Assembly: GCF_030063335.1 (NCBI RefSeq)
Contig: NZ_JASISW010000010.1
Span: forward strand, 1 to 64,000
Reading direction: 5' to 3'
DNA: 64,000 nucleotides
Source: Rhodococcus sp. G-MC3
GTDB lineage: Bacteria > Actinomycetota > Actinomycetes > Mycobacteriales > Mycobacteriaceae
Within the stretch, counting starts at the first letter, position 1; every line of letters begins with the position of its first letter. Made by a program: the position numbers and the translations under genes. Under the pieces are notes generated by a model, which was given only the letters and a program-made list of their open reading frames with translations, was not told where the DNA came from and searched no databases. Below, in pieces: positions 1-64,000 of the stretch.

Positions 1-103
1 TGCATCTGCGAGATGCCCTTCGTAGTGGCCGAATCTTTCCCTAGACAAGATTGATTCTTTCACCACGACAGGGCATTTCGTATTCACAACTCGCGCTCAG
101 TTG

Positions 104-718
104 TCACTTCATCGGTGTATTCAGGTTTAGCTGTCCATATCTCTCATACATCGCGCACACCTTGTCCGAAATTTGTTGCGGAAGAGGGTATAACGCAAAC
201 TTTGGCATAGGCGCCAAGCCGTCAAGCTCAATAACCGGTATCGGAGAATGGAATTCGACAGTGCCAACCGGGCTCAGCTCTGTGGACAGGTCTATCGGGA
301 AGTCGGCGAGCTGTTGGGCGCCGACGTACACCCGAACCTTGACGCTGGCCCCCGCGACCCCACCTGTCATCAGTCGGGGTGTGTCGAACACAAATCGAAA
401 GAAGTCGAGCTCAGTGGGTGTATCCGCAATAGCGATGAGCTCTGCCATAGCCTCTTCGACCGCTGCTGAAGTGTGAAGCAGATCAATGTCCTGGCTGTAC
501 CGGGCGTCGGGGCGGCGGACTAACAACGACGCCCCTCCTTTGAGCATCCAACGACCTTCAGAGCTAGAGAAAACACGCGCAAGGAATCTCTGCAAGAAGA
601 ACTCGCGGCGTAGCTGTTCAATGGTGCGATTTCGCACGCCAGTTTGGTTCTTCAGCCGGTCCTTGAGAGAACGGCTAAAGGCGGCGGGATTCGTCGGCGT
701 CTTCCCAGCAGCGTTCAC
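104..718 (-). CDS. AbiEii-type nucleotidyltransferase toxin, C-terminally truncated
   Basis: This is the toxin half of a type IV (AbiE) toxin-antitoxin pair. Family members are cytoplasmic nucleotidyltransferases. The 204-residue product shows the expected core: an N-terminal FLQRFLARVF helix, then a WMLKGGASLL strand-turn and the YSQDIDLL segment holding the paired acidic residues of the nucleotidyltransferase fold. A DKVCAMYERYG segment follows near the C terminus. In relatives this last segment leads into an RDLVDL-type helical domain. Here the frame stops about 10 residues later, and neither of the other minus frames down to base 1 restores that domain, so the gene looks cut short. Start is a GTG at 716-718 with a weak ribosome site. 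It lies 72 bp downstream of the antitoxin gene and probably shares its transcript. Family assignment is fairly sure; toxicity of this short form is doubtful. Confidence 0.72.
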   Translation of the reverse strand: MNAAGKTPTNPAAFSRSLKDRLKNQTGVRNRTIEQLRREFFLQRFLARVFSSSEGRWMLKGGASLLVRRPDARYSQDIDLLHTSAAVEEAMAELIAIADTPTELDFFRFVFDTPRLMTGGVAGASVKVRVYVGAQQLADFPIDLSTELSPVGTVEFHSPIPVIELDGLAPMPKFALYPLPQQISDKVCAMYERYGQLNLNTPMK

Positions 719-790
719 GATATGCCGCTAGCGGATCGGCGCCAGGTATGTTCGCGCTTTGTCTGCATCGCTCTCTTCCCTCTCCTCGGC

Positions 791-1924
791 TCAGTCGTTG
801 TCATTGTCGCTGTTGCTGCTGCTGTTGGCCGATTCGTCACCTTCTGCAGCCCGCGACAACTGGGAATTGAAGGCGGCGGCAACGTGCGCTGCCTGTGCCG
901 CCAAGGCGGTGGTTTCTTTCTGTTGCAGCATCGGTTGGCGGGCGAGTGCTTCTTGCCGGGGTGCGGTTTGGCGGGCGAGTGCTTCTTGGAATGTGGGACT
1001 GGTCGTGAGTCTGTCGATGGCTTCTTGCAGGGGTGCGGTTTGGCGGGCGAGTGCTTCTTGGAATGTGGGACTGGTCGTGAGTCTGTCGATGGCTTCTTGC
1101 AGGGGTGCGGTTTGGCGGGCGAGTGCTTCTTGGAATGTGGGACTGGTCGTGAGTCTGTCGATGGCTTCTTGCAGGGGTGCGGTTTGGCGGGCGATTGCTT
1201 CCCGGATCTCCGTAACTGAAGTGGCGGTAGCGGACGATTCGTCGGCCGTCAGATGCCTGTTGAGAGAATGCATTGAACTCGGAATACCTGCCTCGACGAG
1301 GAATCGATTTACTAAACCGGACCCATCTCCCAGCGGTGCCCCGTACCTGTGGGCATGTGCGCGCAGAACGTCAGCAATAGCATCGGCATCGGCACGACCG
1401 GACGTGAGTGCGTCGCGGACGATGCTGGCGAGATGACCACCGTCGAGATGGTCGGAGGCAAGATCGTCGATGGTTGCGAGGATTGTCGTAACAGGAAGTC
1501 CGTCGACGAGAGTCCAACGGTCCCTGTCGAGCGATGCAACGCGGTACCTAACGTCATTTAGGCGAGATTGCTTTCGGCTCGCAACCATGAATTCCATGAT
1601 GTCCGCGTCCAAGTCGCCGAGCCCATGCGCGCGCGCCGCCGATCGGTGGGAAACAACGCCCGGATGTTCCTGGTTGAGCCTTTCGCCGGCGGTAGCGCTT
1701 GGTTCTATTGCGAGCCACGCAGCCCTGAGCTGCTCATCCTGCACACTGGGCGCGCCACCGACCCGATACACACCGTGGCGCACCCGGTCGATCGCGCCGG
1801 TTCCGGCTAGACGTGAGACTCGCTGGGCGGAAAATCCTACGGCCCGTGCTTGTGCGGTAGTGAACAGACCCCATTGGACTGTCGCGACGTCCACCAGGCC
1901 GATGATCGGATGTTCCCTTCGCAT
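791..1924 (-). CDS. AbiEi-type antitoxin/transcriptional regulator with C-terminal 24-residue repeats
   Basis: This is the antitoxin partner of the adjacent AbiEii-like gene. Known AbiEi proteins neutralise the toxin and repress their own promoter through an N-terminal winged helix. The first 60 residues give that domain (GLFTTAQARAVGFS, then VSRLAGTGAIDRVRHGVYRV), followed by the usual VVSHRSAARAHGLG and VTTILATIDDLA segments. After about residue 235 the protein carries an unusual tail: three to four near-identical 24-residue units (EALARQTAPLQEAIDRLTTS plus PTFQ), likely helical or coiled-coil, then a Gln/Ala-rich stretch and a Ser/Asn/Asp tail. ATG at 1922-1924 is chosen because it starts directly before the conserved MRREHP region and sits beside a perfect inverted repeat; an in-frame upstream ATG at 1966 is possible. 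The tail is not part of the usual family layout. Confidence 0.8.
   Translation of the reverse strand: MRREHPIIGLVDVATVQWGLFTTAQARAVGFSAQRVSRLAGTGAIDRVRHGVYRVGGAPSVQDEQLRAAWLAIEPSATAGERLNQEHPGVVSHRSAARAHGLGDLDADIMEFMVASRKQSRLNDVRYRVASLDRDRWTLVDGLPVTTILATIDDLASDHLDGGHLASIVRDALTSGRADADAIADVLRAHAHRYGAPLGDGSGLVNRFLVEAGIPSSMHSLNRHLTADESSATATSVTEIREAIARQTAPLQEAIDRLTTSPTFQEALARQTAPLQEAIDRLTTSPTFQEALARQTAPLQEAIDRLTTSPTFQEALARQTAPRQEALARQPMLQQKETTALAAQAAHVAAAFNSQLSRAAEGDESANSSSNSDNDND
950..1200. repeat. 72-bp tandem repeat inside the AbiEi-like gene
   Basis: Near-identical 72-bp units begin at about 971, 1043 and 1115, with a partial unit on each side. The period is a multiple of three, so the repeat stays in frame and encodes the 24-residue helical units. 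Such identity at DNA level points to recent expansion by slippage or recombination, and copy number is likely to vary among strains. Confidence 0.9.
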
Positions 1925-1925
1925 G

Positions 1926-2039
1926 CTGCAATAGTACCATCTTGGGTCACTATTGCAGTACACCAAGCTCGGATAAAATTTGCGGTGACATACTTCATCT
2001 GAGTAGCTGCGAAAGTCGCGATGAGTGACACTATTGCAG
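1926..2039. promoter_or_regulatory. Candidate AbiEi operator: repeated ACTATTGCAG boxes
   Basis: CTGCAATAGT at 1926-1935 and ACTATTGCAG at 1949-1958 form a perfect 10-bp inverted repeat around a 13-bp spacer, ending two bases before the start codon of the AbiEi-like gene. A third copy, ACTATTGCAG, lies at 2030-2039. AbiEi family antitoxins are known to repress their own promoters by binding inverted repeats, so these are likely autoregulatory sites. Binding is inferred; the repeats are seen. Confidence 0.6.
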
Positions 2040-2099
2040 TCTTAGACGTGATACTTGGAGGAGCGCGTGTGACATCAGACGGGCCGGGTTGGCCGCGGC

Positions 2100-2500
2100 C
2101 TAGCCAGAAGCCGACGGTCGTAGCGGCCTTCGATGTCGGCGGCCGGCCCGCGGTGATCCGCTCCTGCCCTCTTGGTCTGTCTTCGACTTACGCAGCCGCA
2201 TGTGGAGCCCGCCGTGCCGGTGCACGGTGACGTCGCCGCACAGTAGGTCTGAGAGCTCGCTGCGGCTGAAGGGTCGGCAAACCCGAGCAGGATCGCCGAA
2301 TCACGGCACTTGAGTACCCCGTCGGCCCACCCACGGCAACGTTCCCGCGCTACCGAGACAAGAGCCTTGCGACGGTGACCGGGTGCGACGGCAACGCGAG
2401 ATGCCCCTCCCGCTCACACCGGCCGGCGTAGCGTCGCCACCCAACAGCGTAGGTGCGGCGAGTCCCGTCCGACCGCCATAAGTCCACCGCCTTCGAGATC
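2100..2500 (-). pseudogene. Degenerate tyrosine recombinase remnant
   Basis: Reading the minus strand, fragments of a tyrosine recombinase appear in order but in different frames. The first is RTYAVGWRRYAGRCEREGH with LALPSHPVTVARLLSR, typical of the core-binding domain (about 2,370-2,470). Then comes FSRSELSDLLCGDVTVH followed by GGLHMRLRKSKTDQEGR, typical of the catalytic-domain start with its Arg (about 2,170-2,260). Frame changes at about 2,450 and 2,265, and loss of the C-terminal HxxR...Y part, show it is dead. It lies next to two tRNA genes, the usual home of such integrases, so it is probably a scar of an old mobile element. Confidence 0.6.
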
Positions 2501-2983
2501 CGCTTGGGCACGGCAGGAGAAATCTCGGCTCCACGGCTGCGGACGCGAGTCCTCCATCACCTCCCGGAATGCTTGCGGCAGGTGTTCGGCTTGGCCGGCA
2601 GTCCATTGGACAGTTTTGCGCAGGTCACCCACAGTTCTGCAACGCGGAACTGCGCTGAACTGGTGATTTGAGCCGGACGGTGCTGAAAATGCGATTAACA
2701 GCGGCAACCTCCGAACAGAATTCTCGGTCGGATTAGGTTGCACAGGCGAGCCAAAATTCGGTAGTCAACACTTACGTTCCAGTGTCGATTATTCACTTAG
2801 CACTGGATGACACCAGACGACCGCGACCGCACACTTGAGTCCAGCGACGAGAGCCGAATGTATCTCCGCGGGACGCAACCTCTGATGGTCCACCACCGAC
2901 CACAGCCGTCCGAATCACTCAACACTTTCCGTCCCCGCAGGATCGATTTTGTTGGGAAAGTGTTGGGTCGATAGCAAAGCAAA

Positions 2984-3020
2984 CAGCCCCTGAACGCATA
3001 TAACTGCAGTTCAGGGGCTG
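2984..3020 (-). terminator. Rho-independent terminator after tRNA-Arg
   Basis: A perfect 12-bp stem, CAGCCCCTGAAC with its complement, encloses a 13-base loop and is followed on the minus strand by a T-rich run. It starts 7 bases beyond the 3' end of tRNA-Arg and fits its terminator. Confidence 0.85.
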
Positions 3021-3026
3021 TATCTG

Positions 3027-3099
3027 TGCGCCCGAAGGGATTCGAACCCCTAACCTCCTGATCCGTAGTCAGGTGCTCTATCCGTTGAGCTACGGGCGC
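3027..3099 (-). tRNA. tRNA-Arg (anticodon ACG)
   Basis: The 73-nt cloverleaf starts GCGCCCGTAGCTCAACGGAT. The anticodon loop CTACGGA gives ACG, the T-arm reads GGGGTTCGAATCCC, and the acceptor stem GCGCCCG pairs with CGGGCGC followed by discriminator A. CCA is not encoded. It decodes CGU/CGC/CGA after deamination of the wobble A. Confidence 0.97.
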
Positions 3100-3162
3100 A
3101 TGTTCAGTTGTGCTTGTCCTTGCGAACAAACGGTACTACAGGCTGATCCTTGCGGATCAGCT

Positions 3163-3252
3163 TGGCGGAGGCGAGAGGATTTGAACCTCCGGTCCCGGTG
3201 AAGGGACAAGTCATTAGCAGTGACTCCCATTCGGCCGCTCTGGCACGCCTCC
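3163..3252 (-). tRNA. tRNA-Ser (anticodon GCT)
   Basis: A 90-nt class II tRNA with a long variable arm. The 5' end is GGAGGCGTGCCAGAGCGGCC, the anticodon loop CTGCTAA gives GCT, and the acceptor CGCCTCC is followed by G and an encoded CCA. It reads AGC/AGU codons. Confidence 0.97.
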
Positions 3253-3337
3253 TAGGCTGCCGGCCCTCTCGGACCGCCGAGAGAAGAGATTACACACGGG
3301 GAAGTAGTGAACGCAAAACGCCTGGTCAACCTCCCGT

Positions 3338-4090
3338 TCACCTGAGGAACGAATCGAACCAGTCGAAGATCCTCGTCTGCGCTTCGACGAGCGCAGCTTC
3401 TGCCGGATCACCGTCTTCGGCGCTGCCAGGCAGCGGCGGATTGTCGGCGCGATGCTGCAGTCCGCTGTAGCTGACGACGTTGGTCGCGACGGAGCTCCGC
3501 ATGGCTGCCTCACGGAGGCCCTCTATGTGTTCCGGTGGCGTCTTGGGATCGTTCTCGCCGTACAGACCCAGCCACGGAGCTTGCAGCGACGGCGCTGCCT
3601 CGATGAGAGCCACAGCGTCGGCATTGAGTGGCTCGTAGATCCCAGCAGCGGCGACGCTGACGGCGGCACCGATGGGACGGTTGGTCGCGACGATGAGGGC
3701 GGCGGTCCCGGCGTCGTCGAACCCGATGACCCCAACACAGTCCGGATAGACGCCTCGCGATGTGAGCCAGTCGAACGTCGCGTCGAAATCGGCGAAGAGA
3801 TTGTCACCGAAGACCTCGTCGCCGTCGGTGTCCGCATCGCGGTGGAACAGATCGGGGGCGACCGCGATCCACCCCTCCATCGCGAGCGCACGCAAGAGAT
3901 CGAGTAGCGATTCCGGGATGTCGCGCGACTCGTGAAGCACCACGATCCCGCCTCGCACGTTGCCCTCGGGCTCGATAGCGGTCAACGGCACCTTCTGCTG
4001 CACCGCAGGGGGCTGCTCGGTGTCACCCTCGACGACACCTGGATCCACATCGATTCGGAGCACTGCCACATCCGTGAAGATTGTCGACAT
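3338..4090 (-). CDS. Dienelactone hydrolase-like alpha/beta protein, nucleophile replaced
   Basis: The 250-residue product has the dienelactone hydrolase layout: GGIVVLHESRDIP (oxyanion-side strand), LLDLLRALAMEGWIAVAPDLF, the nucleophile-elbow region, a LGLYGENDPKTPPEHIEGL segment with the acid residue, and a late Tyr-Ser-Gly-Leu-Gln-His segment with the histidine. The elbow, normally G-x-C-x-G, reads GVIGFDDAG, so an Asp stands where the catalytic Cys is expected. Hydrolase activity is therefore uncertain. ATG at 4088-4090 is chosen because the family similarity begins just after it and a -10-like TATTTT lies seven bases upstream, suggesting a leaderless transcript. It is divergent from the aminotransferase gene. 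Confidence 0.78.
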   Translation of the reverse strand: MSTIFTDVAVLRIDVDPGVVEGDTEQPPAVQQKVPLTAIEPEGNVRGGIVVLHESRDIPESLLDLLRALAMEGWIAVAPDLFHRDADTDGDEVFGDNLFADFDATFDWLTSRGVYPDCVGVIGFDDAGTAALIVATNRPIGAAVSVAAAGIYEPLNADAVALIEAAPSLQAPWLGLYGENDPKTPPEHIEGLREAAMRSSVATNVVSYSGLQHRADNPPLPGSAEDGDPAEAALVEAQTRIFDWFDSFLR

Positions 4091-4181
4091 GGTATTAAAA
4101 TAGTGCCTGCAAACGGCCCTCGCATCAATACCGCTGGACGCACAGAAATCCCACATGAAGCACAGGCGCATAATATGAGCT
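4091..4181. promoter_or_regulatory. Divergent promoter region with two leaderless-type starts
   Basis: On the minus strand TATTTT (4097-4102) ends six bases before the hydrolase-like ATG. On the plus strand TAATAT (4171-4176) ends five bases before the aminotransferase GTG at 4182. This spacing is what leaderless actinobacterial genes show, where the start codon is at or beside +1. No Shine-Dalgarno sequence is evident for either gene. Confidence 0.5.
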
Positions 4182-5243
4182 GTGACCGCTCGCATACGCA
4201 CCGACCTCGACGCCATCCCCGTTTACGTTCCGGGCCGCAGCTTTCCCGGCGCCATCAAATTAGCAAGCAACGAGACCACTCAGGGACCGCTACCGAGCGT
4301 GCGCGACGCCATCGCCGAGGCCGTCACCGGCGTGAACCGGTACCCGGACATTCGCGCGACGGCGCTCGTCGCCGAGATTTCCGCGATGTTGAAGGTGGAA
4401 CCCGAAAACGTTGCAGCAGGCAGTGGATCCGTCGCGCTCTGCCAGGAAGTCGTCCAGATCACCTGCAGTCCGGGTGACGAGGTGGTGTTCGCCTGGCGCT
4501 CGTTCGAGGCCTACCCGATCATCGCTCGCGTAGCCGGTGCAACGCCCGTGCAGGTTCCTCTCGACGAGAACCACGTCCATGATCTCGACGCGATGCTGGC
4601 GGCCGTCACCGACCGCACCCGCGTCATGTTCATCTGTAACCCGAACAACCCGAGCGGCACCGTCGTCACTCGATCCGCGCTGGAGAAGTTCCTCGACGCG
4701 GTACCTGCGCATATCCTCGTCGTACTCGACGAGGCCTACTTCGAATACGCCCGCGAAAATCCCGAAGGCGAGTACACCGACGGCGTCGAGCTGGCACGTG
4801 GGCGTCGAAACGTTCTCGTCCTCCGGACCTTCTCCAAGGCCTACGGACTTGCCGGGCTGCGAGTGGGCTATGCCGTCGGCGATCCGTCGATTATCACTGC
4901 GCTCGGCAAGGTTCGCATCGCGTTCGCAGTCAGCACTGTTGCGCAGCAAGCGGCTCGGGCATCGCTCGCCGCGAAGGACGAGTTACTGGCCCGCACCGAC
5001 GCTCTCGTCGCCGAGCGTGAGCGCGTGCGTGACGAACTGATCGCACTGGGATACGACGTCGCACATTCGGACTCGAACTTCGTGTTCCTACCGTTGGGCG
5101 ACCGCTCCGGCCCTTACACCGAGGGTGCCGCCGAGGCTGGAATTCTGCTGCGCGCCTACGGAAACGACGGCGTGCGGGTCACCATTGGCGACCCGCACGA
5201 GAACGACGCGTTCTTGAAATACGCCGCTGCTGCCGTTTCCTGA
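4182..5243 (+). CDS. pat: Aromatic amino acid / histidinol-phosphate aminotransferase
   Basis: A PLP-dependent class I/II aminotransferase of 353 residues, the normal length. It shows the N-terminal LASNE motif, NPNNPSGT (about 150-157), LVVLDEAYFEYA with the PLP-contacting Asp and Tyr, and TFSKAYGLAGLRVGY with the Schiff-base Lys near residue 221. The family transfers amino groups to histidinol-phosphate or aromatic keto acids. Mycobacterial relatives (Rv3772, named hisC2 or pat) sit in the same broad chromosomal region. GTG start at 4182 follows a -10-like TAATAT. Its stop lies 13 bp from the stop of the convergent mycolyltransferase gene. Specificity between HisC and Pat activity is not fixed by sequence alone. 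Confidence 0.9.
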   Translation: MTARIRTDLDAIPVYVPGRSFPGAIKLASNETTQGPLPSVRDAIAEAVTGVNRYPDIRATALVAEISAMLKVEPENVAAGSGSVALCQEVVQITCSPGDEVVFAWRSFEAYPIIARVAGATPVQVPLDENHVHDLDAMLAAVTDRTRVMFICNPNNPSGTVVTRSALEKFLDAVPAHILVVLDEAYFEYARENPEGEYTDGVELARGRRNVLVLRTFSKAYGLAGLRVGYAVGDPSIITALGKVRIAFAVSTVAQQAARASLAAKDELLARTDALVAERERVRDELIALGYDVAHSDSNFVFLPLGDRSGPYTEGAAEAGILLRAYGNDGVRVTIGDPHENDAFLKYAAAAVS

Positions 5244-5256
5244 GGAGAAACCTCGA

Positions 5257-6294
5257 CTAGAGGTCGAGGGCCTTGCGGAGCGTCGGCCATGCCTCACGCA
5301 GATCGTCCTGCCAGTACGCCCACTGATGGATGCCATACGGCCGGTAGACGAACGTGGCCGGGATGTCCAGCGAGCGAAGCTTGGTATCGAACAGCGTGGT
5401 GCAGTAGAGCGCAGCTGCCTCGAGGGGACCGCCCATGGCGGCCGACTCTATGCCGGTACCGCCCGGTCCGATCTCGTACGGACCGGGTAGTCCGGTACCT
5501 ACCGAAATGTAGACGTCTTTGCCGCGCAAAGCTTCTGCGTTGCGTGACGGGTCGTGCGCGATCCAGCTCGGGTCCGAGTTCTCGCCCCACATGTTGCTGG
5601 CGTTGCCGCCATTGGTGGCAACCGTGGCACGCACTGCGTCCTTGAGGTTGTTCTGCGAGTTGTCGTAGCACCCGCTCAGTCCCACGACGCCGGTGTAGAG
5701 ATCACGGTGACGGGTGGTGAGATCCATGGCTGCCTGGGCGCCCATCGAGACACCTGCAATGGCGTTGGTGCCATTGCCGGAGAACCTGGCATCGATCAAG
5801 GGTGGCAGCTCGGACGTCAGGAATGTCTCCCACTTGTTCACACCGAGAACCGGATCGGGGACATTCCAGTCCGTGTAGTAGCTGCTGGAGCCTCCAACCG
5901 GAAGAACGACGTTGACATTCTTGTCGGCGAAAAAGCCGACGATGTCCGTCTTTTGCGTCCAGGTGCTTTCGGCGTAGTTCGATTCCTTGCCCGCGCTGAC
6001 ACCGTCGAGCATGTACAGCGTTGGGCGCGAGACTGCCTGCGCCGCCGGGAGCAGAACCTGAACCTGAATGATCTTGCTCATCGCGGGCGAATCGATGAAT
6101 ACGGCGGCCCGACGGTCGGTGATCATGTCGACGTGATCGATACGCGCAGCAGGCGACGGCGCAGACTGCTCCAAGGGCGCAGCGCCGCCATCGGAGCTTC
6201 CAGTGCCGGGAAGTGGCTGAGCCGACACCACACCGGTTCCCATTATCGACAACGCAATGCTGGTACCCAGCGCTGCCAGAACACGACGGTGCAT
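5257..6294 (-). CDS. Secreted antigen 85-type mycolyltransferase/esterase
   Basis: A 345-residue exported alpha/beta-hydrolase. The N terminus is a signal peptide (MHRRVLAALGTSIALSIMGT, cleavage expected after VSAQ). The nucleophile elbow is GVSMGAQAAM with Ser around residue 183, and the catalytic His lies in GIHQWAYWQDDL near the end, followed by the Trp-rich tail typical of the family. MLDGVSAGKESNY and NVVLPVGGSSSYYTDW match the Ag85 substrate-loop region. Such enzymes move mycolates between trehalose esters and to arabinogalactan outside the cell, so the gene fits the cell-wall theme. The ATG at 6292-6294 is preceded by a GGGGGAGGATGG run. The 222 bp upstream hold no gene and probably its promoter. 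Confidence 0.93.
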   Translation of the reverse strand: MHRRVLAALGTSIALSIMGTGVVSAQPLPGTGSSDGGAAPLEQSAPSPAARIDHVDMITDRRAAVFIDSPAMSKIIQVQVLLPAAQAVSRPTLYMLDGVSAGKESNYAESTWTQKTDIVGFFADKNVNVVLPVGGSSSYYTDWNVPDPVLGVNKWETFLTSELPPLIDARFSGNGTNAIAGVSMGAQAAMDLTTRHRDLYTGVVGLSGCYDNSQNNLKDAVRATVATNGGNASNMWGENSDPSWIAHDPSRNAEALRGKDVYISVGTGLPGPYEIGPGGTGIESAAMGGPLEAAALYCTTLFDTKLRSLDIPATFVYRPYGIHQWAYWQDDLREAWPTLRKALDL

Positions 6295-6516
6295 CTGCTA
6301 ATCCATCCTCCCCCGCTGCGCCTGTGTTGGCGCAACACGAACAACATCCGTCGCCCAACGTAACCCACCGGTAGGTAGGCGTGCTGCAGGCTGTGGCATC
6401 GCTCACAATAGCTCGCCGGAAGGTCGTACAAAAGTTCCACCGTTTGTTTATGACACGTCCCAAACGCCGCATGAGCAGGGACGCAGCGAGGAAGTGCTAA
6501 CACTCTTCGCGGCGCG

Positions 6517-7899
6517 TCAGATCCCGGGGTGGGCGAGCACTCGACCGCTGTCCACCGCCTCGACCAGTGCACGGTGATCTGCAGCATTTTGGATGGCATA
6601 CGCCTCGGCGAAGTCGCTGATCGCATTTTCGGAAGCGGAACTCGAACCCAGGTATGCCGCAATTTCGACGCGGTCCCCGGCCCGGGCGTGCGCCTGCGCG
6701 AGAACCTTGCCGCAGAGGCGTCCGTACAGTTCCATCCCCGCGGGAGACATGACCTCGATGACGGCCGACCCTTTGCCGTCGCGCAGTTGCCGGAGGTAGA
6801 AGTCGCGCGTCTCACCGCCTGGATCGAGCCCGTGCTGCCAACCGAGAAAGATGTCGCTCGATGCCTGCATCAATCGCTGACCCTCGACGACGCGTCGCCC
6901 CTCGTTGTCGAACTTCGGACCGTCGACGTATCCCGCGATAACCGACTTCTGAGCTTCTTTGGCCTGTAGAAACAGTGGGTCGTTCTCGTCCGCGCCCTGC
7001 ATCAGAATCACCCACGCGCGAGTTCCGACGCTTCCGACGCCGACGACTTTGCGGGCGACCTGGATCGGTCGGTAGTTGTCGAACAGGACTTGCTTGTCGT
7101 GCGCAAACGTCTCCCGGTAGGCATGCAGGCGACGGTCGAGTTCGCGGTATGTCCATTCGACATCATCGACGAGTTCTTCCACCGGGACGATCAACGGCGG
7201 ATTCGCAACGAACTGCCTTCTGCCGTCCTTGATCTCGGTCAGCTTGCCAAGGGCTTGAATACTGTCCTTGGTGCGCGCTTTTCGCACGAGGGATTGGGTG
7301 CGCTTGAGCATTGTCGAATCCAGCTGCTGATGAACTGCATCGAGCTCATCGGTGACTTCGACGTTGGAATACCAGACCGCAAGGGTGCCCAGTTCGGCTT
7401 GCCGCCTGATGGTTTCGCGGTACTGTTGCGCGCATGCGATGGTGATCTTGCGCGCCTGCGTCGTCGTGAACTCTCGCGAATGCGCCGCCACCGTCAAACT
7501 CGCAGCAAGACGTTTGACGTCCCACTCGAACGGGCCGCGATAGGTCTCGTCGAAGTCGTTTATATCGAATGCCATTCGGCGCTCGGGCGTGGCATAGACC
7601 CCAAAATTGCTCAGGTGCGCATCTCCACACAGCTGCGTGATGATGCCCGAGTTCGGGGCACGGGAGAGATCGTCGGCCATCAGCAACGCGGCACCGCGGT
7701 AGAACGGGAACTCCGACGCCGCCATCCGCCCGTAGCGAATGGGTACCAACTCCGGCACCCGCGTGGTGGCCTGCGATTCGAGAAGTGCAATCGGGTCTCG
7801 TACGGCGACCGGGTGCTCGGCGAGTGCGTTGCGTGGTGTCGCCCGCCTCGCAGCTTTGCCCCGTGCGCGACGGGCGTCGCGGCCCTCGATTGGCGTCAT
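6517..7899 (-). CDS. DUF2252 family protein
   Basis: A 460-residue cytoplasmic protein of the DUF2252 family. Motifs visible are FPFYRGAA, CGDAHLSNFGVYATPERR and INDFDET, an arrangement like the catalytic and metal-binding loops of aminoglycoside-phosphotransferase/kinase-like folds, followed by WDVKRLAASL, VGVGSVGTRAW and the late LGRLC-like helical region (YGRLCGKVLAQAHARAGD). The family occurs widely in actinobacteria, has no settled function, and is often guessed to be kinase-like. An Arg/Ala-rich N terminus precedes the domain. The downstream mycolyltransferase gene is 222 bp away, so co-transcription is uncertain. Confidence 0.88.
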   Translation of the reverse strand: MTPIEGRDARRARGKAARRATPRNALAEHPVAVRDPIALLESQATTRVPELVPIRYGRMAASEFPFYRGAALLMADDLSRAPNSGIITQLCGDAHLSNFGVYATPERRMAFDINDFDETYRGPFEWDVKRLAASLTVAAHSREFTTTQARKITIACAQQYRETIRRQAELGTLAVWYSNVEVTDELDAVHQQLDSTMLKRTQSLVRKARTKDSIQALGKLTEIKDGRRQFVANPPLIVPVEELVDDVEWTYRELDRRLHAYRETFAHDKQVLFDNYRPIQVARKVVGVGSVGTRAWVILMQGADENDPLFLQAKEAQKSVIAGYVDGPKFDNEGRRVVEGQRLMQASSDIFLGWQHGLDPGGETRDFYLRQLRDGKGSAVIEVMSPAGMELYGRLCGKVLAQAHARAGDRVEIAAYLGSSSASENAISDFAEAYAIQNAADHRALVEAVDSGRVLAHPGI

Positions 7900-7947
7900 C
7901 AGCCGATTCTTGTGCCGCCGGCCGATGACGTCGTCATCCGTTGGGGA

Positions 7948-8154
7948 TTATTCTCCGCGTCCCGTTTCTCCCTGGAGCTTGTCGATCATCTCCGACGCCT
8001 GCGCCTTGGTGAGGTTGTCGGGAACCTTCTCCCCGGCTTCCTGCGCGAGAGTGCCCAGGTAGCTCGCCTGCGGGCCCGTGATCGGCTCGTCTCCGGTGAC
8101 CCAATCCTCTGGATCCTTCTCGGGGTTCTGACTGACATTCTCTTGTTCGCTCAT
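7948..8154 (-). CDS. DUF3072 family small protein
   Basis: A 68-residue acidic protein. The core GPQASYLGTLAQEAGEKVPD followed by LTKAQASEMIDKLQ matches DUF3072, a short helical module common in actinobacteria whose role is unknown. ATG at 8152-8154 is preferred because the upstream in-frame ATG would add residues outside the family and overlap the divergent promoter region. It lies 48 bp upstream of the DUF2252 start. Confidence 0.8.
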   Translation of the reverse strand: MSEQENVSQNPEKDPEDWVTGDEPITGPQASYLGTLAQEAGEKVPDNLTKAQASEMIDKLQGETGRGE

Positions 8155-8212
8155 ATGTTCGGTATACGCCCGAGTCGGGGTTCTCAAACACGGGCGCCCT
8201 TAGACTCACCCA
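8155..8212. promoter_or_regulatory. Divergent promoter region before the pseudouridine synthase gene
   Basis: TAGACT at 8201-8206 ends six bases before the GTG at 8213, the spacing of a leaderless start. On the other strand GTATACC lies just upstream of the DUF3072 ATG. No ribosome site is evident for the plus-strand gene. Confidence 0.45.
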
Positions 8213-9127
8213 GTGAGACGACGGCAGCAACCTCCGTTGCCGAAGCGTCATGGATTGGATCCGGCACGCATCCGGATGCCGGAAGACGGGCAGTGGTCCA
8301 CCATCCGCGAGTTTCTGGTGGACAACCAGCGCCGGATGACGGCTACTCGTATCGACGAACTGTTCGACGACGGTGCAATCGTCGACATGCACGGGCCTCT
8401 CACCGACAGTGCGCCCTACAAGCCGGGCGAGGCCGTCTGGTTTCATCGCGATCTACCGGCCGAGACCGTCGTGCCGTTCGACATCCCGATCCTCTACCGC
8501 GACGACACTCTGTTGGTGATCGACAAGCCGCATTTCCTGCCCACTATTCCGCGGGGTGGCCACATTCTGCAGACTGCGCTCGTCCGATTACGGCTGGAAT
8601 TGGATCTACCCGACCTGGTTCCAGCGCACCGACTCGACCGTGTCACAGCGGGTGTGGTGCTCTTCGTGGTCGACCCAGTCCATCGCGGTGCCTATCAGAC
8701 ACTGTTTCAGGATCGCATGGTGCGCAAGGAGTACGAGGCTGTCGCCTCCTATGATTCGGCTTTGGAATTTCCTCGCATTGTCGAGAGTCGAATCGTCAAG
8801 GAGAAGTACGACTTCGGCGCTCGGGAAGTTGCCGGAGAACCAAACGCGCACACACGGATCGAGCTGATCGATCACCGGAACGGCCTGGGCCGCTACCGCC
8901 TCCACCCCCTCACAGGTCGCACGCACCAACTCCGGGTGCATATGAACTCGCTGGGCATCGCGATCCTCGGCGACGATCTCTACCCCGTCGAGACCGGACG
9001 ATCCGTCGACGACTTCACGGCACCGCTGCAGTTGCTGGCCTCGACCCTTGAATTCGACGACCCGTTGAGTGGCTCTCCGAGACGGTTCGAATCGCGACGC
9101 ACGCTGGAATCGTGGGCTCGAATCTGA
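8213..9127 (+). CDS. RluA-family pseudouridine synthase
   Basis: A 304-residue enzyme converting uridine to pseudouridine in RNA, probably rRNA. It carries the LLVIDKPHFLPTIP strand, the catalytic motif HRLDRVTAGVVLF with Asp around residue 143, the YRLHPLTGRTHQLRVHM motif and GDDLYP. These define the RluA/C/D group. The region before residue 75 is an S4-like extension (WSTIREFLVDN). Which RNA and site it modifies cannot be told. GTG start at 8213 follows a -10-like TAGACT, so translation is probably leaderless. Confidence 0.92.
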   Translation: MRRRQQPPLPKRHGLDPARIRMPEDGQWSTIREFLVDNQRRMTATRIDELFDDGAIVDMHGPLTDSAPYKPGEAVWFHRDLPAETVVPFDIPILYRDDTLLVIDKPHFLPTIPRGGHILQTALVRLRLELDLPDLVPAHRLDRVTAGVVLFVVDPVHRGAYQTLFQDRMVRKEYEAVASYDSALEFPRIVESRIVKEKYDFGAREVAGEPNAHTRIELIDHRNGLGRYRLHPLTGRTHQLRVHMNSLGIAILGDDLYPVETGRSVDDFTAPLQLLASTLEFDDPLSGSPRRFESRRTLESWARI

Positions 9128-9142
9128 GAGCGTGACGGGCAG

Positions 9143-10123
9143 TTACGCAGGCTCTCTCATCACGCCCACATGCCGAACCGAACCCGAAAGGCCTGGAAGT
9201 TCTTTCACGTCCGACCAGGTGTTCAGTTCGTCATCCACACTGTCGGAGTAGAGGTATTTCCCTTCGGTGTAGGCGTCGAGATACAGCCGCCAATGTCCGT
9301 TGGGCAACTGAGTCACGGCCGGGCCCTCCACCAGCTCGCCCCACGGTCCAGGCGCGACAAACGAATAGGGTCCCGCAGCCGATGACGCAACCGCATGCTC
9401 GACGACCTTCTTCGTCTCGTTCTTGGTGAACGCGTGATAGGTCGATCCCACCTTGACCACGGTGGTATCGATATGGTCAGCGCCGATCCCAGCAAGAGGA
9501 ACAGGCAAGCTCCACATCCGGAGCGAAGGATCGAGCGCCGTCATCATGTACGGCACGAACCCTCCACCGGTCGACAGCGACAGGATCACGTTGACGCGGC
9601 CGCCGTCCACGAACCACTCGGGTGCCCACGCTTTGGTGACGAACGGCGACAGCGACGGTCCGTCCGACGACCCAGCCGACCCGGTGCCCGGCAGATTCAC
9701 AAAACCTTTTCCGTCGCCCGTACCTGGCATGAAGGCGCAGCAGAACGGCACGGGGTAGGTGCCAAGCGACGTCCAGTTGACGCGGTCGGGGCTGCTCGCG
9801 AATCCGATGTTCGCGCCGCCGCCCGTGGTGTAGGTGACGTAGTACAACCCGTCGGCGTTCCGGAAGATGCTCGGGTCACGCACGAGCCCCGACGGCGGCC
9901 GGTAGGCAGGTCGTTGGACGGGTTCGAATTGAACGGCATCGCTGGACTCGTAGACGTCCATGGCGCGGTCGCTGACATTGCTGAAAGCCACCATGGTGTA
10001 CCGCCAGGCCGGTTCGGCCCCGCTACTCGGGGCCGATATCAGCAAGCCCCCGAGAACCAAGATCACTGTCGACAGAGCGGAGAAGCAGTTGCGTTTCCTC
10101 GGCATCACCGGTGCAGTATCCAT
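9143..10123 (-). CDS. Secreted GH43-like five-bladed propeller glycosidase
   Basis: A 326-residue exported protein. A signal peptide spans about residues 7-36 (FSALSTVILVLGGLLISAPS). The mature part begins a beta-propeller with SGLVRDPSIFRNADGLYYVT, where RDP holds the catalytic base Asp of family 43, then KAWAPEWF and GPWGELVEGPAV, where the Glu of EGP is placed like the catalytic acid. HIDTTVVKV fits the pKa-modulating Asp region. GH43-type enzymes cut arabinose or xylose polymers. In a bacterium with an arabinogalactan wall, cell-wall arabinan remodelling is possible, but this is inference. The convergent RluA-type gene ends 16 bp away. Confidence 0.8.
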   Translation of the reverse strand: MDTAPVMPRKRNCFSALSTVILVLGGLLISAPSSGAEPAWRYTMVAFSNVSDRAMDVYESSDAVQFEPVQRPAYRPPSGLVRDPSIFRNADGLYYVTYTTGGGANIGFASSPDRVNWTSLGTYPVPFCCAFMPGTGDGKGFVNLPGTGSAGSSDGPSLSPFVTKAWAPEWFVDGGRVNVILSLSTGGGFVPYMMTALDPSLRMWSLPVPLAGIGADHIDTTVVKVGSTYHAFTKNETKKVVEHAVASSAAGPYSFVAPGPWGELVEGPAVTQLPNGHWRLYLDAYTEGKYLYSDSVDDELNTWSDVKELPGLSGSVRHVGVMREPA

Positions 10124-10843
10124 GAACTAGATGCACCATGGGCAACTTCGGTTACTGGTATAGGAATCGTTACCAACGACTGTGAAAAAGAACAGAAGAA
10201 AGGCCCTGACCTGGACGTAAGTCACAAGCCAGAGCCTTGTCTCTCTGCGGAGGTAAGTGCAAGGCGTTCAAACCTCTCGACTGACACACGACGGATGTTG
10301 GATAAGTAATCTCAGCTGCAGCAACCTGCCGGTCGATCTGCTTTTTTGCACAAGTTCGACCTTGACGACATCGCGAGCGCTTTCGGCAGCTGCAATCCAG
10401 TCGTCAGAATCGATGAAAAGAATGTTAAAACCTGGGCTTGCATTGTCAGATCGATCCCAGAACCAAACAGTACGACCCATCAGGGATGGACGTAGACGGC
10501 AAGGTTTATACGTTCGAGCGACTACATACATCCTGTGCTCTGTGACCTAATCGCCGTTAGTCGGTCCTGCACGGAGGTAGCAACCCCTTGTTGAAAGTCG
10601 TCGGTGCCCGCAGTCCTGGCCGCAACAATCTTGGTTTCGGCTGCCGTAGTCGTTGTCGTGGGGGTGGACAACCTCGACTTCGTAAACCAGTGCCTCAGTT
10701 GTCGTTGCGGCGGGTGTCGTTGCGAACAGAGTTAGTTCTCCCAGACAAGGATCCAGCGTCGTGATAAGCATCGGCAACATATGCGAAATGTTGCTGAGGC
10801 CACCCTGTCGAGATGTGCGAAGGTCTCGTCTTTGCGGCCTACC
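10124..10843. other. Gene-poor stretch with a decayed terminator-like hairpin
   Basis: No convincing gene is seen. Two short minus-strand frames (10,268-10,531 and 10,547-10,780) have no recognisable family and weak coding character. At 10,199-10,240 a hairpin, AAGGCCCTGACCTG paired with GCCAGAGCCTT, resembles the terminator at the integrase end of the tRNA-Ser(TGA) element (22,335-22,373). It is followed by a similarly placed TGCGGAGG...GTTCAAACC stretch that looks like a worn tRNA 3' end. Base composition is lower in GC than the neighbours. Confidence 0.4.
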
Positions 10844-11236
10844 TTAAATCGATTGTTGTAAAGAAGTTTCGAACTCAGTGAAGCTGAAATTGCTTCGGGA
10901 AATAAGGTCGAGTAAACCCGGAAATCGGTGTTCGAGATCCTCGTACCGCACCCTGCTACGTCGCTCCATTCCATACTGCCGCTGCCTGATTACCCCGGCT
11001 TCTCGCAGTGCCTTGAAGTGATGCGTCAACGATGACTTCGGTCGATCAAAGCCGAACCAACTACACGGGTGGTCGTAGTCGGTCGAGCTATTCAGCAAGC
11101 GCTTGACAACCTCGAATCGAATCGGGGTTGAAAGTGCGGCGAAGACCGCAGGCAGGGCAAGTTCGTCAACGGACGGCTCGTCAAGTGGCGGTGGAAGATA
11201 CGTCTCCGCGGCCTCTGGAACTGAGATTGCGACCAT
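10844..11236 (-). CDS. ArsR-like winged-helix transcriptional regulator
   Basis: A protein of about 130 residues with one winged-helix domain: VFAALSTPIRFEVVKRLLN (helices 1-2), KSSLTHHFKALREAGVIRQR (helix-turn-helix and recognition helix) and a wing GMERRSRVRYEDLEHRFPGL. This is the ArsR/SmtB layout. No metal-binding Cys cluster (ELCVCDL-like) is seen; single Cys and His residues occur at YDHPCSW, so metal sensing is doubtful. It is divergent from the MFS exporter gene 142 bp away and probably represses it. ATG at 11234-11236 is used; another in-frame ATG at 11249-11251 is possible. Confidence 0.8.
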   Translation of the reverse strand: MVAISVPEAAETYLPPPLDEPSVDELALPAVFAALSTPIRFEVVKRLLNSSTDYDHPCSWFGFDRPKSSLTHHFKALREAGVIRQRQYGMERRSRVRYEDLEHRFPGLLDLISRSNFSFTEFETSLQQSI

Positions 11237-11378
11237 ACCTGCAGGATACATGCAATACCACTTTTATCGAACCGCTACGACTATGCCTATCACTTCAGTA
11301 GAGAGACCAGGGCCGAGCGTCTACAGTCGTACCAGTTCGAAAATACTCGTACCGCGAACCGAACACGAGAGAGGCACC

Positions 11379-12629
11379 ATGACCGACTCCGATGTCCGAC
11401 CCTCACCAGAGCAGCCAGCTGCCGATCCGCCCCCACCCATGCCTGGAAATATGACCGCAGTGACACTCGCAGCCTTCGTCGTCACTGCCGTGTTCGTAAT
11501 CTCCAACTCCCCAACCCCGCTATACGTCTACTGGCAGCAGAGGATCGGGTTCGGCTCGGGAACGCTCACGATCATCTTCGCGGCATACATCCTGGGATTA
11601 CTGCTCACACTACTTATCGCCGGCCAACTGTCTGATCACTTCGGCCGGCGGCATGTTCTCCTGCCCGGACTCGTTTCTGCGCTCGCTGCAAGCGCACTTT
11701 TCTTGATGGCCGATGACGTTGCAGTGTTGATCGTCGCGCGACTCCTCACCGGCATCTCGGTGGGCGTTATCGTCTCAGCAGGAATGGCGTCCGTCGTCGA
11801 TGCCGGAGGCGACACCCATCGCGCGATTGCCGCACGTCTGGCCTCCGTCGCGATGGTCCTCGGCGCTGGGCTTGGACCCTTGTTTGCCGGATTCTTGGCC
11901 CAGTACCTTGATGATCCTGTCAGCTGGGTGTTCGGTATCGAGTCGGCCTTGATCGTGCTCGCAGCAGCCGTCGTCTACTTCCGGACTCAGTCCCACGTAC
12001 ACGAGGGCGTAGAACGCAGCCCATTTCAGCTGCGGCTGCCCAATGTTCCGCATGAGTTACGCCGCTACGTACTCTTCGGGATTGCAGTGTTCGGACCAGG
12101 CATTACGGCAACATCGTTCGTGCTGTCCTTGGGCCCTTCCTTGCTGGCCCGCCAGCTCGGAGTGACAAGCCCGCTAGTTGCGGGTGGGACGGCCTGCGCG
12201 ATGTTCCTCGTTGCTACCGGCGTTCAGTTTGCAGTTGCCCGGGTAGCAGTTCGGACCATATTTATCGGTGGTGCAGCGTCCACTGCGTTATCCATGGTCG
12301 CCCTGTTCGGAGCCGTACAGCTCGACACAGCAGCGCTACTCATTGTGTCCGCGTTGCTCGCCGGTGCAGGGCAAGGCCTCGGTCAACTCGGTGGGCTTAC
12401 GTTGATCGGCATACATGTCCCCTCTACATCGCGCGCTCAGGGAAACGCGCTGATGAACATCGGCGGTTATGTTCCCGCAGGATTGCTACCGCTAGTTGCT
12501 GGATACTTGATCGATGCGACTTCCATTCCGACTGCAGTCACAATCTTCAGCGTCATCCTGTTCGCCGCGGCTGCCGCTGGCGGGGTCGCAGTTGCCAAAA
12601 CTATTGGCACGAACGAGGTTCGCCAATAG
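11379..12629 (+). CDS. MFS exporter
   Basis: A 416-residue major facilitator superfamily transporter with about 12 membrane helices. Signature features are ISNSPTPLYVYWQQ in helix 1, the loop GQLSDHFGRRHVLLPGL after helix 2 (MFS motif A), and VARLLTGISVGVIVSAGMAS in helix 4. The type suggests drug or small-molecule efflux driven by the proton gradient; substrate is unknown. ATG at 11379 is chosen because GAGAGAGG lies just upstream; the frame is open further upstream but that part runs across the regulator gene. It is divergent from the ArsR-like gene, a common pairing in which the regulator controls the pump. Confidence 0.9.
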   Translation: MTDSDVRPSPEQPAADPPPPMPGNMTAVTLAAFVVTAVFVISNSPTPLYVYWQQRIGFGSGTLTIIFAAYILGLLLTLLIAGQLSDHFGRRHVLLPGLVSALAASALFLMADDVAVLIVARLLTGISVGVIVSAGMASVVDAGGDTHRAIAARLASVAMVLGAGLGPLFAGFLAQYLDDPVSWVFGIESALIVLAAAVVYFRTQSHVHEGVERSPFQLRLPNVPHELRRYVLFGIAVFGPGITATSFVLSLGPSLLARQLGVTSPLVAGGTACAMFLVATGVQFAVARVAVRTIFIGGAASTALSMVALFGAVQLDTAALLIVSALLAGAGQGLGQLGGLTLIGIHVPSTSRAQGNALMNIGGYVPAGLLPLVAGYLIDATSIPTAVTIFSVILFAAAAAGGVAVAKTIGTNEVRQ

Positions 12630-13031
12630 AAATGAGAGTAACCGAGAGGCCTGAACGCGGCAGAGAAGGAACTCGCAGAGGACAGGCGGCCACGCACGGC
12701 GATCGTCGCACTAATCGAGACAGCATTGGCGACAGTCAGGACCCGCGACACGCCCGATGCTCAGCCAGGGATTCTTCAAGAAGCTCAACCTCGCAAACGA
12801 TGGAGGCGTCAGCGGTGGAGAGATCCAGGAGCCATTCGCGCTGATATTGGCCCGACTGTCGACCGTGTTCCTTGAGAAGCACAAGCGCCGCGTGAGACAC
12901 ATCCTCGGCGAACGCACAGTCGAACTACAGCGAACCAGCACTGACACCACGTCGAGCGGGCAATTGTCGCACTCGTCGAGGATGCACCGGTCGGTAGATG
13001 GCGACGCTGCTCAGCTTCGACCGGCACAAAC
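12630..13031. other. Stretch without a convincing gene
   Basis: Short frames occur on both strands (for example 12,757-13,101 plus), but none has a recognisable domain or a good ribosome site. The longest runs through the tRNA terminator and into the attachment repeat, so it is unlikely to be real. It may hold a decayed gene. Confidence 0.4.
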
Positions 13032-13065
13032 AAACTCGGCCCACCCCTGGGGGTGGGCCGAGTTT
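13032..13065 (-). terminator. Original terminator of tRNA-Ser(TGA), displaced by the element
   Basis: AAACTCGGCCCACCC (13032-13046) pairs perfectly with GGGTGGGCCGAGTTT (13051-13065) around a 4-base loop. It lies 16 bp beyond the left copy of the tRNA-Ser 3' end, so before insertion it would have ended tRNA-Ser(TGA) transcription. Confidence 0.75.
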
Positions 13066-13081
13066 GAACAACGAACAAATG

Positions 13082-13105
13082 GCGGAAGCGGAGGGATTTG
13101 AACCC
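13082..13105. other. Attachment site, distal copy (att core)
   Basis: A 24-bp sequence (GCGGAAGCGGAGGGATTTGA plus ACCC) identical to 22382-22405, where it forms the 3' end and T-arm of tRNA-Ser(TGA). The match stops exactly here (next bases TTTCG versus CCGGA). This is the duplicate left by site-specific integration and marks the left end of the element. Confidence 0.93.
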
Positions 13106-13224
13106 TTTCGCGCCTCGCTGGCTGAGTGCGCTTATTGCCCCTAACCAGCGGTTTCACCTCTTGTCGACTCGTCCAGCATCGGGCTGTTTCGTGGCCAAGT
13201 GTGGCCAAAGTGTGGCCACTGCAC
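13106..13224. repeat. GTGGCCA direct repeats: candidate integrase arm sites, left end
   Basis: GTGGCCA occurs at 13191, 13201 and 13212, 10-11 bp apart and so on one face of the helix, 86 bp inside the left att core. The same heptamer occurs twice, 11 bp apart, at the mirrored position inside the right end. Lambda-type integrases bind such arm sites. The rest of this 119-bp stretch holds no gene. Confidence 0.55.
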
Positions 13225-14448
13225 TTAGGACGTTGTCGAAGAAATCGCCTGGTGAATCTCGAACGCCATATAGAAACGTCGGTAGCTTCCACCGTAGGGC
13301 CCCCGAAGTATGTCTAGAGCCTTCAACTTCTGAACAGCCGTCTCAATCCCCTGTGCCGATTTGCCAAACCGCTTAGCCAAATGGGGTACACGCACGATAG
13401 GCGACTCGATCAGAGACTCTACGATGTCGCGCGCAACACCCCCCCGGTAGCCGCTGTCAGACAGTCGTCGGATGTACTCCTGCTGAGCATCGAGCATGAG
13501 GTTCACTCGACTGGCGGTGTCGATCGCGGAAGCTTCAACACCTGAGCTGAAAAATTGGATCCACGAATCCCATTCGCCGGTTTGGGATACGCGAGCCAAC
13601 TCGTCTTGATACTGAGCTCGACGTGCTTCGAACCAAGGCGACACACTTAGCAACGGCTCCTTGAGCAAGCCGTCAACCATCAGTTGCAACACGATCAGCA
13701 AACGTCCGAGGCGACCGTTGCCGTCGTTGAACGGGTGGAGAGTTTCGAACTGATAGTGCGTCATTGCCGCAGCAACCAGTGGGTCGCGCTCCTTGCCCTC
13801 GTTCACCCACGTGAACAAGTCCCGCACCGAAGCTTCCAATTCTGGCCCGGGTGGCATTGGAACAAAACGCGATCGTTCGACCGACCCGTCGCCACTCCCG
13901 ATTGCCACCTGGCATCGCCGAATACGACCGGCGTCGCGAGTCTCCGAGTCTGTTCCGTCGACCAACTGCTGATGCGCGTTTTCGATGAGCATCGTCGAAA
14001 TTGTTCCGCGCTCCGAGACATAGTCGAAAGCAGTGTCGGCTGCTATGAAATAGTTCAGCACCTCTTCGAGCGCCGCGTCGTGACCCTCGCCTCCCGTCGA
14101 ATCGGCTGCCAGCACGTCGTCCAGTGGCGCGAAGGTGCCTTCGAGGGCGGAGGTGCTTTGAGCCTCCCTACTGAGAGTCGGGCGCCGGAGCAGGCGAGGG
14201 TTTGGTACTTGCCGCGAAGCCTGGTCGAGGTTCGCCAACGCCCGACTCGCACGCGTGACTACTCGCCAGGTCTCCCCGGACAGCACAGGCTCCGCTGCAA
14301 GCGGGTGCGCTATGAAAGCCCAATGTGAGTACTCACGACCATTGCGTCCGTCAGTTCCGGTGATCTGCCGCAAATTTCCTATGGCGCTGTCACGAAAGAG
14401 TTCTATCTGCACAAACCAAGTGTAAGGCCACTTCACTTGTAATTGCAC
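13225..14448 (-). CDS. Fic domain protein (AMP/NMP transferase)
   Basis: A 407-residue Fic protein. The core motif HPFNDGNGRLGRLL (around residues 240-253) is complete, with catalytic His and the anion-binding DGNGR. An N-terminal inhibitory helix motif, TSALEG, at about residues 98-103 fits the S/T-x-x-x-E-G/N rule, so this is a self-inhibited class II Fic. The C-terminal third carries a winged-helix-like segment (VRVPHLAKRFGKSAQGIETA). Fic enzymes move AMP or other groups from nucleotides to proteins and can act as toxins or anti-phage factors. GTG at 14446-14448 is used; GTG at 14412 is an alternative, and an inverted CAAGTG...CACTTG pair lies between. It is element cargo, next to the left att. 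Confidence 0.88.
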   Translation of the reverse strand: MQLQVKWPYTWFVQIELFRDSAIGNLRQITGTDGRNGREYSHWAFIAHPLAAEPVLSGETWRVVTRASRALANLDQASRQVPNPRLLRRPTLSREAQSTSALEGTFAPLDDVLAADSTGGEGHDAALEEVLNYFIAADTAFDYVSERGTISTMLIENAHQQLVDGTDSETRDAGRIRRCQVAIGSGDGSVERSRFVPMPPGPELEASVRDLFTWVNEGKERDPLVAAAMTHYQFETLHPFNDGNGRLGRLLIVLQLMVDGLLKEPLLSVSPWFEARRAQYQDELARVSQTGEWDSWIQFFSSGVEASAIDTASRVNLMLDAQQEYIRRLSDSGYRGGVARDIVESLIESPIVRVPHLAKRFGKSAQGIETAVQKLKALDILRGPYGGSYRRFYMAFEIHQAISSTTS

Positions 14449-14776
14449 CTATGTAAGACAACTTAGGTTGTTATTGGCCGTGAAAGGCCAAGCGACACGC
14501 GGCTTCGCTTGCAAAGCCCTGCGTACGAGGGGGTTCGCTGACTCAGTAGACCAGCAGCCCGCCGAGTGTCAGCCACGTCGAACCCTTCGGGTAGCCGCCG
14601 ATGACAGTAGAACGCCCCTCGGGTGATCGACTTCCGAGGGGCGTTCATATTTCAGCGCTGGTCGAGTCCTGGGTGCCCGGAGGTCTGACAATTGGGCACC
14701 TCGCCGGCCATACCTCCCCGAGCCGGCAGAAAGGATCACACAAGATCCGGCCGGGGCGAGCTTGACGCCGAAGTTC
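14449..14776. other. Intergenic stretch between capsid and Fic genes
   Basis: Apart from the terminator at 14610-14646 no supported gene is seen. A 61-codon minus frame at 14463-14648 runs through that terminator and is probably not real. CTTACATAG and CTTACACTTGG half-repeats near 14,420-14,460 may belong to the Fic promoter. Confidence 0.45.
14610..14646 (-). terminator. Terminator downstream of the capsid gene
   Basis: GAACGCCCCTCGG (14610-14622) pairs perfectly with CCGAGGGGCGTTC (14634-14646) around an 11-base loop. It lies 130 bp past the capsid stop and would separate capsid from Fic transcription. The U-run is poor, so termination strength is uncertain. Confidence 0.7.
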
Positions 14777-15988
14777 CTAAGCCGCCGTCAGGTCGACGTT
14801 GACGATGTGCCCGGGCAGCGTGACCTCAAGCTCGAACCGGCCCTCGCAGCGCGCGCGGAGCTGGTTACGGAACGCGTCGTCGTTGTGCTGGGCGAACCAC
14901 AGCGTCTCGACGCCCTGCAAGTCGGTACTGAGGTTCATCGCACCGTCTGTGCCGACGAGGAATCCTGTACCCAGGTCGAGCTCCGGCACGGTCACGACGG
15001 GCTTGCTCCACAGTTGCTTAGCAGCGACGTTGACGGGGCTGCCGAGCTCGAGGTGCCCGTCTGCGGTGCGCGCCAGCTCGAGCGCTTCCCAGTCGTCGGG
15101 GCTCATTACCCAGTAGCCGCCGGTGGTAACACCAATCTTCTCGAGCTGTGTCACCGCCTTTCGGGTCGTCGTCAGTCGGTCGATCACGTGCGCCTGTTGC
15201 CGAACACCCGTGGTCGCGAGAAGTCCCTTCAGCTCGAGGGCGTCGTCGGAGCCGTCACCGGTGCCAGCGATGATCTGGCGTTCGAGCTCGGCGTACAGGC
15301 CGTAGAGGAGCTCGTCGCCGATAAATTGGCCGAGCCACGGCGAGTCAGCCAGCAGATACTTGTCGAACGGCGACGACGTGTGCGCGAGAACGCGGAGCTT
15401 GCCGCCGCGGGCCTCGACGTCGTAGTTCGATGTCGGCTTGACTGCGCCCGGTGCGACGATCTTCGCGTTGTTCTCCCGGACAGTCTGCTGTAGCCACTCG
15501 AACCGCGGTACGCCACGCTGGACAACGGGCATCAGATTCAGCAACCGACCGGCAGGCCTGTCGAGCGGAATTGGGTTCGTGTCGAGCGTGATCGGCGTGA
15601 TCGTGTTGCTGTCCAACGCCTTGCGTCCGTTTGCCTGGACCTGCTTGGCAATGCGGTTGGCGAGTCGCTCGACGCTCTTACCGCGTACCGGCAGGTAACC
15701 CTTTTTGAGGTTCTTCCCGCCGAGCGGGATCCGGTGCCCGTCGTCGTCGTCCGGGTCGTCGTCGTCCGGGTCGTCGTCGTCCGGGTCGTCGTCGTTGTCC
15801 GCGTTGATGCTCTTGAGCTTGTCGGCGATCTCTCGGTTCTTCTCGGCCGCAGTTCGAGCCGCTCGGAGCTCGTCTACGAGATCGTTGGCTTCCTTGAGCT
15901 CGGATTCAGTGAAATCCCGCTCGCCGCCGATCTTCTGCAGCTCGGCCTTGCGCGAGAGAGCCTTTTCCAGGCGTTCTTTCAGAGTCAT
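14777..15988 (-). CDS. HK97-fold phage major capsid protein
   Basis: A 403-residue capsid protein. Residues 1-70 form a charged coiled-coil delta/scaffold-like region (KERLEKALSRKAELQKIGGE), followed by an Asp/Pro linker (DDDDP repeated three times). The HK97 fold begins near residue 130, with LMPVVQRGVPRFEWLQQTV, GGKLRVLAHTSSPFDKYLLA, an E-loop/spine region, and YWVMSPDDWEALE and GFLVGTDGAMNLSTD in the axial domain. ATG at 15986-15988 has AGGA eight bases upstream; an in-frame start ten codons earlier is less well supported. Such genes in phiRv-type elements follow a prohead protease, but none is recognisable upstream here. Confidence 0.88.
   Translation of the reverse strand: MTLKERLEKALSRKAELQKIGGERDFTESELKEANDLVDELRAARTAAEKNREIADKLKSINADNDDDPDDDDPDDDDPDDDDGHRIPLGGKNLKKGYLPVRGKSVERLANRIAKQVQANGRKALDSNTITPITLDTNPIPLDRPAGRLLNLMPVVQRGVPRFEWLQQTVRENNAKIVAPGAVKPTSNYDVEARGGKLRVLAHTSSPFDKYLLADSPWLGQFIGDELLYGLYAELERQIIAGTGDGSDDALELKGLLATTGVRQQAHVIDRLTTTRKAVTQLEKIGVTTGGYWVMSPDDWEALELARTADGHLELGSPVNVAAKQLWSKPVVTVPELDLGTGFLVGTDGAMNLSTDLQGVETLWFAQHNDDAFRNQLRARCEGRFELEVTLPGHIVNVDLTAA
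15736..15797. repeat. 15-bp tandem repeat encoding DDDDP in the capsid gene
   Basis: The unit GTCCGGGTCGTCGTC is repeated at least three times with no change, encoding an acidic Asp/Pro hinge between the coiled-coil region and the capsid fold. Length is likely to vary by slippage. Confidence 0.85.
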
Positions 15989-16018
15989 TTGTGGGTCCTC
16001 GATGATGTTGCGCTGCAA

Positions 16019-16232
16019 CAGGATTGCACGCAGGAACTGTGGGGGGTCAACCGGCTCGACGGCAGGCTGGCGGTTGACTACGGCCGGCGGCCGCCTCGAC
16101 TACCGGCGACTTCGCGGACCACAACTCGCGGACCATCATTCGGAACACGGTGACTGAGAACGCGGCAGGCGCATCGCTGGCGGCGCTTCGACTTCCAGCG
16201 GCTTCGCGGACGATGCACCTACTCGCCCTCAC
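16019..16232. other. Stretch upstream of the capsid gene without a clear gene
   Basis: A 61-codon minus frame fills 16,047-16,232 and a broken second frame leads into the capsid gene (ending VNRQPAVEPVDPP and LLQRNIIEDPQ). Neither matches a prohead protease or scaffold that can be recognised. It may be the remnant of a gene that joined the operon to the capsid gene. Confidence 0.35.
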
Positions 16233-16511
16233 TCAGCTTTCAGAGTAGCGCATGGATGTGTCGACGAGCCGTAGCAGTGGCGCGGCAACGTCATTCGGCG
16301 ATAGACGCGCCGCCAGTGACCCGCCCTGCGCCGCGAGCGCCGAGATCAGTCGAGCAAGCCCCTCGTCTTCAGTGGACGCCTCGCGGAGCACGAGCTCCAT
16401 ACCGGGGCCGTCATGATTCTGAGACGCCAGCGCCATCCGGGCCGCGCGGCCAATGTCGACGTTGCGGATCTGCTCGAAGTCCGCGCCCTCGGTGTCGTGT
16501 CGATCGGTCAT
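16233..16511 (-). CDS. Small element protein of unknown function (92 aa)
   Basis: Starts MTDRHDTEGADFEQIRNVDI and is acidic in the first half and helical throughout (GLARLISALAAQGGSLAARL). No known family is recognised. The ATG at 16509-16511 has AGAGGAAA upstream at good spacing; the frame is open much further upstream but that part lies opposite another gene and has no coding character. It is between the HNH and capsid genes, the place where small morphogenesis or packaging factors often sit. Confidence 0.6.
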   Translation of the reverse strand: MTDRHDTEGADFEQIRNVDIGRAARMALASQNHDGPGMELVLREASTEDEGLARLISALAAQGGSLAARLSPNDVAAPLLRLVDTSMRYSES

Positions 16512-16763
16512 GGTCGTGATTTCCTCTCGTTCCGCGTGAATTTCGTGCTGCTCGGACTCGTGTCCGAGCAGAATTTTGAGTAGGTCAGGCACCCCGGCGG
16601 GCGAGATAGCCCCCATGCACCCCAACCTGAGCGCGCACGCGGAGAGCCACCGAGTCGGTGTCCGCTGGCTGGTCGGCTGGCGATGGCGACGCCCCCTCCC
16701 TGTCGCTGGTTGGGGGCTTACCCTCTGACTTGGCAAAGTGCCGAACCAAACGAGGAGGTTTCG

Positions 16764-17054
16764 ATGACGGATTCGATCGACGACAAGCTCGCTGCTTACA
16801 AGGCCGCGACGACGGACGCGCCCGATGTGCGGGAGAAGCTTGTAGAGCTTGTCGAGGAGTGGCCTATTGACGGGCGTGCGCAGAAGACTGAAAGGGTGCG
16901 TCGCGAGCTCGTGAACGCGATCAAGGCGGAGCAGGTGAATACCACGGACGTTGTGCTGTTCACGTTGCCGCGGTTGATCGAGGTTGTCGGGGACTTGGAG
17001 GCACGCCTGACAGGTCTCGACGGTGATCGGCCGCTGAACACCATCGGTCTCTAG
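16764..17054 (+). CDS. Small element protein of unknown function (96 aa), opposed orientation
   Basis: Starts MTDSIDDKLAAYKAATTDAP after an excellent ribosome site, GAGGAGG, six bases upstream of the ATG. The protein is acidic and mostly helical (REKLVELVEEWPIDGR, TLPRLIEVVGDLEARL). No family is recognised. It is transcribed against the surrounding operon and ends 5 bp before the stop of the HNH gene, so the two converge. A separate promoter must lie in 16,520-16,760, where TTGGGGGC...CTTGGCAAAG might contribute. Confidence 0.72.
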   Translation: MTDSIDDKLAAYKAATTDAPDVREKLVELVEEWPIDGRAQKTERVRRELVNAIKAEQVNTTDVVLFTLPRLIEVVGDLEARLTGLDGDRPLNTIGL

Positions 17055-17059
17055 TCGCG

Positions 17060-17377
17060 TCATCGGGCGGCCTGTGCTTCCGCTTTGGTTTTCTCGTCGT
17101 GGTGTGGCGTGCAGAGGGATTGCAGGTTGGCCGGGTCGTAGAGGTAGCCGCCGGCCGTTCGGTTCTTGATGTGGTCGACTTCGCGTGCGAGGTGTGTGCA
17201 GTTGGGTGCTTGGCAGATGGGGTGGCGGGCGAGCTGCTCGGCGCGGACCTTGCGCCAGCGTCGGGTGCTGCCCCCGGTCCAGGCTGAGCCTTGCCAGGGT
17301 TGGTGGCAGGTGGTGCAGCGTGGGCCGGTGATCTTTCCTCGGCAGCGTGGGCAGATGCGGGGTGGTGCGCTAGGCAT
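17060..17377 (-). CDS. HNH endonuclease
   Basis: A 105-residue phage-type HNH nuclease. The N terminus has a zinc ribbon (CPRC, then CTTC), and the nuclease core reads HPICQAPNCTHLAREVDHI, KNRTAGGYLYDPANLQSLCT and PHHDEKTK, providing the His-Asn-His metal site and a second Cys pair. In HK97-like phages and phiRv-type elements an HNH protein next to the capsid gene assists DNA cleavage during packaging. Start ATG at 17375-17377 overlaps the stop of the upstream zinc-ribbon gene. Confidence 0.88.
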   Translation of the reverse strand: MPSAPPRICPRCRGKITGPRCTTCHQPWQGSAWTGGSTRRWRKVRAEQLARHPICQAPNCTHLAREVDHIKNRTAGGYLYDPANLQSLCTPHHDEKTKAEAQAAR

Positions 17378-17525
17378 GGCGGTCCCGTCGTTCGTCCTGT
17401 GCTGCGATGTGCTCGTTGATCTCTCGCTGGATGCGTCGGCATTGGGTGCAGCGGCGTGTCTCGTGGTGGGTGCCGTTGGTGCAGTGCGCGGTGATGCAGG
17501 CGCGTGCCTTGCCTCGCTCAACCAT
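17370..17525 (-). CDS. Tiny zinc-ribbon-like protein (51 aa)
   Basis: The minus frame reads MVERGKARACITAHCTNG, then CTQC, and ends with a charged helix (IQREINEHIAAQDERRDRHA). Four cysteines at about 10, 15, 26 and 29 could bind one zinc ion. Its ATG overlaps the stop of the upstream gene (TGA at 17518-17520), and its own TAG overlaps the HNH start. This chain of overlaps is strong evidence that it is real. Function is unknown; such proteins are common in actinophage genomes. Confidence 0.7.
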   Translation of the reverse strand: MVERGKARACITAHCTNGTHHETRRCTQCRRIQREINEHIAAQDERRDRHA

Positions 17526-17685
17526 GGTTGTCGGCTTGCTCGGCGGCGTCGACGAGTTGATCGGCGAGGGTTGTTGCTTCGGGGATGCTGAGCGCGAGGG
17601 TGAACCCTGCGACGCGCAGGGCGATGCGGTGGGTTCCTGAGCGGCGGTAGCTGACTTTGGCTTTGGGGATTGCGCTGATCTTCAT
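17518..17685 (-). CDS. Small element protein (55 aa)
   Basis: Reads MKISAIPKAKVSYRRSGTHR followed by a hydrophobic/amphipathic half (ALRVAGFTLALSIPEATTLA). ATG at 17683-17685 follows AGGACC and overlaps the stop of the upstream frame as ATGA. No family is recognised. The overlap with both neighbours indicates translational coupling in the leftward operon. Confidence 0.65.
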   Translation of the reverse strand: MKISAIPKAKVSYRRSGTHRIALRVAGFTLALSIPEATTLADQLVDAAEQADNHG

Positions 17686-17889
17686 GCGGTCCTGTCTGGT
17701 GCGCAGTCGTTGACGTTGGCTGTTTTGGCGAGGTGTGGCCGGCAGGTGAGGCATGGGACTGGCCGGCCGTCGTCGTCGACACCGAGCCAGCCGCGACGGC
17801 AGTCCGGGTCGTGAAGGGTAGGAGTCTGAGTCCGACCCTTGTGTGCGTCGGTGTCGAGATCGAACTACCTCGCTGTAGCGGTCTTTCAT
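17682..17889 (-). pseudogene. Zinc-ribbon-type small gene, apparently frameshifted
   Basis: In one minus frame the end of this stretch reads TLHDPDCRRGWLGVDDDGRP followed by VPCLTCRPHLAKTAN, typical of small actinophage zinc-ribbon proteins. Its stop overlaps the next start as ATGA. That frame has no start codon before a TAG near 17,863. A start, MKDRYSEVV, exists in the neighbouring frame and overlaps the stop of the replication gene as ATGA. Joining both needs one frame change around 17,860. It is either a damaged gene or a case of frameshifting; a sequencing error is also possible. Confidence 0.5.
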
Positions 17890-18659
17890 TGGGTGCCTTT
17901 CTGCGTGCCGACGAGTCGTCGGGCGCGTTTTTGTTCTCGGTCGTCGCGGATCCGTTGAGCGGTCGCGTACTTGTTCGTGCCGTGCTCGTCGATAAGTTGA
18001 CAGGCGAGCTCGAGCTCCTCTGCAGAGAGTCCGTGGACTGCTTCTTCGATCCATTCGATTGGTGATTGCGGGCCCGCGAGGAACCGCCCGGAGGGCGTGG
18101 GTTCGGAGATCTCCGTTCCTTCCCTCGGAGAATTCCTGCTTTGGTCTCGCGGGTGCGCGTTACTTAGGTGAGGAGAATGATCTGGTGTAAGTGAACTGGT
18201 GTAATGAACTGGTAGGTGGACATCTGGGTGTCCACTGATCGGCGCCAAATGTCCACTGAAGTCCTCAGAATGTCCACTGAGATTCTCGTTTCGGTGGACA
18301 TCTGGGTGTCCACTGATCGCCGGTGTTTCACCGGACATCTGGGTGTCCACCGAAACCGGAGCCAGAACGAGCCGGTAGACATCGGCGGCGCTGTGTCCCC
18401 GACCGCCGTGCCCCTTCGAGACGCACTGGATGAACCCGCGTTCGACGCCGTTCGCGAGCGCCCGTCTAACAGTCTTTTCCGAGACGTGTCGGTCACCGCT
18501 GCCAAGCTGTTCGGCGATGCGTTGGACACCGGGTCGAGCGTTTGATCCGTCGGGGTTTGCATACGATTCGAGTTCGAGCAGGACACGTCGCGTGGCGTCG
18601 GTGAGGTGCGGGTCGCGCACCACCATCCGGCGCCACGCGAAACGGGTCGAGTCGGTCAT
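17886..18659 (-). CDS. Replication-type winged-helix protein
   Basis: A 257-residue protein. The N-terminal 95 residues form a winged helix of the kind found in phage replication initiators (VLLELESYANPDGSNARPGV, then RIAEQLGSG, HVSEKTVRRALANGVERGFI). The middle is a low-complexity linker with repeated SGHPDVH / VDTQMSG peptides encoded by iteron-like DNA. The C-terminal part (IEWIEEAVHGLSAEELELAC) is a helical domain ending in basic residues. In phages and satellites such proteins bind their own gene, which holds the origin. It overlaps genes on both sides by ATGA. No helicase or primase domain is seen, so host factors would be needed. Confidence 0.7.
   Translation of the reverse strand: MTDSTRFAWRRMVVRDPHLTDATRRVLLELESYANPDGSNARPGVQRIAEQLGSGDRHVSEKTVRRALANGVERGFIQCVSKGHGGRGHSAADVYRLVLAPVSVDTQMSGETPAISGHPDVHRNENLSGHSEDFSGHLAPISGHPDVHLPVHYTSSLTPDHSPHLSNAHPRDQSRNSPREGTEISEPTPSGRFLAGPQSPIEWIEEAVHGLSAEELELACQLIDEHGTNKYATAQRIRDDREQKRARRLVGTQKGTQ
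18216..18350. repeat. Iteron-like repeats, candidate replication origin
   Basis: The partly palindromic 20-mer GTGGACATCTGGGTGTCCAC occurs at 18216-18235 and 18294-18313, with a near copy at 18331-18350. Half-sites GTCCACTGA occur at 18251 and 18272. All lie inside the replication-type gene. Origins of many small phages are sets of initiator-binding repeats within the initiator gene. The repeats are seen; origin function is inferred. Confidence 0.6.
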
Positions 18660-18883
18660 GCTTGCCGATCACCACCGTTCCCTTGCCCATTGCGCGACTG
18701 GTCGGCGAACGTGATGTGTGCGCCCATGCCACCGAGCAGGGAGACGAGTTGCAGGCTCAATGCGACTGCTTCGCCGTGATCGAGCGAGAGCGCGACGCCT
18801 CGGCCGTAGCGGACTCGGATGCGGTTGCCGTCGGTGGTGACAGTGACGGGGTCGTCCGACATTTCGTCGATGGTCGCGAACAT
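18656..18883 (-). CDS. Small element protein (75 aa)
   Basis: Starts MFATIDEMSDDPVTVTTDGN and contains alternating beta-strand-like segments (RIRVRYGRGVALSLDHGEAV) followed by a helix. Its ATG overlaps the stop of the recombinase gene as TGATG and its TGA overlaps the start of the replication gene as ATGA. No family is recognised; its place suggests a DNA-replication or regulation accessory. Confidence 0.65.
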   Translation of the reverse strand: MFATIDEMSDDPVTVTTDGNRIRVRYGRGVALSLDHGEAVALSLQLVSLLGGMGAHITFADQSRNGQGNGGDRQA

Positions 18884-19749
18884 CAGCGGACACCCCCGAA
18901 CGGGTCGAGGCGGTCGATCGCGGCCTCGCGGTTCGCGTCGGTCACCTCGGTGTATATCTGCGTCGTCGCCAACGATGCGTGCCGCAGCAGAGTTTGGGTG
19001 GTGCGCAGGTCGACGCCCGACTGAACCAAAGCTGTTCCGTACCAATGCCTTAACGAGTGTGCGGATCCGGGGATATCAGCTCGGACCATCACCATTTTCA
19101 CGATGCTTCCTACCGATCGCGGCAGGACGTGGCCGGTGCGCGTCGAGTTGGTGGGGAACCACCAGCCCTTGCGGGGCATCGAGTAGCAGAGCTCGACGAG
19201 GAGTGGGTGCAGCGGCAGGGTCGCGTCGACGCCACCTTTGCCGACGACGCGGACGGTGCGGGCGATCGGGTTGAAGTCCTCGCCGGCGACCTTGGCGACC
19301 TCGTGGACCCGGAGGCCAGCGAGTGCCATGAGCAGGATCATGGCGTGGGTGCGTTTGTGCATCCGTTGGGCGAGGAGTCGGATGAGTCCGTCGTTCGAGA
19401 CGGGGTGCGGGACGCCGCGGGGTTTCCGTGGTCTCGGTAGTCCGTTCATCAGGTCGCGTCCTCCGTTGTTGCCGAGCCACCGAAAGAACGGCCGGAGCAG
19501 TCCGAAGTAGGTGTTGCGGGTGTTGGCGCCGATCGAGGTTCTGCCGAGGTAGCGGGAGACGTCGATTGTGGTGATTTCGTCTACCGGTCTGCCGGCGAAC
19601 ACTTCGAGGCGCTTGAGAGTGGCGAGGGATTCGTTGATGGAGCGTTCGGCGAGTCCTGCACCGCGCATGTAGATCTCGTACTTTTCGAGGGTCGCGAGTC
19701 CGTCGTCCTCGTACGGTGCGACGAGTGTCAGGGCGGTTGCCGTGTTCAC
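18883..19749 (-). CDS. Second tyrosine recombinase, XerC/D-like
   Basis: A 288-residue recombinase. Residues 1-100 form a SAM-like core-binding domain (LEKYEIYMRGAGLAERSINE, then NTRNTYFGLLRPFFRWL). The catalytic domain has all key residues: Arg in ALAGLRVHEVAKV, a beta-hairpin Lys region (VVGKGGVDATLPLH), HSLRHWYGTAL (H-x-x-R), the second His in LLRHASLATTQIYTEV and the nucleophile Tyr in the same motif. GTG at 19747-19749 is chosen because it overlaps the upstream stop as GTGA and matches the family start. It lacks an arm-binding domain, unlike the integrase beside the tRNA, so it may resolve multimers or serve replication. Confidence 0.88.
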   Translation of the reverse strand: MNTATALTLVAPYEDDGLATLEKYEIYMRGAGLAERSINESLATLKRLEVFAGRPVDEITTIDVSRYLGRTSIGANTRNTYFGLLRPFFRWLGNNGGRDLMNGLPRPRKPRGVPHPVSNDGLIRLLAQRMHKRTHAMILLMALAGLRVHEVAKVAGEDFNPIARTVRVVGKGGVDATLPLHPLLVELCYSMPRKGWWFPTNSTRTGHVLPRSVGSIVKMVMVRADIPGSAHSLRHWYGTALVQSGVDLRTTQTLLRHASLATTQIYTEVTDANREAAIDRLDPFGGVR

Positions 19750-20321
19750 AGTTGGCCGCCGTTGATGAGCTGGGCGGCGCGGGTGAGCGTTGCGGCGAGC
19801 TCGACGGCCTGGTCTGCGTCGTATGCCTGGTCGCCGTCGGTTTCGACCACGACGAACGGCTTGCCGGCGCACACGGTAGACCCGTCGAACGTGTCGTCCT
19901 GACGGATCCAGACCGCTGTTCCCTCGGGCGATTCGACTGCTTGGACCCATTCGCGCAAGGGTCGGCCGCTCTCGCACAGGATCGTCGTGAACTGCTCGAG
20001 CTCGCCGTTGTGCCAAGCTGGCTGGTCGTCGCCCCTGACAGGACAGGCCGCCTCGGCCTTGGCTGCATGGTCGACGACTTTCTGGCCTTCGAGCATCAGC
20101 GTGGCGTATTCGTACTGGCGAGCCAGCTTCCATCCGCCTGTGACCTGTTCGAACTTCTCGCGGTTGTAAGCCGTGAGCATTGTCAGCAGTGCGGCGAGCG
20201 CGGTAGCGATATCATTCGTCATGAGTTCGGTTCCTTCGTGAGTGTTGGTGCAGGTCTCGTTGCCCTCGATGCCCTTGCCGGCATCGGGGGCATTTTCATA
20301 GGGGTCAGGTGTGAGCGGCAT
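19746..20321 (-). CDS. Unknown element protein (191 aa)
   Basis: Reads MPLTPDPYENAPDAGKGIEG, followed by a region beginning MTNDIATALAALLTMLTAYN that looks like the start of the folded part, and ends AVELAATLTRAAQLINGGQL. No family is recognised. Two starts are possible: ATG at 20319-20321, overlapping the upstream stop as TGATG, or ATG at 20220-20222 with AAGGA nine bases upstream, giving 158 residues. Both could be used. The TGTGA overlap at its end couples it to the recombinase gene. Confidence 0.65.
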   Translation of the reverse strand: MPLTPDPYENAPDAGKGIEGNETCTNTHEGTELMTNDIATALAALLTMLTAYNREKFEQVTGGWKLARQYEYATLMLEGQKVVDHAAKAEAACPVRGDDQPAWHNGELEQFTTILCESGRPLREWVQAVESPEGTAVWIRQDDTFDGSTVCAGKPFVVVETDGDQAYDADQAVELAATLTRAAQLINGGQL

Positions 20322-20551
20322 CAGATAGCGACCGGTCGATCATCGGTGCGCTGGAACGTGTTGGCTTCGACGTATCGGTGCAGCTCATCCCAGGAGTAGA
20401 GGATCCGGCGAGAGCCGTGCCGGACGAATCGCGGGCCGACGCCTCGGTATCGGTCCTCAGCCAACTTCTGTTTGGTTGTTCGCAGGAACTCCGCTGCTTC
20501 CTCGGGCGTGGCCAAGGGTGACCGAACCTCCGTGGTGCGTGCTTCCTTCAT
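20321..20551 (-). CDS. Excisionase-like helix-turn-helix protein
   Basis: A 76-residue protein with a MerR/Xis-type DNA-binding domain: LATPEEAAEFLRTTKQKLAE (helix-turn-helix), the wing PRFVRHGSRRILYSWDELHR and a short tail. This is the usual shape of recombination directionality factors and AlpA-like activators. It is first in the leftward operon and divergent from the repressor gene, the standard position for a lysogeny switch. A role in excision is inferred. Confidence 0.8.
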   Translation of the reverse strand: MKEARTTEVRSPLATPEEAAEFLRTTKQKLAEDRYRGVGPRFVRHGSRRILYSWDELHRYVEANTFQRTDDRPVAI

Positions 20552-20680
20552 TCGTCTACCTTTCGGTTTCGATCGGTCCTCGCATCACTTCGATGCCGTG
20601 TCGCATCACTATCACAGTAGAATGAGATCCAGTCAAGACGACTGGACGCAGCATCACTTTGATGTGCCATGCTGGGTGTC
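20552..20680. promoter_or_regulatory. Lysogeny-switch region with repressor operator candidates
   Basis: Between the divergent excisionase-like and repressor genes, GCATCACTTCGATG (20582-20595) and GCATCACTTTGATG (20651-20664) are near-identical, with a related GCATCACTATCAC at 20603. CCAGTC at 20629-20634 and GACTGG at 20640-20645 form a perfect inverted repeat between them. These are likely binding sites of the XRE protein or the excisionase-like protein controlling both promoters. Confidence 0.6.
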
Positions 20681-21202
20681 ATGGCGGAACAAAAGAACCC
20701 CCTCGGTCCGATTGGTAGTACGGCGGCGAGCAACCTCAAGCGGTTGCGCGAAGCACGCGGTTTGTCGTTCGCCGAACTCAGCCGGCGACTCGACGAGCTG
20801 GGCCGGCCGATTGCCACTCTCGGACTGTCCAGAATCGAGAGCAGATCGAGGCGAATTGACACTGATGACCTTGTGGCACTGGCTATTTCACTGGACGTGT
20901 CCCCGTTGGCCATACTCCTCCCCACCGACGACAGTGCGCTCACCCCGAAGGGCACCGAGTACAAGGCGCAGCGCATTTGGCACTGGGCACAGGGCAGCCA
21001 ACTTCTCGACGGCGGAGGGGTCGTCGAGCACGCGATGTACGCGCGGGACTCCAACCCGATTGACTTCCGGATCGCCGAAGAGCGCCAGCAAGCCGGCGAG
21101 GTGAACGAGAACCCGGTAGCGGTTCCGCGGGTCGCAAGCAAGCGTGTCCGTGAGCGTCGAAACGATGCCGTGGGTCGGGCTGTCGAACCCGCGGACGACT
21201 GA
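20681..21202 (+). CDS. XRE-family repressor
   Basis: A 173-residue regulator. Residues 10-75 give a Cro/C1 helix-turn-helix (ASNLKRLREARGLSFAELSR, then TLGLSRIESRSRRIDTDDLV). The remainder is charged with no catalytic motif. It is the likely lysogenic repressor of the element, reading toward the integrase gene, whose ATG overlaps its stop as TGATG, so both are co-translated. An ATG 12 bases upstream is possible, but MAEQKNPLG fits better. Confidence 0.82.
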   Translation: MAEQKNPLGPIGSTAASNLKRLREARGLSFAELSRRLDELGRPIATLGLSRIESRSRRIDTDDLVALAISLDVSPLAILLPTDDSALTPKGTEYKAQRIWHWAQGSQLLDGGGVVEHAMYARDSNPIDFRIAEERQQAGEVNENPVAVPRVASKRVRERRNDAVGRAVEPADD

Positions 21203-22344
21203 TGGCCACCGTCGAGAGCTACGACACGGCGGCCGGCAAGCGGTGGCGCGTCCGGTATCGCACACCCGAGCGGCGGTCGACGCAGAAGCGTGGATTCGCG
21301 ACGAAGCGGCAGGCTCAGGACTTCGCCGTCACCGTCGAGGTCGAGATGATGCGCGGCGAGTACGTGCCCCCAAAACTCGGCCGAATCACTGTCTCCGAGT
21401 TCGGCCCGAATTGGTTGCAGCGCAAAGAAACTGACCTCAAACCATCGGCATTCAAGTCGATCGAAACGGCCTGGCGTGTCCACGTCCAACCGAGGTGGGG
21501 CTCAGTGCAGCTCGCCGACATCACCCTCGATTCGGTCGAGCGGTGGATCGCCGATCTGGGCCGCGCCGGCAAGGGCGCGACTGTCGTGATTCGCGCGTAC
21601 GGAGTACTCGCCGGCGTGCTCGACTCGGCAGTGAAAGCTAAGCGGCTCGCGAAGAATCCCGCCCGCGGCGTCGAGAACCTCCCGCGGAAGCAGCGCAAGA
21701 CCCATGTCTACTTATCGCACGACGACGTCGAGCTGCTCGCTGCTGCAGCCGGTCAGCACCGGGTGTTGGTCCTCGTCCTGTCGTACTGCGGCGTTCGGTG
21801 GGGTGAGGCGATCGGACTGCGAGTCCGTCACCTTGATCTGCTCCGCCGGCGGTTGAACGTCGTCGACAACGCGGTTCAGGTCGAGCAACAGATCCACGTC
21901 GGCACTCCGAAGTCGCACAAGTCACGTGCGGTCCCGGTGCCTGCCTTTCTGGTGGAGGAGCTGGCGCGGGAGTGTGAGGGCAAGGGCCGCGACGATCTGG
22001 TGTTCGCTGGCCGTGGTGGTGAGTACCTCCGGCGCTCGGTGTCGTCGACAGGATGGTTCACACGTGCCGTCGCGAAGTCTGGGGTACCTCGGCTCACTCC
22101 GCACGATCTGCGGCACACCGCGGCGAGCCTGGCGATCAGTGCGGGCGTCAACGTGAAGGCGCTACAGCGGATGCTCGGTCATGCCTCCGCTGCGATGACG
22201 CTCGACGTCTACGCGGACCTGTTCGACGACGATCTCGACGCTGTTGCGGCCGCCCTCGATCGGGCTGTATCGGCTCGATCTGTGGCCAAAACGTGGCCAG
22301 ACGGCACACCCGCCGTCGTCGTCACGGCAGAGAAAAGGCCCTGA
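21202..22344 (+). CDS. int: Tyrosine integrase of the element
   Basis: A 380-residue phage integrase. Residues 1-55 form an arm-binding domain (KRWRVRYRTPERRSTQKRGF), 65-155 the core-binding domain (VSEFGPNWLQRKETDLKPSA) and 170-345 the catalytic domain. Active-site residues are Arg in YCGVRWGEAIGLR, Lys in TPKSHKSRAVPV, HDLRH in RLTPHDLRHTAASLA, His in LGHASAAMTLDVYADL and the nucleophile Tyr there. It ends 38 bp from the att core in tRNA-Ser(TGA), the classical arrangement. Two GTGGCCA arm-site candidates lie inside its 3' end. It should insert and, with an excisionase, remove the element. Confidence 0.95.
   Translation: MATVESYDTAAGKRWRVRYRTPERRSTQKRGFATKRQAQDFAVTVEVEMMRGEYVPPKLGRITVSEFGPNWLQRKETDLKPSAFKSIETAWRVHVQPRWGSVQLADITLDSVERWIADLGRAGKGATVVIRAYGVLAGVLDSAVKAKRLAKNPARGVENLPRKQRKTHVYLSHDDVELLAAAAGQHRVLVLVLSYCGVRWGEAIGLRVRHLDLLRRRLNVVDNAVQVEQQIHVGTPKSHKSRAVPVPAFLVEELARECEGKGRDDLVFAGRGGEYLRRSVSSTGWFTRAVAKSGVPRLTPHDLRHTAASLAISAGVNVKALQRMLGHASAAMTLDVYADLFDDDLDAVAAALDRAVSARSVAKTWPDGTPAVVVTAEKRP
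22282..22299. repeat. GTGGCCA direct repeats: candidate integrase arm sites, right end
   Basis: GTGGCCA occurs at 22282 and 22293, 11 bp apart, 83 bp inside the right att core, mirroring the three copies 86 bp inside the left core. The motif is within the integrase coding sequence. Confidence 0.55.
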
Positions 22345-22373
22345 CCTGCACCTCTCGGTGAGATCAGGGCCTT
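22335..22373. terminator. Element-borne terminator for tRNA-Ser and integrase
   Basis: AAGGCCCTGA (22335-22344, overlapping the integrase stop) pairs with TCAGGGCCTT (22364-22373). It can end integrase transcription on the plus strand and tRNA-Ser transcription on the minus strand, replacing the tRNA terminator carried away to 13,032. Confidence 0.75.
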
Positions 22374-22381
22374 GTCTACAC

Positions 22382-22405
22382 GCGGAAGCGGAGGGATTTG
22401 AACCC
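22382..22405. other. Attachment site within tRNA-Ser(TGA) (att core)
   Basis: The 24-bp core identical to 13082-13105. Here it supplies the T-arm 3' half, acceptor 3' strand and discriminator of the intact tRNA-Ser, so integration kept the tRNA functional. Confidence 0.93.
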
Positions 22406-22469
22406 CCGGACGCTTTTACACGTCTCTCGCTTTCAAGGCGAGTGCATTGGGCCGCTCTGCCACGCTTCC
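22383..22469 (-). tRNA. tRNA-Ser (anticodon TGA)
   Basis: An 87-nt class II tRNA: 5' GGAAGCGTGGCAGAGCGGCC, anticodon loop CTTGAAA giving TGA, long variable arm, T-arm GGGGGTTCAAATCCC, acceptor CGCTTCC and discriminator G. CCA is not encoded. Its 3' end is the integration target of the neighbouring element. Confidence 0.97.
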
Positions 22470-22507
22470 GTCAGAAATAGTAAACGGTCGCTGCACCTGG
22501 GGTCGAA

Positions 22508-23005
22508 TCACCCCTTGTCGGACGAGCTCCCCATGGCTGCATCGACCTTCTCGAAGATATCTCCCAGCACCGACAGCTCCTTGGCCGTCAGTAGGTCGAC
22601 CAAATGCGCGCGGACGCTGTTGACATGCGTCGGCGCGGCGTCCTCCAAACGACGCGTGCCCTCGTCGGTGATGACGGCGAGAACGCCTCTTCCGTCGTCG
22701 ACGCAGTTGTTTCGTTCGACCATGCCGTCGGCTTCCATCCTGCGGATCTGATGGGTGAGACGACTACGCGAAGACAGGACACCATCGGCGAGTTCACTCA
22801 TGCGCCGTGATCCGTCCGGAGCTTCCGACAGCATCACCAGGATGCGGTATTCAGCCATCGTCAAATCGTGCGCATCCTGTAGATCCTTGTTTAGTACCCC
22901 CATCAGTCGTTGGGCGCCATCGACATAGGAGCGCCACGCTCTCATTTCCGCAGCATCGAGCCACTGCGGGTCCCCCCCTGGACCAAAGTCTCGTTCCGCT
23001 GTCAC
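22508..23005 (-). CDS. MarR-family transcriptional regulator
   Basis: A 165-residue MarR protein. The winged helix reads LTMAEYRILVMLSEAPDGSR, MSELADGVLSSRSRLTHQIR (recognition helix), MEADGMVERNNC and a wing DDGRGVLAVITDEGTRRLED. The flanking helices form the dimer interface. It begins with GTG (MTAERDFG). It is divergent from the aldo/keto reductase gene, 84 bp away, and may repress it. No Cys-based redox sensor pattern beyond one Cys in the wing (NNCVDD) is seen, though that Cys could sense oxidants. Confidence 0.9.
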   Translation of the reverse strand: MTAERDFGPGGDPQWLDAAEMRAWRSYVDGAQRLMGVLNKDLQDAHDLTMAEYRILVMLSEAPDGSRRMSELADGVLSSRSRLTHQIRRMEADGMVERNNCVDDGRGVLAVITDEGTRRLEDAAPTHVNSVRAHLVDLLTAKELSVLGDIFEKVDAAMGSSSDKG

Positions 23006-23089
23006 CCGACCATATTAGGCAATTATCGTACCGATGAGTATCTCGCGGCCCTCTATGTCCGGTTCGGCCGCGAAGAATACGCTGAACGC

Positions 23090-24124
23090 ATGTCCGAACC
23101 CCATATCGATCCCCCGTACCTCGCATCCCCGGATCGCTACGATTCGATGCAGTACCGCCGCACTGGAAACAGCGGGCTGAAGCTGCCTGCGATCTCGCTC
23201 GGTCTGTGGCACAACTTCGGCGACGATGCGCCCCTCGACACCCAGCGGGCGGTGCTGCGTCGTGCGTTCGACCTGGGAATTACACACTTCGACCTGGCCA
23301 ACAACTACGGCCCTCCGTATGGAAGTGCCGAGAAGAACTTCGGACGGATCCTGCGCGAGGACTTTGCCGGGTACCGCGACGAACTGGTCATCTCCAGCAA
23401 GGCCGGATGGGACATGTGGCCTGGGCCCTACGGCTTCGGCGGATCACGGAAGTACCTGCTGTCGTCGCTGGATCAGTCGCTCCAGCGGATGGGCCTCGAC
23501 TACGTCGACATCTTCTACAGTCACCGTCCCGACAACGACACCCCGCTCGAAGAAACCGCGGGCGCTCTCATCAGCGCAGTGCAGCAGGGCAAGGCGATGT
23601 ACGTGGGCATCAGCTCGTACACACCGGGTAACACCGCCAAGATGGCGGACCTGTTGACGGCCGCCGGTGTGCCTCTGCTGATTCACCAGCCGAGCTACTC
23701 GATGGTGAACCGCTGGATCGAAGAAGGCTTGCTGGACACTGTGGAGAAAGTTGGTGCGGGCGTCATCGCGTTCTCACCGCTCGCGCAGGGCATGCTCACC
23801 GACAAATACCTGAACGGCATTCCCGACGGCTCCCGCGCGACACAGGGGAAGTCCCTGAATCCCGACTGGTTCACGGACGAGCATGTGTCCCATCTTCGGG
23901 CCCTGAACGACATTGCGTCCTCTCGCGGCCAATCGCTGGCGCAGCTGGCACTGGCTTGGGCATTGCGTGATCCGCGGGTGACGTCCGTACTCATCGGCGC
24001 CTCGAGTGTCCGGCAGTTGGAGAACAACGTCGGAGCACTGGAGAACCTGGAGTTCAGCGAAGACGAGTTGAACCGAATCGACGAGCACGCGAAAGATTTC
24101 GGGATCAATCTTTGGGATATCTAG
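23090..24124 (+). CDS. Aldo/keto reductase, glyceraldehyde-3-phosphate reductase type
   Basis: A 344-residue NADPH-dependent aldo/keto reductase with a TIM-barrel layout. Visible are MQYRRTGNSGLKLPAISLGL at the start, GITHFDLANNYGPPYGSAEK with the catalytic Asp and Tyr, VISSKAGWDMWPGPYG with the Lys, FYSHRPDNDTP with the His, and SVLIGASSVRQLENNVGAL for cofactor binding. The GWDMWPGPYG insertion and closing FGINLWDI are typical of the YghZ/Gpr branch, which reduces L-glyceraldehyde 3-phosphate and methylglyoxal-type aldehydes. ATG at 23090 is chosen as the family start. It may be under the divergent MarR regulator. Confidence 0.92.
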   Translation: MSEPHIDPPYLASPDRYDSMQYRRTGNSGLKLPAISLGLWHNFGDDAPLDTQRAVLRRAFDLGITHFDLANNYGPPYGSAEKNFGRILREDFAGYRDELVISSKAGWDMWPGPYGFGGSRKYLLSSLDQSLQRMGLDYVDIFYSHRPDNDTPLEETAGALISAVQQGKAMYVGISSYTPGNTAKMADLLTAAGVPLLIHQPSYSMVNRWIEEGLLDTVEKVGAGVIAFSPLAQGMLTDKYLNGIPDGSRATQGKSLNPDWFTDEHVSHLRALNDIASSRGQSLAQLALAWALRDPRVTSVLIGASSVRQLENNVGALENLEFSEDELNRIDEHAKDFGINLWDI

Positions 24125-24127
24125 TGC

Positions 24128-24273
24128 GCTTCGCGCCCGTGCGTGTTCGGTGACGCAGGAACGTACCTCATCACGCACGGGTGCCTGAGGCACCTAAGGT
24201 GCTTCGCGCCCGTGCGTGTTCGGTGACGCAGGAACGTACCTCATCACGCACGGGTGCCTGAGGCACCTAAGGT
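24128..24273. repeat. 73-bp tandem duplication carrying hairpins
   Basis: Two identical 73-bp units, 24128-24200 and 24201-24273, fill the gap between the reductase and the oxidoreductase genes. Each unit has an inverted repeat, GCCCGTGCGTG with CACGCACGGGTGC, and begins GCTTCGCGC. They may act as terminators. The second unit ends seven bases before the next ATG, so it also forms the leader of that gene. Confidence 0.92.
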
Positions 24274-24279
24274 GGAAAA

Positions 24280-25266
24280 ATGCACGCAATCACTCTGACA
24301 GAGTTCGGAACCCCCGACGTCATGCAGTGGACCGAGGTGCCAGATCCTCGCCCGGCGCGAGGACAGGTCATCGTCGACGTCGCCGCGACGGCCGTCAACC
24401 GCGCTGATCTGATGCAGCGTCAAGGCTTCTATCCCCCACCTCCTGGCGCCAGCGAGACGCTTGGCCTGGAATGTTCGGGCATCATCTCCGAACTCGGCGA
24501 GGGCGTACACGGCTGGAACGTCGGCGACCGAGTGTGCGCACTACTCGCAGGCGGCGGCTACGCAGAGCAGGTCGCGGTGCCGTCCGCTCAACTGTTCCCT
24601 GTCCCCGGCGTGCTGGATCTCCATGCTGCAGCGGCACTCCCGGAGGTGGCGTCGACGGTCTGGTCGAACCTCGTGATGTACGGCGGGATGCGGTCGGGCC
24701 ACGTGGTCCTGATTCACGGCGGCGGAAGTGGCATCGGCACCCACGCGATACAGGTCGGTAAAGCATTCGGCGCAACGGTCGCCGTAACGGCCGGTTCCAA
24801 GGCGAAGCTCGATTTCTGCGCCTCGCTGGGCGCGGACATCCTCATCGACTACAAGGAGCAGGACTTCGTCGAGGCCCTCCGCGGGGAGACAGACGGCCAC
24901 GGTGCGGATCTGATCCTCGACAACATGGGCGCAAAGTACCTGGAGCGCAATGTGAATGCGCTGGCGATGGACGGCACACTCATCACCATCGGAATGCAGG
25001 GCGGAGTCAAGGGTGAGCTGAACTTCAGCGCACTGCTCGCCAAGCGCGGCACCCTCCACGCCGCAGGGCTCCGAGGCCGGCCGGAGACAGGGCGGTCGAG
25101 CAAAGCGGACATCGTCGCAGACATGACTCGCCGTCTGTGGCCGATGATCGAAGAAGGCGTCGTCACCCCCATCATTCACGCCGAACTACCGATAACCGAA
25201 GCGGCAGAAGCACATCGACTGCTCGACGCCGATGCGATCGGGAAGGTAATTCTCCGCGTTCAGTAG
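24280..25266 (+). CDS. Zinc-independent quinone oxidoreductase (MDR family)
   Basis: A 328-residue NADPH:quinone oxidoreductase-like protein. MHAITLTEFGTPDVMQWTEV starts the GroES-like domain. NRADLMQRQGFYPPPPGASE and LGLECSGIISELGEGV follow, with no structural-zinc Cys cluster. The Rossmann part has VVLIHGGGSGIGTHAIQVGK (nucleotide loop) and KLDFCASLGADILIDYKEQD. It matches the position of Rv3777 relative to Rv3778c and Rv3780 in mycobacteria. Substrate is not known. Its leader carries a tandem hairpin duplication. Confidence 0.9.
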   Translation: MHAITLTEFGTPDVMQWTEVPDPRPARGQVIVDVAATAVNRADLMQRQGFYPPPPGASETLGLECSGIISELGEGVHGWNVGDRVCALLAGGGYAEQVAVPSAQLFPVPGVLDLHAAAALPEVASTVWSNLVMYGGMRSGHVVLIHGGGSGIGTHAIQVGKAFGATVAVTAGSKAKLDFCASLGADILIDYKEQDFVEALRGETDGHGADLILDNMGAKYLERNVNALAMDGTLITIGMQGGVKGELNFSALLAKRGTLHAAGLRGRPETGRSSKADIVADMTRRLWPMIEEGVVTPIIHAELPITEAAEAHRLLDADAIGKVILRVQ

Positions 25267-25271
25267 TACCT

Positions 25272-25316
25272 ATGTGAGTGGAAATACGTCGCCTGGGACG
25301 TATTTCCGCTCACATG
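25272..25316. repeat. Palindromic hairpin element (family 2, copy A)
   Basis: ATGTGAGTGGAAATACGTC and GACGTATTTCCGCTCACAT form a near-perfect hairpin between convergent gene ends. The same sequence with few changes recurs at 30,871-30,914. It overlaps the last bases of the minus gene and probably serves as a two-way terminator. Confidence 0.8.
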
Positions 25317-26515
25317 GCGAGCGAAGCGAGCGCCTTCACGAGCTGATCGATCTCATAACGCGTCGTGTAAGGCGCAAGACCGATGGTCACGGCACCACCC
25401 TCGTCGTTGACGCCGAGGGCGTCGAGCAGCCTGCTTCCACTGTGGATTCCAGCGACGGTACCGATCCGGTTCTGCGCAAGATGCTCGGAGACCTTCTCGG
25501 CCGCGGTGTTCTCGACGGTGAAGCTCAGCGTCGGGATACGGCTCGGTGCTGCGCCGAGCACCATCACGTGGTCGAGTTTCTCCAACGAACGCATCAGGTA
25601 GTCGAACAGTCTGTCGTGGTAGTCCTGCAGCGATCCGATGGACAGCTGCAGACGCTCGCGCCGCGTACCCGTCGCCGACTCGTCGAGGTTGGACAGGTAG
25701 TCGATCGAGGACACCACGCCCGCCAGAAGCGCGTACTGATGGCCAGCAACCTCGAGACGCTCGGCACCCTTCGCAAACGGATTGAGCGACATCGACGGGA
25801 TTTTGTCGAGCAGCTCAGGATCGCGGAACACCAGAGCGCCCACCTGCGGGCCACCCCATGCCGATGCATTGACCGCCACGACGTCGGCGCCGAGTTCCTC
25901 GATGTCGACATGCGCGTAGGGAGCGGCTCCTGCGGCGTCCACGACGATGAGTCCGCCGACAGCGTGGACACGGTCCGCAGCAACCCGCACATCGGGGGCA
26001 GATCCGACGATGGGCGACGCGGCCGTCATTGCGACCAAGCGCGTCGTCGTCGTGATGAGTTCTTCGAACTGCCAACTCGGAAGTTCGCAGGTGTCGATTT
26101 CGACCTCGGCCCAGCGGACCTGAGCGCCGTAACGGTTGGCGATCCGCAACCAGGGGGCAACGTTGGCTTCCTCGTCGAGCCGCGAGAGCACAAGACCGGT
26201 CCCCAGGCCCAAGCGCGAGGACATCGACTCCGCGAGCCACGCCAACATCGTCGCGCGGTCCGGTCCGAGCACCACTCCTGCCGGATCACCGCCGACGAGA
26301 TCGGCGATGGCTTGCCGTGCGGCTTCGAGAAGCCCAGCACTTCGCCTCGACGACATGTGCCCTGAAGTGTGAGTTGAAGCACTTCCGCGAAACGCTGTCG
26401 ACACGGCGGTCGACACACGGTCGGGGATCTGCATACCGTTCTGCGGATCGAGATGAATCCAGCCGTCGCCCAATGAGGGAATGGACCCTCTTACCCGTGC
26501 GACGTCGTACCCCAT
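25310..26515 (-). CDS. Class V aminotransferase-fold protein (Rv3778c-like), Schiff-base Lys missing
   Basis: A 401-residue fold-type I PLP-family protein of the cysteine desulfurase/isopenicillin-epimerase branch. Segments in order are WIHLDPQNGMQIPDRVSTAV, STHTSGHMSSRRSAGLLEAA, LIVVDAAGAAPYAHVDIEEL (with the PLP-pyridine Asp) and VVAVNASAWGGPQVGALVFR. In cysteine desulfurases the last segment carries the PLP lysine (HK followed by a GP turn); here Ala-Ser-Ala-Trp stands there, with no lysine. The start ATG at 26513-26515 is the family start (MGYDVARVRG). The mycobacterial homologue lies in the same neighbourhood. It may bind PLP or nucleotide-like ligands without normal transamination. Confidence 0.85.
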   Translation of the reverse strand: MGYDVARVRGSIPSLGDGWIHLDPQNGMQIPDRVSTAVSTAFRGSASTHTSGHMSSRRSAGLLEAARQAIADLVGGDPAGVVLGPDRATMLAWLAESMSSRLGLGTGLVLSRLDEEANVAPWLRIANRYGAQVRWAEVEIDTCELPSWQFEELITTTTRLVAMTAASPIVGSAPDVRVAADRVHAVGGLIVVDAAGAAPYAHVDIEELGADVVAVNASAWGGPQVGALVFRDPELLDKIPSMSLNPFAKGAERLEVAGHQYALLAGVVSSIDYLSNLDESATGTRRERLQLSIGSLQDYHDRLFDYLMRSLEKLDHVMVLGAAPSRIPTLSFTVENTAAEKVSEHLAQNRIGTVAGIHSGSRLLDALGVNDEGGAVTIGLAPYTTRYEIDQLVKALASLAM

Positions 26516-26734
26516 GCCGGACACTCTAAGCGTCGATTTCGTGAGCGTGTGTTCCACATCCCTTATTCATGTCGATGTCACTGCTCTGGGGCACTATGTC
26601 CAGTCCTCCTACGGTCCCGCGAACGATGATGATCGGGCCAGCTCGTCGCACGATTCGCCGCTCGCACCGACCCATGAACAGGATAATCCGCCCCGCTCGT
26701 CGCGCAATGTCACTGGACGCGCAAGGATGGCGGT

Positions 26735-27322
26735 ATGACGCATTCGGACTCGAACTCGAACCCCGAAGCCGGCGACCACGTCGTTGTGATCGGCCCCAAC
26801 GGACAGCCTCTCGCATTGAGCCGCGAGGAAGCAACCGCCGCGGCGGCCCGCGCAGCCGAGACCGCGGCGCCGGAAAATTCCGAGCCTCCGCTGTCGGAGA
26901 TGGTCGAGCAGCCCGCAAAGGTGATGCGTATCGGCACGATGATCAAGCAGCTTCTCGAAGAAGTACGCGCAGCACCGCTCGACGATGCAAGCCGGACACG
27001 ATTGAGAGAAATCCATCAGTCGTCGATTCGTGAGCTCGAGCAGGGACTGGCACCCGAGCTGGTCGAAGAACTCGAACGGCTCGTGCTCCCGTTCGGTGAC
27101 GACTCCGTTCCGTCGGACGCCGAGTTGCGAATCGCACAGGCTCAGCTCGTCGGGTGGCTCGAAGGATTGTTCCACGGCATCCAGACGGCCATGTTCGCCC
27201 AGCAAATGGCTGCGCGGGCTCAGCTCGAACAAATGCGGCAAGGCGCGTTACCTCCTGGAGTGAGTCTCGATACACACGGCGCAGGCCCCACAGGCGGCAG
27301 CGGTACCGGCCAATACCTGTAG
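26735..27322 (+). CDS. bpa: Bacterial proteasome activator Bpa
   Basis: A 195-residue homologue of Rv3780 (DUF2587). The conserved four-helix core runs from about residue 55 (MVEQPAKVMRIGTMIKQLLE) through LREIHQSSIRELEQGLAPEL and AQLVGWLEGLFHGIQTAMFA to residue 170. The extreme C terminus is GQYL, the motif by which Bpa (PafE) docks on the 20S proteasome and opens its gate without ATP. The N-terminal 50 residues are disordered and acidic. It acts in degradation of unfolded proteins. It sits directly upstream of the galactan exporter genes, as in mycobacteria. Confidence 0.95.
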   Translation: MTHSDSNSNPEAGDHVVVIGPNGQPLALSREEATAAAARAAETAAPENSEPPLSEMVEQPAKVMRIGTMIKQLLEEVRAAPLDDASRTRLREIHQSSIRELEQGLAPELVEELERLVLPFGDDSVPSDAELRIAQAQLVGWLEGLFHGIQTAMFAQQMAARAQLEQMRQGALPPGVSLDTHGAGPTGGSGTGQYL

Positions 27323-27343
27323 GCCAGGAGTGGAGCCTGCGGA

Positions 27344-28252
27344 ATGACCCAATGGGACCGGGTAAGGTCGACCGACGTGTCAGCCCCAGCGAAGAACCCC
27401 GAGAGCGAAGCAGGAGAGCGCGTGACCGTTCCCGTTTCGGACTCGCAGACCTACAAGCGCGCCTTCGGGGATCTCGGGACCGGGTTCAGCCAGCGGGAAC
27501 TGTGGCTCCACCTCGGTTGGCAGGACATCAAGCAGCGCTACCGCCGGTCGGTCATCGGTCCGTTCTGGATCACCATCGCCACTGCAGTGCAAGCCACCGC
27601 CATGGGCTTGCTGTACTCAGTGCTGCTGGATGTAGATCTCCAGTCGTTCCTGCCCCACGTCGCGGTCGGCCTCATCATCTGGAACTTCATCAGTGCCGCG
27701 ATACTCGAAGGCGGGGACGTCTTCGTCGCGAACGAGGGACTGATCAAACAGTTGCCGTCGGCGTTGTCGGTGCACGTGTATCGGTTGGTGTGGCGCCAGG
27801 TGCTGCTGTTCGGGCACAACCTGATCGTCTACTTCATCATCATTGCAATTTTCCGGCCGTCGTTCTCGTGGTCCGATCTGGCCGCGGTGCCTGCCTTCGC
27901 GCTCCTCATCGTCAACGCGGTGTGGGTCGCGCTGCTGTTCGGCATCATCGCCACGCGTTACCGGGACATCGCACCGATCCTGGGCTCGATGGTGACGCTG
28001 CTGTTCTTCATGACTCCGATCGTCTGGACAACCCAGGGTCTGCTGAACCAAGGCGGACAAGCAGCCGAGCGTGCTCGTCTCGTGGAGATCAACCCGCTGT
28101 TCCACTACCTCGACATCGTGCGCGCCCCGATGATCGGTGAGCCGCAGGAGCTGTACCACTGGTACATCGTGATCGGCTGCACGGTCGTCGGCTGGCTACT
28201 GACGATCCTCGCTCTCAAGAAGTACCGGGCACGCGTGCCCTACTGGGTTTAG
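27344..28252 (+). CDS. wzm: Wzm: galactan ABC exporter permease
   Basis: A 302-residue ABC-2 type membrane protein with six predicted helices. ELWLHLGWQDIKQRYRRSVI and GPFWITIATAVQATAMGLLY are the amphipathic entry helix and first membrane helix of polysaccharide exporters, and MVTLLFFMTPIVWTTQGLLN is the gate region. With Wzt it flips lipid-linked galactan across the membrane, as shown for Rv3783-Rv3781. ATG at 27344 or GTG at 27377 may start it; the core begins after residue 30. It is 12 bp upstream of wzt. Confidence 0.93.
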   Translation: MTQWDRVRSTDVSAPAKNPESEAGERVTVPVSDSQTYKRAFGDLGTGFSQRELWLHLGWQDIKQRYRRSVIGPFWITIATAVQATAMGLLYSVLLDVDLQSFLPHVAVGLIIWNFISAAILEGGDVFVANEGLIKQLPSALSVHVYRLVWRQVLLFGHNLIVYFIIIAIFRPSFSWSDLAAVPAFALLIVNAVWVALLFGIIATRYRDIAPILGSMVTLLFFMTPIVWTTQGLLNQGGQAAERARLVEINPLFHYLDIVRAPMIGEPQELYHWYIVIGCTVVGWLLTILALKKYRARVPYWV

Positions 28253-28264
28253 GGGCTCAACTAC

Positions 28265-29062
28265 ATGTCAATCAGCATCAGCACTCACAACGCGTGCGTC
28301 GACTTCCCAGTCTTCGACGCCAAAACGCGCTCTCTGAAGAAGGCTTTCCTCGGCAAGGCAGGCGGAGCGATCGACCGAAACACCTCCGACGTCGTCGTCG
28401 TCGAAGCCCTCCGCGACATCACGATGAACTTGAAGGACGGGGACCGCGTCGGCCTCGTCGGCCACAACGGTGCGGGCAAGTCGACACTGCTGCGGCTGCT
28501 GTCCGGCATCTACGAGCCCACCCGCGGCAGTGCCTCGGTCCGCGGCCGCGTCGCGCCGGTGTTCGATCTGGGCGTCGGTATGGACCCAGAGATCTCCGGC
28601 TACGAGAACATCATCATCCGCGGACTGTTCCTCGGTCAGACCCGCAAGCAGATGATGGCGAAGATGGACGAGATCGCCGACTTCACCGAACTCGGCGACT
28701 ACCTCGACATGCCGCTTCGGACCTACTCGACGGGCATGCGCGTACGCGTCGCCATGGGCGTCGTCACCAGCATCGATCCTGAGATCCTGCTGCTCGACGA
28801 GGGCATCGGCGCCGTCGATGCCGAGTTCATGAAGAAAGCACGCATTCGCCTGCAGGAGCTGGTGAAGCGCTCCGGCATCCTCGTGTTCGCCAGCCACTCG
28901 AACGAGTTTCTCGCGCAACTGTGTGACCGAGCGATGTGGATCGACCACGGCCAGATCCGTCAGGAAGGCGGCATCGAGGATGTCGTCCGTGCTTACGAGG
29001 GCAACGACGCGGGCGATCACGTGGCGACAATCCTGAAGGAACTCGAGCGCGACAGTGCCTGA
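28265..29062 (+). CDS. wzt: Wzt: galactan ABC exporter ATPase
   Basis: A 265-residue nucleotide-binding subunit: Walker A GHNGAGKST, signature YSTGMRVRVAMG, Walker B EILLLDEG and switch His in FASHSNEF. It lacks the C-terminal carbohydrate-recognition domain of O9a-type Wzt, as in the mycobacterial galactan exporter. ATP hydrolysis drives export of lipid-linked galactan. Its stop overlaps the glfT1 start by 8 bp, indicating coupled expression of exporter and galactan initiator. Confidence 0.95.
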   Translation: MSISISTHNACVDFPVFDAKTRSLKKAFLGKAGGAIDRNTSDVVVVEALRDITMNLKDGDRVGLVGHNGAGKSTLLRLLSGIYEPTRGSASVRGRVAPVFDLGVGMDPEISGYENIIIRGLFLGQTRKQMMAKMDEIADFTELGDYLDMPLRTYSTGMRVRVAMGVVTSIDPEILLLDEGIGAVDAEFMKKARIRLQELVKRSGILVFASHSNEFLAQLCDRAMWIDHGQIRQEGGIEDVVRAYEGNDAGDHVATILKELERDSA

Positions 29063-29957
29063 GGTGATCATCGGAGTGATCGTGACGCACAAGCGTCGTG
29101 AACTCCTCGCGCAGTCGCTCGACGTCATCACCCATCAGAGCCGCCCGCTAGACCACCTCGTCGTCGTCGACAACGCCCACGAGGACGCGGTCCGCGAACT
29201 GGTCGAGTCCGCGGACATTCCGACGACCTATCTTGGGTCACATCACAACCTGGGCGGCGCAGGCGGTTTTGCACTCGGAATTCTGTACGCGCTCTCACTC
29301 GGCGCCGACTGGGTCTTTCTCGCCGACGACGACGGTAGGCCCGAGGGTCCGGACGTCCTGAAAACTCTGTACGACTGCGCGCTGAAACACGGACTCGACG
29401 AGGTCTCCCCCGTGGTGTGCGACATCGACGACCCCGACCGATTGGCCTTCCCGCTGCGACGAGGTGTCGAGTGGCGCCGGCTGCGCTCCGAGCTGATCGA
29501 TCCGCGCAATCCCGACGACGATCTGCTCGAAGGAATCGCGTCTCTGTTCAACGGTGCGCTGTTCAAGGCATCGACCATCGACGCCGTGGGCGTTCCGGAC
29601 CTTCGCCTGTTCGTGCGCGGCGACGAGGTCGAGGTGCACCGACGGTTGCAGCGCTCCGGTCTGAAGTTCGGCACCTGCCTCACCACCGCGTACGTGCATC
29701 CGAACGGCGCCGAGGAGTTCAAGCCGATTCTCGGTGGACGCATGCACACGCAGTACCCGGAGGACGCGACCAAGCGCTACTTCACCTACCGCAACCGCGG
29801 CTACCTGATGTCCCAGCCAGGCATGCGGAAGCTGTTGCCGCAGGAATGGATTCGGTTCAGCTGGTTCTTCCTGGTGACCACTCACAACCCCAAGGGTTTG
29901 GCCGAGTGGTTCCGTCTCCGCCGACTGGGCCGCCGAGAGCACTTTCGTCGGCACTAA
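29055..29957 (+). CDS. glfT1: GlfT1: galactofuranosyltransferase starting galactan
   Basis: A 300-residue GT2 enzyme adding the first galactofuranose units from UDP-Galf to the rhamnosyl linker. IIGVIVTHKRRELLAQSLDV is the GT-A start, LGSHHNLGGAGGFALGI and WVFLADDDGRPEGPD hold the nucleotide-binding Asp triad, and LFVRGDEVEVHRRLQRSG is the acceptor-base region. It is homologous to Rv3782. GTG at 29055 overlaps wzt. The cytoplasmic enzyme acts before export. Confidence 0.93.
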   Translation: MPEVIIGVIVTHKRRELLAQSLDVITHQSRPLDHLVVVDNAHEDAVRELVESADIPTTYLGSHHNLGGAGGFALGILYALSLGADWVFLADDDGRPEGPDVLKTLYDCALKHGLDEVSPVVCDIDDPDRLAFPLRRGVEWRRLRSELIDPRNPDDDLLEGIASLFNGALFKASTIDAVGVPDLRLFVRGDEVEVHRRLQRSGLKFGTCLTTAYVHPNGAEEFKPILGGRMHTQYPEDATKRYFTYRNRGYLMSQPGMRKLLPQEWIRFSWFFLVTTHNPKGLAEWFRLRRLGRREHFRRH

Positions 29958-29992
29958 CGCTGCCTGTCGATACGCCCGACATCGACCTCCGC

Positions 29993-29998
29993 TACCGT
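29993..29998 (+). promoter_or_regulatory. -10-like box placed for a leaderless start
   Basis: TACCGT ends six bases before the ATG at 30005, which would put the start codon at +1. No ribosome site is seen upstream of that ATG. Confidence 0.4.
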
Positions 29999-30004
29999 GT
30001 GCCC

Positions 30005-30859
30005 ATGACGGAACCTCGGAAGCTGACGGATCGAATTCGGCATTCGGCGCGAGAGAAGTTGCAACGCGCAATCGGTGAGGTTCTGGACAAGCAGACCGCG
30101 CAACTCGCGGAACAAACCGGCGACCAGCAAGCCAAGCTGCTGGAGATCCTCGACCGTCAACGTCGCGAGATCGACGACCTGCACGCGTTCATCCGCGGCC
30201 TGGAAATGCGTATGCGACGCGATATTCCGTACGCGTCCGATGTCGAAGCTGCCGCGCAGAGCGCCGAGTTCGCCGAAGAGGTCATGCCGAAGGCGCCGAC
30301 CTTCCTTCGTCCGCATGCCACGCTGAGATTCGCTCTCGGTGAGGTGTCCGTGCCGGGAATGGCACTCGAGTTCGGCGTCGCCAGTGGGACGACGCTCGAG
30401 ATCATCGCCGAGGAAATGGCGTCGAAGAAGGACATCTCCACAGTCGCCGGGTTCGACGTCTTCTCCGGGCTTCCCGAGACGTGGCGGACCGGGTTCCCGA
30501 GGGGTGTCTTCGAGCAGGAGAGCGTCCCGGAGATCCCCGGTGCCGAAATTGTGCCTGGTCTGTTCGAGGAGTCACTCCCGGAGTTCCTGAAGAGCCGGAC
30601 GGACAAGCTGGCGTTCCTGCACCTCGACGCCGATCTGTACTCGTCGACCGTCACGGTGTTGGACCTGGTCGCGGATCGCCTCGCGGTGGGAACAGTGATC
30701 GTGTTCGACGAGTACTTCAACTTCCCCGGTTGGCGCAATCACGAGTACCGCGCATGGACCGAGTTCGTCGGGCGCACGGGTACCGAGTTCGATTATCTCG
30801 GGTACACCGCCGACAACGAGCAGGTCGTCGTGCGGATCCGGAAGGCGCCGTCGCTGTGA
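30005..30859 (+). CDS. TylF/macrocin-type SAM-dependent methyltransferase
   Basis: A 284-residue class I methyltransferase. An N-terminal coiled coil (about residues 20-70, LAEQTGDQQAKLLEILDRQR) precedes the Rossmann domain: ALEFGVASGTTLEIIAE (SAM loop), VAGFDVFSGLPETWRTGF, KLAFLHLDADLYSSTVTVLD with the metal-binding Asp, and GTVIVFDEYFNFPGWRNHEY. This is the TylF/NovP branch that methylates sugar hydroxyls. Between glfT1 and glfT2 it could methylate a cell-wall or lipid-linked sugar; that is inference. A likely leaderless start is supported by the box at 29993. Confidence 0.85.
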   Translation: MTEPRKLTDRIRHSAREKLQRAIGEVLDKQTAQLAEQTGDQQAKLLEILDRQRREIDDLHAFIRGLEMRMRRDIPYASDVEAAAQSAEFAEEVMPKAPTFLRPHATLRFALGEVSVPGMALEFGVASGTTLEIIAEEMASKKDISTVAGFDVFSGLPETWRTGFPRGVFEQESVPEIPGAEIVPGLFEESLPEFLKSRTDKLAFLHLDADLYSSTVTVLDLVADRLAVGTVIVFDEYFNFPGWRNHEYRAWTEFVGRTGTEFDYLGYTADNEQVVVRIRKAPSL

Positions 30860-30870
30860 GCGCTTCGCGC

Positions 30871-30914
30871 ATGTGAGTGAAAGTACGTCCTCTGGAACGT
30901 ATTTCCACTCACGT
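30871..30914. repeat. Palindromic hairpin element (family 2, copy B)
   Basis: ATGTGAGTGAAAGTACGTC and GAACGTATTTCCACTCACGT form a hairpin between the convergent methyltransferase and glfT2 ends, flanked by GAGCGCTTCGCGC. It is a clear relative of the element at 25,272 and likely terminates both genes. Confidence 0.8.
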
Positions 30915-30928
30915 GCGACGAAGTCGCC

Positions 30929-32770
30929 CTAAATTCCGTAGAGCCTCGCCCAGTTTTCGCGCGTGATCAGATCTCCCGCGGCGCGCCGGTACTGCTGCTG
31001 CAGATCCGGCGCCTCGCGGCGAAGTCGTCGCACAACCTTAATCGTGCGGATCATCAGTGCAATTCCACGGGCTTTGTCGCGCGTCCGAATTCGGACTCCG
31101 CCCTGAGAAGCGTCGGTGACAACGACGTGATCGAATCTGGCGATGTGCCACCAGTGAGCGTCTTCCCTGGTCACACCGACCAGGCCGCCGATCGTTCGCC
31201 CGCGCCACTGATCCACCACACGCTTGACGAGAACAAGGCGCATTGCGCTCGGTTCGCCGCCCGCGCGCTCGACACGGATATTCGCCGAGTCCACCGGTGC
31301 CGTCGATGCCGGATGCATGATTGTTTCCGGATAGTCCTTGCGCTCCGCGCGAATAGTGGCCAATGCTTTTACGCCTCCGTCGGAAAGGTGCGCAGGCCCG
31401 GACAGCCAGTCCTCGATTCCATTCAACGTGGTGTGAGCCAACCCGTACTGCATTCCGACCACGTATTCGGCGATCTGGCGCAGGAACTGCCGCGACAACA
31501 CGGAGGTGTCAAGATCGCTGTGGAGGGAGCCGACCACCAGCGAGTTTCGGGTACTGAAGTACCGAGCCCAATCGTCGAAATCCTTCCAGTAGAAGTCGGC
31601 ATGCCAAACCGCGGCGTTGGGCAGCGTGACCGTCGGGAAGCCGCTGCGCTTCGCGCGAACTCCGTACTCGACGTCGTCCCACTGGAAGAACATCGGGAGC
31701 GGAAGCCCGATCTGGTCCACCACCTCCGACGGAATGAGACAGGTCCACCAGGCGTTGTAGCCGGCGTCGACACGTCGCTCCTGATTCTTCTTCAACATGC
31801 TCTTGTTGGACAACGCTTTTTGGACCGCCCGTCCGTGCTGCAGGCGACTCAGATCGACCTCTTCGGCGCCGACGTTGAGGTAATCAGGATTGAGAAGGAA
31901 CAGCATCTGAGCGCCGACGAGCGTCGGTTCGACGGTGACATTGGCGAATGCGCTCAGTCGCAGAACTGATTCCGGCTCACAGAGAATATCGTCGTCCATC
32001 AAAATGACGTCGACCCCGGACCTGGATGCGGTGACCTCGTACAGACCGCGTGTAAACCCACCGGCCCCACCGAGATTCGGCTGACGGATGTAGACGAGCT
32101 TGTCTCCCATGATGTCCGAGGTCGCGGTGAATTCCGGTTGATCGCAGACGAGATCGGTACCCTGATCGACGACGTGGACGGATTCGATCAAGTCCAGTAC
32201 CACCGGGTCCGATGCCAGCGCTGCCACGGTGTGGGCACAATCCTGAGCTCTATTGAAAGTGCAGATGGCGATGGCGGCGGGGCGGCGGGGCGCCGAGTTC
32301 GGGACGGTCCACTCCATCTCGCCGACGACGGCCGAGCTTCCGAAAGTCTCGAATTCGAGCCACAACGCTCCGCCGTCGACAAACTTGTCGAGTGGCACCT
32401 GGAAGACGATGCGCGCGTCGGATCGCGTTTCTTCGACGGCGACGATGCGACGATGTCCGGCGATGTCCGATGCCAGAACCCGGACTCGGACGCGCCCGGT
32501 AGTCGCAACGTGAGCCGAGACCGTTACAGCGTCGACGGTGGTCCAGCGCTGCCAGTACGACGCCGCGAATCGCCCGAAGTATGTATTGGTGTGCGCGAAG
32601 GCATTCTTCGACAGGGACACCGTGTGGCGGTCCCGCTCCGCGATACCCCTCTCGACCTGCAGGTATAGGTCCGGATTGACGCGGGGTGACGTGCTGACGA
32701 ACACGCCGCGCTGAAGTACCAACGACTCGGTACCGGTCGTGAGCGAATGTGCGGGCGCGATCGAATGCAT
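30929..32770 (-). CDS. glfT2: GlfT2: polymerising galactofuranosyltransferase
   Basis: A 613-residue bifunctional GT2 polymerase that extends galactan with alternating beta-1,5 and beta-1,6 galactofuranose. The N-terminal beta-sandwich (to about residue 150) is followed by the GT-A domain: AIAICTFNRAQDCAHTVAAL, IRQPNLGGAGGFTRGLYEV, VILMDDDILCEPESVLRL (DDD), FFQWDDVEYGVRAKRSGF with the catalytic Asp pair, and AAVWHADFYWKDFDDWARYF with the metal-binding His. A helical C-terminal domain ends the protein. Length is close to Rv3808c (637). ATG at 32768-32770 is chosen because AGGAG lies ten bases upstream; a GTG at 32815 is an alternative. It converges with the methyltransferase gene. Confidence 0.95.
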   Translation of the reverse strand: MHSIAPAHSLTTGTESLVLQRGVFVSTSPRVNPDLYLQVERGIAERDRHTVSLSKNAFAHTNTYFGRFAASYWQRWTTVDAVTVSAHVATTGRVRVRVLASDIAGHRRIVAVEETRSDARIVFQVPLDKFVDGGALWLEFETFGSSAVVGEMEWTVPNSAPRRPAAIAICTFNRAQDCAHTVAALASDPVVLDLIESVHVVDQGTDLVCDQPEFTATSDIMGDKLVYIRQPNLGGAGGFTRGLYEVTASRSGVDVILMDDDILCEPESVLRLSAFANVTVEPTLVGAQMLFLLNPDYLNVGAEEVDLSRLQHGRAVQKALSNKSMLKKNQERRVDAGYNAWWTCLIPSEVVDQIGLPLPMFFQWDDVEYGVRAKRSGFPTVTLPNAAVWHADFYWKDFDDWARYFSTRNSLVVGSLHSDLDTSVLSRQFLRQIAEYVVGMQYGLAHTTLNGIEDWLSGPAHLSDGGVKALATIRAERKDYPETIMHPASTAPVDSANIRVERAGGEPSAMRLVLVKRVVDQWRGRTIGGLVGVTREDAHWWHIARFDHVVVTDASQGGVRIRTRDKARGIALMIRTIKVVRRLRREAPDLQQQYRRAAGDLITRENWARLYGI

Positions 32771-32910
32771 CGAGGTAACAACTCCTGGCTGATCGAAAGG
32801 GCGTGCGTCTCGCACCTCATAGGCTGTGACCTACGATAACAACCTGGAGCGCGGGGACGCGCCGACGCGCGAGGGCGCAACGATTCGCAGCCACTCAACG
32901 ATGGAGTTCG

Positions 32911-35175
32911 ATGATCGCCGCCACAACACCCACCCGATTCGATCGGTGGACGTGGGGGCTCGCTTCCTCCGCGGTGGTGCTGCTGGGAATGGCCCTCATC
33001 TTCCTCAGCGACCACAGGTATTTCTATCTCGACGACACCGAATCCGGCGCGGTCGGAAACTGGCTGGCCCTCGGCCGGTTGATGCGCGAAGGCCAGTTCC
33101 TACCTCTCGTCACCACGCAGTGGATGGCCGGAAACTATCCAGTCGAGGGCCAGGGTGGGCTCTGGAATCCCGTTCAGATGGGGATAAATTTTCTGGCCCC
33201 CTCCGTCGACAACATGGCGTTGTACGCCGCAATCGTCAAAATCGGGTTCGCTGTCGTGCTGGCGCTCGGTGTTTACCGTGTCGCTTTGGAATACGGCGCG
33301 CGCCCGGTCTGGGCTGCGGTGGCCGCCGCGGCAGTGCCCTTCAGTGGATTCACCCTATTCTTCGAACAGCCCTCCTGGGTCACCTCCCTGATCGGGATGG
33401 CGTGGGTCATTCAGGCGTGGGCGAGCGCAGTCCGGTACGTCCGCGGAAAATCCGGACCGGTGCCGGTGTTCGTCTTCCTCTATCTCGCTATCAGCGTCGG
33501 GTACGTCCACGCAGCCTTGATGGCAGGTGTCGCCGCCGGTGCAGTGATGATCGGCGAGTACATCTACTCGCGGCAGCTGCTTCCGGTCGCGAAGCTCGCC
33601 GCGGTGTCGGTAGCGGCGGCGATGTGCGGTGCGATCACCTTTCTTCCCGGTGTATTGACGTCCGGCGTCACCTGGCGATCAGGTGCCGAGGGCACACTCA
33701 ACGACAACTTTCTCGTGGTGCCGTGGTCGGAGACGTTCAGTGCCAGCCTTCCCACTGCCGTGAGCAGCATGGAGTCGTGGGGCGGCGAAACCACGATGGC
33801 ACCTGTCACCTACATCGCATGGTTCTGCGTTCCGATGCTTGCCTTCGTGGACTGGCGAAGGGTCTCCTCGGGAATGCGCGAGCTGAGCGGACCGGCGATT
33901 CTGCTAGGCGCGCTACTGCTGTACACGGCGGGCCCTAGCGACATCGGCCCGATTCGCTGGCCGGCGCGCCTTCTGCCGTTCGTCGCATGCGTCCTGCTGG
34001 TCGGCCTCGCGGTTTTGATGAGCCGCTACGGAACTCTGCGGTCGCTTCGAGGACGCCTGACGGCCGCCGCCATCCTCGTCGGCGTTCTGTTCGTTCGTGC
34101 CCTGTCGTCCGGACCACAGCTCGCCGGACGACACGTCCTGGCCGCCGTACTCGTCCTGACGGCGGGAGGACTGCTCATCCTGGTCGTCCGTAGGTGGGGC
34201 GTCCAGGCCACTGCAGCTCTGCTGATGATCAGCGTCATTCCAGTAGCGCTGTACCAGATACACAGCTATCCGAAGGTTCTCACCCAGTGGCATTTTCCGA
34301 CTAGCCAGAGCGAGGCGAAAGCCGGTTTCCCGGATTGGACTGGCACGACCCTGCAGCTGGGTAGCCGAGTCCTGACCGAGCGCACCGAGAACGATCTCGT
34401 CGATCGGTGGCGTGCTCAGGCATACGGCAACTACGCGAAAGTGCTGGACCTGAACTACGTAAGTGCCTACACACCAGTCGGCCATCAAGCCTTCAGTTCG
34501 CTTCTGTGCGTCGCATACGAAGGAAGCACCTGCTCGGACGCGTACAGCAACCTGTTCCGTCCCGACGTCTACACAGGTCGCACCTCCGCCGACCTGATGC
34601 TGCTGGACCGTGTGGTGGTCCAGAAGGCTCAGTACCCCGAGTGGCGTCAGCTCCCCGTGTCCCCCGGGTGGCGCTGGGTCGACGTCGACGAGCCGCAGTC
34701 CGACCAGGTCGCCGTTCTCGAACGCGACAACGGGTACGTCTCGCTCCAGAACGGCACTGTATCGGCGACCGTCGATGCGACCGTCGAGCCCGTGGCATCG
34801 TCAGCGGTGAACGAGTCGATGCGCGTGTCGTCGCCGACCGGTGGCAGCGTGGTCTTCGCCCGGCTGGCGTGGCCCGGATACACCGCGATGCTGAACGGTG
34901 AGCCGCTGCAGACCAAGGGCCTGGGTGACACGTTCCTGTACGTCGACGTGCCCGCCGGCACCACCGATGCCGACCTTGAAATACAGTTCCGCCCGCCTGG
35001 CTTCCGTATCGGGCTCGCCGCGATGGGCGGCGGATTGGTGATCCTGGTGGTTCTGATCGGTCTCGACATCCGTCGGCGTCGACGCGTCGAAATTGTTTCC
35101 GCCGACCCAGCCGCTGCACCGGCTGCCGAGGCGGACGCCGCCGCGTCGGAACGCGGAAAGTCCGGCGACATATAA
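32911..35175 (+). CDS. Polytopic membrane protein, GT-C/YfhO-like
   Basis: A 754-residue protein with about 12-13 membrane helices and a C-terminal beta-rich extracytoplasmic domain (after about residue 600), ending in one more helix and a charged Ala/Glu tail. The first loop has FYLDDTESGAVGNWLALGRL, where acidic residues after helix 1 recall the catalytic loop of GT-C enzymes, followed by TTQWMAGNYPVEGQGGLWNP. This fits membrane glycosyltransferases that use polyprenyl-phosphate sugars. Substrate is unknown. It heads an operon with a GT2 enzyme and an epimerase, a typical set for adding a sugar outside the membrane. Confidence 0.75.
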   Translation: MIAATTPTRFDRWTWGLASSAVVLLGMALIFLSDHRYFYLDDTESGAVGNWLALGRLMREGQFLPLVTTQWMAGNYPVEGQGGLWNPVQMGINFLAPSVDNMALYAAIVKIGFAVVLALGVYRVALEYGARPVWAAVAAAAVPFSGFTLFFEQPSWVTSLIGMAWVIQAWASAVRYVRGKSGPVPVFVFLYLAISVGYVHAALMAGVAAGAVMIGEYIYSRQLLPVAKLAAVSVAAAMCGAITFLPGVLTSGVTWRSGAEGTLNDNFLVVPWSETFSASLPTAVSSMESWGGETTMAPVTYIAWFCVPMLAFVDWRRVSSGMRELSGPAILLGALLLYTAGPSDIGPIRWPARLLPFVACVLLVGLAVLMSRYGTLRSLRGRLTAAAILVGVLFVRALSSGPQLAGRHVLAAVLVLTAGGLLILVVRRWGVQATAALLMISVIPVALYQIHSYPKVLTQWHFPTSQSEAKAGFPDWTGTTLQLGSRVLTERTENDLVDRWRAQAYGNYAKVLDLNYVSAYTPVGHQAFSSLLCVAYEGSTCSDAYSNLFRPDVYTGRTSADLMLLDRVVVQKAQYPEWRQLPVSPGWRWVDVDEPQSDQVAVLERDNGYVSLQNGTVSATVDATVEPVASSAVNESMRVSSPTGGSVVFARLAWPGYTAMLNGEPLQTKGLGDTFLYVDVPAGTTDADLEIQFRPPGFRIGLAAMGGGLVILVVLIGLDIRRRRRVEIVSADPAAAPAAEADAAASERGKSGDI

Positions 35176-35186
35176 GGTCGTAAATC

Positions 35187-36206
35187 GTGACAGACGTGAA
35201 GACACCTCACCGGATCTCGGTAATCGTCCCGGTCTACCAGGGGGAAAGAACTCTGGGACCGTTGATGGAGGAACTCGAGGCGCTTACGCTGCCCTTCGTC
35301 ACGCCTGGCCGCCGACCAGCAGTGGTCGAGGAAGTGCTGTTGGTCTTCGATCACGGACCCGACGGGTCGGCTGCCGTCATCCGCGAGCTGGTGGAGAAAC
35401 ACTCGTTCGTTCGAGGTATTTGGCTCAGCCGCAACTTCGGACAGCACCCGGCCACTCTGGCCGGGATGGCATCGAGCGGCGGCGAGTGGATCGTCACGAT
35501 GGACGAGGACGGTCAGCACGACCCGGCCGCCATCGGCGGATTGCTCGACACAGCGCTCGACGACCAGGCAACCGTCGTTTACGGCCGTGGCGTCAATGCC
35601 GCGCCGCACGGGTTGTGGCGCAATGCGACCAGCAAGAGCTCGAAGTGGTTGATCGCGAAGGCCTTGTCCGGCGAGAACACCGTCCAGTACAGCAGTTTCC
35701 GTATGGTCGTCGGCGAGGTGGGCCGATCAGTTGCGGCGTATGCCGGATCCGAGGCATACCTCGACGTCGCGCTCGGTTGGATCGCGGGCTCGGTGACCAC
35801 CAGTCCGGTCACACTGCGCGAAGAGCAGGGTCGACGATCCGGATACAACCTGCGCACCCTGCTGTCGCATTTCTGGCGCATGGTGCTCTCCAGCGGAACC
35901 AAGGGACTTCGTCTGGTCAGCGTGCTGGGAATGGTCTTCGCGCTACTCGGGCTTGTACTCGTGGCCTATCTGTTGGTCACATACGCATTTTTCGACCCGG
36001 ACACGGAAGTCCGCGGGTGGGCGTCGACCATGGTGGTGCTCCTGTTCGGCTTCGGCGCATCTCTGTTCTCGCTCGGCGTCGTCGCCGAATATGTCGGAGT
36101 CAACGTCAAGACCGCCATGGGCAAACCTCCATACCTGATAGTCGGAGACCCGGCCGCTGGTCCCTTGGGGCGCGCTCGACGCTTGCCGGACGAACCAGAC
36201 GAATGA
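35187..36206 (+). CDS. Polyprenyl-phosphate sugar synthase-like GT2 enzyme
   Basis: A 339-residue DPM1/ArnC-type GT2. The cytoplasmic part has SVIVPVYQGERTLGPLMEEL, GIWLSRNFGQHPATLAGMAS and GEWIVTMDEDGQHDPAAIGG (D-x-D), then a region with the acceptor-loop Arg/Lys. Two C-terminal membrane helices follow (LGMVFALLGLVLVAYLLVTY and VVLLFGFGASLFSLGVVAEY). Such enzymes charge polyprenyl phosphate with a sugar that GT-C proteins then use. GTG at 35187 lies 11 bp after the membrane protein gene, and its stop overlaps the epimerase start as ATGA. Confidence 0.88.
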   Translation: MTDVKTPHRISVIVPVYQGERTLGPLMEELEALTLPFVTPGRRPAVVEEVLLVFDHGPDGSAAVIRELVEKHSFVRGIWLSRNFGQHPATLAGMASSGGEWIVTMDEDGQHDPAAIGGLLDTALDDQATVVYGRGVNAAPHGLWRNATSKSSKWLIAKALSGENTVQYSSFRMVVGEVGRSVAAYAGSEAYLDVALGWIAGSVTTSPVTLREEQGRRSGYNLRTLLSHFWRMVLSSGTKGLRLVSVLGMVFALLGLVLVAYLLVTYAFFDPDTEVRGWASTMVVLLFGFGASLFSLGVVAEYVGVNVKTAMGKPPYLIVGDPAAGPLGRARRLPDEPDE

Positions 36207-37126
36207 CTATTTCGTGGGTCGTAGGCGGTGGGGGCCTACTGGGCCGGGCTGTCACCACGGAACTACTGCGCCGCGGCCACGACCTCGTTTCGGTCAACGT
36301 CCCCTGGCTCGACGAGTCCGCCGCTCGAATAGTAATCACCGACCATATAGCCGCACTGGCGACCATGTCGTCGACGCCAGTGAATGTGGTGTGGTGCGCA
36401 GGTGCTGGTGTCAACGGAACCCCTCGTGCATCGTTCGACCGTGAGAACGCACTGTTTGCTCACGCGCTCGCCGAACTCGAACGTCATGCGCTGTCCTTGA
36501 CCGTATTTCACGCGTCCTCGGCCGGTGGAGTGTACGCCGGCACACCGAATGCGCCGCACGACGAAACGAGCGAGACCTCCCCGTTGGGTGATTACGGCGC
36601 TGCCAAGCTACGGGCTGAGGACCTGGTGACCGAATTCGGAGAACGCACCGGATCCTCGGTAATCGTCGGACGGTTCGCCAATCTATACGGGCCAGGCCAG
36701 AACCTGTCCAAGCCGCAAGGACTGATCTCGCATCTGTGCCGCGGATATCTTCTCGCTTCACCAGTGTCGATTTATGTTCCGGTCGACACGTTGAGGGACT
36801 ACCTCTACGTGAGCGACGCGGCCGAAATGGTGGCGGATACCTTGGACGTTGCCGCCGAAAAACGAGCTGGACCGATCACGAAGATCTACGCCTCCGGAAA
36901 TGCAGTCACCATCGGAGCGATCCTCGGTGCCTGCCGGTCGGTGTTTCGTCGTCGACCTCTCGTCGTGCAGGCTGCATCGCCGCTATCGGCCATGCAAGGT
37001 CGGGATCTGCGGCTCCGGTCCGTCGTGTGGCCGGAAATCGATCGAAGATCTCACCGGACGCTTCCGGCGGGCATCTCGTCGACGCTCGAATCGACGAGAC
37101 GAGCACTGCTGGCGGGCCACGCCTGA
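36203..37126 (+). CDS. NAD-dependent epimerase/dehydratase (extended SDR)
   Basis: A 307-residue extended SDR. WVVGGGGLLGRAVTTELLRR is the nucleotide-binding glycine motif, FHASSAGGVYAGTPN and DYGAAKLRAEDLV give the Ser and Tyr-x-x-x-Lys active site, and GRFANLYGPGQNLSKPQGLI is the substrate region. It acts on a nucleotide sugar, probably feeding the neighbouring GT2. ATG at 36203 overlaps the upstream stop (ATGA). Confidence 0.87.
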   Translation: MTISWVVGGGGLLGRAVTTELLRRGHDLVSVNVPWLDESAARIVITDHIAALATMSSTPVNVVWCAGAGVNGTPRASFDRENALFAHALAELERHALSLTVFHASSAGGVYAGTPNAPHDETSETSPLGDYGAAKLRAEDLVTEFGERTGSSVIVGRFANLYGPGQNLSKPQGLISHLCRGYLLASPVSIYVPVDTLRDYLYVSDAAEMVADTLDVAAEKRAGPITKIYASGNAVTIGAILGACRSVFRRRPLVVQAASPLSAMQGRDLRLRSVVWPEIDRRSHRTLPAGISSTLESTRRALLAGHA

Positions 37127-37162
37127 CCGCGGTTTTGAAAGGTTGCGTTCGGCTGAAACACT

Positions 37163-37669
37163 ATGGTCATGCAGGACGACGAGACACCAGACCCAGCGCC
37201 AGGGAATCAGGCCATCGTCGACGCACAGCCCACTGGCCCGTTGATGAGACTGATCGGCAACCAAGGAGTCGCGTTCATCCTGGTCGGCGGCTTCAACACT
37301 GTGCTGGGCACCGCATGGTTTGTCGCCTGGCAGCTCACCGTCGGGGAGCAGCTCGGCTACCACGCCGCGATCGTCTTCGGATATTTGTGCAACGTTGTCA
37401 CCGCCTTCTGTACCAACCGCTACCTTGTGTTCCGGGTCCGTGGGCGCATCTTCCGAGACTTTTGGCGATTCGTTGTCGTCAATTCCGGGGCTTTCGTAAT
37501 CAATCTCGCGCTGATGACCGTGGCAGTCTCGATTCTGGGATTCACTCCAATCCCGTCCCAATTGGTGATCACCCTGTTCACCGCGGGCGTCAGCTTCTTC
37601 GGTTATCGCGACTTCTCGTTTCGTCGGTCCGCATCCACGGATCCGTCGACACCCATGAAAGGCAAGTGA
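37163..37669 (+). CDS. GtrA-family membrane protein
   Basis: A 168-residue protein with four membrane helices: FILVGGFNTVLGTAWFVAW, GYHAAIVFGYLCNVVTAFCT, FVVVNSGAFVINLALMTVAV and LVITLFTAGVSFFGYRDFSF. NRYLVFR and YRDFSFRR match GtrA, thought to flip polyprenyl-phosphate sugars or help GT-C enzymes. It is followed directly by a GT2 gene (TGAATG). A second GtrA gene lies at 42,765. Confidence 0.88.
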   Translation: MVMQDDETPDPAPGNQAIVDAQPTGPLMRLIGNQGVAFILVGGFNTVLGTAWFVAWQLTVGEQLGYHAAIVFGYLCNVVTAFCTNRYLVFRVRGRIFRDFWRFVVVNSGAFVINLALMTVAVSILGFTPIPSQLVITLFTAGVSFFGYRDFSFRRSASTDPSTPMKGK

Positions 37670-39588
<1,919 letters not shown>

Positions 39589-39590
39589 TC

Positions 39591-40355
39591 ATGGGGCTGG
39601 GTAAGAAGCTGTTGACGTTGGCGGCGAGCCTCGTCGTGTTCAACGTGGTGCTGTGGGGGCTGCCCAAGATCGCGCCGCAAGTGCCGGACCGGTACGAGGG
39701 GGTTTCGGTCGCAGCGCGTCCACCGGCGGCAGCGCCCAAGACCACCGCTCCCTCTCCCTTGCCGTCGGGGTTCCCATCGATGGACCGGCCGCCGCCCAAG
39801 ATTGTTGTGCCGGACGGACAGGCTCAGCCAATTGCAACAAAGTTCGGGCTGACGTACGACGTGCCTGCCGACTGGCAAAATGCATCCACTGGCTTTGGAG
39901 GCTGGGAGGATGCCACCGGTTGGTCCATTGTTTACGGAGCAATCGGAAGGTACGGCTACGAATCGTGCAGTGCGCAGAATGGTTCGACGCTTGGACTGAG
40001 CGGCGCGACCGGGTCTGCCGATGGCGATCTCATCCGCGTTGCGACCGAGCATTCACGGAACTCGTCGAAAATATTCAGTGCTGCAGCACCTGGTACGGAA
40101 CCAACGGTCAGCTTCTCGGAACCCCGAGAAATCACCATTGCCGGAAGTCGCGGGATCCGGATTACGACGACTGTCGCCGACGTCGTTCAGGACTCGCCAT
40201 GCGATCCTCCTGCCGCGATCTTCGACATCGTGACAACCGTGTCGTATGCAACCGCTGTGACAGCTGTATTCATGGTCCAACTCGATCAGGGTGTCGACGG
40301 CGCCGCCGATCGGGCCGTGGCCGACCGAATATTCTCCACAATAAGGAGGAGCTGA
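39591..40355 (+). CDS. Membrane-anchored unknown protein, partner of a WXG-like protein
   Basis: A 254-residue protein. Residues 5-27 form an N-terminal anchor or signal (LLTLAASLVVFNVVLWGLPK), followed by a Pro/Ala-rich linker and a globular domain from about residue 80 (FGLTYDVPADWQNASTGFGG). Two Cys (about 124 and 202) could form a disulfide outside the membrane. The shape resembles DUF-type lipoprotein-like proteins found next to ESX/WXG genes, but no named family is sure. It abuts the next gene, with AAGGAGGAG inside its last codons serving as ribosome site. Confidence 0.6.
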   Translation: MGLGKKLLTLAASLVVFNVVLWGLPKIAPQVPDRYEGVSVAARPPAAAPKTTAPSPLPSGFPSMDRPPPKIVVPDGQAQPIATKFGLTYDVPADWQNASTGFGGWEDATGWSIVYGAIGRYGYESCSAQNGSTLGLSGATGSADGDLIRVATEHSRNSSKIFSAAAPGTEPTVSFSEPREITIAGSRGIRITTTVADVVQDSPCDPPAAIFDIVTTVSYATAVTAVFMVQLDQGVDGAADRAVADRIFSTIRRS

Positions 40356-41210
40356 ATGTCGGAGGATCTGTACACCGACAGTAATGAGATCGCCGGTCTC
40401 GGAAAGCTGGCCGACCGTATTGGCCAGGACACCTTGGCGAGCCATCGCTATGTCGGCCAACACGCAGGCCTCAGCGACACCGTTCCCGGACAAATACTGC
40501 AGCGCTTGGCGCCGTTCATCACCGACTATCAGGAGTACACCCGCACCCGTCACGTCCACCTCGCGGCCAACTGCAGCTATATCGGTGACGAACTGCGAAA
40601 AGCGGCCTGGCTGTACGACGATCAGGAGAAGAAGAACTACGACGCGTTCAACGCTCACGTCGATCTCCTCCCGCTACCGCTCACCCAACCGGGCACGTCC
40701 GAAACACCAGCCGTCGGAAATGTCGAGGAGTATCAAGCCGCAGCTGATTACGGATCTCCAGAAGGCATCGACTACCCGCCTCCGGCCCCGGCCGTCGACG
40801 ACACCCGCGAAACGATCGACGAGGCCGCCGGTTGGCTCGGCGAAATCGACCGCACCATCTTCGAACTATCGGGTTGGAGTCCGCTGAACGACGCGACCAT
40901 TCCGGTCACAGGAAACTGGAATGAAATTCGTCGTCTAGGACAAGCATTCGAAATTGCCGGAAACGCGATGGAAGCCGCGGGATCGTCGTTCGAGGGCGGG
41001 GTACGGCGGGTCGACGAGTACTGGAATGGATTGGCAGCACAATCGTTCGCGGACTATGCGGGACGTCAAACGGCTGCGATGTACTGGGAGGGTCCGTGCG
41101 GCCGCACTGTTCACGCCCTGTCCCAGGCCATCGCCGAAAAGGTGCGAGACGCCGTTCGGGCGTGGCCGCTAGAGCCCGACGATGCGCCGTACCGCATTCC
41201 CTGGCAATGA
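40356..41210 (+). CDS. WXG100/ESX-like helical protein
   Basis: A 284-residue, largely helical protein. The N-terminal half is charged (LYTDSNEIAGLGKLADRIGQ) and the C-terminal half contains two helices with the turn VDEYWNGLAAQSFADYAGRQ, a W-x-G hairpin like WXG100/LXG proteins, preceded by GNWNEIRRLGQAFEIAGNAM. A middle Pro-rich linker joins the parts. No nuclease or other toxin domain is visible at the C terminus. It may be a type VII secretion substrate or chaperone; no secretion machinery is in this window. The ATG abuts the upstream stop. Confidence 0.6.
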   Translation: MSEDLYTDSNEIAGLGKLADRIGQDTLASHRYVGQHAGLSDTVPGQILQRLAPFITDYQEYTRTRHVHLAANCSYIGDELRKAAWLYDDQEKKNYDAFNAHVDLLPLPLTQPGTSETPAVGNVEEYQAAADYGSPEGIDYPPPAPAVDDTRETIDEAAGWLGEIDRTIFELSGWSPLNDATIPVTGNWNEIRRLGQAFEIAGNAMEAAGSSFEGGVRRVDEYWNGLAAQSFADYAGRQTAAMYWEGPCGRTVHALSQAIAEKVRDAVRAWPLEPDDAPYRIPWQ

Positions 41211-41255
41211 GTGTGAGTGCGCGAACACCCTGCTGATCTGGGAGACTGCTGATTC

Positions 41256-42125
41256 ATGCGGGGAATCATTTTGGCGGGCGGCACAGGTTCGCGTCTTCAT
41301 CCGATCACGATGGGCATCAGCAAGCAGCTCGTCCCGGTCTACGACAAACCGATGATTTACTACCCACTCTCGACGCTGATCCTGGCAGGCATCCGCGACA
41401 TCCTGATCATCACCACACCCCAGGACCGCGACCAGTTCCAGCGCCTCCTCGGCGACGGCTCCCAATTCGGCATCAACCTCACCTACAAGGTCCAACACGA
41501 GCCGAACGGTCTCGCCCAGGCCTTCGTCCTCGGCGCCGACCACATCGGCACCGAGGGTGCCGCGTTGGTGCTCGGCGACAACATCTTCTACGGCCCCGGC
41601 CTCGGCTCACAGCTCAGCCGGTTCAGCGACATCGACGGCGGCGCCGTATTCGCGTACCAGGTCAAGGACCCCTCCGCGTACGGCGTCATCGAATTCGACG
41701 CCGACGGTACAGCGATCTCGCTGGAGGAGAAACCCAAGGTCCCCAAGTCCAACTTCTCCGTCCCCGGCCTGTACTTCTACGACAACGACGTCCTCGCCAT
41801 CGCCCGCGACCTGCAGCCGTCGGCTCGTGGTGAATACGAGATCACCGACGTCAACCGTCACTACCTCGACGCAGGCAAGCTCACCGTCGAAGTCCTCCCC
41901 CGCGGCACTGCCTGGCTCGATACCGGCACTTTCGATTCCCTGCTCGACGCCTCGAACTATGTACGCACCATCGAGCAGCGCCAAGGCATGAAGATCGGCG
42001 CCCCGGAAGAGGTGTCGTGGCGCCGCGGGTTCATCACCGACGACGAACTGCGCGAACGCGCGGAGAAGCTGGTCAAATCCGGATACGGGCAGTACCTGCT
42101 CGAACTCCTCGACCACGGTAAATGA
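41256..42125 (+). CDS. rmlA: Glucose-1-phosphate thymidylyltransferase
   Basis: A 289-residue nucleotidyltransferase making dTDP-glucose, the first step to dTDP-rhamnose. [20 protein letters not shown] is the nucleotide loop, [20 protein letters not shown] the sugar-binding motif, and [18 protein letters not shown] holds the metal Asp. [20 protein letters not shown] and [18 protein letters not shown] are also typical. Length is normal. It lies 13 bp upstream of rmlC. Confidence 0.97.
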
Positions 42126-42138
42126 GAGATCTGTTTCG

Positions 42139-42726
42139 ATGACTTTTCGTGAATTGAACATCAAAGATGCCTACGAGTTCACGCCCCGCCAGTTCGGGGA
42201 CGATCGAGGTGTGTTCTTCGAATGGTTCAAATCCTCCGCCTTCACCGAAGCCGTGGGACATGAGCTTGAACTGCAGCAGGCGAACTGCTCGGTCTCCGCA
42301 GCCGGAGTGCTGCGCGGCATCCACTTCACCGATACCCCGCCCGGGCAGGCGAAGTACGTCACCTGCGTCAAGGGCGCGTTTCTGGATGTGATCGTCGATC
42401 TACGCGTCGGGTCTCCGACGTTCGGGCAGTGGGACAGTGTGCTCATCGACGATGTGGACCGCCGCGCGGTCTACCTCTCCGAAGGCTTGGGGCACGCGAT
42501 CTTGTCGCTCGAGGACGGTTCGACGGTGATGTATCTGTGCTCGATCGAGTACACCCCGACCTTGGATCGGGATGTGAATCCCCTCGATACCGGCCTCGGG
42601 ATCGACTGGCCCACCCTCGCCCGCGACGGCAGCCCCCTCGAGTACCAACTCTCCGACAAAGACCGCGCTGCGCCGTCACTGGCGCAGGCCATCGAGGCCG
42701 GCTACCTCCCTACATTCGACGGCTGA
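42139..42726 (+). CDS. rmlC: dTDP-4-dehydrorhamnose 3,5-epimerase
   Basis: A 195-residue cupin epimerase. FTPRQFGDDRGVFFEWFKSS, QANCSVSAAGVLRGIHFTDT (with the catalytic His) and GAFLDVIVDLRVGSPTFGQW carry the RmlC signatures, followed by YLSEGLGHAILSLEDGSTVM with the second active-site His region. It gives dTDP-4-keto-rhamnose for RmlD. Likely co-transcribed with rmlA. Confidence 0.96.
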   Translation: MTFRELNIKDAYEFTPRQFGDDRGVFFEWFKSSAFTEAVGHELELQQANCSVSAAGVLRGIHFTDTPPGQAKYVTCVKGAFLDVIVDLRVGSPTFGQWDSVLIDDVDRRAVYLSEGLGHAILSLEDGSTVMYLCSIEYTPTLDRDVNPLDTGLGIDWPTLARDGSPLEYQLSDKDRAAPSLAQAIEAGYLPTFDG

Positions 42727-42764
42727 TCCGGGGTCGAGTGCTCCCGTGCGCGACGCCGCCGGGA

Positions 42765-43268
42765 TTACCGAATCTTGAAGATCACCACGCGCTGGACGAT
42801 GAAGTTGATCACCGTCGCGGTCCCCTGAGCCACCACGAACGCAAGGTTCGAGTACCAGAAGCCGTCGGGAAATGCCTGGTAGAGCCACGTGTAGATGCCG
42901 ACCTGAACGCCGAAGGTCGCGGCATACAACGCGACGACGGCAATGAATCGTGCGCGCGATGGCGCCGCGTTGAACGTCCATCGCCGATTGATCAAGTAGG
43001 CCGTTGTGGTGCCGAACACGAAGCCGATCGCCTTGGCCAGCGTCACGCCGACACCGAAAACGAAATGAAGCAGCAGGTTGAGGCCCTGATCGACGATGGC
43101 CGACAGCACACCCGTCGCCAAGAAACGGATGACCTGCGTCTTGAGGTCGAGGGCCTCGTCGGCGATATTTTCGGTCAGCGGCAGTTCGACGGGAAGCGGG
43201 ATGTGATGATGCAACTCGTCGTTCTCGGCTGACCAGTCGTCGGCGGTGGAACCATCGGGGGTGGACAC
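42765..43268 (-). CDS. GtrA-family protein next to dprE1 (Rv3789-like)
   Basis: A 167-residue protein with four membrane helices ([80 protein letters not shown]). NRRWTFN is the GtrA signature. Mycobacterial Rv3789 is the same type and lies beside dprE1; it has been proposed to flip decaprenyl-phosphoryl-arabinose or to recruit AftA. Here the gene is divergent from dprE1, which is a change of orientation. GTG at 43266-43268 is used; GTG at 43274 is an alternative. Confidence 0.88.
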
Positions 43269-43347
43269 GATCACTGAGAGTAGCCGTCTGAGGAACCGGG
43301 AGCGCAGCCTGCGGAGCGACCCAGATGACCGGGTACCCTCTAGACCG

Positions 43348-44799
43348 ATGTCCACGACAGCCGACGACGCACTCTTCCCCCTGGAACCACAGGCCGGGAA
43401 CACTGCGCCGCTACCCACGCAGACCCGCACGCTCACCGGATGGGGACGTACCGTGCCTTCGACCGGTGAGGTGCTCGCCACCTCCGACCCCGAGCTGATC
43501 GCGAACGCGGTCAAGCAGGTCGCCGAGCAGAACGACTCCAAGCCTTCTCACCTCAGGCGCGGCGTCATCGCTCGCGGCCTAGGTCGGTCGTACGGCGACA
43601 ATGCCCAGAACTCCGGCGGCCTCGTCATCGACATGACGGCACTGAGCGGCATCCACAGCATCGATGCATCGACACGCATCGTCGATGTAGACGGTGGCGT
43701 CAACCTCGACCAGCTGATGCGGGCGGCTCTGCCGTTCGGCCTCTGGGTTCCGGTGCTCCCGGGAACCCGCCAGGTCACCATCGGTGGCGCGATCGGTACA
43801 GACATCCACGGCAAGAACCATCACAGCGCCGGCAGCTTCGGCAACCACGTGCGCTCGATGGAGTTGCTCACCGCTGACGGCCAGATCAGGCATCTGACTC
43901 CGACGGGCAAGACTGCGAAGCTCTTCTGGGCGACGGTCGGCGGCAACGGTCTGACCGGCATCATTCTGCGTGCGACCATCGAGATGACACCGACCGAGAC
44001 GGCGTACTTCATCGCCGACGGCGACGTCACCCAGAATCTCGACGAGACCATCGCCCTCCACAGCGACGGCAGCGAGAACAACTACGACTACTCGAGTGCG
44101 TGGTTCGACGCTGTTGCAGCGCCGCCGAAGCTCGGTCGTGCCGCTGTTTCACGTGGATCATTGGCGAAGCTCGATCAGCTACCGTCGAAGCTGCAGAAGG
44201 ATCCGCTTCGCTTCAACGCGAAGCCTTTGGTGACGTTCCCCGATGTATTTCCGAACGGATTGGCGAACAAGTACACGTTCTCTGCCGTCGGCGAGGTCTG
44301 GTATCGCAAGGCAGGCAACTACCGGAACAAGGTCCAGAGCCTGACTGCTTTCTACCACCCGCTCGACATGTTCGGTGAGTGGAATCGGGCGTACGGGTCC
44401 AATGGATTTCTGCAGTACCAGTTCGTGGTCCCACCGGAAGCCGTCGACGAGTTCAAGAAGATCATCGTCGACATCCAGCGATCGGGCCACTACTCGTTCC
44501 TCAACGTGTTCAAGCTGTTCGGCCCCGGAAACAAAGCGCCACTGAGCTTTCCGATCCCCGGCTGGAACATTTGCGTCGACTTCCCCATCAAGGCGGGGCT
44601 CAACGAGTTCGTTCGCGAGCTCGACAAGCGTGTCCTCGAATTCGGCGGACGCCTCTACACCGCCAAGGACTCACGCACCGACGCCGAGACCTTCCACGCG
44701 ATGTACCCGAAGATCGACGACTGGATCAAGACTCGCCGATCCGTCGACCCCACAGGCGTTTTCGCCTCCGATATGGCCAGAAGGTTGGAACTGCTGTGA
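43348..44799 (+). CDS. dprE1: Decaprenylphosphoryl-beta-D-ribose oxidase
   Basis: A 483-residue FAD flavoenzyme that oxidises decaprenyl-phosphoryl-ribose at C2. The FAD-binding half has [40 protein letters not shown] and [13 protein letters not shown]. The substrate half has [19 protein letters not shown] followed by ICVDFP, keeping the Cys attacked by benzothiazinones (Cys387 in M. tuberculosis), and [20 protein letters not shown]. The start ATG at 43348 matches the family. It overlaps dprE2 by GTGA, so the two are coupled. Confidence 0.97.
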
Positions 44800-45560
44800 C
44801 GATAGATGCCGTCGGTAACCCCCAGACGATTCTCGTGTTGGGAGGCACCAGCGAGATCGGTCTCGCCATCACCGAGGAGTACCTGTCGAAGTCGCCTGCC
44901 CGCGTGATCCTCGCGGCTCTGCCGAACGACCCTCTCCGTGACGCTTCCGTTGCACAGCTGAAAACCAAGGGCGCCAAGTCCGTCGACGTCATCGATTTCG
45001 ATGCACTCGACACCGAGGCACATACGAAGGTCATCGACGAGGCCTGGTCGAAGGGTGACGTCGACGTCGCAATCGTCGCGTTCGCGGTGGACTTCGATGC
45101 CGAGCAGCTGTGGCAGGACCAGCGCAAAGCAGTGCTGACCGCCAACATCAACTACACGGCATCGGTGTCGGTCGGCGTACTTCTCGGCCAGAAGATGAAG
45201 GCGCAGGCCTATGGCCGCATCATCGTCATGTCCTCGGTCGCCGGCGAGCGTGTGCGTCGATCGAACTTCGTCTACGGATCCACCAAAGCCGGTCTCGACG
45301 GCTTCTACCTCGGCCTCGGCGAAGCACTGCGCGAATTCGGTCCACGCGTCACCGTCATCCGTCCCGGAATGGTGCGCACCAAGTTCAGCGCTCACGTCAA
45401 GGAAGCGCCGCTGACGGTCGACAAGGAAGACATCGCCAAGCTGGCTGTCTCCGCGTCGCAGAAGGGCAAGGACCTGGTCTGGGCACCGGGTCCCTTCCGC
45501 TTCGTCATGATCGCGCTGCGGCACGTACCGCGTCCGATCTTCCGCAAGCTCCCCATCTAG
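44796..45560 (+). CDS. dprE2: Decaprenylphosphoryl-2-keto-beta-D-erythro-pentose reductase
   Basis: A 254-residue classical SDR that reduces the DprE1 product to decaprenyl-phosphoryl-arabinose, the only arabinose donor for arabinan. [16 protein letters not shown] binds [24 protein letters not shown] and [20 protein letters not shown] contain Asn and Ser, and [16 protein letters not shown] gives Tyr-x-x-x-Lys. GTG at 44796 overlaps the dprE1 stop. The next gene, aftA, begins at the very next base after its stop. Confidence 0.97.
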
Positions 45561-47552
45561 ATGAAACGAGCGCTCGGGACGGCTGTCGACGGCCTACTGG
45601 CCGCTCTCGTCGCCGTAGTAGTTGCGACGGTCGGGTTGTACACATTTTCGTTGGTCGAATGGCCTGCGTTCAACTCGTCCAACGTCACTCGTGCATTGAC
45701 GACGCTCGGCCAGGTCGTCTGCGCTGTCGCGTTCGCTGCGGCGATCGTGCTGTACCGCCGCGGCACCCGCGAGTGGTTGGCCAAAGTCCTCACGTGGGCC
45801 GGCCTGTCGGGCTTCGTCACAGTCACTCTCGGAATGCCGTTGGCCGCAACGAAGCTCTACCTGTTCGGCATCTCTGTCGACCAGGAATTTCGCACCGAAT
45901 ACCTCACGCGGCTCACCGACTCTGCTGCGCTGCGAGACATGACCTACCAGGACATTCCGCCGTTCTACCCCGCCGGATGGTTCTGGATCGGCGGTCGCGT
46001 CGCGAACCTGGTCGGCATGGACGGCTGGGAAGTGTTCAAGCCCTTCGCAATCGGATTCCTCGCCGTCACCGCCGTCCTGGCCTTCACACTGTGGAAGCAA
46101 CTGATCCGAACCGACTTGGCCGTGGCCGTCAGCGCGGTCACCACGGCAATAGTTCTCGCCTACGCTTCCCCGGAGGCCTACAGCGCCGTCATCGCCCTGC
46201 TCATCGCTCCGGCCTTTGTGCTGGCTTGGGGTGCGCTGAACCGGCCGGTATCGGCGTTTTCGGCCGCCCGCGCCGGCATGAATGGACCATCGCAACGGCT
46301 AGACGGCTCCAATGGTCCATTGATGCCAACCGGGGTGATGCCAACCGGGGTGACGCCAGAGCCGGGCAAGCAAAACTGGGGCTGGGGCGCGGTCATCGGC
46401 ACCGGCCTGTTCCTCGGACTCGCTGCGACGTTCTACACCCTCTACCTCGGCCTGGCTGCGTTCGCGATCACGCTGATGGCCGTCGTATCGGCGTTCCTCG
46501 GCATCAGAGCCGACAAGACCTGGCGAGCAGCCGTTCCAGTCGTGATTCGGCTCGCAGGAATTGCGGTCATCTCCGGACTCGTCGCTCTGACCGTGTGGTT
46601 GCCGTATCTGATCGACGCGCTCACCGGCACTCCGTCTACGTCCGGCACCGCGCTGCATTATCTGCCCGAATCGGGCGCGACACTGCCGTTCCCGATGTTC
46701 GAATTCTCTCTGCTCGGCGCGCTGTGTATGGCCGGGACACTGTGGATCGCGGTGCGCGCAGCAACGTCGCGGCGGGCACAGGCCCTCGGTGTCGGCGTTC
46801 TCGCCATCTACCTGTGGACGCTGCTGTCGATGGCAGCCACCGTCGCCGGCACCACTCTGCTGTCCTTCCGGCTCGAATCTGTGCTGATCGTATTGCTCGG
46901 GGCAGCAGGCGTTTTCGGTTTTCTCGAAGGATCCAAAGCGATCTATCAGGCCGTGAACGAGCCACCGAAGTTCAAGATTGCGGCGGTTGTCGTGGCGGCA
47001 GTCGGCGCCCTGTCGTTCGCACAGAACATTCCGCAGGTACTGCAGTCCGAGATCACCGTCGCCTACTCCGACACGGACGGTGACGGCATCCGCGCCGACA
47101 AGCGACCACCGAGCGCGGTGTCGTACTACGGCGACATTGACCGAGCACTCACCGACCAGCTGGGCAAGCCCAGGGACGAGACCGTGGTGCTCACTGCCGA
47201 CACATCGTTCCTCAGTTACTACCCGTACTTCGGTTTCCAGGCACTGACGTCGCACTACGCGAACCCGCTCGCACAGTTCGACCGTCGAGCAGCCGCCATC
47301 GAGGACTGGTCCACATTGGAGACGCCCGACGAACTCGTCGCCGCACTCGACAGCAGCGAATGGCGAGCACCCGACGCCTTCCTGTTTCGCCGGAGCGCCG
47401 ACGGTTACACGCTGCGCCTTGCCGAGGACGTGTATCCGAACGATCCGAACGTGCGCCGCTACAGCGTGGAATTCGACGAGACGCTTTTCGAGGATCCGCG
47501 ATTCCAGGTCACCGATATCGGACCGTTTGCGCTGGTCACCCGCATCTCTTAG
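45561..47552 (+). CDS. aftA: AftA: priming arabinofuranosyltransferase, with inserted palindromic element
   Basis: A 663-residue GT-C enzyme that puts the first arabinofuranose onto galactan. The N-terminal half has about 11 membrane helices; SVDQEFRTEYLTRLTDSAAL after helix 4 carries the acidic catalytic residue, followed by MTYQDIPPFYPAGWFWIGGR. The C-terminal third (SDTDGDGIRADKRPPSAVSY onward) is extracytoplasmic. Between two membrane helices, residues about 238-268 (MNGPSQRLDGSNGPLMPTGV and on) are encoded by a copy of the palindromic repeat found elsewhere in this window plus a doubled 15-bp unit, a stretch foreign to the protein. The gene abuts dprE2. Confidence 0.95.
   Translation: MKRALGTAVDGLLAALVAVVVATVGLYTFSLVEWPAFNSSNVTRALTTLGQVVCAVAFAAAIVLYRRGTREWLAKVLTWAGLSGFVTVTLGMPLAATKLYLFGISVDQEFRTEYLTRLTDSAALRDMTYQDIPPFYPAGWFWIGGRVANLVGMDGWEVFKPFAIGFLAVTAVLAFTLWKQLIRTDLAVAVSAVTTAIVLAYASPEAYSAVIALLIAPAFVLAWGALNRPVSAFSAARAGMNGPSQRLDGSNGPLMPTGVMPTGVTPEPGKQNWGWGAVIGTGLFLGLAATFYTLYLGLAAFAITLMAVVSAFLGIRADKTWRAAVPVVIRLAGIAVISGLVALTVWLPYLIDALTGTPSTSGTALHYLPESGATLPFPMFEFSLLGALCMAGTLWIAVRAATSRRAQALGVGVLAIYLWTLLSMAATVAGTTLLSFRLESVLIVLLGAAGVFGFLEGSKAIYQAVNEPPKFKIAAVVVAAVGALSFAQNIPQVLQSEITVAYSDTDGDGIRADKRPPSAVSYYGDIDRALTDQLGKPRDETVVLTADTSFLSYYPYFGFQALTSHYANPLAQFDRRAAAIEDWSTLETPDELVAALDSSEWRAPDAFLFRRSADGYTLRLAEDVYPNDPNVRRYSVEFDETLFEDPRFQVTDIGPFALVTRIS
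46275..46351. repeat. Palindromic element family 1 inside aftA, with 15-bp duplication
   Basis: GGCATGAATGGACCAT (46275-46290) pairs with ATGGTCCATTGATGCC (46312-46327) with one mismatch, enclosing CGCAACGGCTAGACGGCTCCA. It is followed by a duplicated 15-mer, GATGCCAACCGGGGT (46322-46336 and 46337-46351). The whole insert keeps the aftA frame. Four further copies of the palindrome lie in noncoding DNA at 56,040-57,450. Confidence 0.9.
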
Positions 47553-47587
47553 GTAAACTCGATAACGTTCACGTAACGTTCACCGCG

Positions 47588-49369
47588 ATGACAAACACCG
47601 ACCAGACTGTGCTGGAGCAGCCACGGACGGCTCTGTCGTCGAAAATCGAGGCCGCTTCGGCGCGTCTTCACCGCGGCGATGTCGCGGCCGCCGGGGCGTT
47701 CACCCTCGTCGCGTTCTTCGTGATGCACCGACAGTGGCGCAACCTCGGCAGCGGCTACCTGTACAACAGCGGCCAAGACCAGGCCATGTGGGAATGGTTC
47801 TTCTCCGTTGCCGCTCATTCGGTGGCACATCTCGAGAACCCGATGTCGAGCGATCTGCAGAATTACCCGCTCGGTGTAAACCTGATGGCCAACACTGCGA
47901 TGTTCGGGCTGTCGATTCCTCTTGCACCCGTCACGTTGCTCTTCGGCCCGACAGTAACCTGGGCGATCACGCTCACCGCAGGCCTCGCCGGCACCGCCTA
48001 TGCCTGGTACTGGCTGTTCTCGCGGACAGTCGGCGGCTCACGGGCAGCATCTGCGATCGGCGGCGCACTGTGCGGCTTCGCCCCCGGCATGATCAGTCAC
48101 GCGAACGGGCACCCCAACTTCGTCGTCCTGTTCATGCTCCCCGTCATCGCAGCCCTGGTCGTCCGCATCGCGAAGGGTGACGGCACGAAAAAGACGACCG
48201 TCGCGCTCGGTCTGGTCGTCGCACTGCAGATCATGCTCGGTGAGGAACCGTTGCTGATCTTCGCGATCGCTTTCGCACTGTTCGCCCTCGTCTACTACGC
48301 CGGTAAGCCCCGCGAGATCTGGCCGGTGATCACCCGCGTCGCAGCGCCGATCCCGCTCGCAGCCGTCATCGCGCTCGCACTCGTCGCATATCCCCTGTAC
48401 TGGCAGTTCTTCGGGCCTCAGAGCTACTCGTTCCTCGAACACGGCAACATGGGCAACGACGCCAAAGCGCTGTTCCAGTTCCCATCGCAGTCCATCGGCG
48501 GGGTCGCGACGCCCGGCCAGAACGTTCGTATCAACGCAACAGAAGAGAACGCCTACTTTGGGTGGCCCGTCCTCGTACTGAGCGGTGTGGCCGCACTGTG
48601 GCTGTGGCGCGAGTCCCGGGCCCGCGCAGCGGCGGTAACCGTCGTCGTGATGAGTGTTCTCTCTCTTGGTTCCGAACTGTTCCTCGGCAAGAACGATGCC
48701 GAAGTCGAACTGCCATGGCAGTGGCTCGCCGACAAGCCTCTCGTCGAATCCGTTCTTGAAACTCGCTTCGCGCTCGCGGCAATTCCACTCATTGCACTGC
48801 TGCTGGTACTTGCCACGGACAAGGCGTTCAGGCGCGGCGTGCGGCCGGTACCGGCACTCTGGTGCGCCGCGTTGGCACTGGCGCTCGTACCGTTGATTCC
48901 GACGCCACTCACCGCCGTCTCGAGAACACCCACGCCGTCGTTCTTCGCGAGTGGCGAGTGGAAGAACTATGTCGACGACGGATCGGTCGTCACCGTTCCC
49001 CTGCCCCGCCCCGAAGATGCACGGCCTCTCAAATGGCAGATCGATGCGGGCATGAGCTTTCCCCTTGCAGGCGGCTACTTCGTCGGGCCGAGCGATTCCG
49101 AGGACAAGAAAGCCAAGTACGGCGCGGTCGACCGCCCGACGGCCCTGCTACTCGGGTCGGTACTGAACTCGGGAACAGTCCCGGAAATCACCGCGGATCA
49201 GAGGACCAACGCACGCGAGGACCTGCAGTTCTGGGGCGCCGACGTGGTCGTCCTCCAACCCGGTCGCAACAGCGTTGCCCTACGGGACACAGTCGAAAAT
49301 CTGCTGGACATCGACGCCGAATATCACGACGGCGTCTGGATCTGGGACGTGCGCGCACTCGTGCGCTGA
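47588..49369 (+). CDS. Polytopic GT-C-like membrane protein between aftA and emb
   Basis: A 593-residue protein with about 11 helices and a C-terminal extracytoplasmic domain (after about residue 450; EWKNYVDDGSVVTVPLPRPE). The first loop, GYLYNSGQDQAMWEWFFSVA, with an Asp soon after helix 1, is placed like GT-C catalytic loops, and the next loop reads NYPLGVNLMANTAMFGLSIP. The likely role is a polyprenyl-phosphate-dependent glycosyltransferase acting on arabinan or a related glycan. Mycobacteria have no gene between aftA and embC, so this is an added component. Direct repeats TAACGTTCAC lie just upstream of the ATG. Confidence 0.75.
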   Translation: MTNTDQTVLEQPRTALSSKIEAASARLHRGDVAAAGAFTLVAFFVMHRQWRNLGSGYLYNSGQDQAMWEWFFSVAAHSVAHLENPMSSDLQNYPLGVNLMANTAMFGLSIPLAPVTLLFGPTVTWAITLTAGLAGTAYAWYWLFSRTVGGSRAASAIGGALCGFAPGMISHANGHPNFVVLFMLPVIAALVVRIAKGDGTKKTTVALGLVVALQIMLGEEPLLIFAIAFALFALVYYAGKPREIWPVITRVAAPIPLAAVIALALVAYPLYWQFFGPQSYSFLEHGNMGNDAKALFQFPSQSIGGVATPGQNVRINATEENAYFGWPVLVLSGVAALWLWRESRARAAAVTVVVMSVLSLGSELFLGKNDAEVELPWQWLADKPLVESVLETRFALAAIPLIALLLVLATDKAFRRGVRPVPALWCAALALALVPLIPTPLTAVSRTPTPSFFASGEWKNYVDDGSVVTVPLPRPEDARPLKWQIDAGMSFPLAGGYFVGPSDSEDKKAKYGAVDRPTALLLGSVLNSGTVPEITADQRTNAREDLQFWGADVVVLQPGRNSVALRDTVENLLDIDAEYHDGVWIWDVRALVR

Positions 49370-49406
49370 GCGCTACCGACATTGCCGTGCCCTAGCATCG
49401 AGAACC

Positions 49407-52400
49407 GTGTCCACTGTCGTAACCACCGAACCACGCCCGACGTCCCGCAACTCGTCATCACGCATCTCCGCGGGAATCGTCGCCATCGTTTCCGGTGTAA
49501 TCGCCGTTCTCGCCGCGATACTGACCCCGCTGTTGCCGGTCACGCAGGATTCGACGTCGATCAATTGGCCGCAGAACGGGACGCTGAATTCGGTGGAAGC
49601 GCCGCTGGTGTCGTACGCGCCGCTGTCCTTCGACGCGTCGATAGCGTGCCCGGTGATCGAAACTGCGGCGCCAGAGACACTCCTGCTCTCCACCACCGCA
49701 CCCGGCGCGCCCGACGCGCAGGGCGTCGGACTCGTCGTCACCCGTACCGATAGTGGCCTGCAAGCGGTTCTGCGCGAGCGTGTGCTTCTGACGCTGACCG
49801 ACGCCCAGCTTGCAGACTGCTCATCGGTGGACATCAGCTCGACCGCCACCGGATCGACGGCGTCGGCCGTTGGTACCGAGGCGACCGGCGAAATCGGCGG
49901 CGACTCGCGCCCACAGACCGTCGGCGTCTTCACCGAACTTCAGGGCGCCGTTCCAGCAGGCCTGAGTGTCGACGTCCAGATCGACTCGCGATTCTCGTCG
50001 ACCCCGACCGTACTCAAAAAGCTCGCGATGATCGCCGCGGTCATCTTCACGATCATCTCGCTGATCGCCCTGCACCGTCTCGATCTGCGCGACGGCAGGC
50101 GCGGACGCCGCTTCTTCCCAACGCACTGGCTACGGGTCACCGTCGTCGACGGGGTGGTTGCCGGAGTTCTGCTGGTGTGGCACTTCATCGGTGCGAACAC
50201 GTCCGACGACGGTTATCTGCTGACCATGGCTCGGGTATCCGAGCACGCCGGTTACATGGCGAACTACTACCGCTGGTTCGGTGTGCCCGAAGCGCCGTTC
50301 GGTATGCCGTATTACGACATGCTCGCGGCCTTCGCGAAGGTGTCAACGGCCAGCCCGTGGATGAGGCTCCCTGCCCTGATCGCGGCGCTGCTGTGTTGGG
50401 CCGTGATCAGCCGTGAGGTGATTCCGCGTCTCGGCCGCGCCGTGCGCTCGGACAAAGTCGCGATCTGGACTGCGGGGCTCATGTTCCTTGCATTCTGGCT
50501 CCCGTACGACAACGGACTTCGACCCGAACCCATCATCGCGCTCGGCGCGCTGCTGACATGGTGCTCCATCGAGCGCGCAATAGCGACAGGACGATTGCTC
50601 CCCGCTGCCATAGCCGTGCTGATCGCTGCGTTCTCGCTCGCCGCCGGACCCACCGGACTGATCTGCGTCGCTGCCCTCCTCGCCGGCGGACGGCCACTCG
50701 TTCGCGTCGTCCTCGCGCGGGCGCGCGCCGTGGGTTTCATGGCCGTTCTCGCGCCGATCTTCGCCTCGGGCGTCGTGATTCTCGCCGCTGTGTTCGCCGA
50801 CCAAACCCTCTCGACGGTCCTCGAGGCAACCCGTGCGCGCGCCGCCGTCGGGCCGAACGTCCCATGGTTCGAAGAACGCACGCGCTGGGACTCGCTCATG
50901 GAGATCACTCCCGACGGGTCGCTTGCTCGCCGCTTCGCGGTGTTCGTGATGCTGCTGTGCGTCATCACCACGGTCGTGGTGATGCTGCGTCGTAATGGCC
51001 GCATTCCGGGGGTCGCGCTCGGTCCGTCGCGACGCATCGTCGGCATCGTCGTCGGCGCGCTTGCGCTGATGATGTTCACCCCGACCAAATGGACCCACCA
51101 CTTCGGCGTCTACGCAGGCCTGGCCGCGTCACTTGCCGCCGTCGCCGCAATTGCCGTCGCGTCGGCCACTCGCGACAATCCGCGCAACCGCACCCTGTTC
51201 ACGGCGGCGGTGTTGTTTCTCACCGCGCTCGCCTTCACTGGATCCAACGGCTGGTGGTACGTCTCCAGCTACGGCATCCCGTGGTTCGACAAGCCGCCGA
51301 TGATTCTCGGCAAGGGCATCTCGACGGCCTTCCTCGGACTCACCGTGCTCACCCTTCTCTTCGCCGGCTGGCAGCACCTGCGCGCCCCCTACCGGGCATC
51401 GAATCGATCGGCGCGCTTCGGCGTATCGGCGCTGACAGTGGTCGCCGCGTTCGTGGTGCTGTTCGAGGTTCTCTCGTTCGCCAAGGGTGCCCTCGCCCAG
51501 TACCCCGCATACTCGGTGGCGCGCTCGAATCTCAACGCCTTGGCCGGGAATTCCTGCTCGCTAGCCAATGATGTTCTGGTGGAACAGGATCCCAACGACG
51601 CCATGTTGACCCCGATCGACTCGTCGGTCGCGGACTCGCTCGAAGGACCAGGCACCACCGGCTTCACCCCCGACGGCATCCCGGACGATCTGACCGCCGA
51701 CGCCGAAGACGTGTCGCAGGAGAGCACACGCGGATTCAGCGACGACTCCGACACCGATCAGCAGACGCCGAAATCGGCCGGATCGTCCGGAACCGAAGGC
51801 GGCACGACCGCCGGCGCCGGCATCAACGCAAGCTCGGTCGCATTGCCATTCGGCCTCGACCCATCGCGCACCCCCGTCCTCGGCAGCTACGGCGCCGACA
51901 CGTCGGAGCCCGCGACACTCACCACACAGTGGTTCTCGCTGCCCGCCACTCCTGATGGCGACTTCCTCGCGATCAGCGCGGCCGGGCGCATCCGGTCGGT
52001 CGACTCCGACGGCATCGTCGCGTCGGGGCAGCCGCTCGAAGTCGAATATGCCGCGGGGGACCAGGTTCTCGGCCGGGTCACACCGATCGATATCGGTCCG
52101 CAACCGTCGTGGCGCAATCTCCGCGTGCCGCTGTCGGACATTCCTACTGGCGTCGACCGCATTCGACTGGTCGCAACGGATTCCGATATCTCGCCCGACC
52201 AGTGGCTCGCGGTGACACCGCCCCGCATACCGCGCACTGTTCCACTCGTCGACGTCATCGGTCCCGACGTTCCGGTGATGCTCGACTGGACCGTCGCGCT
52301 CGGCTTCCCCTGCCAGCGTCCGTTCAACCACAAGGACGGCGTTGCTGAAGTACCCGAGTACCGGATTCTTCCGGATCGAAGCGGTGCTACAGCTCACAGT

Positions 52401-52619
52401 CCGGTGATGGATGCGTTCGGCGGCGGTCCCCTCGGCTGGCAGCAGCTCATCCTGTCGGCAGCGGTCATCCCGACCTACCTTCGCGACGACCTCGACCGCG
52501 ACTGGGGCTCCCTCGAGCGTTTCAGCCCGCTCGACCCATCCGCGACCCCGGCCGATCTGACGGTCGACACCGTCACTCGCAGCGGATGGAAGACGGAGGG
52601 TCCGATCCGGGTTGGTTGA
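49407..52619 (+). CDS. emb: Arabinosyltransferase, Emb family (first copy)
   Basis: A 1,070-residue GT-C arabinosyltransferase using decaprenyl-phosphoryl-arabinose. After the first membrane helix comes a lectin-like extracytoplasmic domain (residues 45-210), then the multi-helix core with the catalytic loop NTSDDGYLLTMARVSEHAGY and NYYRWFGVPEAPFGMPYYDM, where ethambutol-resistance changes cluster in mycobacteria. A C-terminal carbohydrate-binding domain follows (GFPCQRPFNHKDGVAEVPEY). Between core and C-domain lies an acidic low-complexity linker (SDDSDTDQQTPKSAGSSGTE). GTG at 49407 is chosen from family fit. Whether it is EmbC-like or EmbA/B-like needs a tree. Confidence 0.95.
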   Translation: MSTVVTTEPRPTSRNSSSRISAGIVAIVSGVIAVLAAILTPLLPVTQDSTSINWPQNGTLNSVEAPLVSYAPLSFDASIACPVIETAAPETLLLSTTAPGAPDAQGVGLVVTRTDSGLQAVLRERVLLTLTDAQLADCSSVDISSTATGSTASAVGTEATGEIGGDSRPQTVGVFTELQGAVPAGLSVDVQIDSRFSSTPTVLKKLAMIAAVIFTIISLIALHRLDLRDGRRGRRFFPTHWLRVTVVDGVVAGVLLVWHFIGANTSDDGYLLTMARVSEHAGYMANYYRWFGVPEAPFGMPYYDMLAAFAKVSTASPWMRLPALIAALLCWAVISREVIPRLGRAVRSDKVAIWTAGLMFLAFWLPYDNGLRPEPIIALGALLTWCSIERAIATGRLLPAAIAVLIAAFSLAAGPTGLICVAALLAGGRPLVRVVLARARAVGFMAVLAPIFASGVVILAAVFADQTLSTVLEATRARAAVGPNVPWFEERTRWDSLMEITPDGSLARRFAVFVMLLCVITTVVVMLRRNGRIPGVALGPSRRIVGIVVGALALMMFTPTKWTHHFGVYAGLAASLAAVAAIAVASATRDNPRNRTLFTAAVLFLTALAFTGSNGWWYVSSYGIPWFDKPPMILGKGISTAFLGLTVLTLLFAGWQHLRAPYRASNRSARFGVSALTVVAAFVVLFEVLSFAKGALAQYPAYSVARSNLNALAGNSCSLANDVLVEQDPNDAMLTPIDSSVADSLEGPGTTGFTPDGIPDDLTADAEDVSQESTRGFSDDSDTDQQTPKSAGSSGTEGGTTAGAGINASSVALPFGLDPSRTPVLGSYGADTSEPATLTTQWFSLPATPDGDFLAISAAGRIRSVDSDGIVASGQPLEVEYAAGDQVLGRVTPIDIGPQPSWRNLRVPLSDIPTGVDRIRLVATDSDISPDQWLAVTPPRIPRTVPLVDVIGPDVPVMLDWTVALGFPCQRPFNHKDGVAEVPEYRILPDRSGATAHSPVMDAFGGGPLGWQQLILSAAVIPTYLRDDLDRDWGSLERFSPLDPSATPADLTVDTVTRSGWKTEGPIRVG

Positions 52620-52706
52620 CGGCAGGCCGGATAAAACCGGCATTTACCCGGTTCTATCACGATGCGAATGCAGAGATTCGGTCACGCTCGCATAACATCG
52701 TGAATC

Positions 52707-55700
52707 GTGCCCGACGCCGTGACAGATACCTCCGCCGTGCCCTCCGCTCCGTTGCCGAAGGGTTCAGCGGTCGATCTGCGCTCCCAGGTGCGTACGACGC
52801 GGCTGGTTGCCATCGTCACCGGCCTGCTCGGTGCCATCCTCGCGATCCTGACGCCGTTCCTGCCGGTGGTGCAGACCACCTCGACCATCCAGTGGCCTGA
52901 CGCGGGGTCCATTGCCGATATAGACGCGCCGCTTGTCTCGCAGGCACCTCTGGACTTCAGCGCAACGGTTCCTTGCTCTGCCGTCGATCGTCTGCCGGCG
53001 TCTGGAGGCCTGCTACTAGCGACAGCACCTGCCCAGGGTGAAGGAGCAGCGCTCAACAGCCTGTTCGTGCGGGTGAGCGCAGGATCGGTCGATGTCCTCG
53101 ACCGCAACGTCGTCGTCGCGACGGCACCGCGTGCGGACGTCCAGAGCGCCCCGTGCGGCTCCATCGAGATCACCTCGAACATCGACGCAACCACCGCCGA
53201 ATTCACCGGGCTGTTCGACGACGAGGGCAACCCGCGCAGCGGCAGACTCGACGGCGATCTACGTCCCCAGGTCGTCGGACTCTTCACCGACATCGACGGT
53301 GCCGCGCCCGCTGGGATGTCCGTCACCATCGACGTCGATTCCCGCTTCTCGTCCAGCCCCACGATCCTCAAGCTGCTCGCGATGATCCTCGCGGCCGTCT
53401 GCACCATCATCGCGATGGGCGCGCTCGGGCGGCTCGACGGTATCGATGGCCGCCGCCATCGCCGTTTCTTCCCTTCGCACTGGTGGAAGTTCACCGGCGT
53501 CGACGTCACCGTCATCGGCGTCCTCGTCGGCTGGCACTTCGTCGGAGCGAACACCTCCGACGACGGCTATCTGTTGACGATGGCCCGTGCCGCCGAGAAG
53601 TCCGGCTACATGGCGAACTACTTCCGCTGGTTCGGGGTACCCGAGGCACCGTTCGGCTGGTACTACGACGTGCTTGCACTGTTTGCCAAGGTCTCGACCG
53701 CGAGCCCGTGGATGCGGCTCCCCGCACTGATAGCGGCGGTCCTGTGCTGGATGGTCATCAGCCGCGAGGTCGTCCCCCGCCTCGGGCGCGCTGTCCGAAA
53801 GTCGAACGTCGCCCTCTGGACCGGCGGACTGGTGTTCCTCGCCTTCTGGCTCCCGTACAACAACGGTCTTCGCCCGGAGCCCATCGTCGCCGTCGGCGCG
53901 CTGCTGACGTGGTGCTCGATCGAGCGCGCCATCGCGACCGGACGACTACTCCCTGCCGCCTCCGCGTTCTTGATCGGAGCATTCACCCTCGCCGCCGCAC
54001 CGACCGGACTGATGTGTGTGGCTGCTCTCCTCGCAGGTGCCCGGCCGATGGCCCGCATCGTCGTTCGCCGTCACCGGCTCGTCGGGACGCTGCCACTGCT
54101 GGCGCCACTGGCAGCGGCAGGCTTCCTCGTTCTCGTGGTGGTCTTCGCAGACCAGACGTTTGCGACGGTCATCGAATCCACTCGCGTGCGTACGGCCATC
54201 GGCCCCAGCGAGGCCTGGTACCAAGACTTCCTGCGCTACTACTACCTGTTCGTCCAGACTGTCGACGGCTCCGTCGCGCGCCGCTTTGCATTCTTGGTGA
54301 TGCTGCTGTGCCTGTTCTCGACGCTCTTCATTCTCCTGCGACGCCGGCGAGTCCCCGGCATCGCGAACGGTCCGGCCTGGCGCCTCATCGGCGTCGTATT
54401 CGGCACCGTTTTCTTCATGATGTTCAATCCGACCAAGTGGACTCACCACTTCGGGTCGTATGCGGGTATCGCGGGCAGCCTCGCGGCGTTGACGGCCGTC
54501 GCGATCTCGGCGAGTGCCCTTCGCTCGCGCCGGAACCGAACAATATTCCTAGCGGGACTGGCGTTCGTTCTGGCACTGTCGTTCTCGGGGATCAACGGCT
54601 ACTGGTACGTCTCGAGCTACGGAGTTCCGTGGTTCGACAAGACGGTGTCGCTGAGCGGCCACCAGTCCAACACGGTGTTCCTCATTCTGTTCGCCGCCGC
54701 ACTCGCGCTCGCCGCCTGGCAGTACCTTCGAGAGGGATACGCACCACCCCAACCACGTGCCGGTACCGAACGCGGCAGGCGCATAAAGAAATTCGCCGCC
54801 GCGCCGCTGACCGTCATCGCAGGCTTGATGGTGTTGTTCGAGGTCCTCTCGTTGGTCAAGGGCGCGGTGACTCAGTATCCGGCGTACTCCCTGGCTCGCT
54901 CGAACATAGAATCACTGGTCGGCAACACCTGCGGACTCGCCAACGACGTTCTGGTGGAATCGAATCCCAACTCCGGTGTCCTGAACCCGATACCCGCGAC
55001 GTTCGACCCCGAGACCGGACCACTTGGCGGCGAGAGCCCGTCCAACTTCACCCCCAACGGCATTTCCACAGACCTCAGCGCCGACGCCGTGGAAGTCAAA
55101 CCAGGACAAGGCAATACCGATCAGCAGAGCGTCGGGCCCGCATTCGAGGAAGGACAGAGTTCGGGTACGGGAGGCGGCATCGGCGATCGCGGAGTCAACG
55201 GCTCCACCGCGGCACTTCCCTTCGGACTCGACCCGGCCACCACGCCGGTGCTGGGCTCCTACCAGCCGGGCATCCAGGAACCTGCACAAGCGACATCGAG
55301 TTGGTACTCCCTTCCGGAACGCTCGGACAACACGCCGCTCATAGTCGTCTCCGCGGCAGGACGCATTCTGTCGATCGACGACACCGGAGCCACGACGTAC
55401 GGTCAGTCGCTGCTCGTCGAGTACGGCACCCGGCAGCCCAACGGAGCCGTCGACGTCAAGGGGACCTACCTCCCCCGAGATATCGGCCCCGCACCGTCGT
55501 GGCGCAACCTCCGCATTCCGATCGCGGATCTACCCGAGGACGCAGACGCGGTCCGTCTCGTCGCAAACGATCCGAACCTCACCGGCGACCAGTGGTTCGC
55601 GTTCACACCGCCGCGCGTTCCGCAGCTCGAGAATTTGAACTCTCTCATCGGCAGCGAGCAGCCTGTTCTGCTGGACTGGGCTGTCGGACTTCAGTTCCCG

Positions 55701-56018
55701 TGCCAAAGGCCGTTCGACCACCAGTACGGCGTCGCCGAGGTACCGGGATACCGCATCCTTCCCGACCGTCCGTTGGCCGTCAGCTCCACCGACACCTGGC
55801 AGTCCGGTGACAACGGCGGCCCGCTCGGATGGGCCGAACTCCTCGCCAAACCCATGACGGTTCCGACGTACCTGAACCGCGACTGGGCGCGAGACTGGGG
55901 CTCCCTCGAACGGTACGAGCAGTACTACCCCGACGCTGTGCCTGCCACCATCGAGACCGGCGAAGCCACCAGGTCGGGCTTCTGGACGCCCGGAAACTTG
56001 AGGGTGTTCGACAAGTAG
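52707..56018 (+). CDS. emb: Arabinosyltransferase, Emb family (second copy)
   Basis: A 1,103-residue paralogue of the preceding gene with the same domains. The catalytic loop is NTSDDGYLLTMARAAEKSGY followed by NYFRWFGVPEAPFGWYYDVL, the latter closer to mycobacterial EmbB. The C-terminal module has GLQFPCQRPFDHQYGVAEVP. A Gly/Ser/Asn linker (GQSSGTGGGIGDRGVNGSTA) again precedes it. Two emb genes occur here, against three in mycobacteria and one in corynebacteria. GTG at 52707 follows a TAACAT box. It is separated by 87 bp from the first copy and followed by palindromic repeats that may terminate transcription. Confidence 0.95.
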   Translation: MPDAVTDTSAVPSAPLPKGSAVDLRSQVRTTRLVAIVTGLLGAILAILTPFLPVVQTTSTIQWPDAGSIADIDAPLVSQAPLDFSATVPCSAVDRLPASGGLLLATAPAQGEGAALNSLFVRVSAGSVDVLDRNVVVATAPRADVQSAPCGSIEITSNIDATTAEFTGLFDDEGNPRSGRLDGDLRPQVVGLFTDIDGAAPAGMSVTIDVDSRFSSSPTILKLLAMILAAVCTIIAMGALGRLDGIDGRRHRRFFPSHWWKFTGVDVTVIGVLVGWHFVGANTSDDGYLLTMARAAEKSGYMANYFRWFGVPEAPFGWYYDVLALFAKVSTASPWMRLPALIAAVLCWMVISREVVPRLGRAVRKSNVALWTGGLVFLAFWLPYNNGLRPEPIVAVGALLTWCSIERAIATGRLLPAASAFLIGAFTLAAAPTGLMCVAALLAGARPMARIVVRRHRLVGTLPLLAPLAAAGFLVLVVVFADQTFATVIESTRVRTAIGPSEAWYQDFLRYYYLFVQTVDGSVARRFAFLVMLLCLFSTLFILLRRRRVPGIANGPAWRLIGVVFGTVFFMMFNPTKWTHHFGSYAGIAGSLAALTAVAISASALRSRRNRTIFLAGLAFVLALSFSGINGYWYVSSYGVPWFDKTVSLSGHQSNTVFLILFAAALALAAWQYLREGYAPPQPRAGTERGRRIKKFAAAPLTVIAGLMVLFEVLSLVKGAVTQYPAYSLARSNIESLVGNTCGLANDVLVESNPNSGVLNPIPATFDPETGPLGGESPSNFTPNGISTDLSADAVEVKPGQGNTDQQSVGPAFEEGQSSGTGGGIGDRGVNGSTAALPFGLDPATTPVLGSYQPGIQEPAQATSSWYSLPERSDNTPLIVVSAAGRILSIDDTGATTYGQSLLVEYGTRQPNGAVDVKGTYLPRDIGPAPSWRNLRIPIADLPEDADAVRLVANDPNLTGDQWFAFTPPRVPQLENLNSLIGSEQPVLLDWAVGLQFPCQRPFDHQYGVAEVPGYRILPDRPLAVSSTDTWQSGDNGGPLGWAELLAKPMTVPTYLNRDWARDWGSLERYEQYYPDAVPATIETGEATRSGFWTPGNLRVFDK

Positions 56019-56334
56019 GTTTTTGCTCCCGGGCCCTTTTCGGCATGAATGGACCATCGCAACGGTTAGACGGTTGTGGTGGTCCATTCATGTTGGTGGA
56101 CTTGCGTATTCGGTCGGCATGAATGGGCCCTTGTAGCCGTCTAGCCGTTGCGATGGCCCATTGATGCCAAAGCAGTAGGGACCGGACCAGCCTCTAGCAT
56201 CCGAATCCGACACATTCGGCGGATCGATCGCCCATCCGAACGAGTTGTACACAGCCGGAACACCTATCAACAGGTGAGCTTGCGATCCCCGAAAACGAGA
56301 CTTTCGTGTCGGTACAAGTTCGGACAGTGCGCTC
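56019..56334. repeat. Intergenic region with two palindromic elements (family 1)
   Basis: Copy 2 (about 56041-56092) reads CGGCATGAATGGACCATCGC with closing arm TGGTCCATTCATG. Copy 3 (about 56115-56168) is in opposite orientation, GGCATGAATGGGCCC with arm GGGCCATCGCAACGGCTAGA when read on the minus strand. No gene is seen in these 316 bp. Copies 2 and 3 follow the emb stop and may end its transcription; the last 160 bp should hold the promoter of the next gene. Confidence 0.85.
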
Positions 56335-57300
56335 ATGAAGAAACCGACATGGGCTCGCTCGCCCCAACAGCTACAGGATCTCAGCACGCACGGCGTGGCC
56401 ACTCGCGCCCAGCTTCGCGAAGCAAAGGTCTCCGATAGTTCGCTCACCGCACGCACTGCGCCGGGCGGACCGTGGCAACGACTGCTTCCCGGTGTGTACC
56501 TGTTGCACAATGGATATCCGTCGCCCCTGCAACGATCGATTGCTGCGCTCGCCTACGGCGGCCCCAAGTCCAGCATCACCGGACAGGTAGGACTGGGAGC
56601 GCACGGATACGGCACCGACGGGACTTCCAACGAGGTGCATGTCCTGATCCCGGCAGGTATTCGTCGGGCATCGAAGTCGTTCGTTCGAGTCGAACGGACA
56701 TGGCGTATGCCCGACGCTATCGAGAAGGGCAGCCTCCGCGTCGCGCCGCTCGTCCGGAGCCTTGCGGACACCACACGAGCGGTCAAAACCGACGAGCATT
56801 GCGTACGGCTGATCGCTGAAGTGGTCCAGCGAGGTGGCGCAACGCTCGATGACATTGCGCTCGAACTCGCCGAGGGTCCGCGCAGACACGGCGCAATCAG
56901 CAAAAGGGTTGTCGGAGAACTCCGCGACGATGCCCATTCGGTGGCCGAGCTGCAAGCACAGAAACTGTACGCCGACAGCGGTCTTCCGCCGATGATGCAC
57001 AATTGTGCGATCTATACAGCGTCGGGCAAGCTGCTGTGCATCACCGACAATCTGCTCGACGAAGTCGGATTCTGCTGGGAGATCGACTCATTGGCGTATC
57101 ACTTGACGCCTGCCGATCACGCCAAAACCATCGCGCGACGGACTGAAATGCAGGGAAACGGCCTGATCGTCCTGTCTCACCTACCCCGGGACATCCGGGA
57201 CAATCCCGCCAAGGTGTTGGCAGATCTGAGGTCTCACTACCAACTTGCACTGAACCGGCCGCGGCCATCTCTCACCGTTCGCCCGTGGAAAGATCTCTGA
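56335..57300 (+). CDS. AbiEi-like winged-helix/nuclease-fold protein, orphan
   Basis: A 321-residue protein. The N terminus is an AbiEi-type winged helix (RAQLREAKVSDSSLTARTAP, then GPWQRLLPGVYLLHNGYP), followed by a SSITGQVGLGAHGYG segment and VAPLVRSLADTTRAVKTDEH. The C-terminal part (CAIYTASGKLLCITDNLLDE, then GFCWEIDSLAYHL) resembles the DUF559/restriction-endonuclease-like fold commonly fused in actinobacterial relatives. No toxin gene is adjacent. Its role is unknown; such orphans are frequent in Rhodococcus and Mycobacterium. Confidence 0.72.
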   Translation: MKKPTWARSPQQLQDLSTHGVATRAQLREAKVSDSSLTARTAPGGPWQRLLPGVYLLHNGYPSPLQRSIAALAYGGPKSSITGQVGLGAHGYGTDGTSNEVHVLIPAGIRRASKSFVRVERTWRMPDAIEKGSLRVAPLVRSLADTTRAVKTDEHCVRLIAEVVQRGGATLDDIALELAEGPRRHGAISKRVVGELRDDAHSVAELQAQKLYADSGLPPMMHNCAIYTASGKLLCITDNLLDEVGFCWEIDSLAYHLTPADHAKTIARRTEMQGNGLIVLSHLPRDIRDNPAKVLADLRSHYQLALNRPRPSLTVRPWKDL

Positions 57301-57325
57301 GCGATTTTCGTGACCGGCCGCCCTC

Positions 57326-57449
57326 GCATGAATGGACCATGGCAACCGTCTAACCTTTGCAATGGTCCATTCATGCCGGCCGAGTACCGAAGGCCGCCAA
57401 CATGAATGGACCATTACAACCGGCTAACCGTTGCGGTGGTCCATTCATG
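57326..57449. repeat. Two palindromic elements (family 1) before accD4 end
   Basis: Copy 4 (about 57326-57376) has arms GCATGAATGGACCAT and ATGGTCCATTCATGC around GGCAACCGTCTAACCTTTGCA. Copy 5 (57401-57449) has CATGAATGGACCAT and GTGGTCCATTCATG around TACAACCGGCTAACCGTTGCG. They lie between convergent gene ends and could terminate both. Confidence 0.88.
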
Positions 57450-57475
57450 CGGAAAGGAGGGGACAAAGCAACCGT

Positions 57476-59020
57476 CTAAATCGGAAGAAGGTGATGCTTC
57501 CGCGGATTCTTGAAAACCTCTTTGTCCTCGAGCAACTTCAGCGCCTTGCGGAGCTCGAGTCGGGTGCTCGACGGCTCGATGACGGCGTCGATGTAACCAC
57601 GCTCGGCAGCTACCCACGGAGTCGCCACGTGTTCGTTGTAGAAGTTGATCAGCTGCTGGCGCACTGCAGGCGCATTGTCACCGGCGGCAGCCATCTGCTT
57701 CCGCCCGATGATGTTGACGGCACCCTCCGCACCCATGACGGCGATTCGAGCGGTCGGCCAGGCGAAGTTGATGTCGGCGCCGAGTTGCTTGCAGCCCATC
57801 ACCGCGTAGCCACCGCCGTAAGCCTTGCGGACGACGACGGTGATCTTGGGGACCGAAGCCTCGATGTACGAGAACAAGAATCGCCCGCCGCGCTTGATGA
57901 CTCCGACCTTCTCCTGATCGACACCGGGTAGGAATCCGGGTGTGTCGACGAGGAAGATCAGCGGGATGTTGTAGGCGTCGCAGATCCGGATGAAGCGGGC
58001 GGCCTTGTCCGAGCCGTCGGCGTCGAGCGCGCCCGAGAGGTACATCGGCTGATTGGCGACAATTCCGACCGACTTGCCGTCGACCCGGCTCAGTCCGGTG
58101 ATGACGTTGTGCGCGATTCCCGACGACATCTCGTGGAACTCACCGTCGTCGAACAACCTGAGGATGATGTCGTGCATGTCGTAACCGGCGTTGTCGGCGT
58201 CGGGCATGATCTTGTCCAGCAGAAGATCGGACTCGGTCACCTCGGGCTCGAGACCTGGATTCACGACGGGCGGATTTTCCTGGCAACTCGACGGCATGTA
58301 GCTGAGGTAGTTGCGCACCCAATCGAAAGCGGCCTTATCGTCGGCAGCGACGTGGTGCACGTTGCCGTACTCGGCCTGCTTGCGTGCGCTACCGAGGTCG
58401 TCGAGGCTGACCTCTTCACCGGTGACGGACTTGATGATGTCCGGACCGGTGACGAACATGTACGCCTCTTCGGTAGCGACCACGACGTCGGTGTTGATCG
58501 GGGCGTAGACAGCACCGCCCGCGCACTTACCCAGGATCACCGAGATCTGAGGACACATACCCGACAGCGGCTCGTGCCGACGCCCGAGCTCGGCGTACCA
58601 GGCGAGCGAGGTCACAGCATCCTGCACGCGCGCACCACCGGAATCGTTGATGCCGATCACCGGGCAGCCGACCTTGATGGCGAAGTCCATGATGCCGGCG
58701 ACCTTGCGGCCGAACATCTCGCCGACAGTTCCGCCGAAGACGGTTTGGTCGTGCGAGAAGACGGCAACGGGGCGACCGTCGACGGTTCCGTGTCCAGTGA
58801 CGACGCCGTCACTGTAGAGCGCAGTCGGATCGTTCGGAGCCTTCACCAAGGCACCGATCTCGACGAAGCTACCCGGGTCGAGCAGCATGTCGATGCGTTG
58901 CCGCGCACTGGCAATGCCCTTCTTGGCGCGCTTGGCGACGCCGACCTCACCTGCCGGTTCCTTGGCGAGTTCGAGATTGGCCCGAAGTTCGGCCAACTTT
59001 TCGGCGGTGGTACCAGTCAA
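57476..59020 (-). CDS. accD4: AccD4: long-chain acyl-CoA carboxylase carboxyltransferase subunit
   Basis: A 514-residue beta subunit of the acyl-CoA carboxylase that makes carboxylated (alpha) meromycolate-partner acyl-CoA for Pks13. The N-terminal crotonase-like domain has [40 protein letters not shown] and [17 protein letters not shown] (oxyanion hole). The C-terminal domain has [20 protein letters not shown] and [20 protein letters not shown], the second oxyanion hole. Downstream of pks13 by 3 bp, as in mycobacteria and corynebacteria, so they form one operon. Confidence 0.96.
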
Positions 59021-59023
59021 AAT

Positions 59024-62000
59024 TCAGGCTCCGGTTCTAGCAGACTCGATCTCGTCGAGCTTCTTCGTCATGTGTGCCGCGATCCGTCCAATATAGGGCT
59101 CGTCCACGACGGCGAGGTGGTCGCCTCCAATTTTGACAATCTCGAGATTTTTTACAACGGGCGCCCAGCCGCCATGCTCTGTGCGAGTGGAATACGCAGG
59201 CTCGAGCGCAATAGCGTCGTCGTGATACTTGTCGGCGAGATACAACGTGACCGCTCCGCCGTACGGCTTCAGCTCCGCGGTCTGGATGGCCCTGTTGTCG
59301 AGCCATGACGTCCGCTGATGCTCGATGATCCCGCCAGGAATCTTCGCGCCACTGAGCTTGACCAGTTCGGTGATGATGCGAATCTGTCCTTCGTCGTCTG
59401 CATCCACGAGCTTGTCGTACGGAATCGGGTAATCGACGTCGTATGTCTTTTTCGCGAACGCCGCATACCGCTCCCAGCGCTTGCGCACCTCTTCCTTGGT
59501 GTCCGGAATCTCGCGGCCGGGCATCACGGTGTCCAACAGGCCGACGTACGCGACCTCGATGCCCATTTCTTCCATCTGGCGCGCAACCTCGTAGGCGAGG
59601 ATCCCCCCAAGCGACCAACCGACGAACACGTACGGTCCTTCCGGCTGGATCCCCCGGATCAGCGGAACGTATTCGGCCGCACGGACAGAGATGGGACCCT
59701 CGACTCGTTCGAGCCCGTACATCGGCGTGCCCGCAGGCAACTTCCTCAGCAACGGCTCGTAGGCAACAGTCGAGCTACCCGCCGAGTGAAATGCGAAGAC
59801 CGGCGTCGCTGTCGATCCGGCGGGACGCGCGCGAAGATTGCGGACCAGTCCGTCGATTTCACCGCCTTCGAGGTGCGGGCGCACCTTCTCGGCCAGCTGT
59901 TCGATGGTCTCCGAGTCGAGGACGTCGTCGAACGACACTTCCCCGCCGGCGCGCTCGGTCAAACGGGCAGCAAGCTTCTCGGCGGTCTCGTCGTCGAGAA
60001 TCGGGAGCGTGTTGAAGATGCCCTTCGCGGACTCCCTGGTCACGACAGCCCACGTCGCGAACGTCATCCGCTCGGCGTTGTCACGAGGAGGAACGTCCGA
60101 GCCTGCGGCCTCGGCGAACCCTTCCTTGCCACCCAGATCCGACATCGAATCCGACAGTGCAACGGCAGGTGCCGCTTCAGTGGGAGCAACTTCGGTGGGA
60201 GCAACTTCGGTGGGAGCAACTTCGGTGGGAGCAACTTCGACCGGAGCAACCTCCGATGTAGCGACCTCGGCCTGCTCCGCTGCCTTCTCCACCGCCTGCT
60301 GGTCTGCCATCGCCTGAACCTCTTCGCGGTTCTCGAGGGCATAGCGCAGGTACTTCTCGACTTCGAGGAGGTTGGCATCGCGCACGGCCTGCAGCTGCAC
60401 GGTGGGGATGTCGAACTCGTACTCGACGCGGTTCTTGATGCGCACAGCGCTCAACGAGTCGAGTCCCAGTTCGATCAACGGAACCTCGGGCGGCAGATCC
60501 TCGGGTGCGTAACCCATCGACTCGGCGACGATGATTGCGAGGCGATCTTCGAGCTTCTGGTTACCGTTGGGATCCCAGCGATCGCCGAAGGTCTCGACGA
60601 CCTCGGGCAGCTCTTCCATCGGAGAGCTCGACGGCTCCACAACTGCCACAACAGCTTCCGGCACAGCCTCCCCGGAGGTCACGACAGCTTCGTGCAGCAG
60701 CGCGAAAGACGAGCCCTGGCGCGAGTGAACCTGAACCGAAGCTCCACCGAGATGCGAGGAAAGCGTGGTGACCACCGTTCCCGTGGCGGGGACAGCGGCA
60801 TGCGTGCGAGAGACCCCGAGTCCGACTCCCGAGAACACCTGCTGTGCAGCTGCGGCGACCAGTGCATCGAGAGTGTCGACTGCGGATGCCTGAACCTCCC
60901 ACACGTGACGCCCGTCCGGCAACGCCACCCTGGCGCCGGGAACGCGGGTGTTTCCGGAGGAGCTGACGCGAGATTCGAGCCAGAACTTCTTGCGCAAGTA
61001 AGCGGTACGCGGTATCGGAGCGTAATCACCATCGTCGAACAGTGTGCTCAGATCCAGGGCGTGACCGTGCACGTACAGCTGCGCGAGAGCAGCCAGGAGC
61101 GTCTCGGTCTCGTCTTCCTTGCGCGTGAGCGTCGGAATCAGAGTGGAATTGGCAACGCCGGCGGCCCAGGCGGTCGACGCAATGGACATGAGAGCAACCG
61201 GGTTCGGCGCAAGCTCGATGAAGGTCGTATGACCGTCGCCCACAGCAACATTGACGGCCTGGGTGAAGTTGACCGGGCGGCGCATGCCCTTGGTCCAGTA
61301 TTCGACACCATGGATCGGGTCGTGTCCGGTGCGGTAGTGCGCTTCCAGATCGACCGAAGAGTAGACATCGGCGGTGAGCTTGCCCGGCTCGATCCCCGCG
61401 AGTTCGGCTGCGAGCTCACCGAGCAGCGGATCGACCGCGGCCGTATGCCCGGCACCCTTGACGTCGAGGAGGCGAGCCATCTTTCCTGCCGCCTCGGCAA
61501 CCGCGATGAGTTCTTCGACCTGAGCACGTGGACCGCCGACAGTGGTGTGCGTCGGTGCTGCATATACGCACGGCTCGACGTCCGGGAACTGATCGGTGAG
61601 GGCAATGACCTCGTCGGCGGTGTATTCGACGAGCGCCATGGCGCCCTGCGAGGCTGCGCCGAGGCCGTCCTGGCCCTCGGCGAGCAGCCGAGAGCGGGCA
61701 TAGATGATCCGTACTGCATCTTCGAGGTTGAGCCCACCGGCGACATACGCCGCAGCAACTTCACCCATCGAGTGACCGATCACCGCCGAAGTGTCGGCGC
61801 CGTGCGCGCGAAGCGTTGCCGCCAAAGCAATCTGGATGACGAAGATGCCGACCTGGGAGTTTTCGAACTCGTAGGTCTGTGAGTCGTCGAGGATGATCTC
61901 CTTGATCGAGTAGCCGGCCTCGTCGATCAGCAGTTCGTCGACCTCGTCGAGCGCAGCGGCGAAGTTCTTGTTGTTGCGGTAGAGCGTCGACGCCATCTTG

Positions 62001-64000
62001 CGATGCTGCGATCCGAACCCGGAGAACACCCAGACTGCACCGTTGGATGCAGGCGAATCGGCCGAGAACACGCCCTGGCCGGGCTTACCGGCAGCGATTG
62101 CGCGCAGACCGGTGATCGCCTCGGCGCGCGTGGACGCGAGAACCACCGCACGCGAACGACCGTGGTTTCGCTTGGCGAGCGCGCGGCCCACGTCGGCGAG
62201 CGGCGTCGTGCTGCCTGCTTCGCTTTCCAGCCAGTCGGCCAGATCCGACGCAGCCCGCTTGCGACGCGAGGGCAGGGCAGCAGAGACAGCAAGCACAACC
62301 GTTTCGGACTCAGCTCCTGCCAGAATTTTTTCGGCCTCGGCAACCGGGTCGGTGGTCTCGATCTCCGACACGACCGGCTCCGAAACACGCTCTTCCAGAA
62401 CGAGTTCCGATTCAACCGGCTCATCGGCTACGTACTCACGCACAACCACGTGCGCATTGGTACCGCCGAAGCCGAAGCCCGAAATACCCGCGACGGCCTT
62501 GCCGGTGTAGCGAGGCCACTCGGCGCCGTCGGGGATGACCTGGAGGTGAGCCTTCTCGAAATCGATGTATGGGTTGGGGCCGACGTAGTTCAGCGACGCA
62601 GGCAGACGGTTCTGCTGCATAGCGAGCACGACCTTGATCAAACCTGCTGCGCCAGCGGCAGATTCGAGGTGACCGAAGTTTGTCTTCGCCGAGCCGAGCA
62701 GCGCAGGCTTGTCGGCGTCGCGGCCACGTCCGACGACGCGACCGAGAGCATCCGCCTCGATCGGGTCACCGAGAATGGTTCCGGTCCCGTGTGCCTCGAT
62801 GTAGTCGACGCCCGAGGGTGCGATGCCGGCGTCGCGGTACGCGAAGCGCAGGGCCTCCGCCTGGGCGTCGGGGCTTGGAGCGAGCAGTCCGTTGGAACGC
62901 CCGTCCTGGTTGACGGCCGATCCGGCGACCACGGCAAGGATGTTGTCACCGTCGCGCTCGGCGTCTTCGAGCCGCTTGAGCACCACGAGGCCGCCGCCTT
63001 CGGCGCGGATCATGCCGTTGGCGTCGGACGAGAACGCCTTGATCTTGCCGTCGGGGGCGAGCACACCGGTCTGACCGAAGCCGACGGTGATGGGCGGCGC
63101 GAGCAGCATGTTGACGCCGCCTGCCACGGCGAGGTCGGACTCGCCGGTGCGGAGACTTCGTACTGCCTGGTGCACCGCGACGAGCGAACTCGAGCATGCG
63201 GTGTCCACAGCGATCGACGGGCCGCGGAAGTCGTAGAAGTACGACACACGGTTCGCCACGATTGCCGTCGACGTTCCGGTGAGTGCGTACGGATGCGCGT
63301 TGATGTCGCTGACCGCGAGGAGTTGATAGTCGTTGGACGAGCTACCGATGAACACACCGACCTGCGAACCTTTGATCGAGCTCGCCGGGATGCGTGCGTG
63401 CTCGAGTGCTTCCCAGGTGAGCTCGAGTGCCAACCGTTGCTGCGGATCGACGTTGACGACCTCATTGGGCGACATTGCGAAGAACTCGGCGTCGAATGTC
63501 TTGACGTCGTCGAGGTACCCACCCTTGGTGACAGTGGCGTCGACAGCGGCCTTGATGGCCGGGTCGGAGGTGAATTCTTCCCAGCGGCCCTCGGGGAGGT
63601 CGCGGATGCCATCGCGCCCCTCGCTGAGCAGTGCCCACATTTCTTCCGGCGTCGTGCCGGCGCCGGGGAAACGCGTGGAGACGCCGACGATGGCGATGTC
63701 GTGGGACTCGCCGGACTGAAAACCACGCGTGTAGAACGAGTCGTCGACGGTGCCTTCGGGCTCCTCGGGCTCACCCTCGATGATGATCTTTGCCAGCGAC
63801 GCGATCGTCGGATGCTGATAGACGACCGTCGCTGTCAGCGTGACGCCGACCAGCTCTTCGATCTCGCCCGACAGTGCGACCGCGTCTCGCGAGGACAGCC
63901 CGAACTCTTCCATCGGACGATCGTCGGAGATCAGGTCGACCGACTGCCCGGTGGCGTCGGCCACCCAGTTTCGCAGCCACTCGCGAAGCTGAGCGACCGT
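59024..64000 (-). CDS. pks13: Pks13: mycolic acid condensing polyketide synthase (5' end outside window)
   Basis: The frame is open to the window edge; the visible part has about 1,658 residues. Domains in order are: ACP1 with FGLSSRDAVALSGEIEE (phosphopantetheine Ser near the start); ketosynthase with VDTACSSSLVAVHQA (Cys codon 63194-63196), EAHGTGT and NFGHLESAAG; acyltransferase with GHSMGEVAAAY; ACP2 with ELGLDSLSAVRIKNR; and a C-terminal thioesterase with FVGWSLGGILAYEVARQ and late His in GGDHLAVVDEP. This is the Pks13 layout that condenses meromycolyl-AMP and a carboxyacyl-CoA and releases the product onto trehalose. A linker between ACP2 and thioesterase holds PTEVA repeats. Only a few N-terminal residues should be missing. 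Confidence 0.97.
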   Translation of the reverse strand, partial: TVAQLREWLRNWVADATGQSVDLISDDRPMEEFGLSSRDAVALSGEIEELVGVTLTATVVYQHPTIASLAKIIIEGEPEEPEGTVDDSFYTRGFQSGESHDIAIVGVSTRFPGAGTTPEEMWALLSEGRDGIRDLPEGRWEEFTSDPAIKAAVDATVTKGGYLDDVKTFDAEFFAMSPNEVVNVDPQQRLALELTWEALEHARIPASSIKGSQVGVFIGSSSNDYQLLAVSDINAHPYALTGTSTAIVANRVSYFYDFRGPSIAVDTACSSSLVAVHQAVRSLRTGESDLAVAGGVNMLLAPPITVGFGQTGVLAPDGKIKAFSSDANGMIRAEGGGLVVLKRLEDAERDGDNILAVVAGSAVNQDGRSNGLLAPSPDAQAEALRFAYRDAGIAPSGVDYIEAHGTGTILGDPIEADALGRVVGRGRDADKPALLGSAKTNFGHLESAAGAAGLIKVVLAMQQNRLPASLNYVGPNPYIDFEKAHLQVIPDGAEWPRYTGKAVAGISGFGFGGTNAHVVVREYVADEPVESELVLEERVSEPVVSEIETTDPVAEAEKILAGAESETVVLAVSAALPSRRKRAASDLADWLESEAGSTTPLADVGRALAKRNHGRSRAVVLASTRAEAITGLRAIAAGKPGQGVFSADSPASNGAVWVFSGFGSQHRKMASTLYRNNKNFAAALDEVDELLIDEAGYSIKEIILDDSQTYEFENSQVGIFVIQIALAATLRAHGADTSAVIGHSMGEVAAAYVAGGLNLEDAVRIIYARSRLLAEGQDGLGAASQGAMALVEYTADEVIALTDQFPDVEPCVYAAPTHTTVGGPRAQVEELIAVAEAAGKMARLLDVKGAGHTAAVDPLLGELAAELAGIEPGKLTADVYSSVDLEAHYRTGHDPIHGVEYWTKGMRRPVNFTQAVNVAVGDGHTTFIELAPNPVALMSIASTAWAAGVANSTLIPTLTRKEDETETLLAALAQLYVHGHALDLSTLFDDGDYAPIPRTAYLRKKFWLESRVSSSGNTRVPGARVALPDGRHVWEVQASAVDTLDALVAAAAQQVFSGVGLGVSRTHAAVPATGTVVTTLSSHLGGASVQVHSRQGSSFALLHEAVVTSGEAVPEAVVAVVEPSSSPMEELPEVVETFGDRWDPNGNQKLEDRLAIIVAESMGYAPEDLPPEVPLIELGLDSLSAVRIKNRVEYEFDIPTVQLQAVRDANLLEVEKYLRYALENREEVQAMADQQAVEKAAEQAEVATSEVAPVEVAPTEVAPTEVAPTEVAPTEAAPAVALSDSMSDLGGKEGFAEAAGSDVPPRDNAERMTFATWAVVTRESAKGIFNTLPILDDETAEKLAARLTERAGGEVSFDDVLDSETIEQLAEKVRPHLEGGEIDGLVRNLRARPAGSTATPVFAFHSAGSSTVAYEPLLRKLPAGTPMYGLERVEGPISVRAAEYVPLIRGIQPEGPYVFVGWSLGGILAYEVARQMEEMGIEVAYVGLLDTVMPGREIPDTKEEVRKRWERYAAFAKKTYDVDYPIPYDKLVDADDEGQIRIITELVKLSGAKIPGGIIEHQRTSWLDNRAIQTAELKPYGGAVTLYLADKYHDDAIALEPAYSTRTEHGGWAPVVKNLEIVKIGGDHLAVVDEPYIGRIAAHMTKKLDEIESARTGA
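60178..60245. repeat. 15-bp tandem repeat in the pks13 linker
   Basis: The 15-mer GTGGGAGCAACTTCG is repeated about four times, encoding a PTEVA linker between ACP2 and thioesterase. Exact copies suggest slippage and strain-to-strain length change. Confidence 0.88.

What the first reader, a model, noticed from the sequence alone, without database searches (positions are those of the whole stretch)
46275..46351. Palindromic repeat inserted in frame into the essential-type gene aftA
Seen: a 53-bp palindrome, nearly identical to noncoding copies at 56 kb and 57 kb, plus a doubled 15-mer, lies inside aftA and is translated as an extra peptide of about 28 residues in a loop between membrane helices. 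Known: in-frame palindromic elements within genes are described in Rickettsia, but are rare elsewhere. This suggests a mobile REP-like element able to create protein insertions in Rhodococcus.
Basis: partly seen in the sequence, partly recalled or inferred. Interest (0 to 1): 0.85.

Follow-up and report, generated by a model that had tools for sequence, protein, structure and literature searches.

The report
Gene-end hairpin translated inside aftA
A 53-base hairpin repeat that in this Rhodococcus relative sits mostly just after the ends of genes also lies, in frame, inside the cell-wall gene aftA, and in most of the related genomes compared both kinds of copy carry the same local sequence version, so the copies are likely rewritten together as species diverge.

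Summary
A 53-bp palindrome (46275-46327) followed by a doubled 15-mer lies in frame in aftA, in a low-confidence coil between two predicted helices; solved AftA (8if8) lacks it. It is a real insertion: 18 of 37 genus genomes carry such an insert, 19 do not.

It does not look like a freshly jumping element. At least 49 copies were found; only the aftA copy lies well inside a gene (one more overlaps the start of a weak ORF). Most others lie 3' of genes, often between convergent genes and as doublets 74 bp apart. 23 of 38 intergenic copies have a copy at the same gene end in sampled relatives. Yet sequence does not follow position: own copies are 82% alike, same-place copies in other-dialect genomes on average 53-75%. 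Lineages have 'dialects', and the aftA copy speaks the dialect of its genome's emb/accD gene-end copies in 14 of 16 genomes. In R. kyotonense KB10 an almost private dialect (14 copies) includes its aftA copy.

I read this as a REP-like 3'-end RNA hairpin family (no Y1/RAYT transposase in 36 of 37 genomes) that evolves in concert, likely by gene conversion, with one ancient in-frame member in a permissive loop. Function and homogenising mechanism are inferred.

The parts
45561..47552 (+). aftA, galactan 5-O-arabinofuranosyltransferase, 663 aa, host of the in-frame element
   Evidence: Pfam PF12250 and PF12249; homologues named galactan 5-O-arabinofuranosyltransferase; solved relative 8if8
46275..46327 (+). 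53-bp palindromic element, in-gene copy, read as GMNGPSQRLDGSNGPLMP
   Evidence: covariance model R1, 71.1 bits; R1's alignment A3 includes this copy
46321..46350 (+). 15-mer TGATGCCAACCGGGG twice in tandem; first unit overlaps the palindrome end; on one side only
   Evidence: sequence
56042..56094 (+). first element of the doublet 3' of the emb-type gene that ends at 56018 (23 bp after its stop)
56116..56168 (+). second element of that doublet, centre 74 bp from the first
57325..57377 (+). first element of the doublet between two convergent genes, 24 bp after the stop at 57300
57399..57451 (-). second element of that doublet, 24 bp from the stop of the accD-type gene 57476-59020(-)
   Evidence: carboxyl transferase domain
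52707..56018 (+). emb-type arabinosyltransferase gene whose 3' end carries the 56-kb doublet; the same gene end was read in 20 relatives
   Evidence: long direct repeats with the neighbouring ORF 49275-52619, which was the one scanned with Pfam

Best explanation
The 53-bp palindrome in aftA is an in-frame copy of a family of about 50 palindromes that lie mostly just after stop codons in this genome, and it is likely kept alike to them by gene conversion between copies. Shown: the family, its sharp 53-bp unit, its place 3' of genes and between convergent genes, its doublets, its conserved positions in relatives, and sequence dialects that differ between lineages at the same positions and that the aftA copy mostly shares. 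Supported but indirect: the copies act as RNA hairpins at transcript 3' ends (covarying stems; G-U rather than A-C mismatches on the transcribed strand). Inferred: they terminate, insulate or protect the 3' ends of convergent transcripts; an element entered the aftA loop long ago, once or a few times; it is tolerated because the loop between two membrane helices is disordered; later changes of dialect rewrote it in place. The source of homogenisation (ectopic gene conversion, or selection by a co-evolving reader) is untested.
For: At least 49 copies in the genome (94 strand-wise matches at 49 places, 150 of 2814 candidates scored), 1 well inside a gene. 34 of 38 own intergenic pattern copies lie under 60 bp from a stop codon. 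Gaps with an element are convergent in 20 of 30, gaps without in 24 of 156, p 3e-8. Information content falls sharply outside 53 bp. Positions: 23 of 38 have a copy at the same gene end in a sampled relative; own paralogues 0.82 alike, same-place copies in G006 0.61 (13 comparisons), G010 0.64 (8), G008 0.69 (14), against 0.61, 0.62 and 0.67 for any pair. Dialect match of aftA and emb/accD 3'-end copies in 14 of 16 genomes; dialect CATCGATGG: 14 copies in G007 including its aftA copy, 2 in G006, 0 in 35 others. In all 17 aftA loops read the best-pairing 53-bp window starts in the same reading frame, whatever the dialect. Stem covariation in 74 copies: 17 of 22 pairs with changes on both sides, score 0.290 against 0.144 in shuffles, 0 of 500. 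G-U 112 against A-C 70 on the sense strand, but 28:30 and 61:65 where no strand can be assigned. Insert 231-272 has pLDDT under 50 and is coil between predicted helices 206-226 and 275-291.
Against: Independent insertions of each dialect into the same loop are not excluded; C-type inserts are scattered among empty relatives. In G027 and G016 the aftA copy (C type) does not match their emb 3'-end copies (30 and 29 of 53, ranks 12 and 13 of 21). The own region ranks first in only 7 of 16 comparisons; the match is at the level of the dialect. Same-place copies in G011 are 0.75 alike (4 comparisons) against 0.64 for any pair, so positional likeness is not wholly lost there. G007 and G006 each hold a few copies of other dialects. 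Spacers of own doublets are partly alike: 7 of 15 comparisons exceed the 95% point of shuffles, which would fit copying of whole doublets. No U-rich tract follows the elements (T 17%), so they are not classical intrinsic terminators. Counted per element, the G-U excess is weak (32:19, p 0.09). Orientation to the gene is not significantly biased (40:28, p 0.18).
Confidence: 0.55

Rival explanations
1. A non-autonomous mobile element (REP, REPIN or MITE) that still spreads, moved by a transposase in trans; dialects are successive waves that reinsert at the same favoured sites, the aftA loop among them.
For: Extra copies inside aftA in some genomes: 3 in G006, 2 in G028 and G036. Doublets with preferred spacing (74 bp in 15, 64 bp in 5 of 33 spacings below 200 bp), like REPIN doublets, with partly similar spacers (7 of 15 comparisons above the shuffled 95% point). 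G004 and G026 lack the aftA insert and have 0 and 1 pattern copies.
Against: No Y1_Tnp in the own genome, 1 hit in 37 genus genomes; other transposase families were not searched. Positions are conserved between lineages whose AftA proteins share about 74-79% identity. Almost no copies inside genes, although two of three frames of the own-type element are open (read from the sequence).
Confidence: 0.22
2. A set of binding sites (DNA or RNA) for one factor; dialect changes follow changes in the factor's specificity and are driven by selection at each site, not by copying.
For: Conserved outer columns and a centre of the kind TCTNN or its complement in most copies, with changing stems between them; fixed doublet spacing; genomes with practically no elements exist.
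Against: About 50 sites, one inside a coding frame, would have to change step by step in parallel; no factor was identified. The AbiEi-like gene flanked by doublets (56335-57300) does not track the elements: G014 has elements but only one, 51% identical match at another place, and G035 has a match (46%) but no pattern copies.
Confidence: 0.2
3. Independent insertions into a permissive loop, with no in-place rewriting: each lineage's aftA took up a copy of its own current dialect.
For: The loop is variable in length in Nocardia too, without this element (up to 138 residues between the fixed motifs); C-type inserts are scattered among empty fascians-group genomes.
Against: Same frame in all 17 loops read; a similar leader before the element in own (RPVSAFSAARA) and G010 (RPVSVYSA), although their dialects differ; the same dialect changes at non-coding orthologous sites need in-place rewriting anyway.
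Confidence: 0.25

Closest known systems
REP sequences, above all the CGTC- and GTAG-tagged REPs of PMC3733652 (section 15 and passages of abstract and other sections read)
   Same: Short palindromes, mostly 3' of ORFs and between unidirectional and convergent ORFs, dimers, G-T pairing, termini giving stop codons, in-frame intragenic copies; [quoted passage not shown] different REPs lie about the same site of recB in two Xanthomonas species.
   Different: 53 bp instead of 20-40 bp; no GTAG or CGTC tag at an end; about 50 copies; dialects change in concert at conserved positions, mostly including the coding copy. The paper's main text does not name Rhodococcus or Actinobacteria.
REPINs with RAYT transposases (PMC3116915, PMC8049555; passages read)
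   Same: Doublets with preferred spacing (71 and 110 bp in P. fluorescens SBW25; here 74 and 64 bp), vertical persistence.
   Different: No Y1_Tnp protein in 36 of 37 genomes; positions shared between species.
Rickettsia palindromic elements, RPE (PMC2229807, passages read; the primary paper PMC186582 is not held)
   Same: Palindromes read in frame inside protein genes, including conserved ones.
   Different: RPE are 105-146 bp and were seen in 19 reading frames; here one gene, and the coding copy mostly tracks the dialect of extragenic copies.
Dialects of the DNA uptake sequence in Neisseriaceae (PMC3630211; title and abstract start in a listing only)
   Same: A repeated motif whose version differs between species, genome-wide.
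   Different: Many short motifs for DNA uptake (their number and length are recalled: thousands of 12-mers) against about 50 long palindromes at gene ends.

Membership tests
REP (GTAG- or CGTC-tagged) | Palindrome of 20-40 bp with GTAG or CGTC at one end | tested here: not met
   Unit is 53 bp; consensus ends such as GCATG/CATGC, CGCTTG/CAAGCG and CGCGT/ACGCG; CGTC occurs only in the centre of some dialects
REP (GTAG- or CGTC-tagged) | Extragenic, mostly 3' of genes, convergent or unidirectional gaps | tested here: met
   20 of 30 element gaps convergent against 24 of 156; 4 of 152 divergent in 19 genomes; 111 of 152 under 60 bp from a stop codon
REPIN/RAYT system | RAYT (Y1_Tnp) transposase in the genome | tested here: not met
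   0 hits in own, 1 of 37 genus genomes (G031); the search rang in 5 of 14 control genomes
REPIN/RAYT system | Doublets at preferred spacing | tested here: met
   15 of 33 spacings under 200 bp are 74 bp, 5 are 64 bp; orthologous emb/accD sites recur among them; 6 own doublets are at 74 bp and 1 at 65 bp
Rickettsia-type coding palindrome (RPE) | Palindromic repeat translated in frame inside a conserved gene, absent from relatives | tested here: met
   18 of 37 genomes with insert, 19 without; frame 0 in all 17 read; translation itself was not tested
Rickettsia-type coding palindrome (RPE) | Many genes of one genome hit | tested here: not met
   1 of 49 own copies well inside a gene; 1 of 70 pattern sites in six relatives inside a gene, near its 3' end, their aftA copies not being in this sample
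MITE | Target-site duplication flanking the element | tested here: inconclusive
   The doubled 15-mer in aftA lies on one side only; non-coding filled and empty sites were not compared base by base
Intrinsic transcription terminator | Hairpin followed by a U-rich tract | tested here: not met
   10 nt after 75 sense-assigned elements: T 17%, G 43%
RNA hairpin at transcript 3' end | Structure conserved through compensatory change, with G-U tolerated on the transcribed strand | tested here: met
   0 of 500 shuffles reach the score; 6 of 500 reach the number of pairs with a change on both sides; 112:70; own genome 30:10; per-element count weak (32:19)

The most novel reading that the evidence does not exclude
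Rhodococcoides species carry a positionally fixed set of tens of gene-end hairpins whose sequence is rewritten in concert in each lineage, without a recognisable REP transposase, and this rewriting reaches in frame into the essential-type gene aftA, so that a cell-wall enzyme carries a peptide in the genome's own 'dialect'.
Probability: 0.48. Interest if true: 0.75.

Novelty: new variant of a known kind. Interest (0 to 1): 0.6.

Why it matters
Concerted evolution of dispersed 53-bp repeats at fixed places is not what REP biology predicts (copying to new sites). If it is conversion, it gives a bacterial system in which ectopic homogenisation of very short palindromes can be measured, with a protein-coding copy as an internal reporter. 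If it is selection by a reader, it points to an unknown factor at the 3' ends of actinobacterial transcripts. My searches listed no paper that, by title and abstract start, describes this family in Rhodococcus or concerted REP evolution; they cover open-access papers only, and the listings are capped.

Tried and rejected
Rejected: a gene break in G019. Its split aftA is an assembly gap with a run of N and what looks like a Nextera adapter (name recalled). Rejected: the AbiEi-like gene 56335-57300 as the agent that moves the elements, because its presence does not follow the elements. Rejected: a claim that elements are oriented by transcription (40:28, p 0.18; 26:22 without the emb/accD orthologues). 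Rejected: classical terminators (no U tract).

Left open: whether the doublet with its spacer is the unit. Spacers of the six own 74-bp doublets are 0.33-0.71 alike in 15 comparisons (shuffled mean 0.33, 95% point 0.476); 7 of 15 exceed that point, the two in the window most (0.71).

Led nowhere: patterns were one base too long by my error and their zeros mean nothing. Alignment A1 had wrong coordinates for two rows and was not used. Alignment A2 held 59 of the 74 sense-assigned copies listed; I repeated the count with all 74, with the same outcome. No Rfam family matched at the elements (gathering threshold). In one search one of the three 'inside' sites (L133) looks like a chance match.

Limits: genes were called by a simple codon-usage script trained on seven window genes, not by a standard caller. 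The patterns fix some outer letters, so part of the conservation there is by construction, and they favour TGAATG dialects (CATCGATGG copies needed), so counts are lower bounds. In one search only 150 of 2814 candidates were scored. The relatives' sites are those that one search listed before its list was cut (in G003, G006, G008-G011; 2 of 4 sites of G009 and one of G006 were not fetched, nor the 4 of G007), plus the emb/accD region of 20 genomes. In one search three of 18 aftA carriers were left out: G018 and G020 (no emb region fetched) and G016 (dropped by a length cut-off of mine; added, where it is a mismatch). One search compares only copies that match the patterns and takes the better of two where a doublet stands.

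Full report
The observation. The palindrome at 46275-46327 and the doubled 15-mer (46321-46350) are in the sequence, inside the aftA ORF 45561-47552. The arms occur far more often in the window than shuffles give (13 against 2.05). The insert lies between two predicted helices (206-226 and 275-291) in a stretch 231-272 with pLDDT below 50 (model mean 66.9). The solved AftA 8if8 matches residues 11-227 and 271-661, with its two matched pieces only 2 residues apart.

It is an insertion. AftA was found in all 37 genus genomes. Eighteen have palindromic inserts in this loop: 17 read, and G019, seen beside an assembly gap. Fifteen have short loops of 24-32 residues. The other four (G001, G002, G005, G035) were not parsed there, but their two matched pieces are only 3-6 bases apart. 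Inserts are of three types: A in G000, G032, G007, G019; B in G010, G018, G028, G030, G029, G020, G033, G036, G006, G021; C in G003, G011, G027, G016. G006 has three copies, G028 and G036 two. In the 17 loops read the best-pairing 53-bp window starts in the same reading frame.

The family. In the own genome a two-arm pattern finds 39 sites and a covariance model 49 places (150 of 2814 candidates were scored, so this is a lower bound). Of the 39, 36 are intergenic, 2 overlap a gene end by 3 bases and 1 is the aftA copy. Of the 10 added by the model, 9 are intergenic and 1 overlaps the start region of a weak ORF. In 70 pattern sites of six relatives, their aftA copies not included, 62 are intergenic, 7 overlap a gene end and 1 is inside a gene near its 3' end. 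Over 155 elements in 19 genomes, 90 of 152 non-internal ones lie between convergent genes and 4 between divergent ones; 111 of 152, and 34 of 38 in the own genome, lie under 60 bp from a stop codon or overlap it. Within the own loci, gaps with an element are convergent in 20 of 30 and gaps without in 24 of 156 (p 3e-8). Information content drops abruptly outside 53 bp. Doublets favour 74 bp between centres (15 of 33 spacings under 200 bp), then 64 bp (5) and 95 bp (3); their spacers are partly alike (7 of 15 own comparisons above the shuffled 95% point).

RNA level. In 74 sense-oriented copies (71 distinct rows) 17 of 22 stem pairs show changes on both sides; the covariation score is 0.290 against a shuffled mean of 0.144, reached in 0 of 500 shuffles, and sliding the partners destroys it (the same with a subset of 59). 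A DNA palindrome would do the same, so strand asymmetry matters. On the strand of the adjacent gene G-U mismatches exceed A-C ones 112 to 70 (p 0.002); where both or neither strand qualifies they are 28:30 and 61:65. In the own genome alone they are 30:10 (p 0.002), and without the emb/accD orthologues 65:40 (p 0.02). Counted per element the excess is weak (32:19, p 0.09). No U-rich tract follows.

Concerted dialects. The 3' end of the emb gene was read in 20 relatives. Seventeen carry palindromes there, often doublets, but in many of them in another sequence version: GGCATGAATGGACC in own and G032 (GGCATGAATGGGCC in G019), GGCATCGATGG in G007, CGCTTGAATGG or CGCTTCAATGG in G006, G010, G028 and others, GGGATCAATGT in G003 and G011, GCGTCAATGG in G027, G016, G031 and G008. 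G004, G026 and G014 show none of this family in the stretch read. Beyond this locus, 23 of 38 own intergenic copies have a copy at the same gene end in a sampled relative. Own copies are 0.82 alike among themselves; same-place copies are 0.61 (G006, 13 comparisons), 0.64 (G010, 8) and 0.69 (G008, 14) alike, and any pair of own and foreign copies is 0.61, 0.62 and 0.67 alike. Over all 16 other-dialect genomes the same-place means run from 0.53 (G003, 2 comparisons) to 0.75 (G011, 4), where any pair is 0.64, so some positional likeness remains there. With same-dialect genomes orthologues are the closer ones: 0.92 for G032 and 0.86 for G019, 4 comparisons each. So places are inherited while sequences are largely homogenised.

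The aftA copy takes part. In all 16 genomes compared its best match among the emb/accD 3' regions is a genome of its own dialect, and the genome's own region is of that dialect in 14 of 16; the exceptions are G027 and G016. For G027 two copies like its aftA type are listed elsewhere in the genome (C12:4209 and C12:462731). The own region itself ranks first in 7 of 16. The dialect CATCGATGGNCC has 14 copies in G007, its aftA copy among them, 2 in its sister G006 and none in the other 35. On a tree of AftA without the loop joined with the emb-type and AccD-type proteins (21 genomes) types A, B and C are each scattered: the fewest changes are 3, 4 and 3 (well-supported branches alone force 2 each), and none is one clade in any of 200 bootstrap trees. 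G007 (type A) and G006 (type B) are sisters (98/96).

What I make of it. A REP-like family of gene-end hairpins, kept at its places for a long time and rewritten in concert, has one in-frame member in a permissive loop of AftA. Ectopic gene conversion between copies is my preferred cause, since palindromes are prone to breaks (general knowledge; abstract starts listed), but selection by a co-evolving reader and renewed insertion at the same sites remain open. The tags and length of known REPs are not met, nor is the RAYT requirement, so I call it REP-like and not REP. In print, intragenic REPs are known in several species (PMC3733652, section 15 read), as are RPE in Rickettsia (PMC2229807, passages read). 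The listings showed no report of this family or of concerted dialects. On re-checking, adding G016 (a mismatch) and weighing the spacers again lowered the probability of the novel case from 0.50 to 0.48 and raised the mobile rival from 0.20 to 0.22.

Wider range. The same core pattern gives matches in 24 of 201 family genomes, 10 of them in this genus; some outside it have several copies (G076 12, G110 6, G138 9, G199 11). The copies listed for G076 and G110 often have a similar centre (TCAGA/TCTGA) and other arms. Single matches elsewhere may be chance.

Noticed in passing
window 56335-57300: An AbiEi-like gene (weak Pfam match, E 0.065, below the cut-off) flanked by element doublets evolves fast: 50-84% identical in yunnanense-group genomes where its neighbours are 89-98% identical.
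   Followed up: partly
G010:C1:4554194-4557802 (partly in L097): The same gene is split in G010 by about 2.6 kb, with an overlap of 8 residues between the two matched pieces, as an insertion sequence might leave it; a second match at 4699086-4700041 is also in two pieces.
   Followed up: no
L055:1690-1830 (G019): A run of N and adapter-like sequence breaks aftA in this assembly right beside the palindromic loop; perhaps such loops disturb assembly.
   Followed up: partly
G004 and G026: Two close genomes nested in the yunnanense group have no or one pattern copy genome-wide and no aftA insert: apparent loss of the family.
   Followed up: partly
L099, L102, L111 (G028, G033, G021): Arrays of near-identical elements at 67-107 bp spacing between the emb and accD genes, so local tandem duplication also occurs.
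   Followed up: no
window 8-124: Rfam match to the actinobacterial sRNA Ms_IGR-7, 49.2 bits against a cut-off of 45.
   Followed up: no
P0061, P0064, P0050 (Nocardia AftA): The same AftA loop is expanded in Nocardia without this element, in P0061 by tandem repeats, up to 138 residues between the fixed motifs.
   Followed up: no
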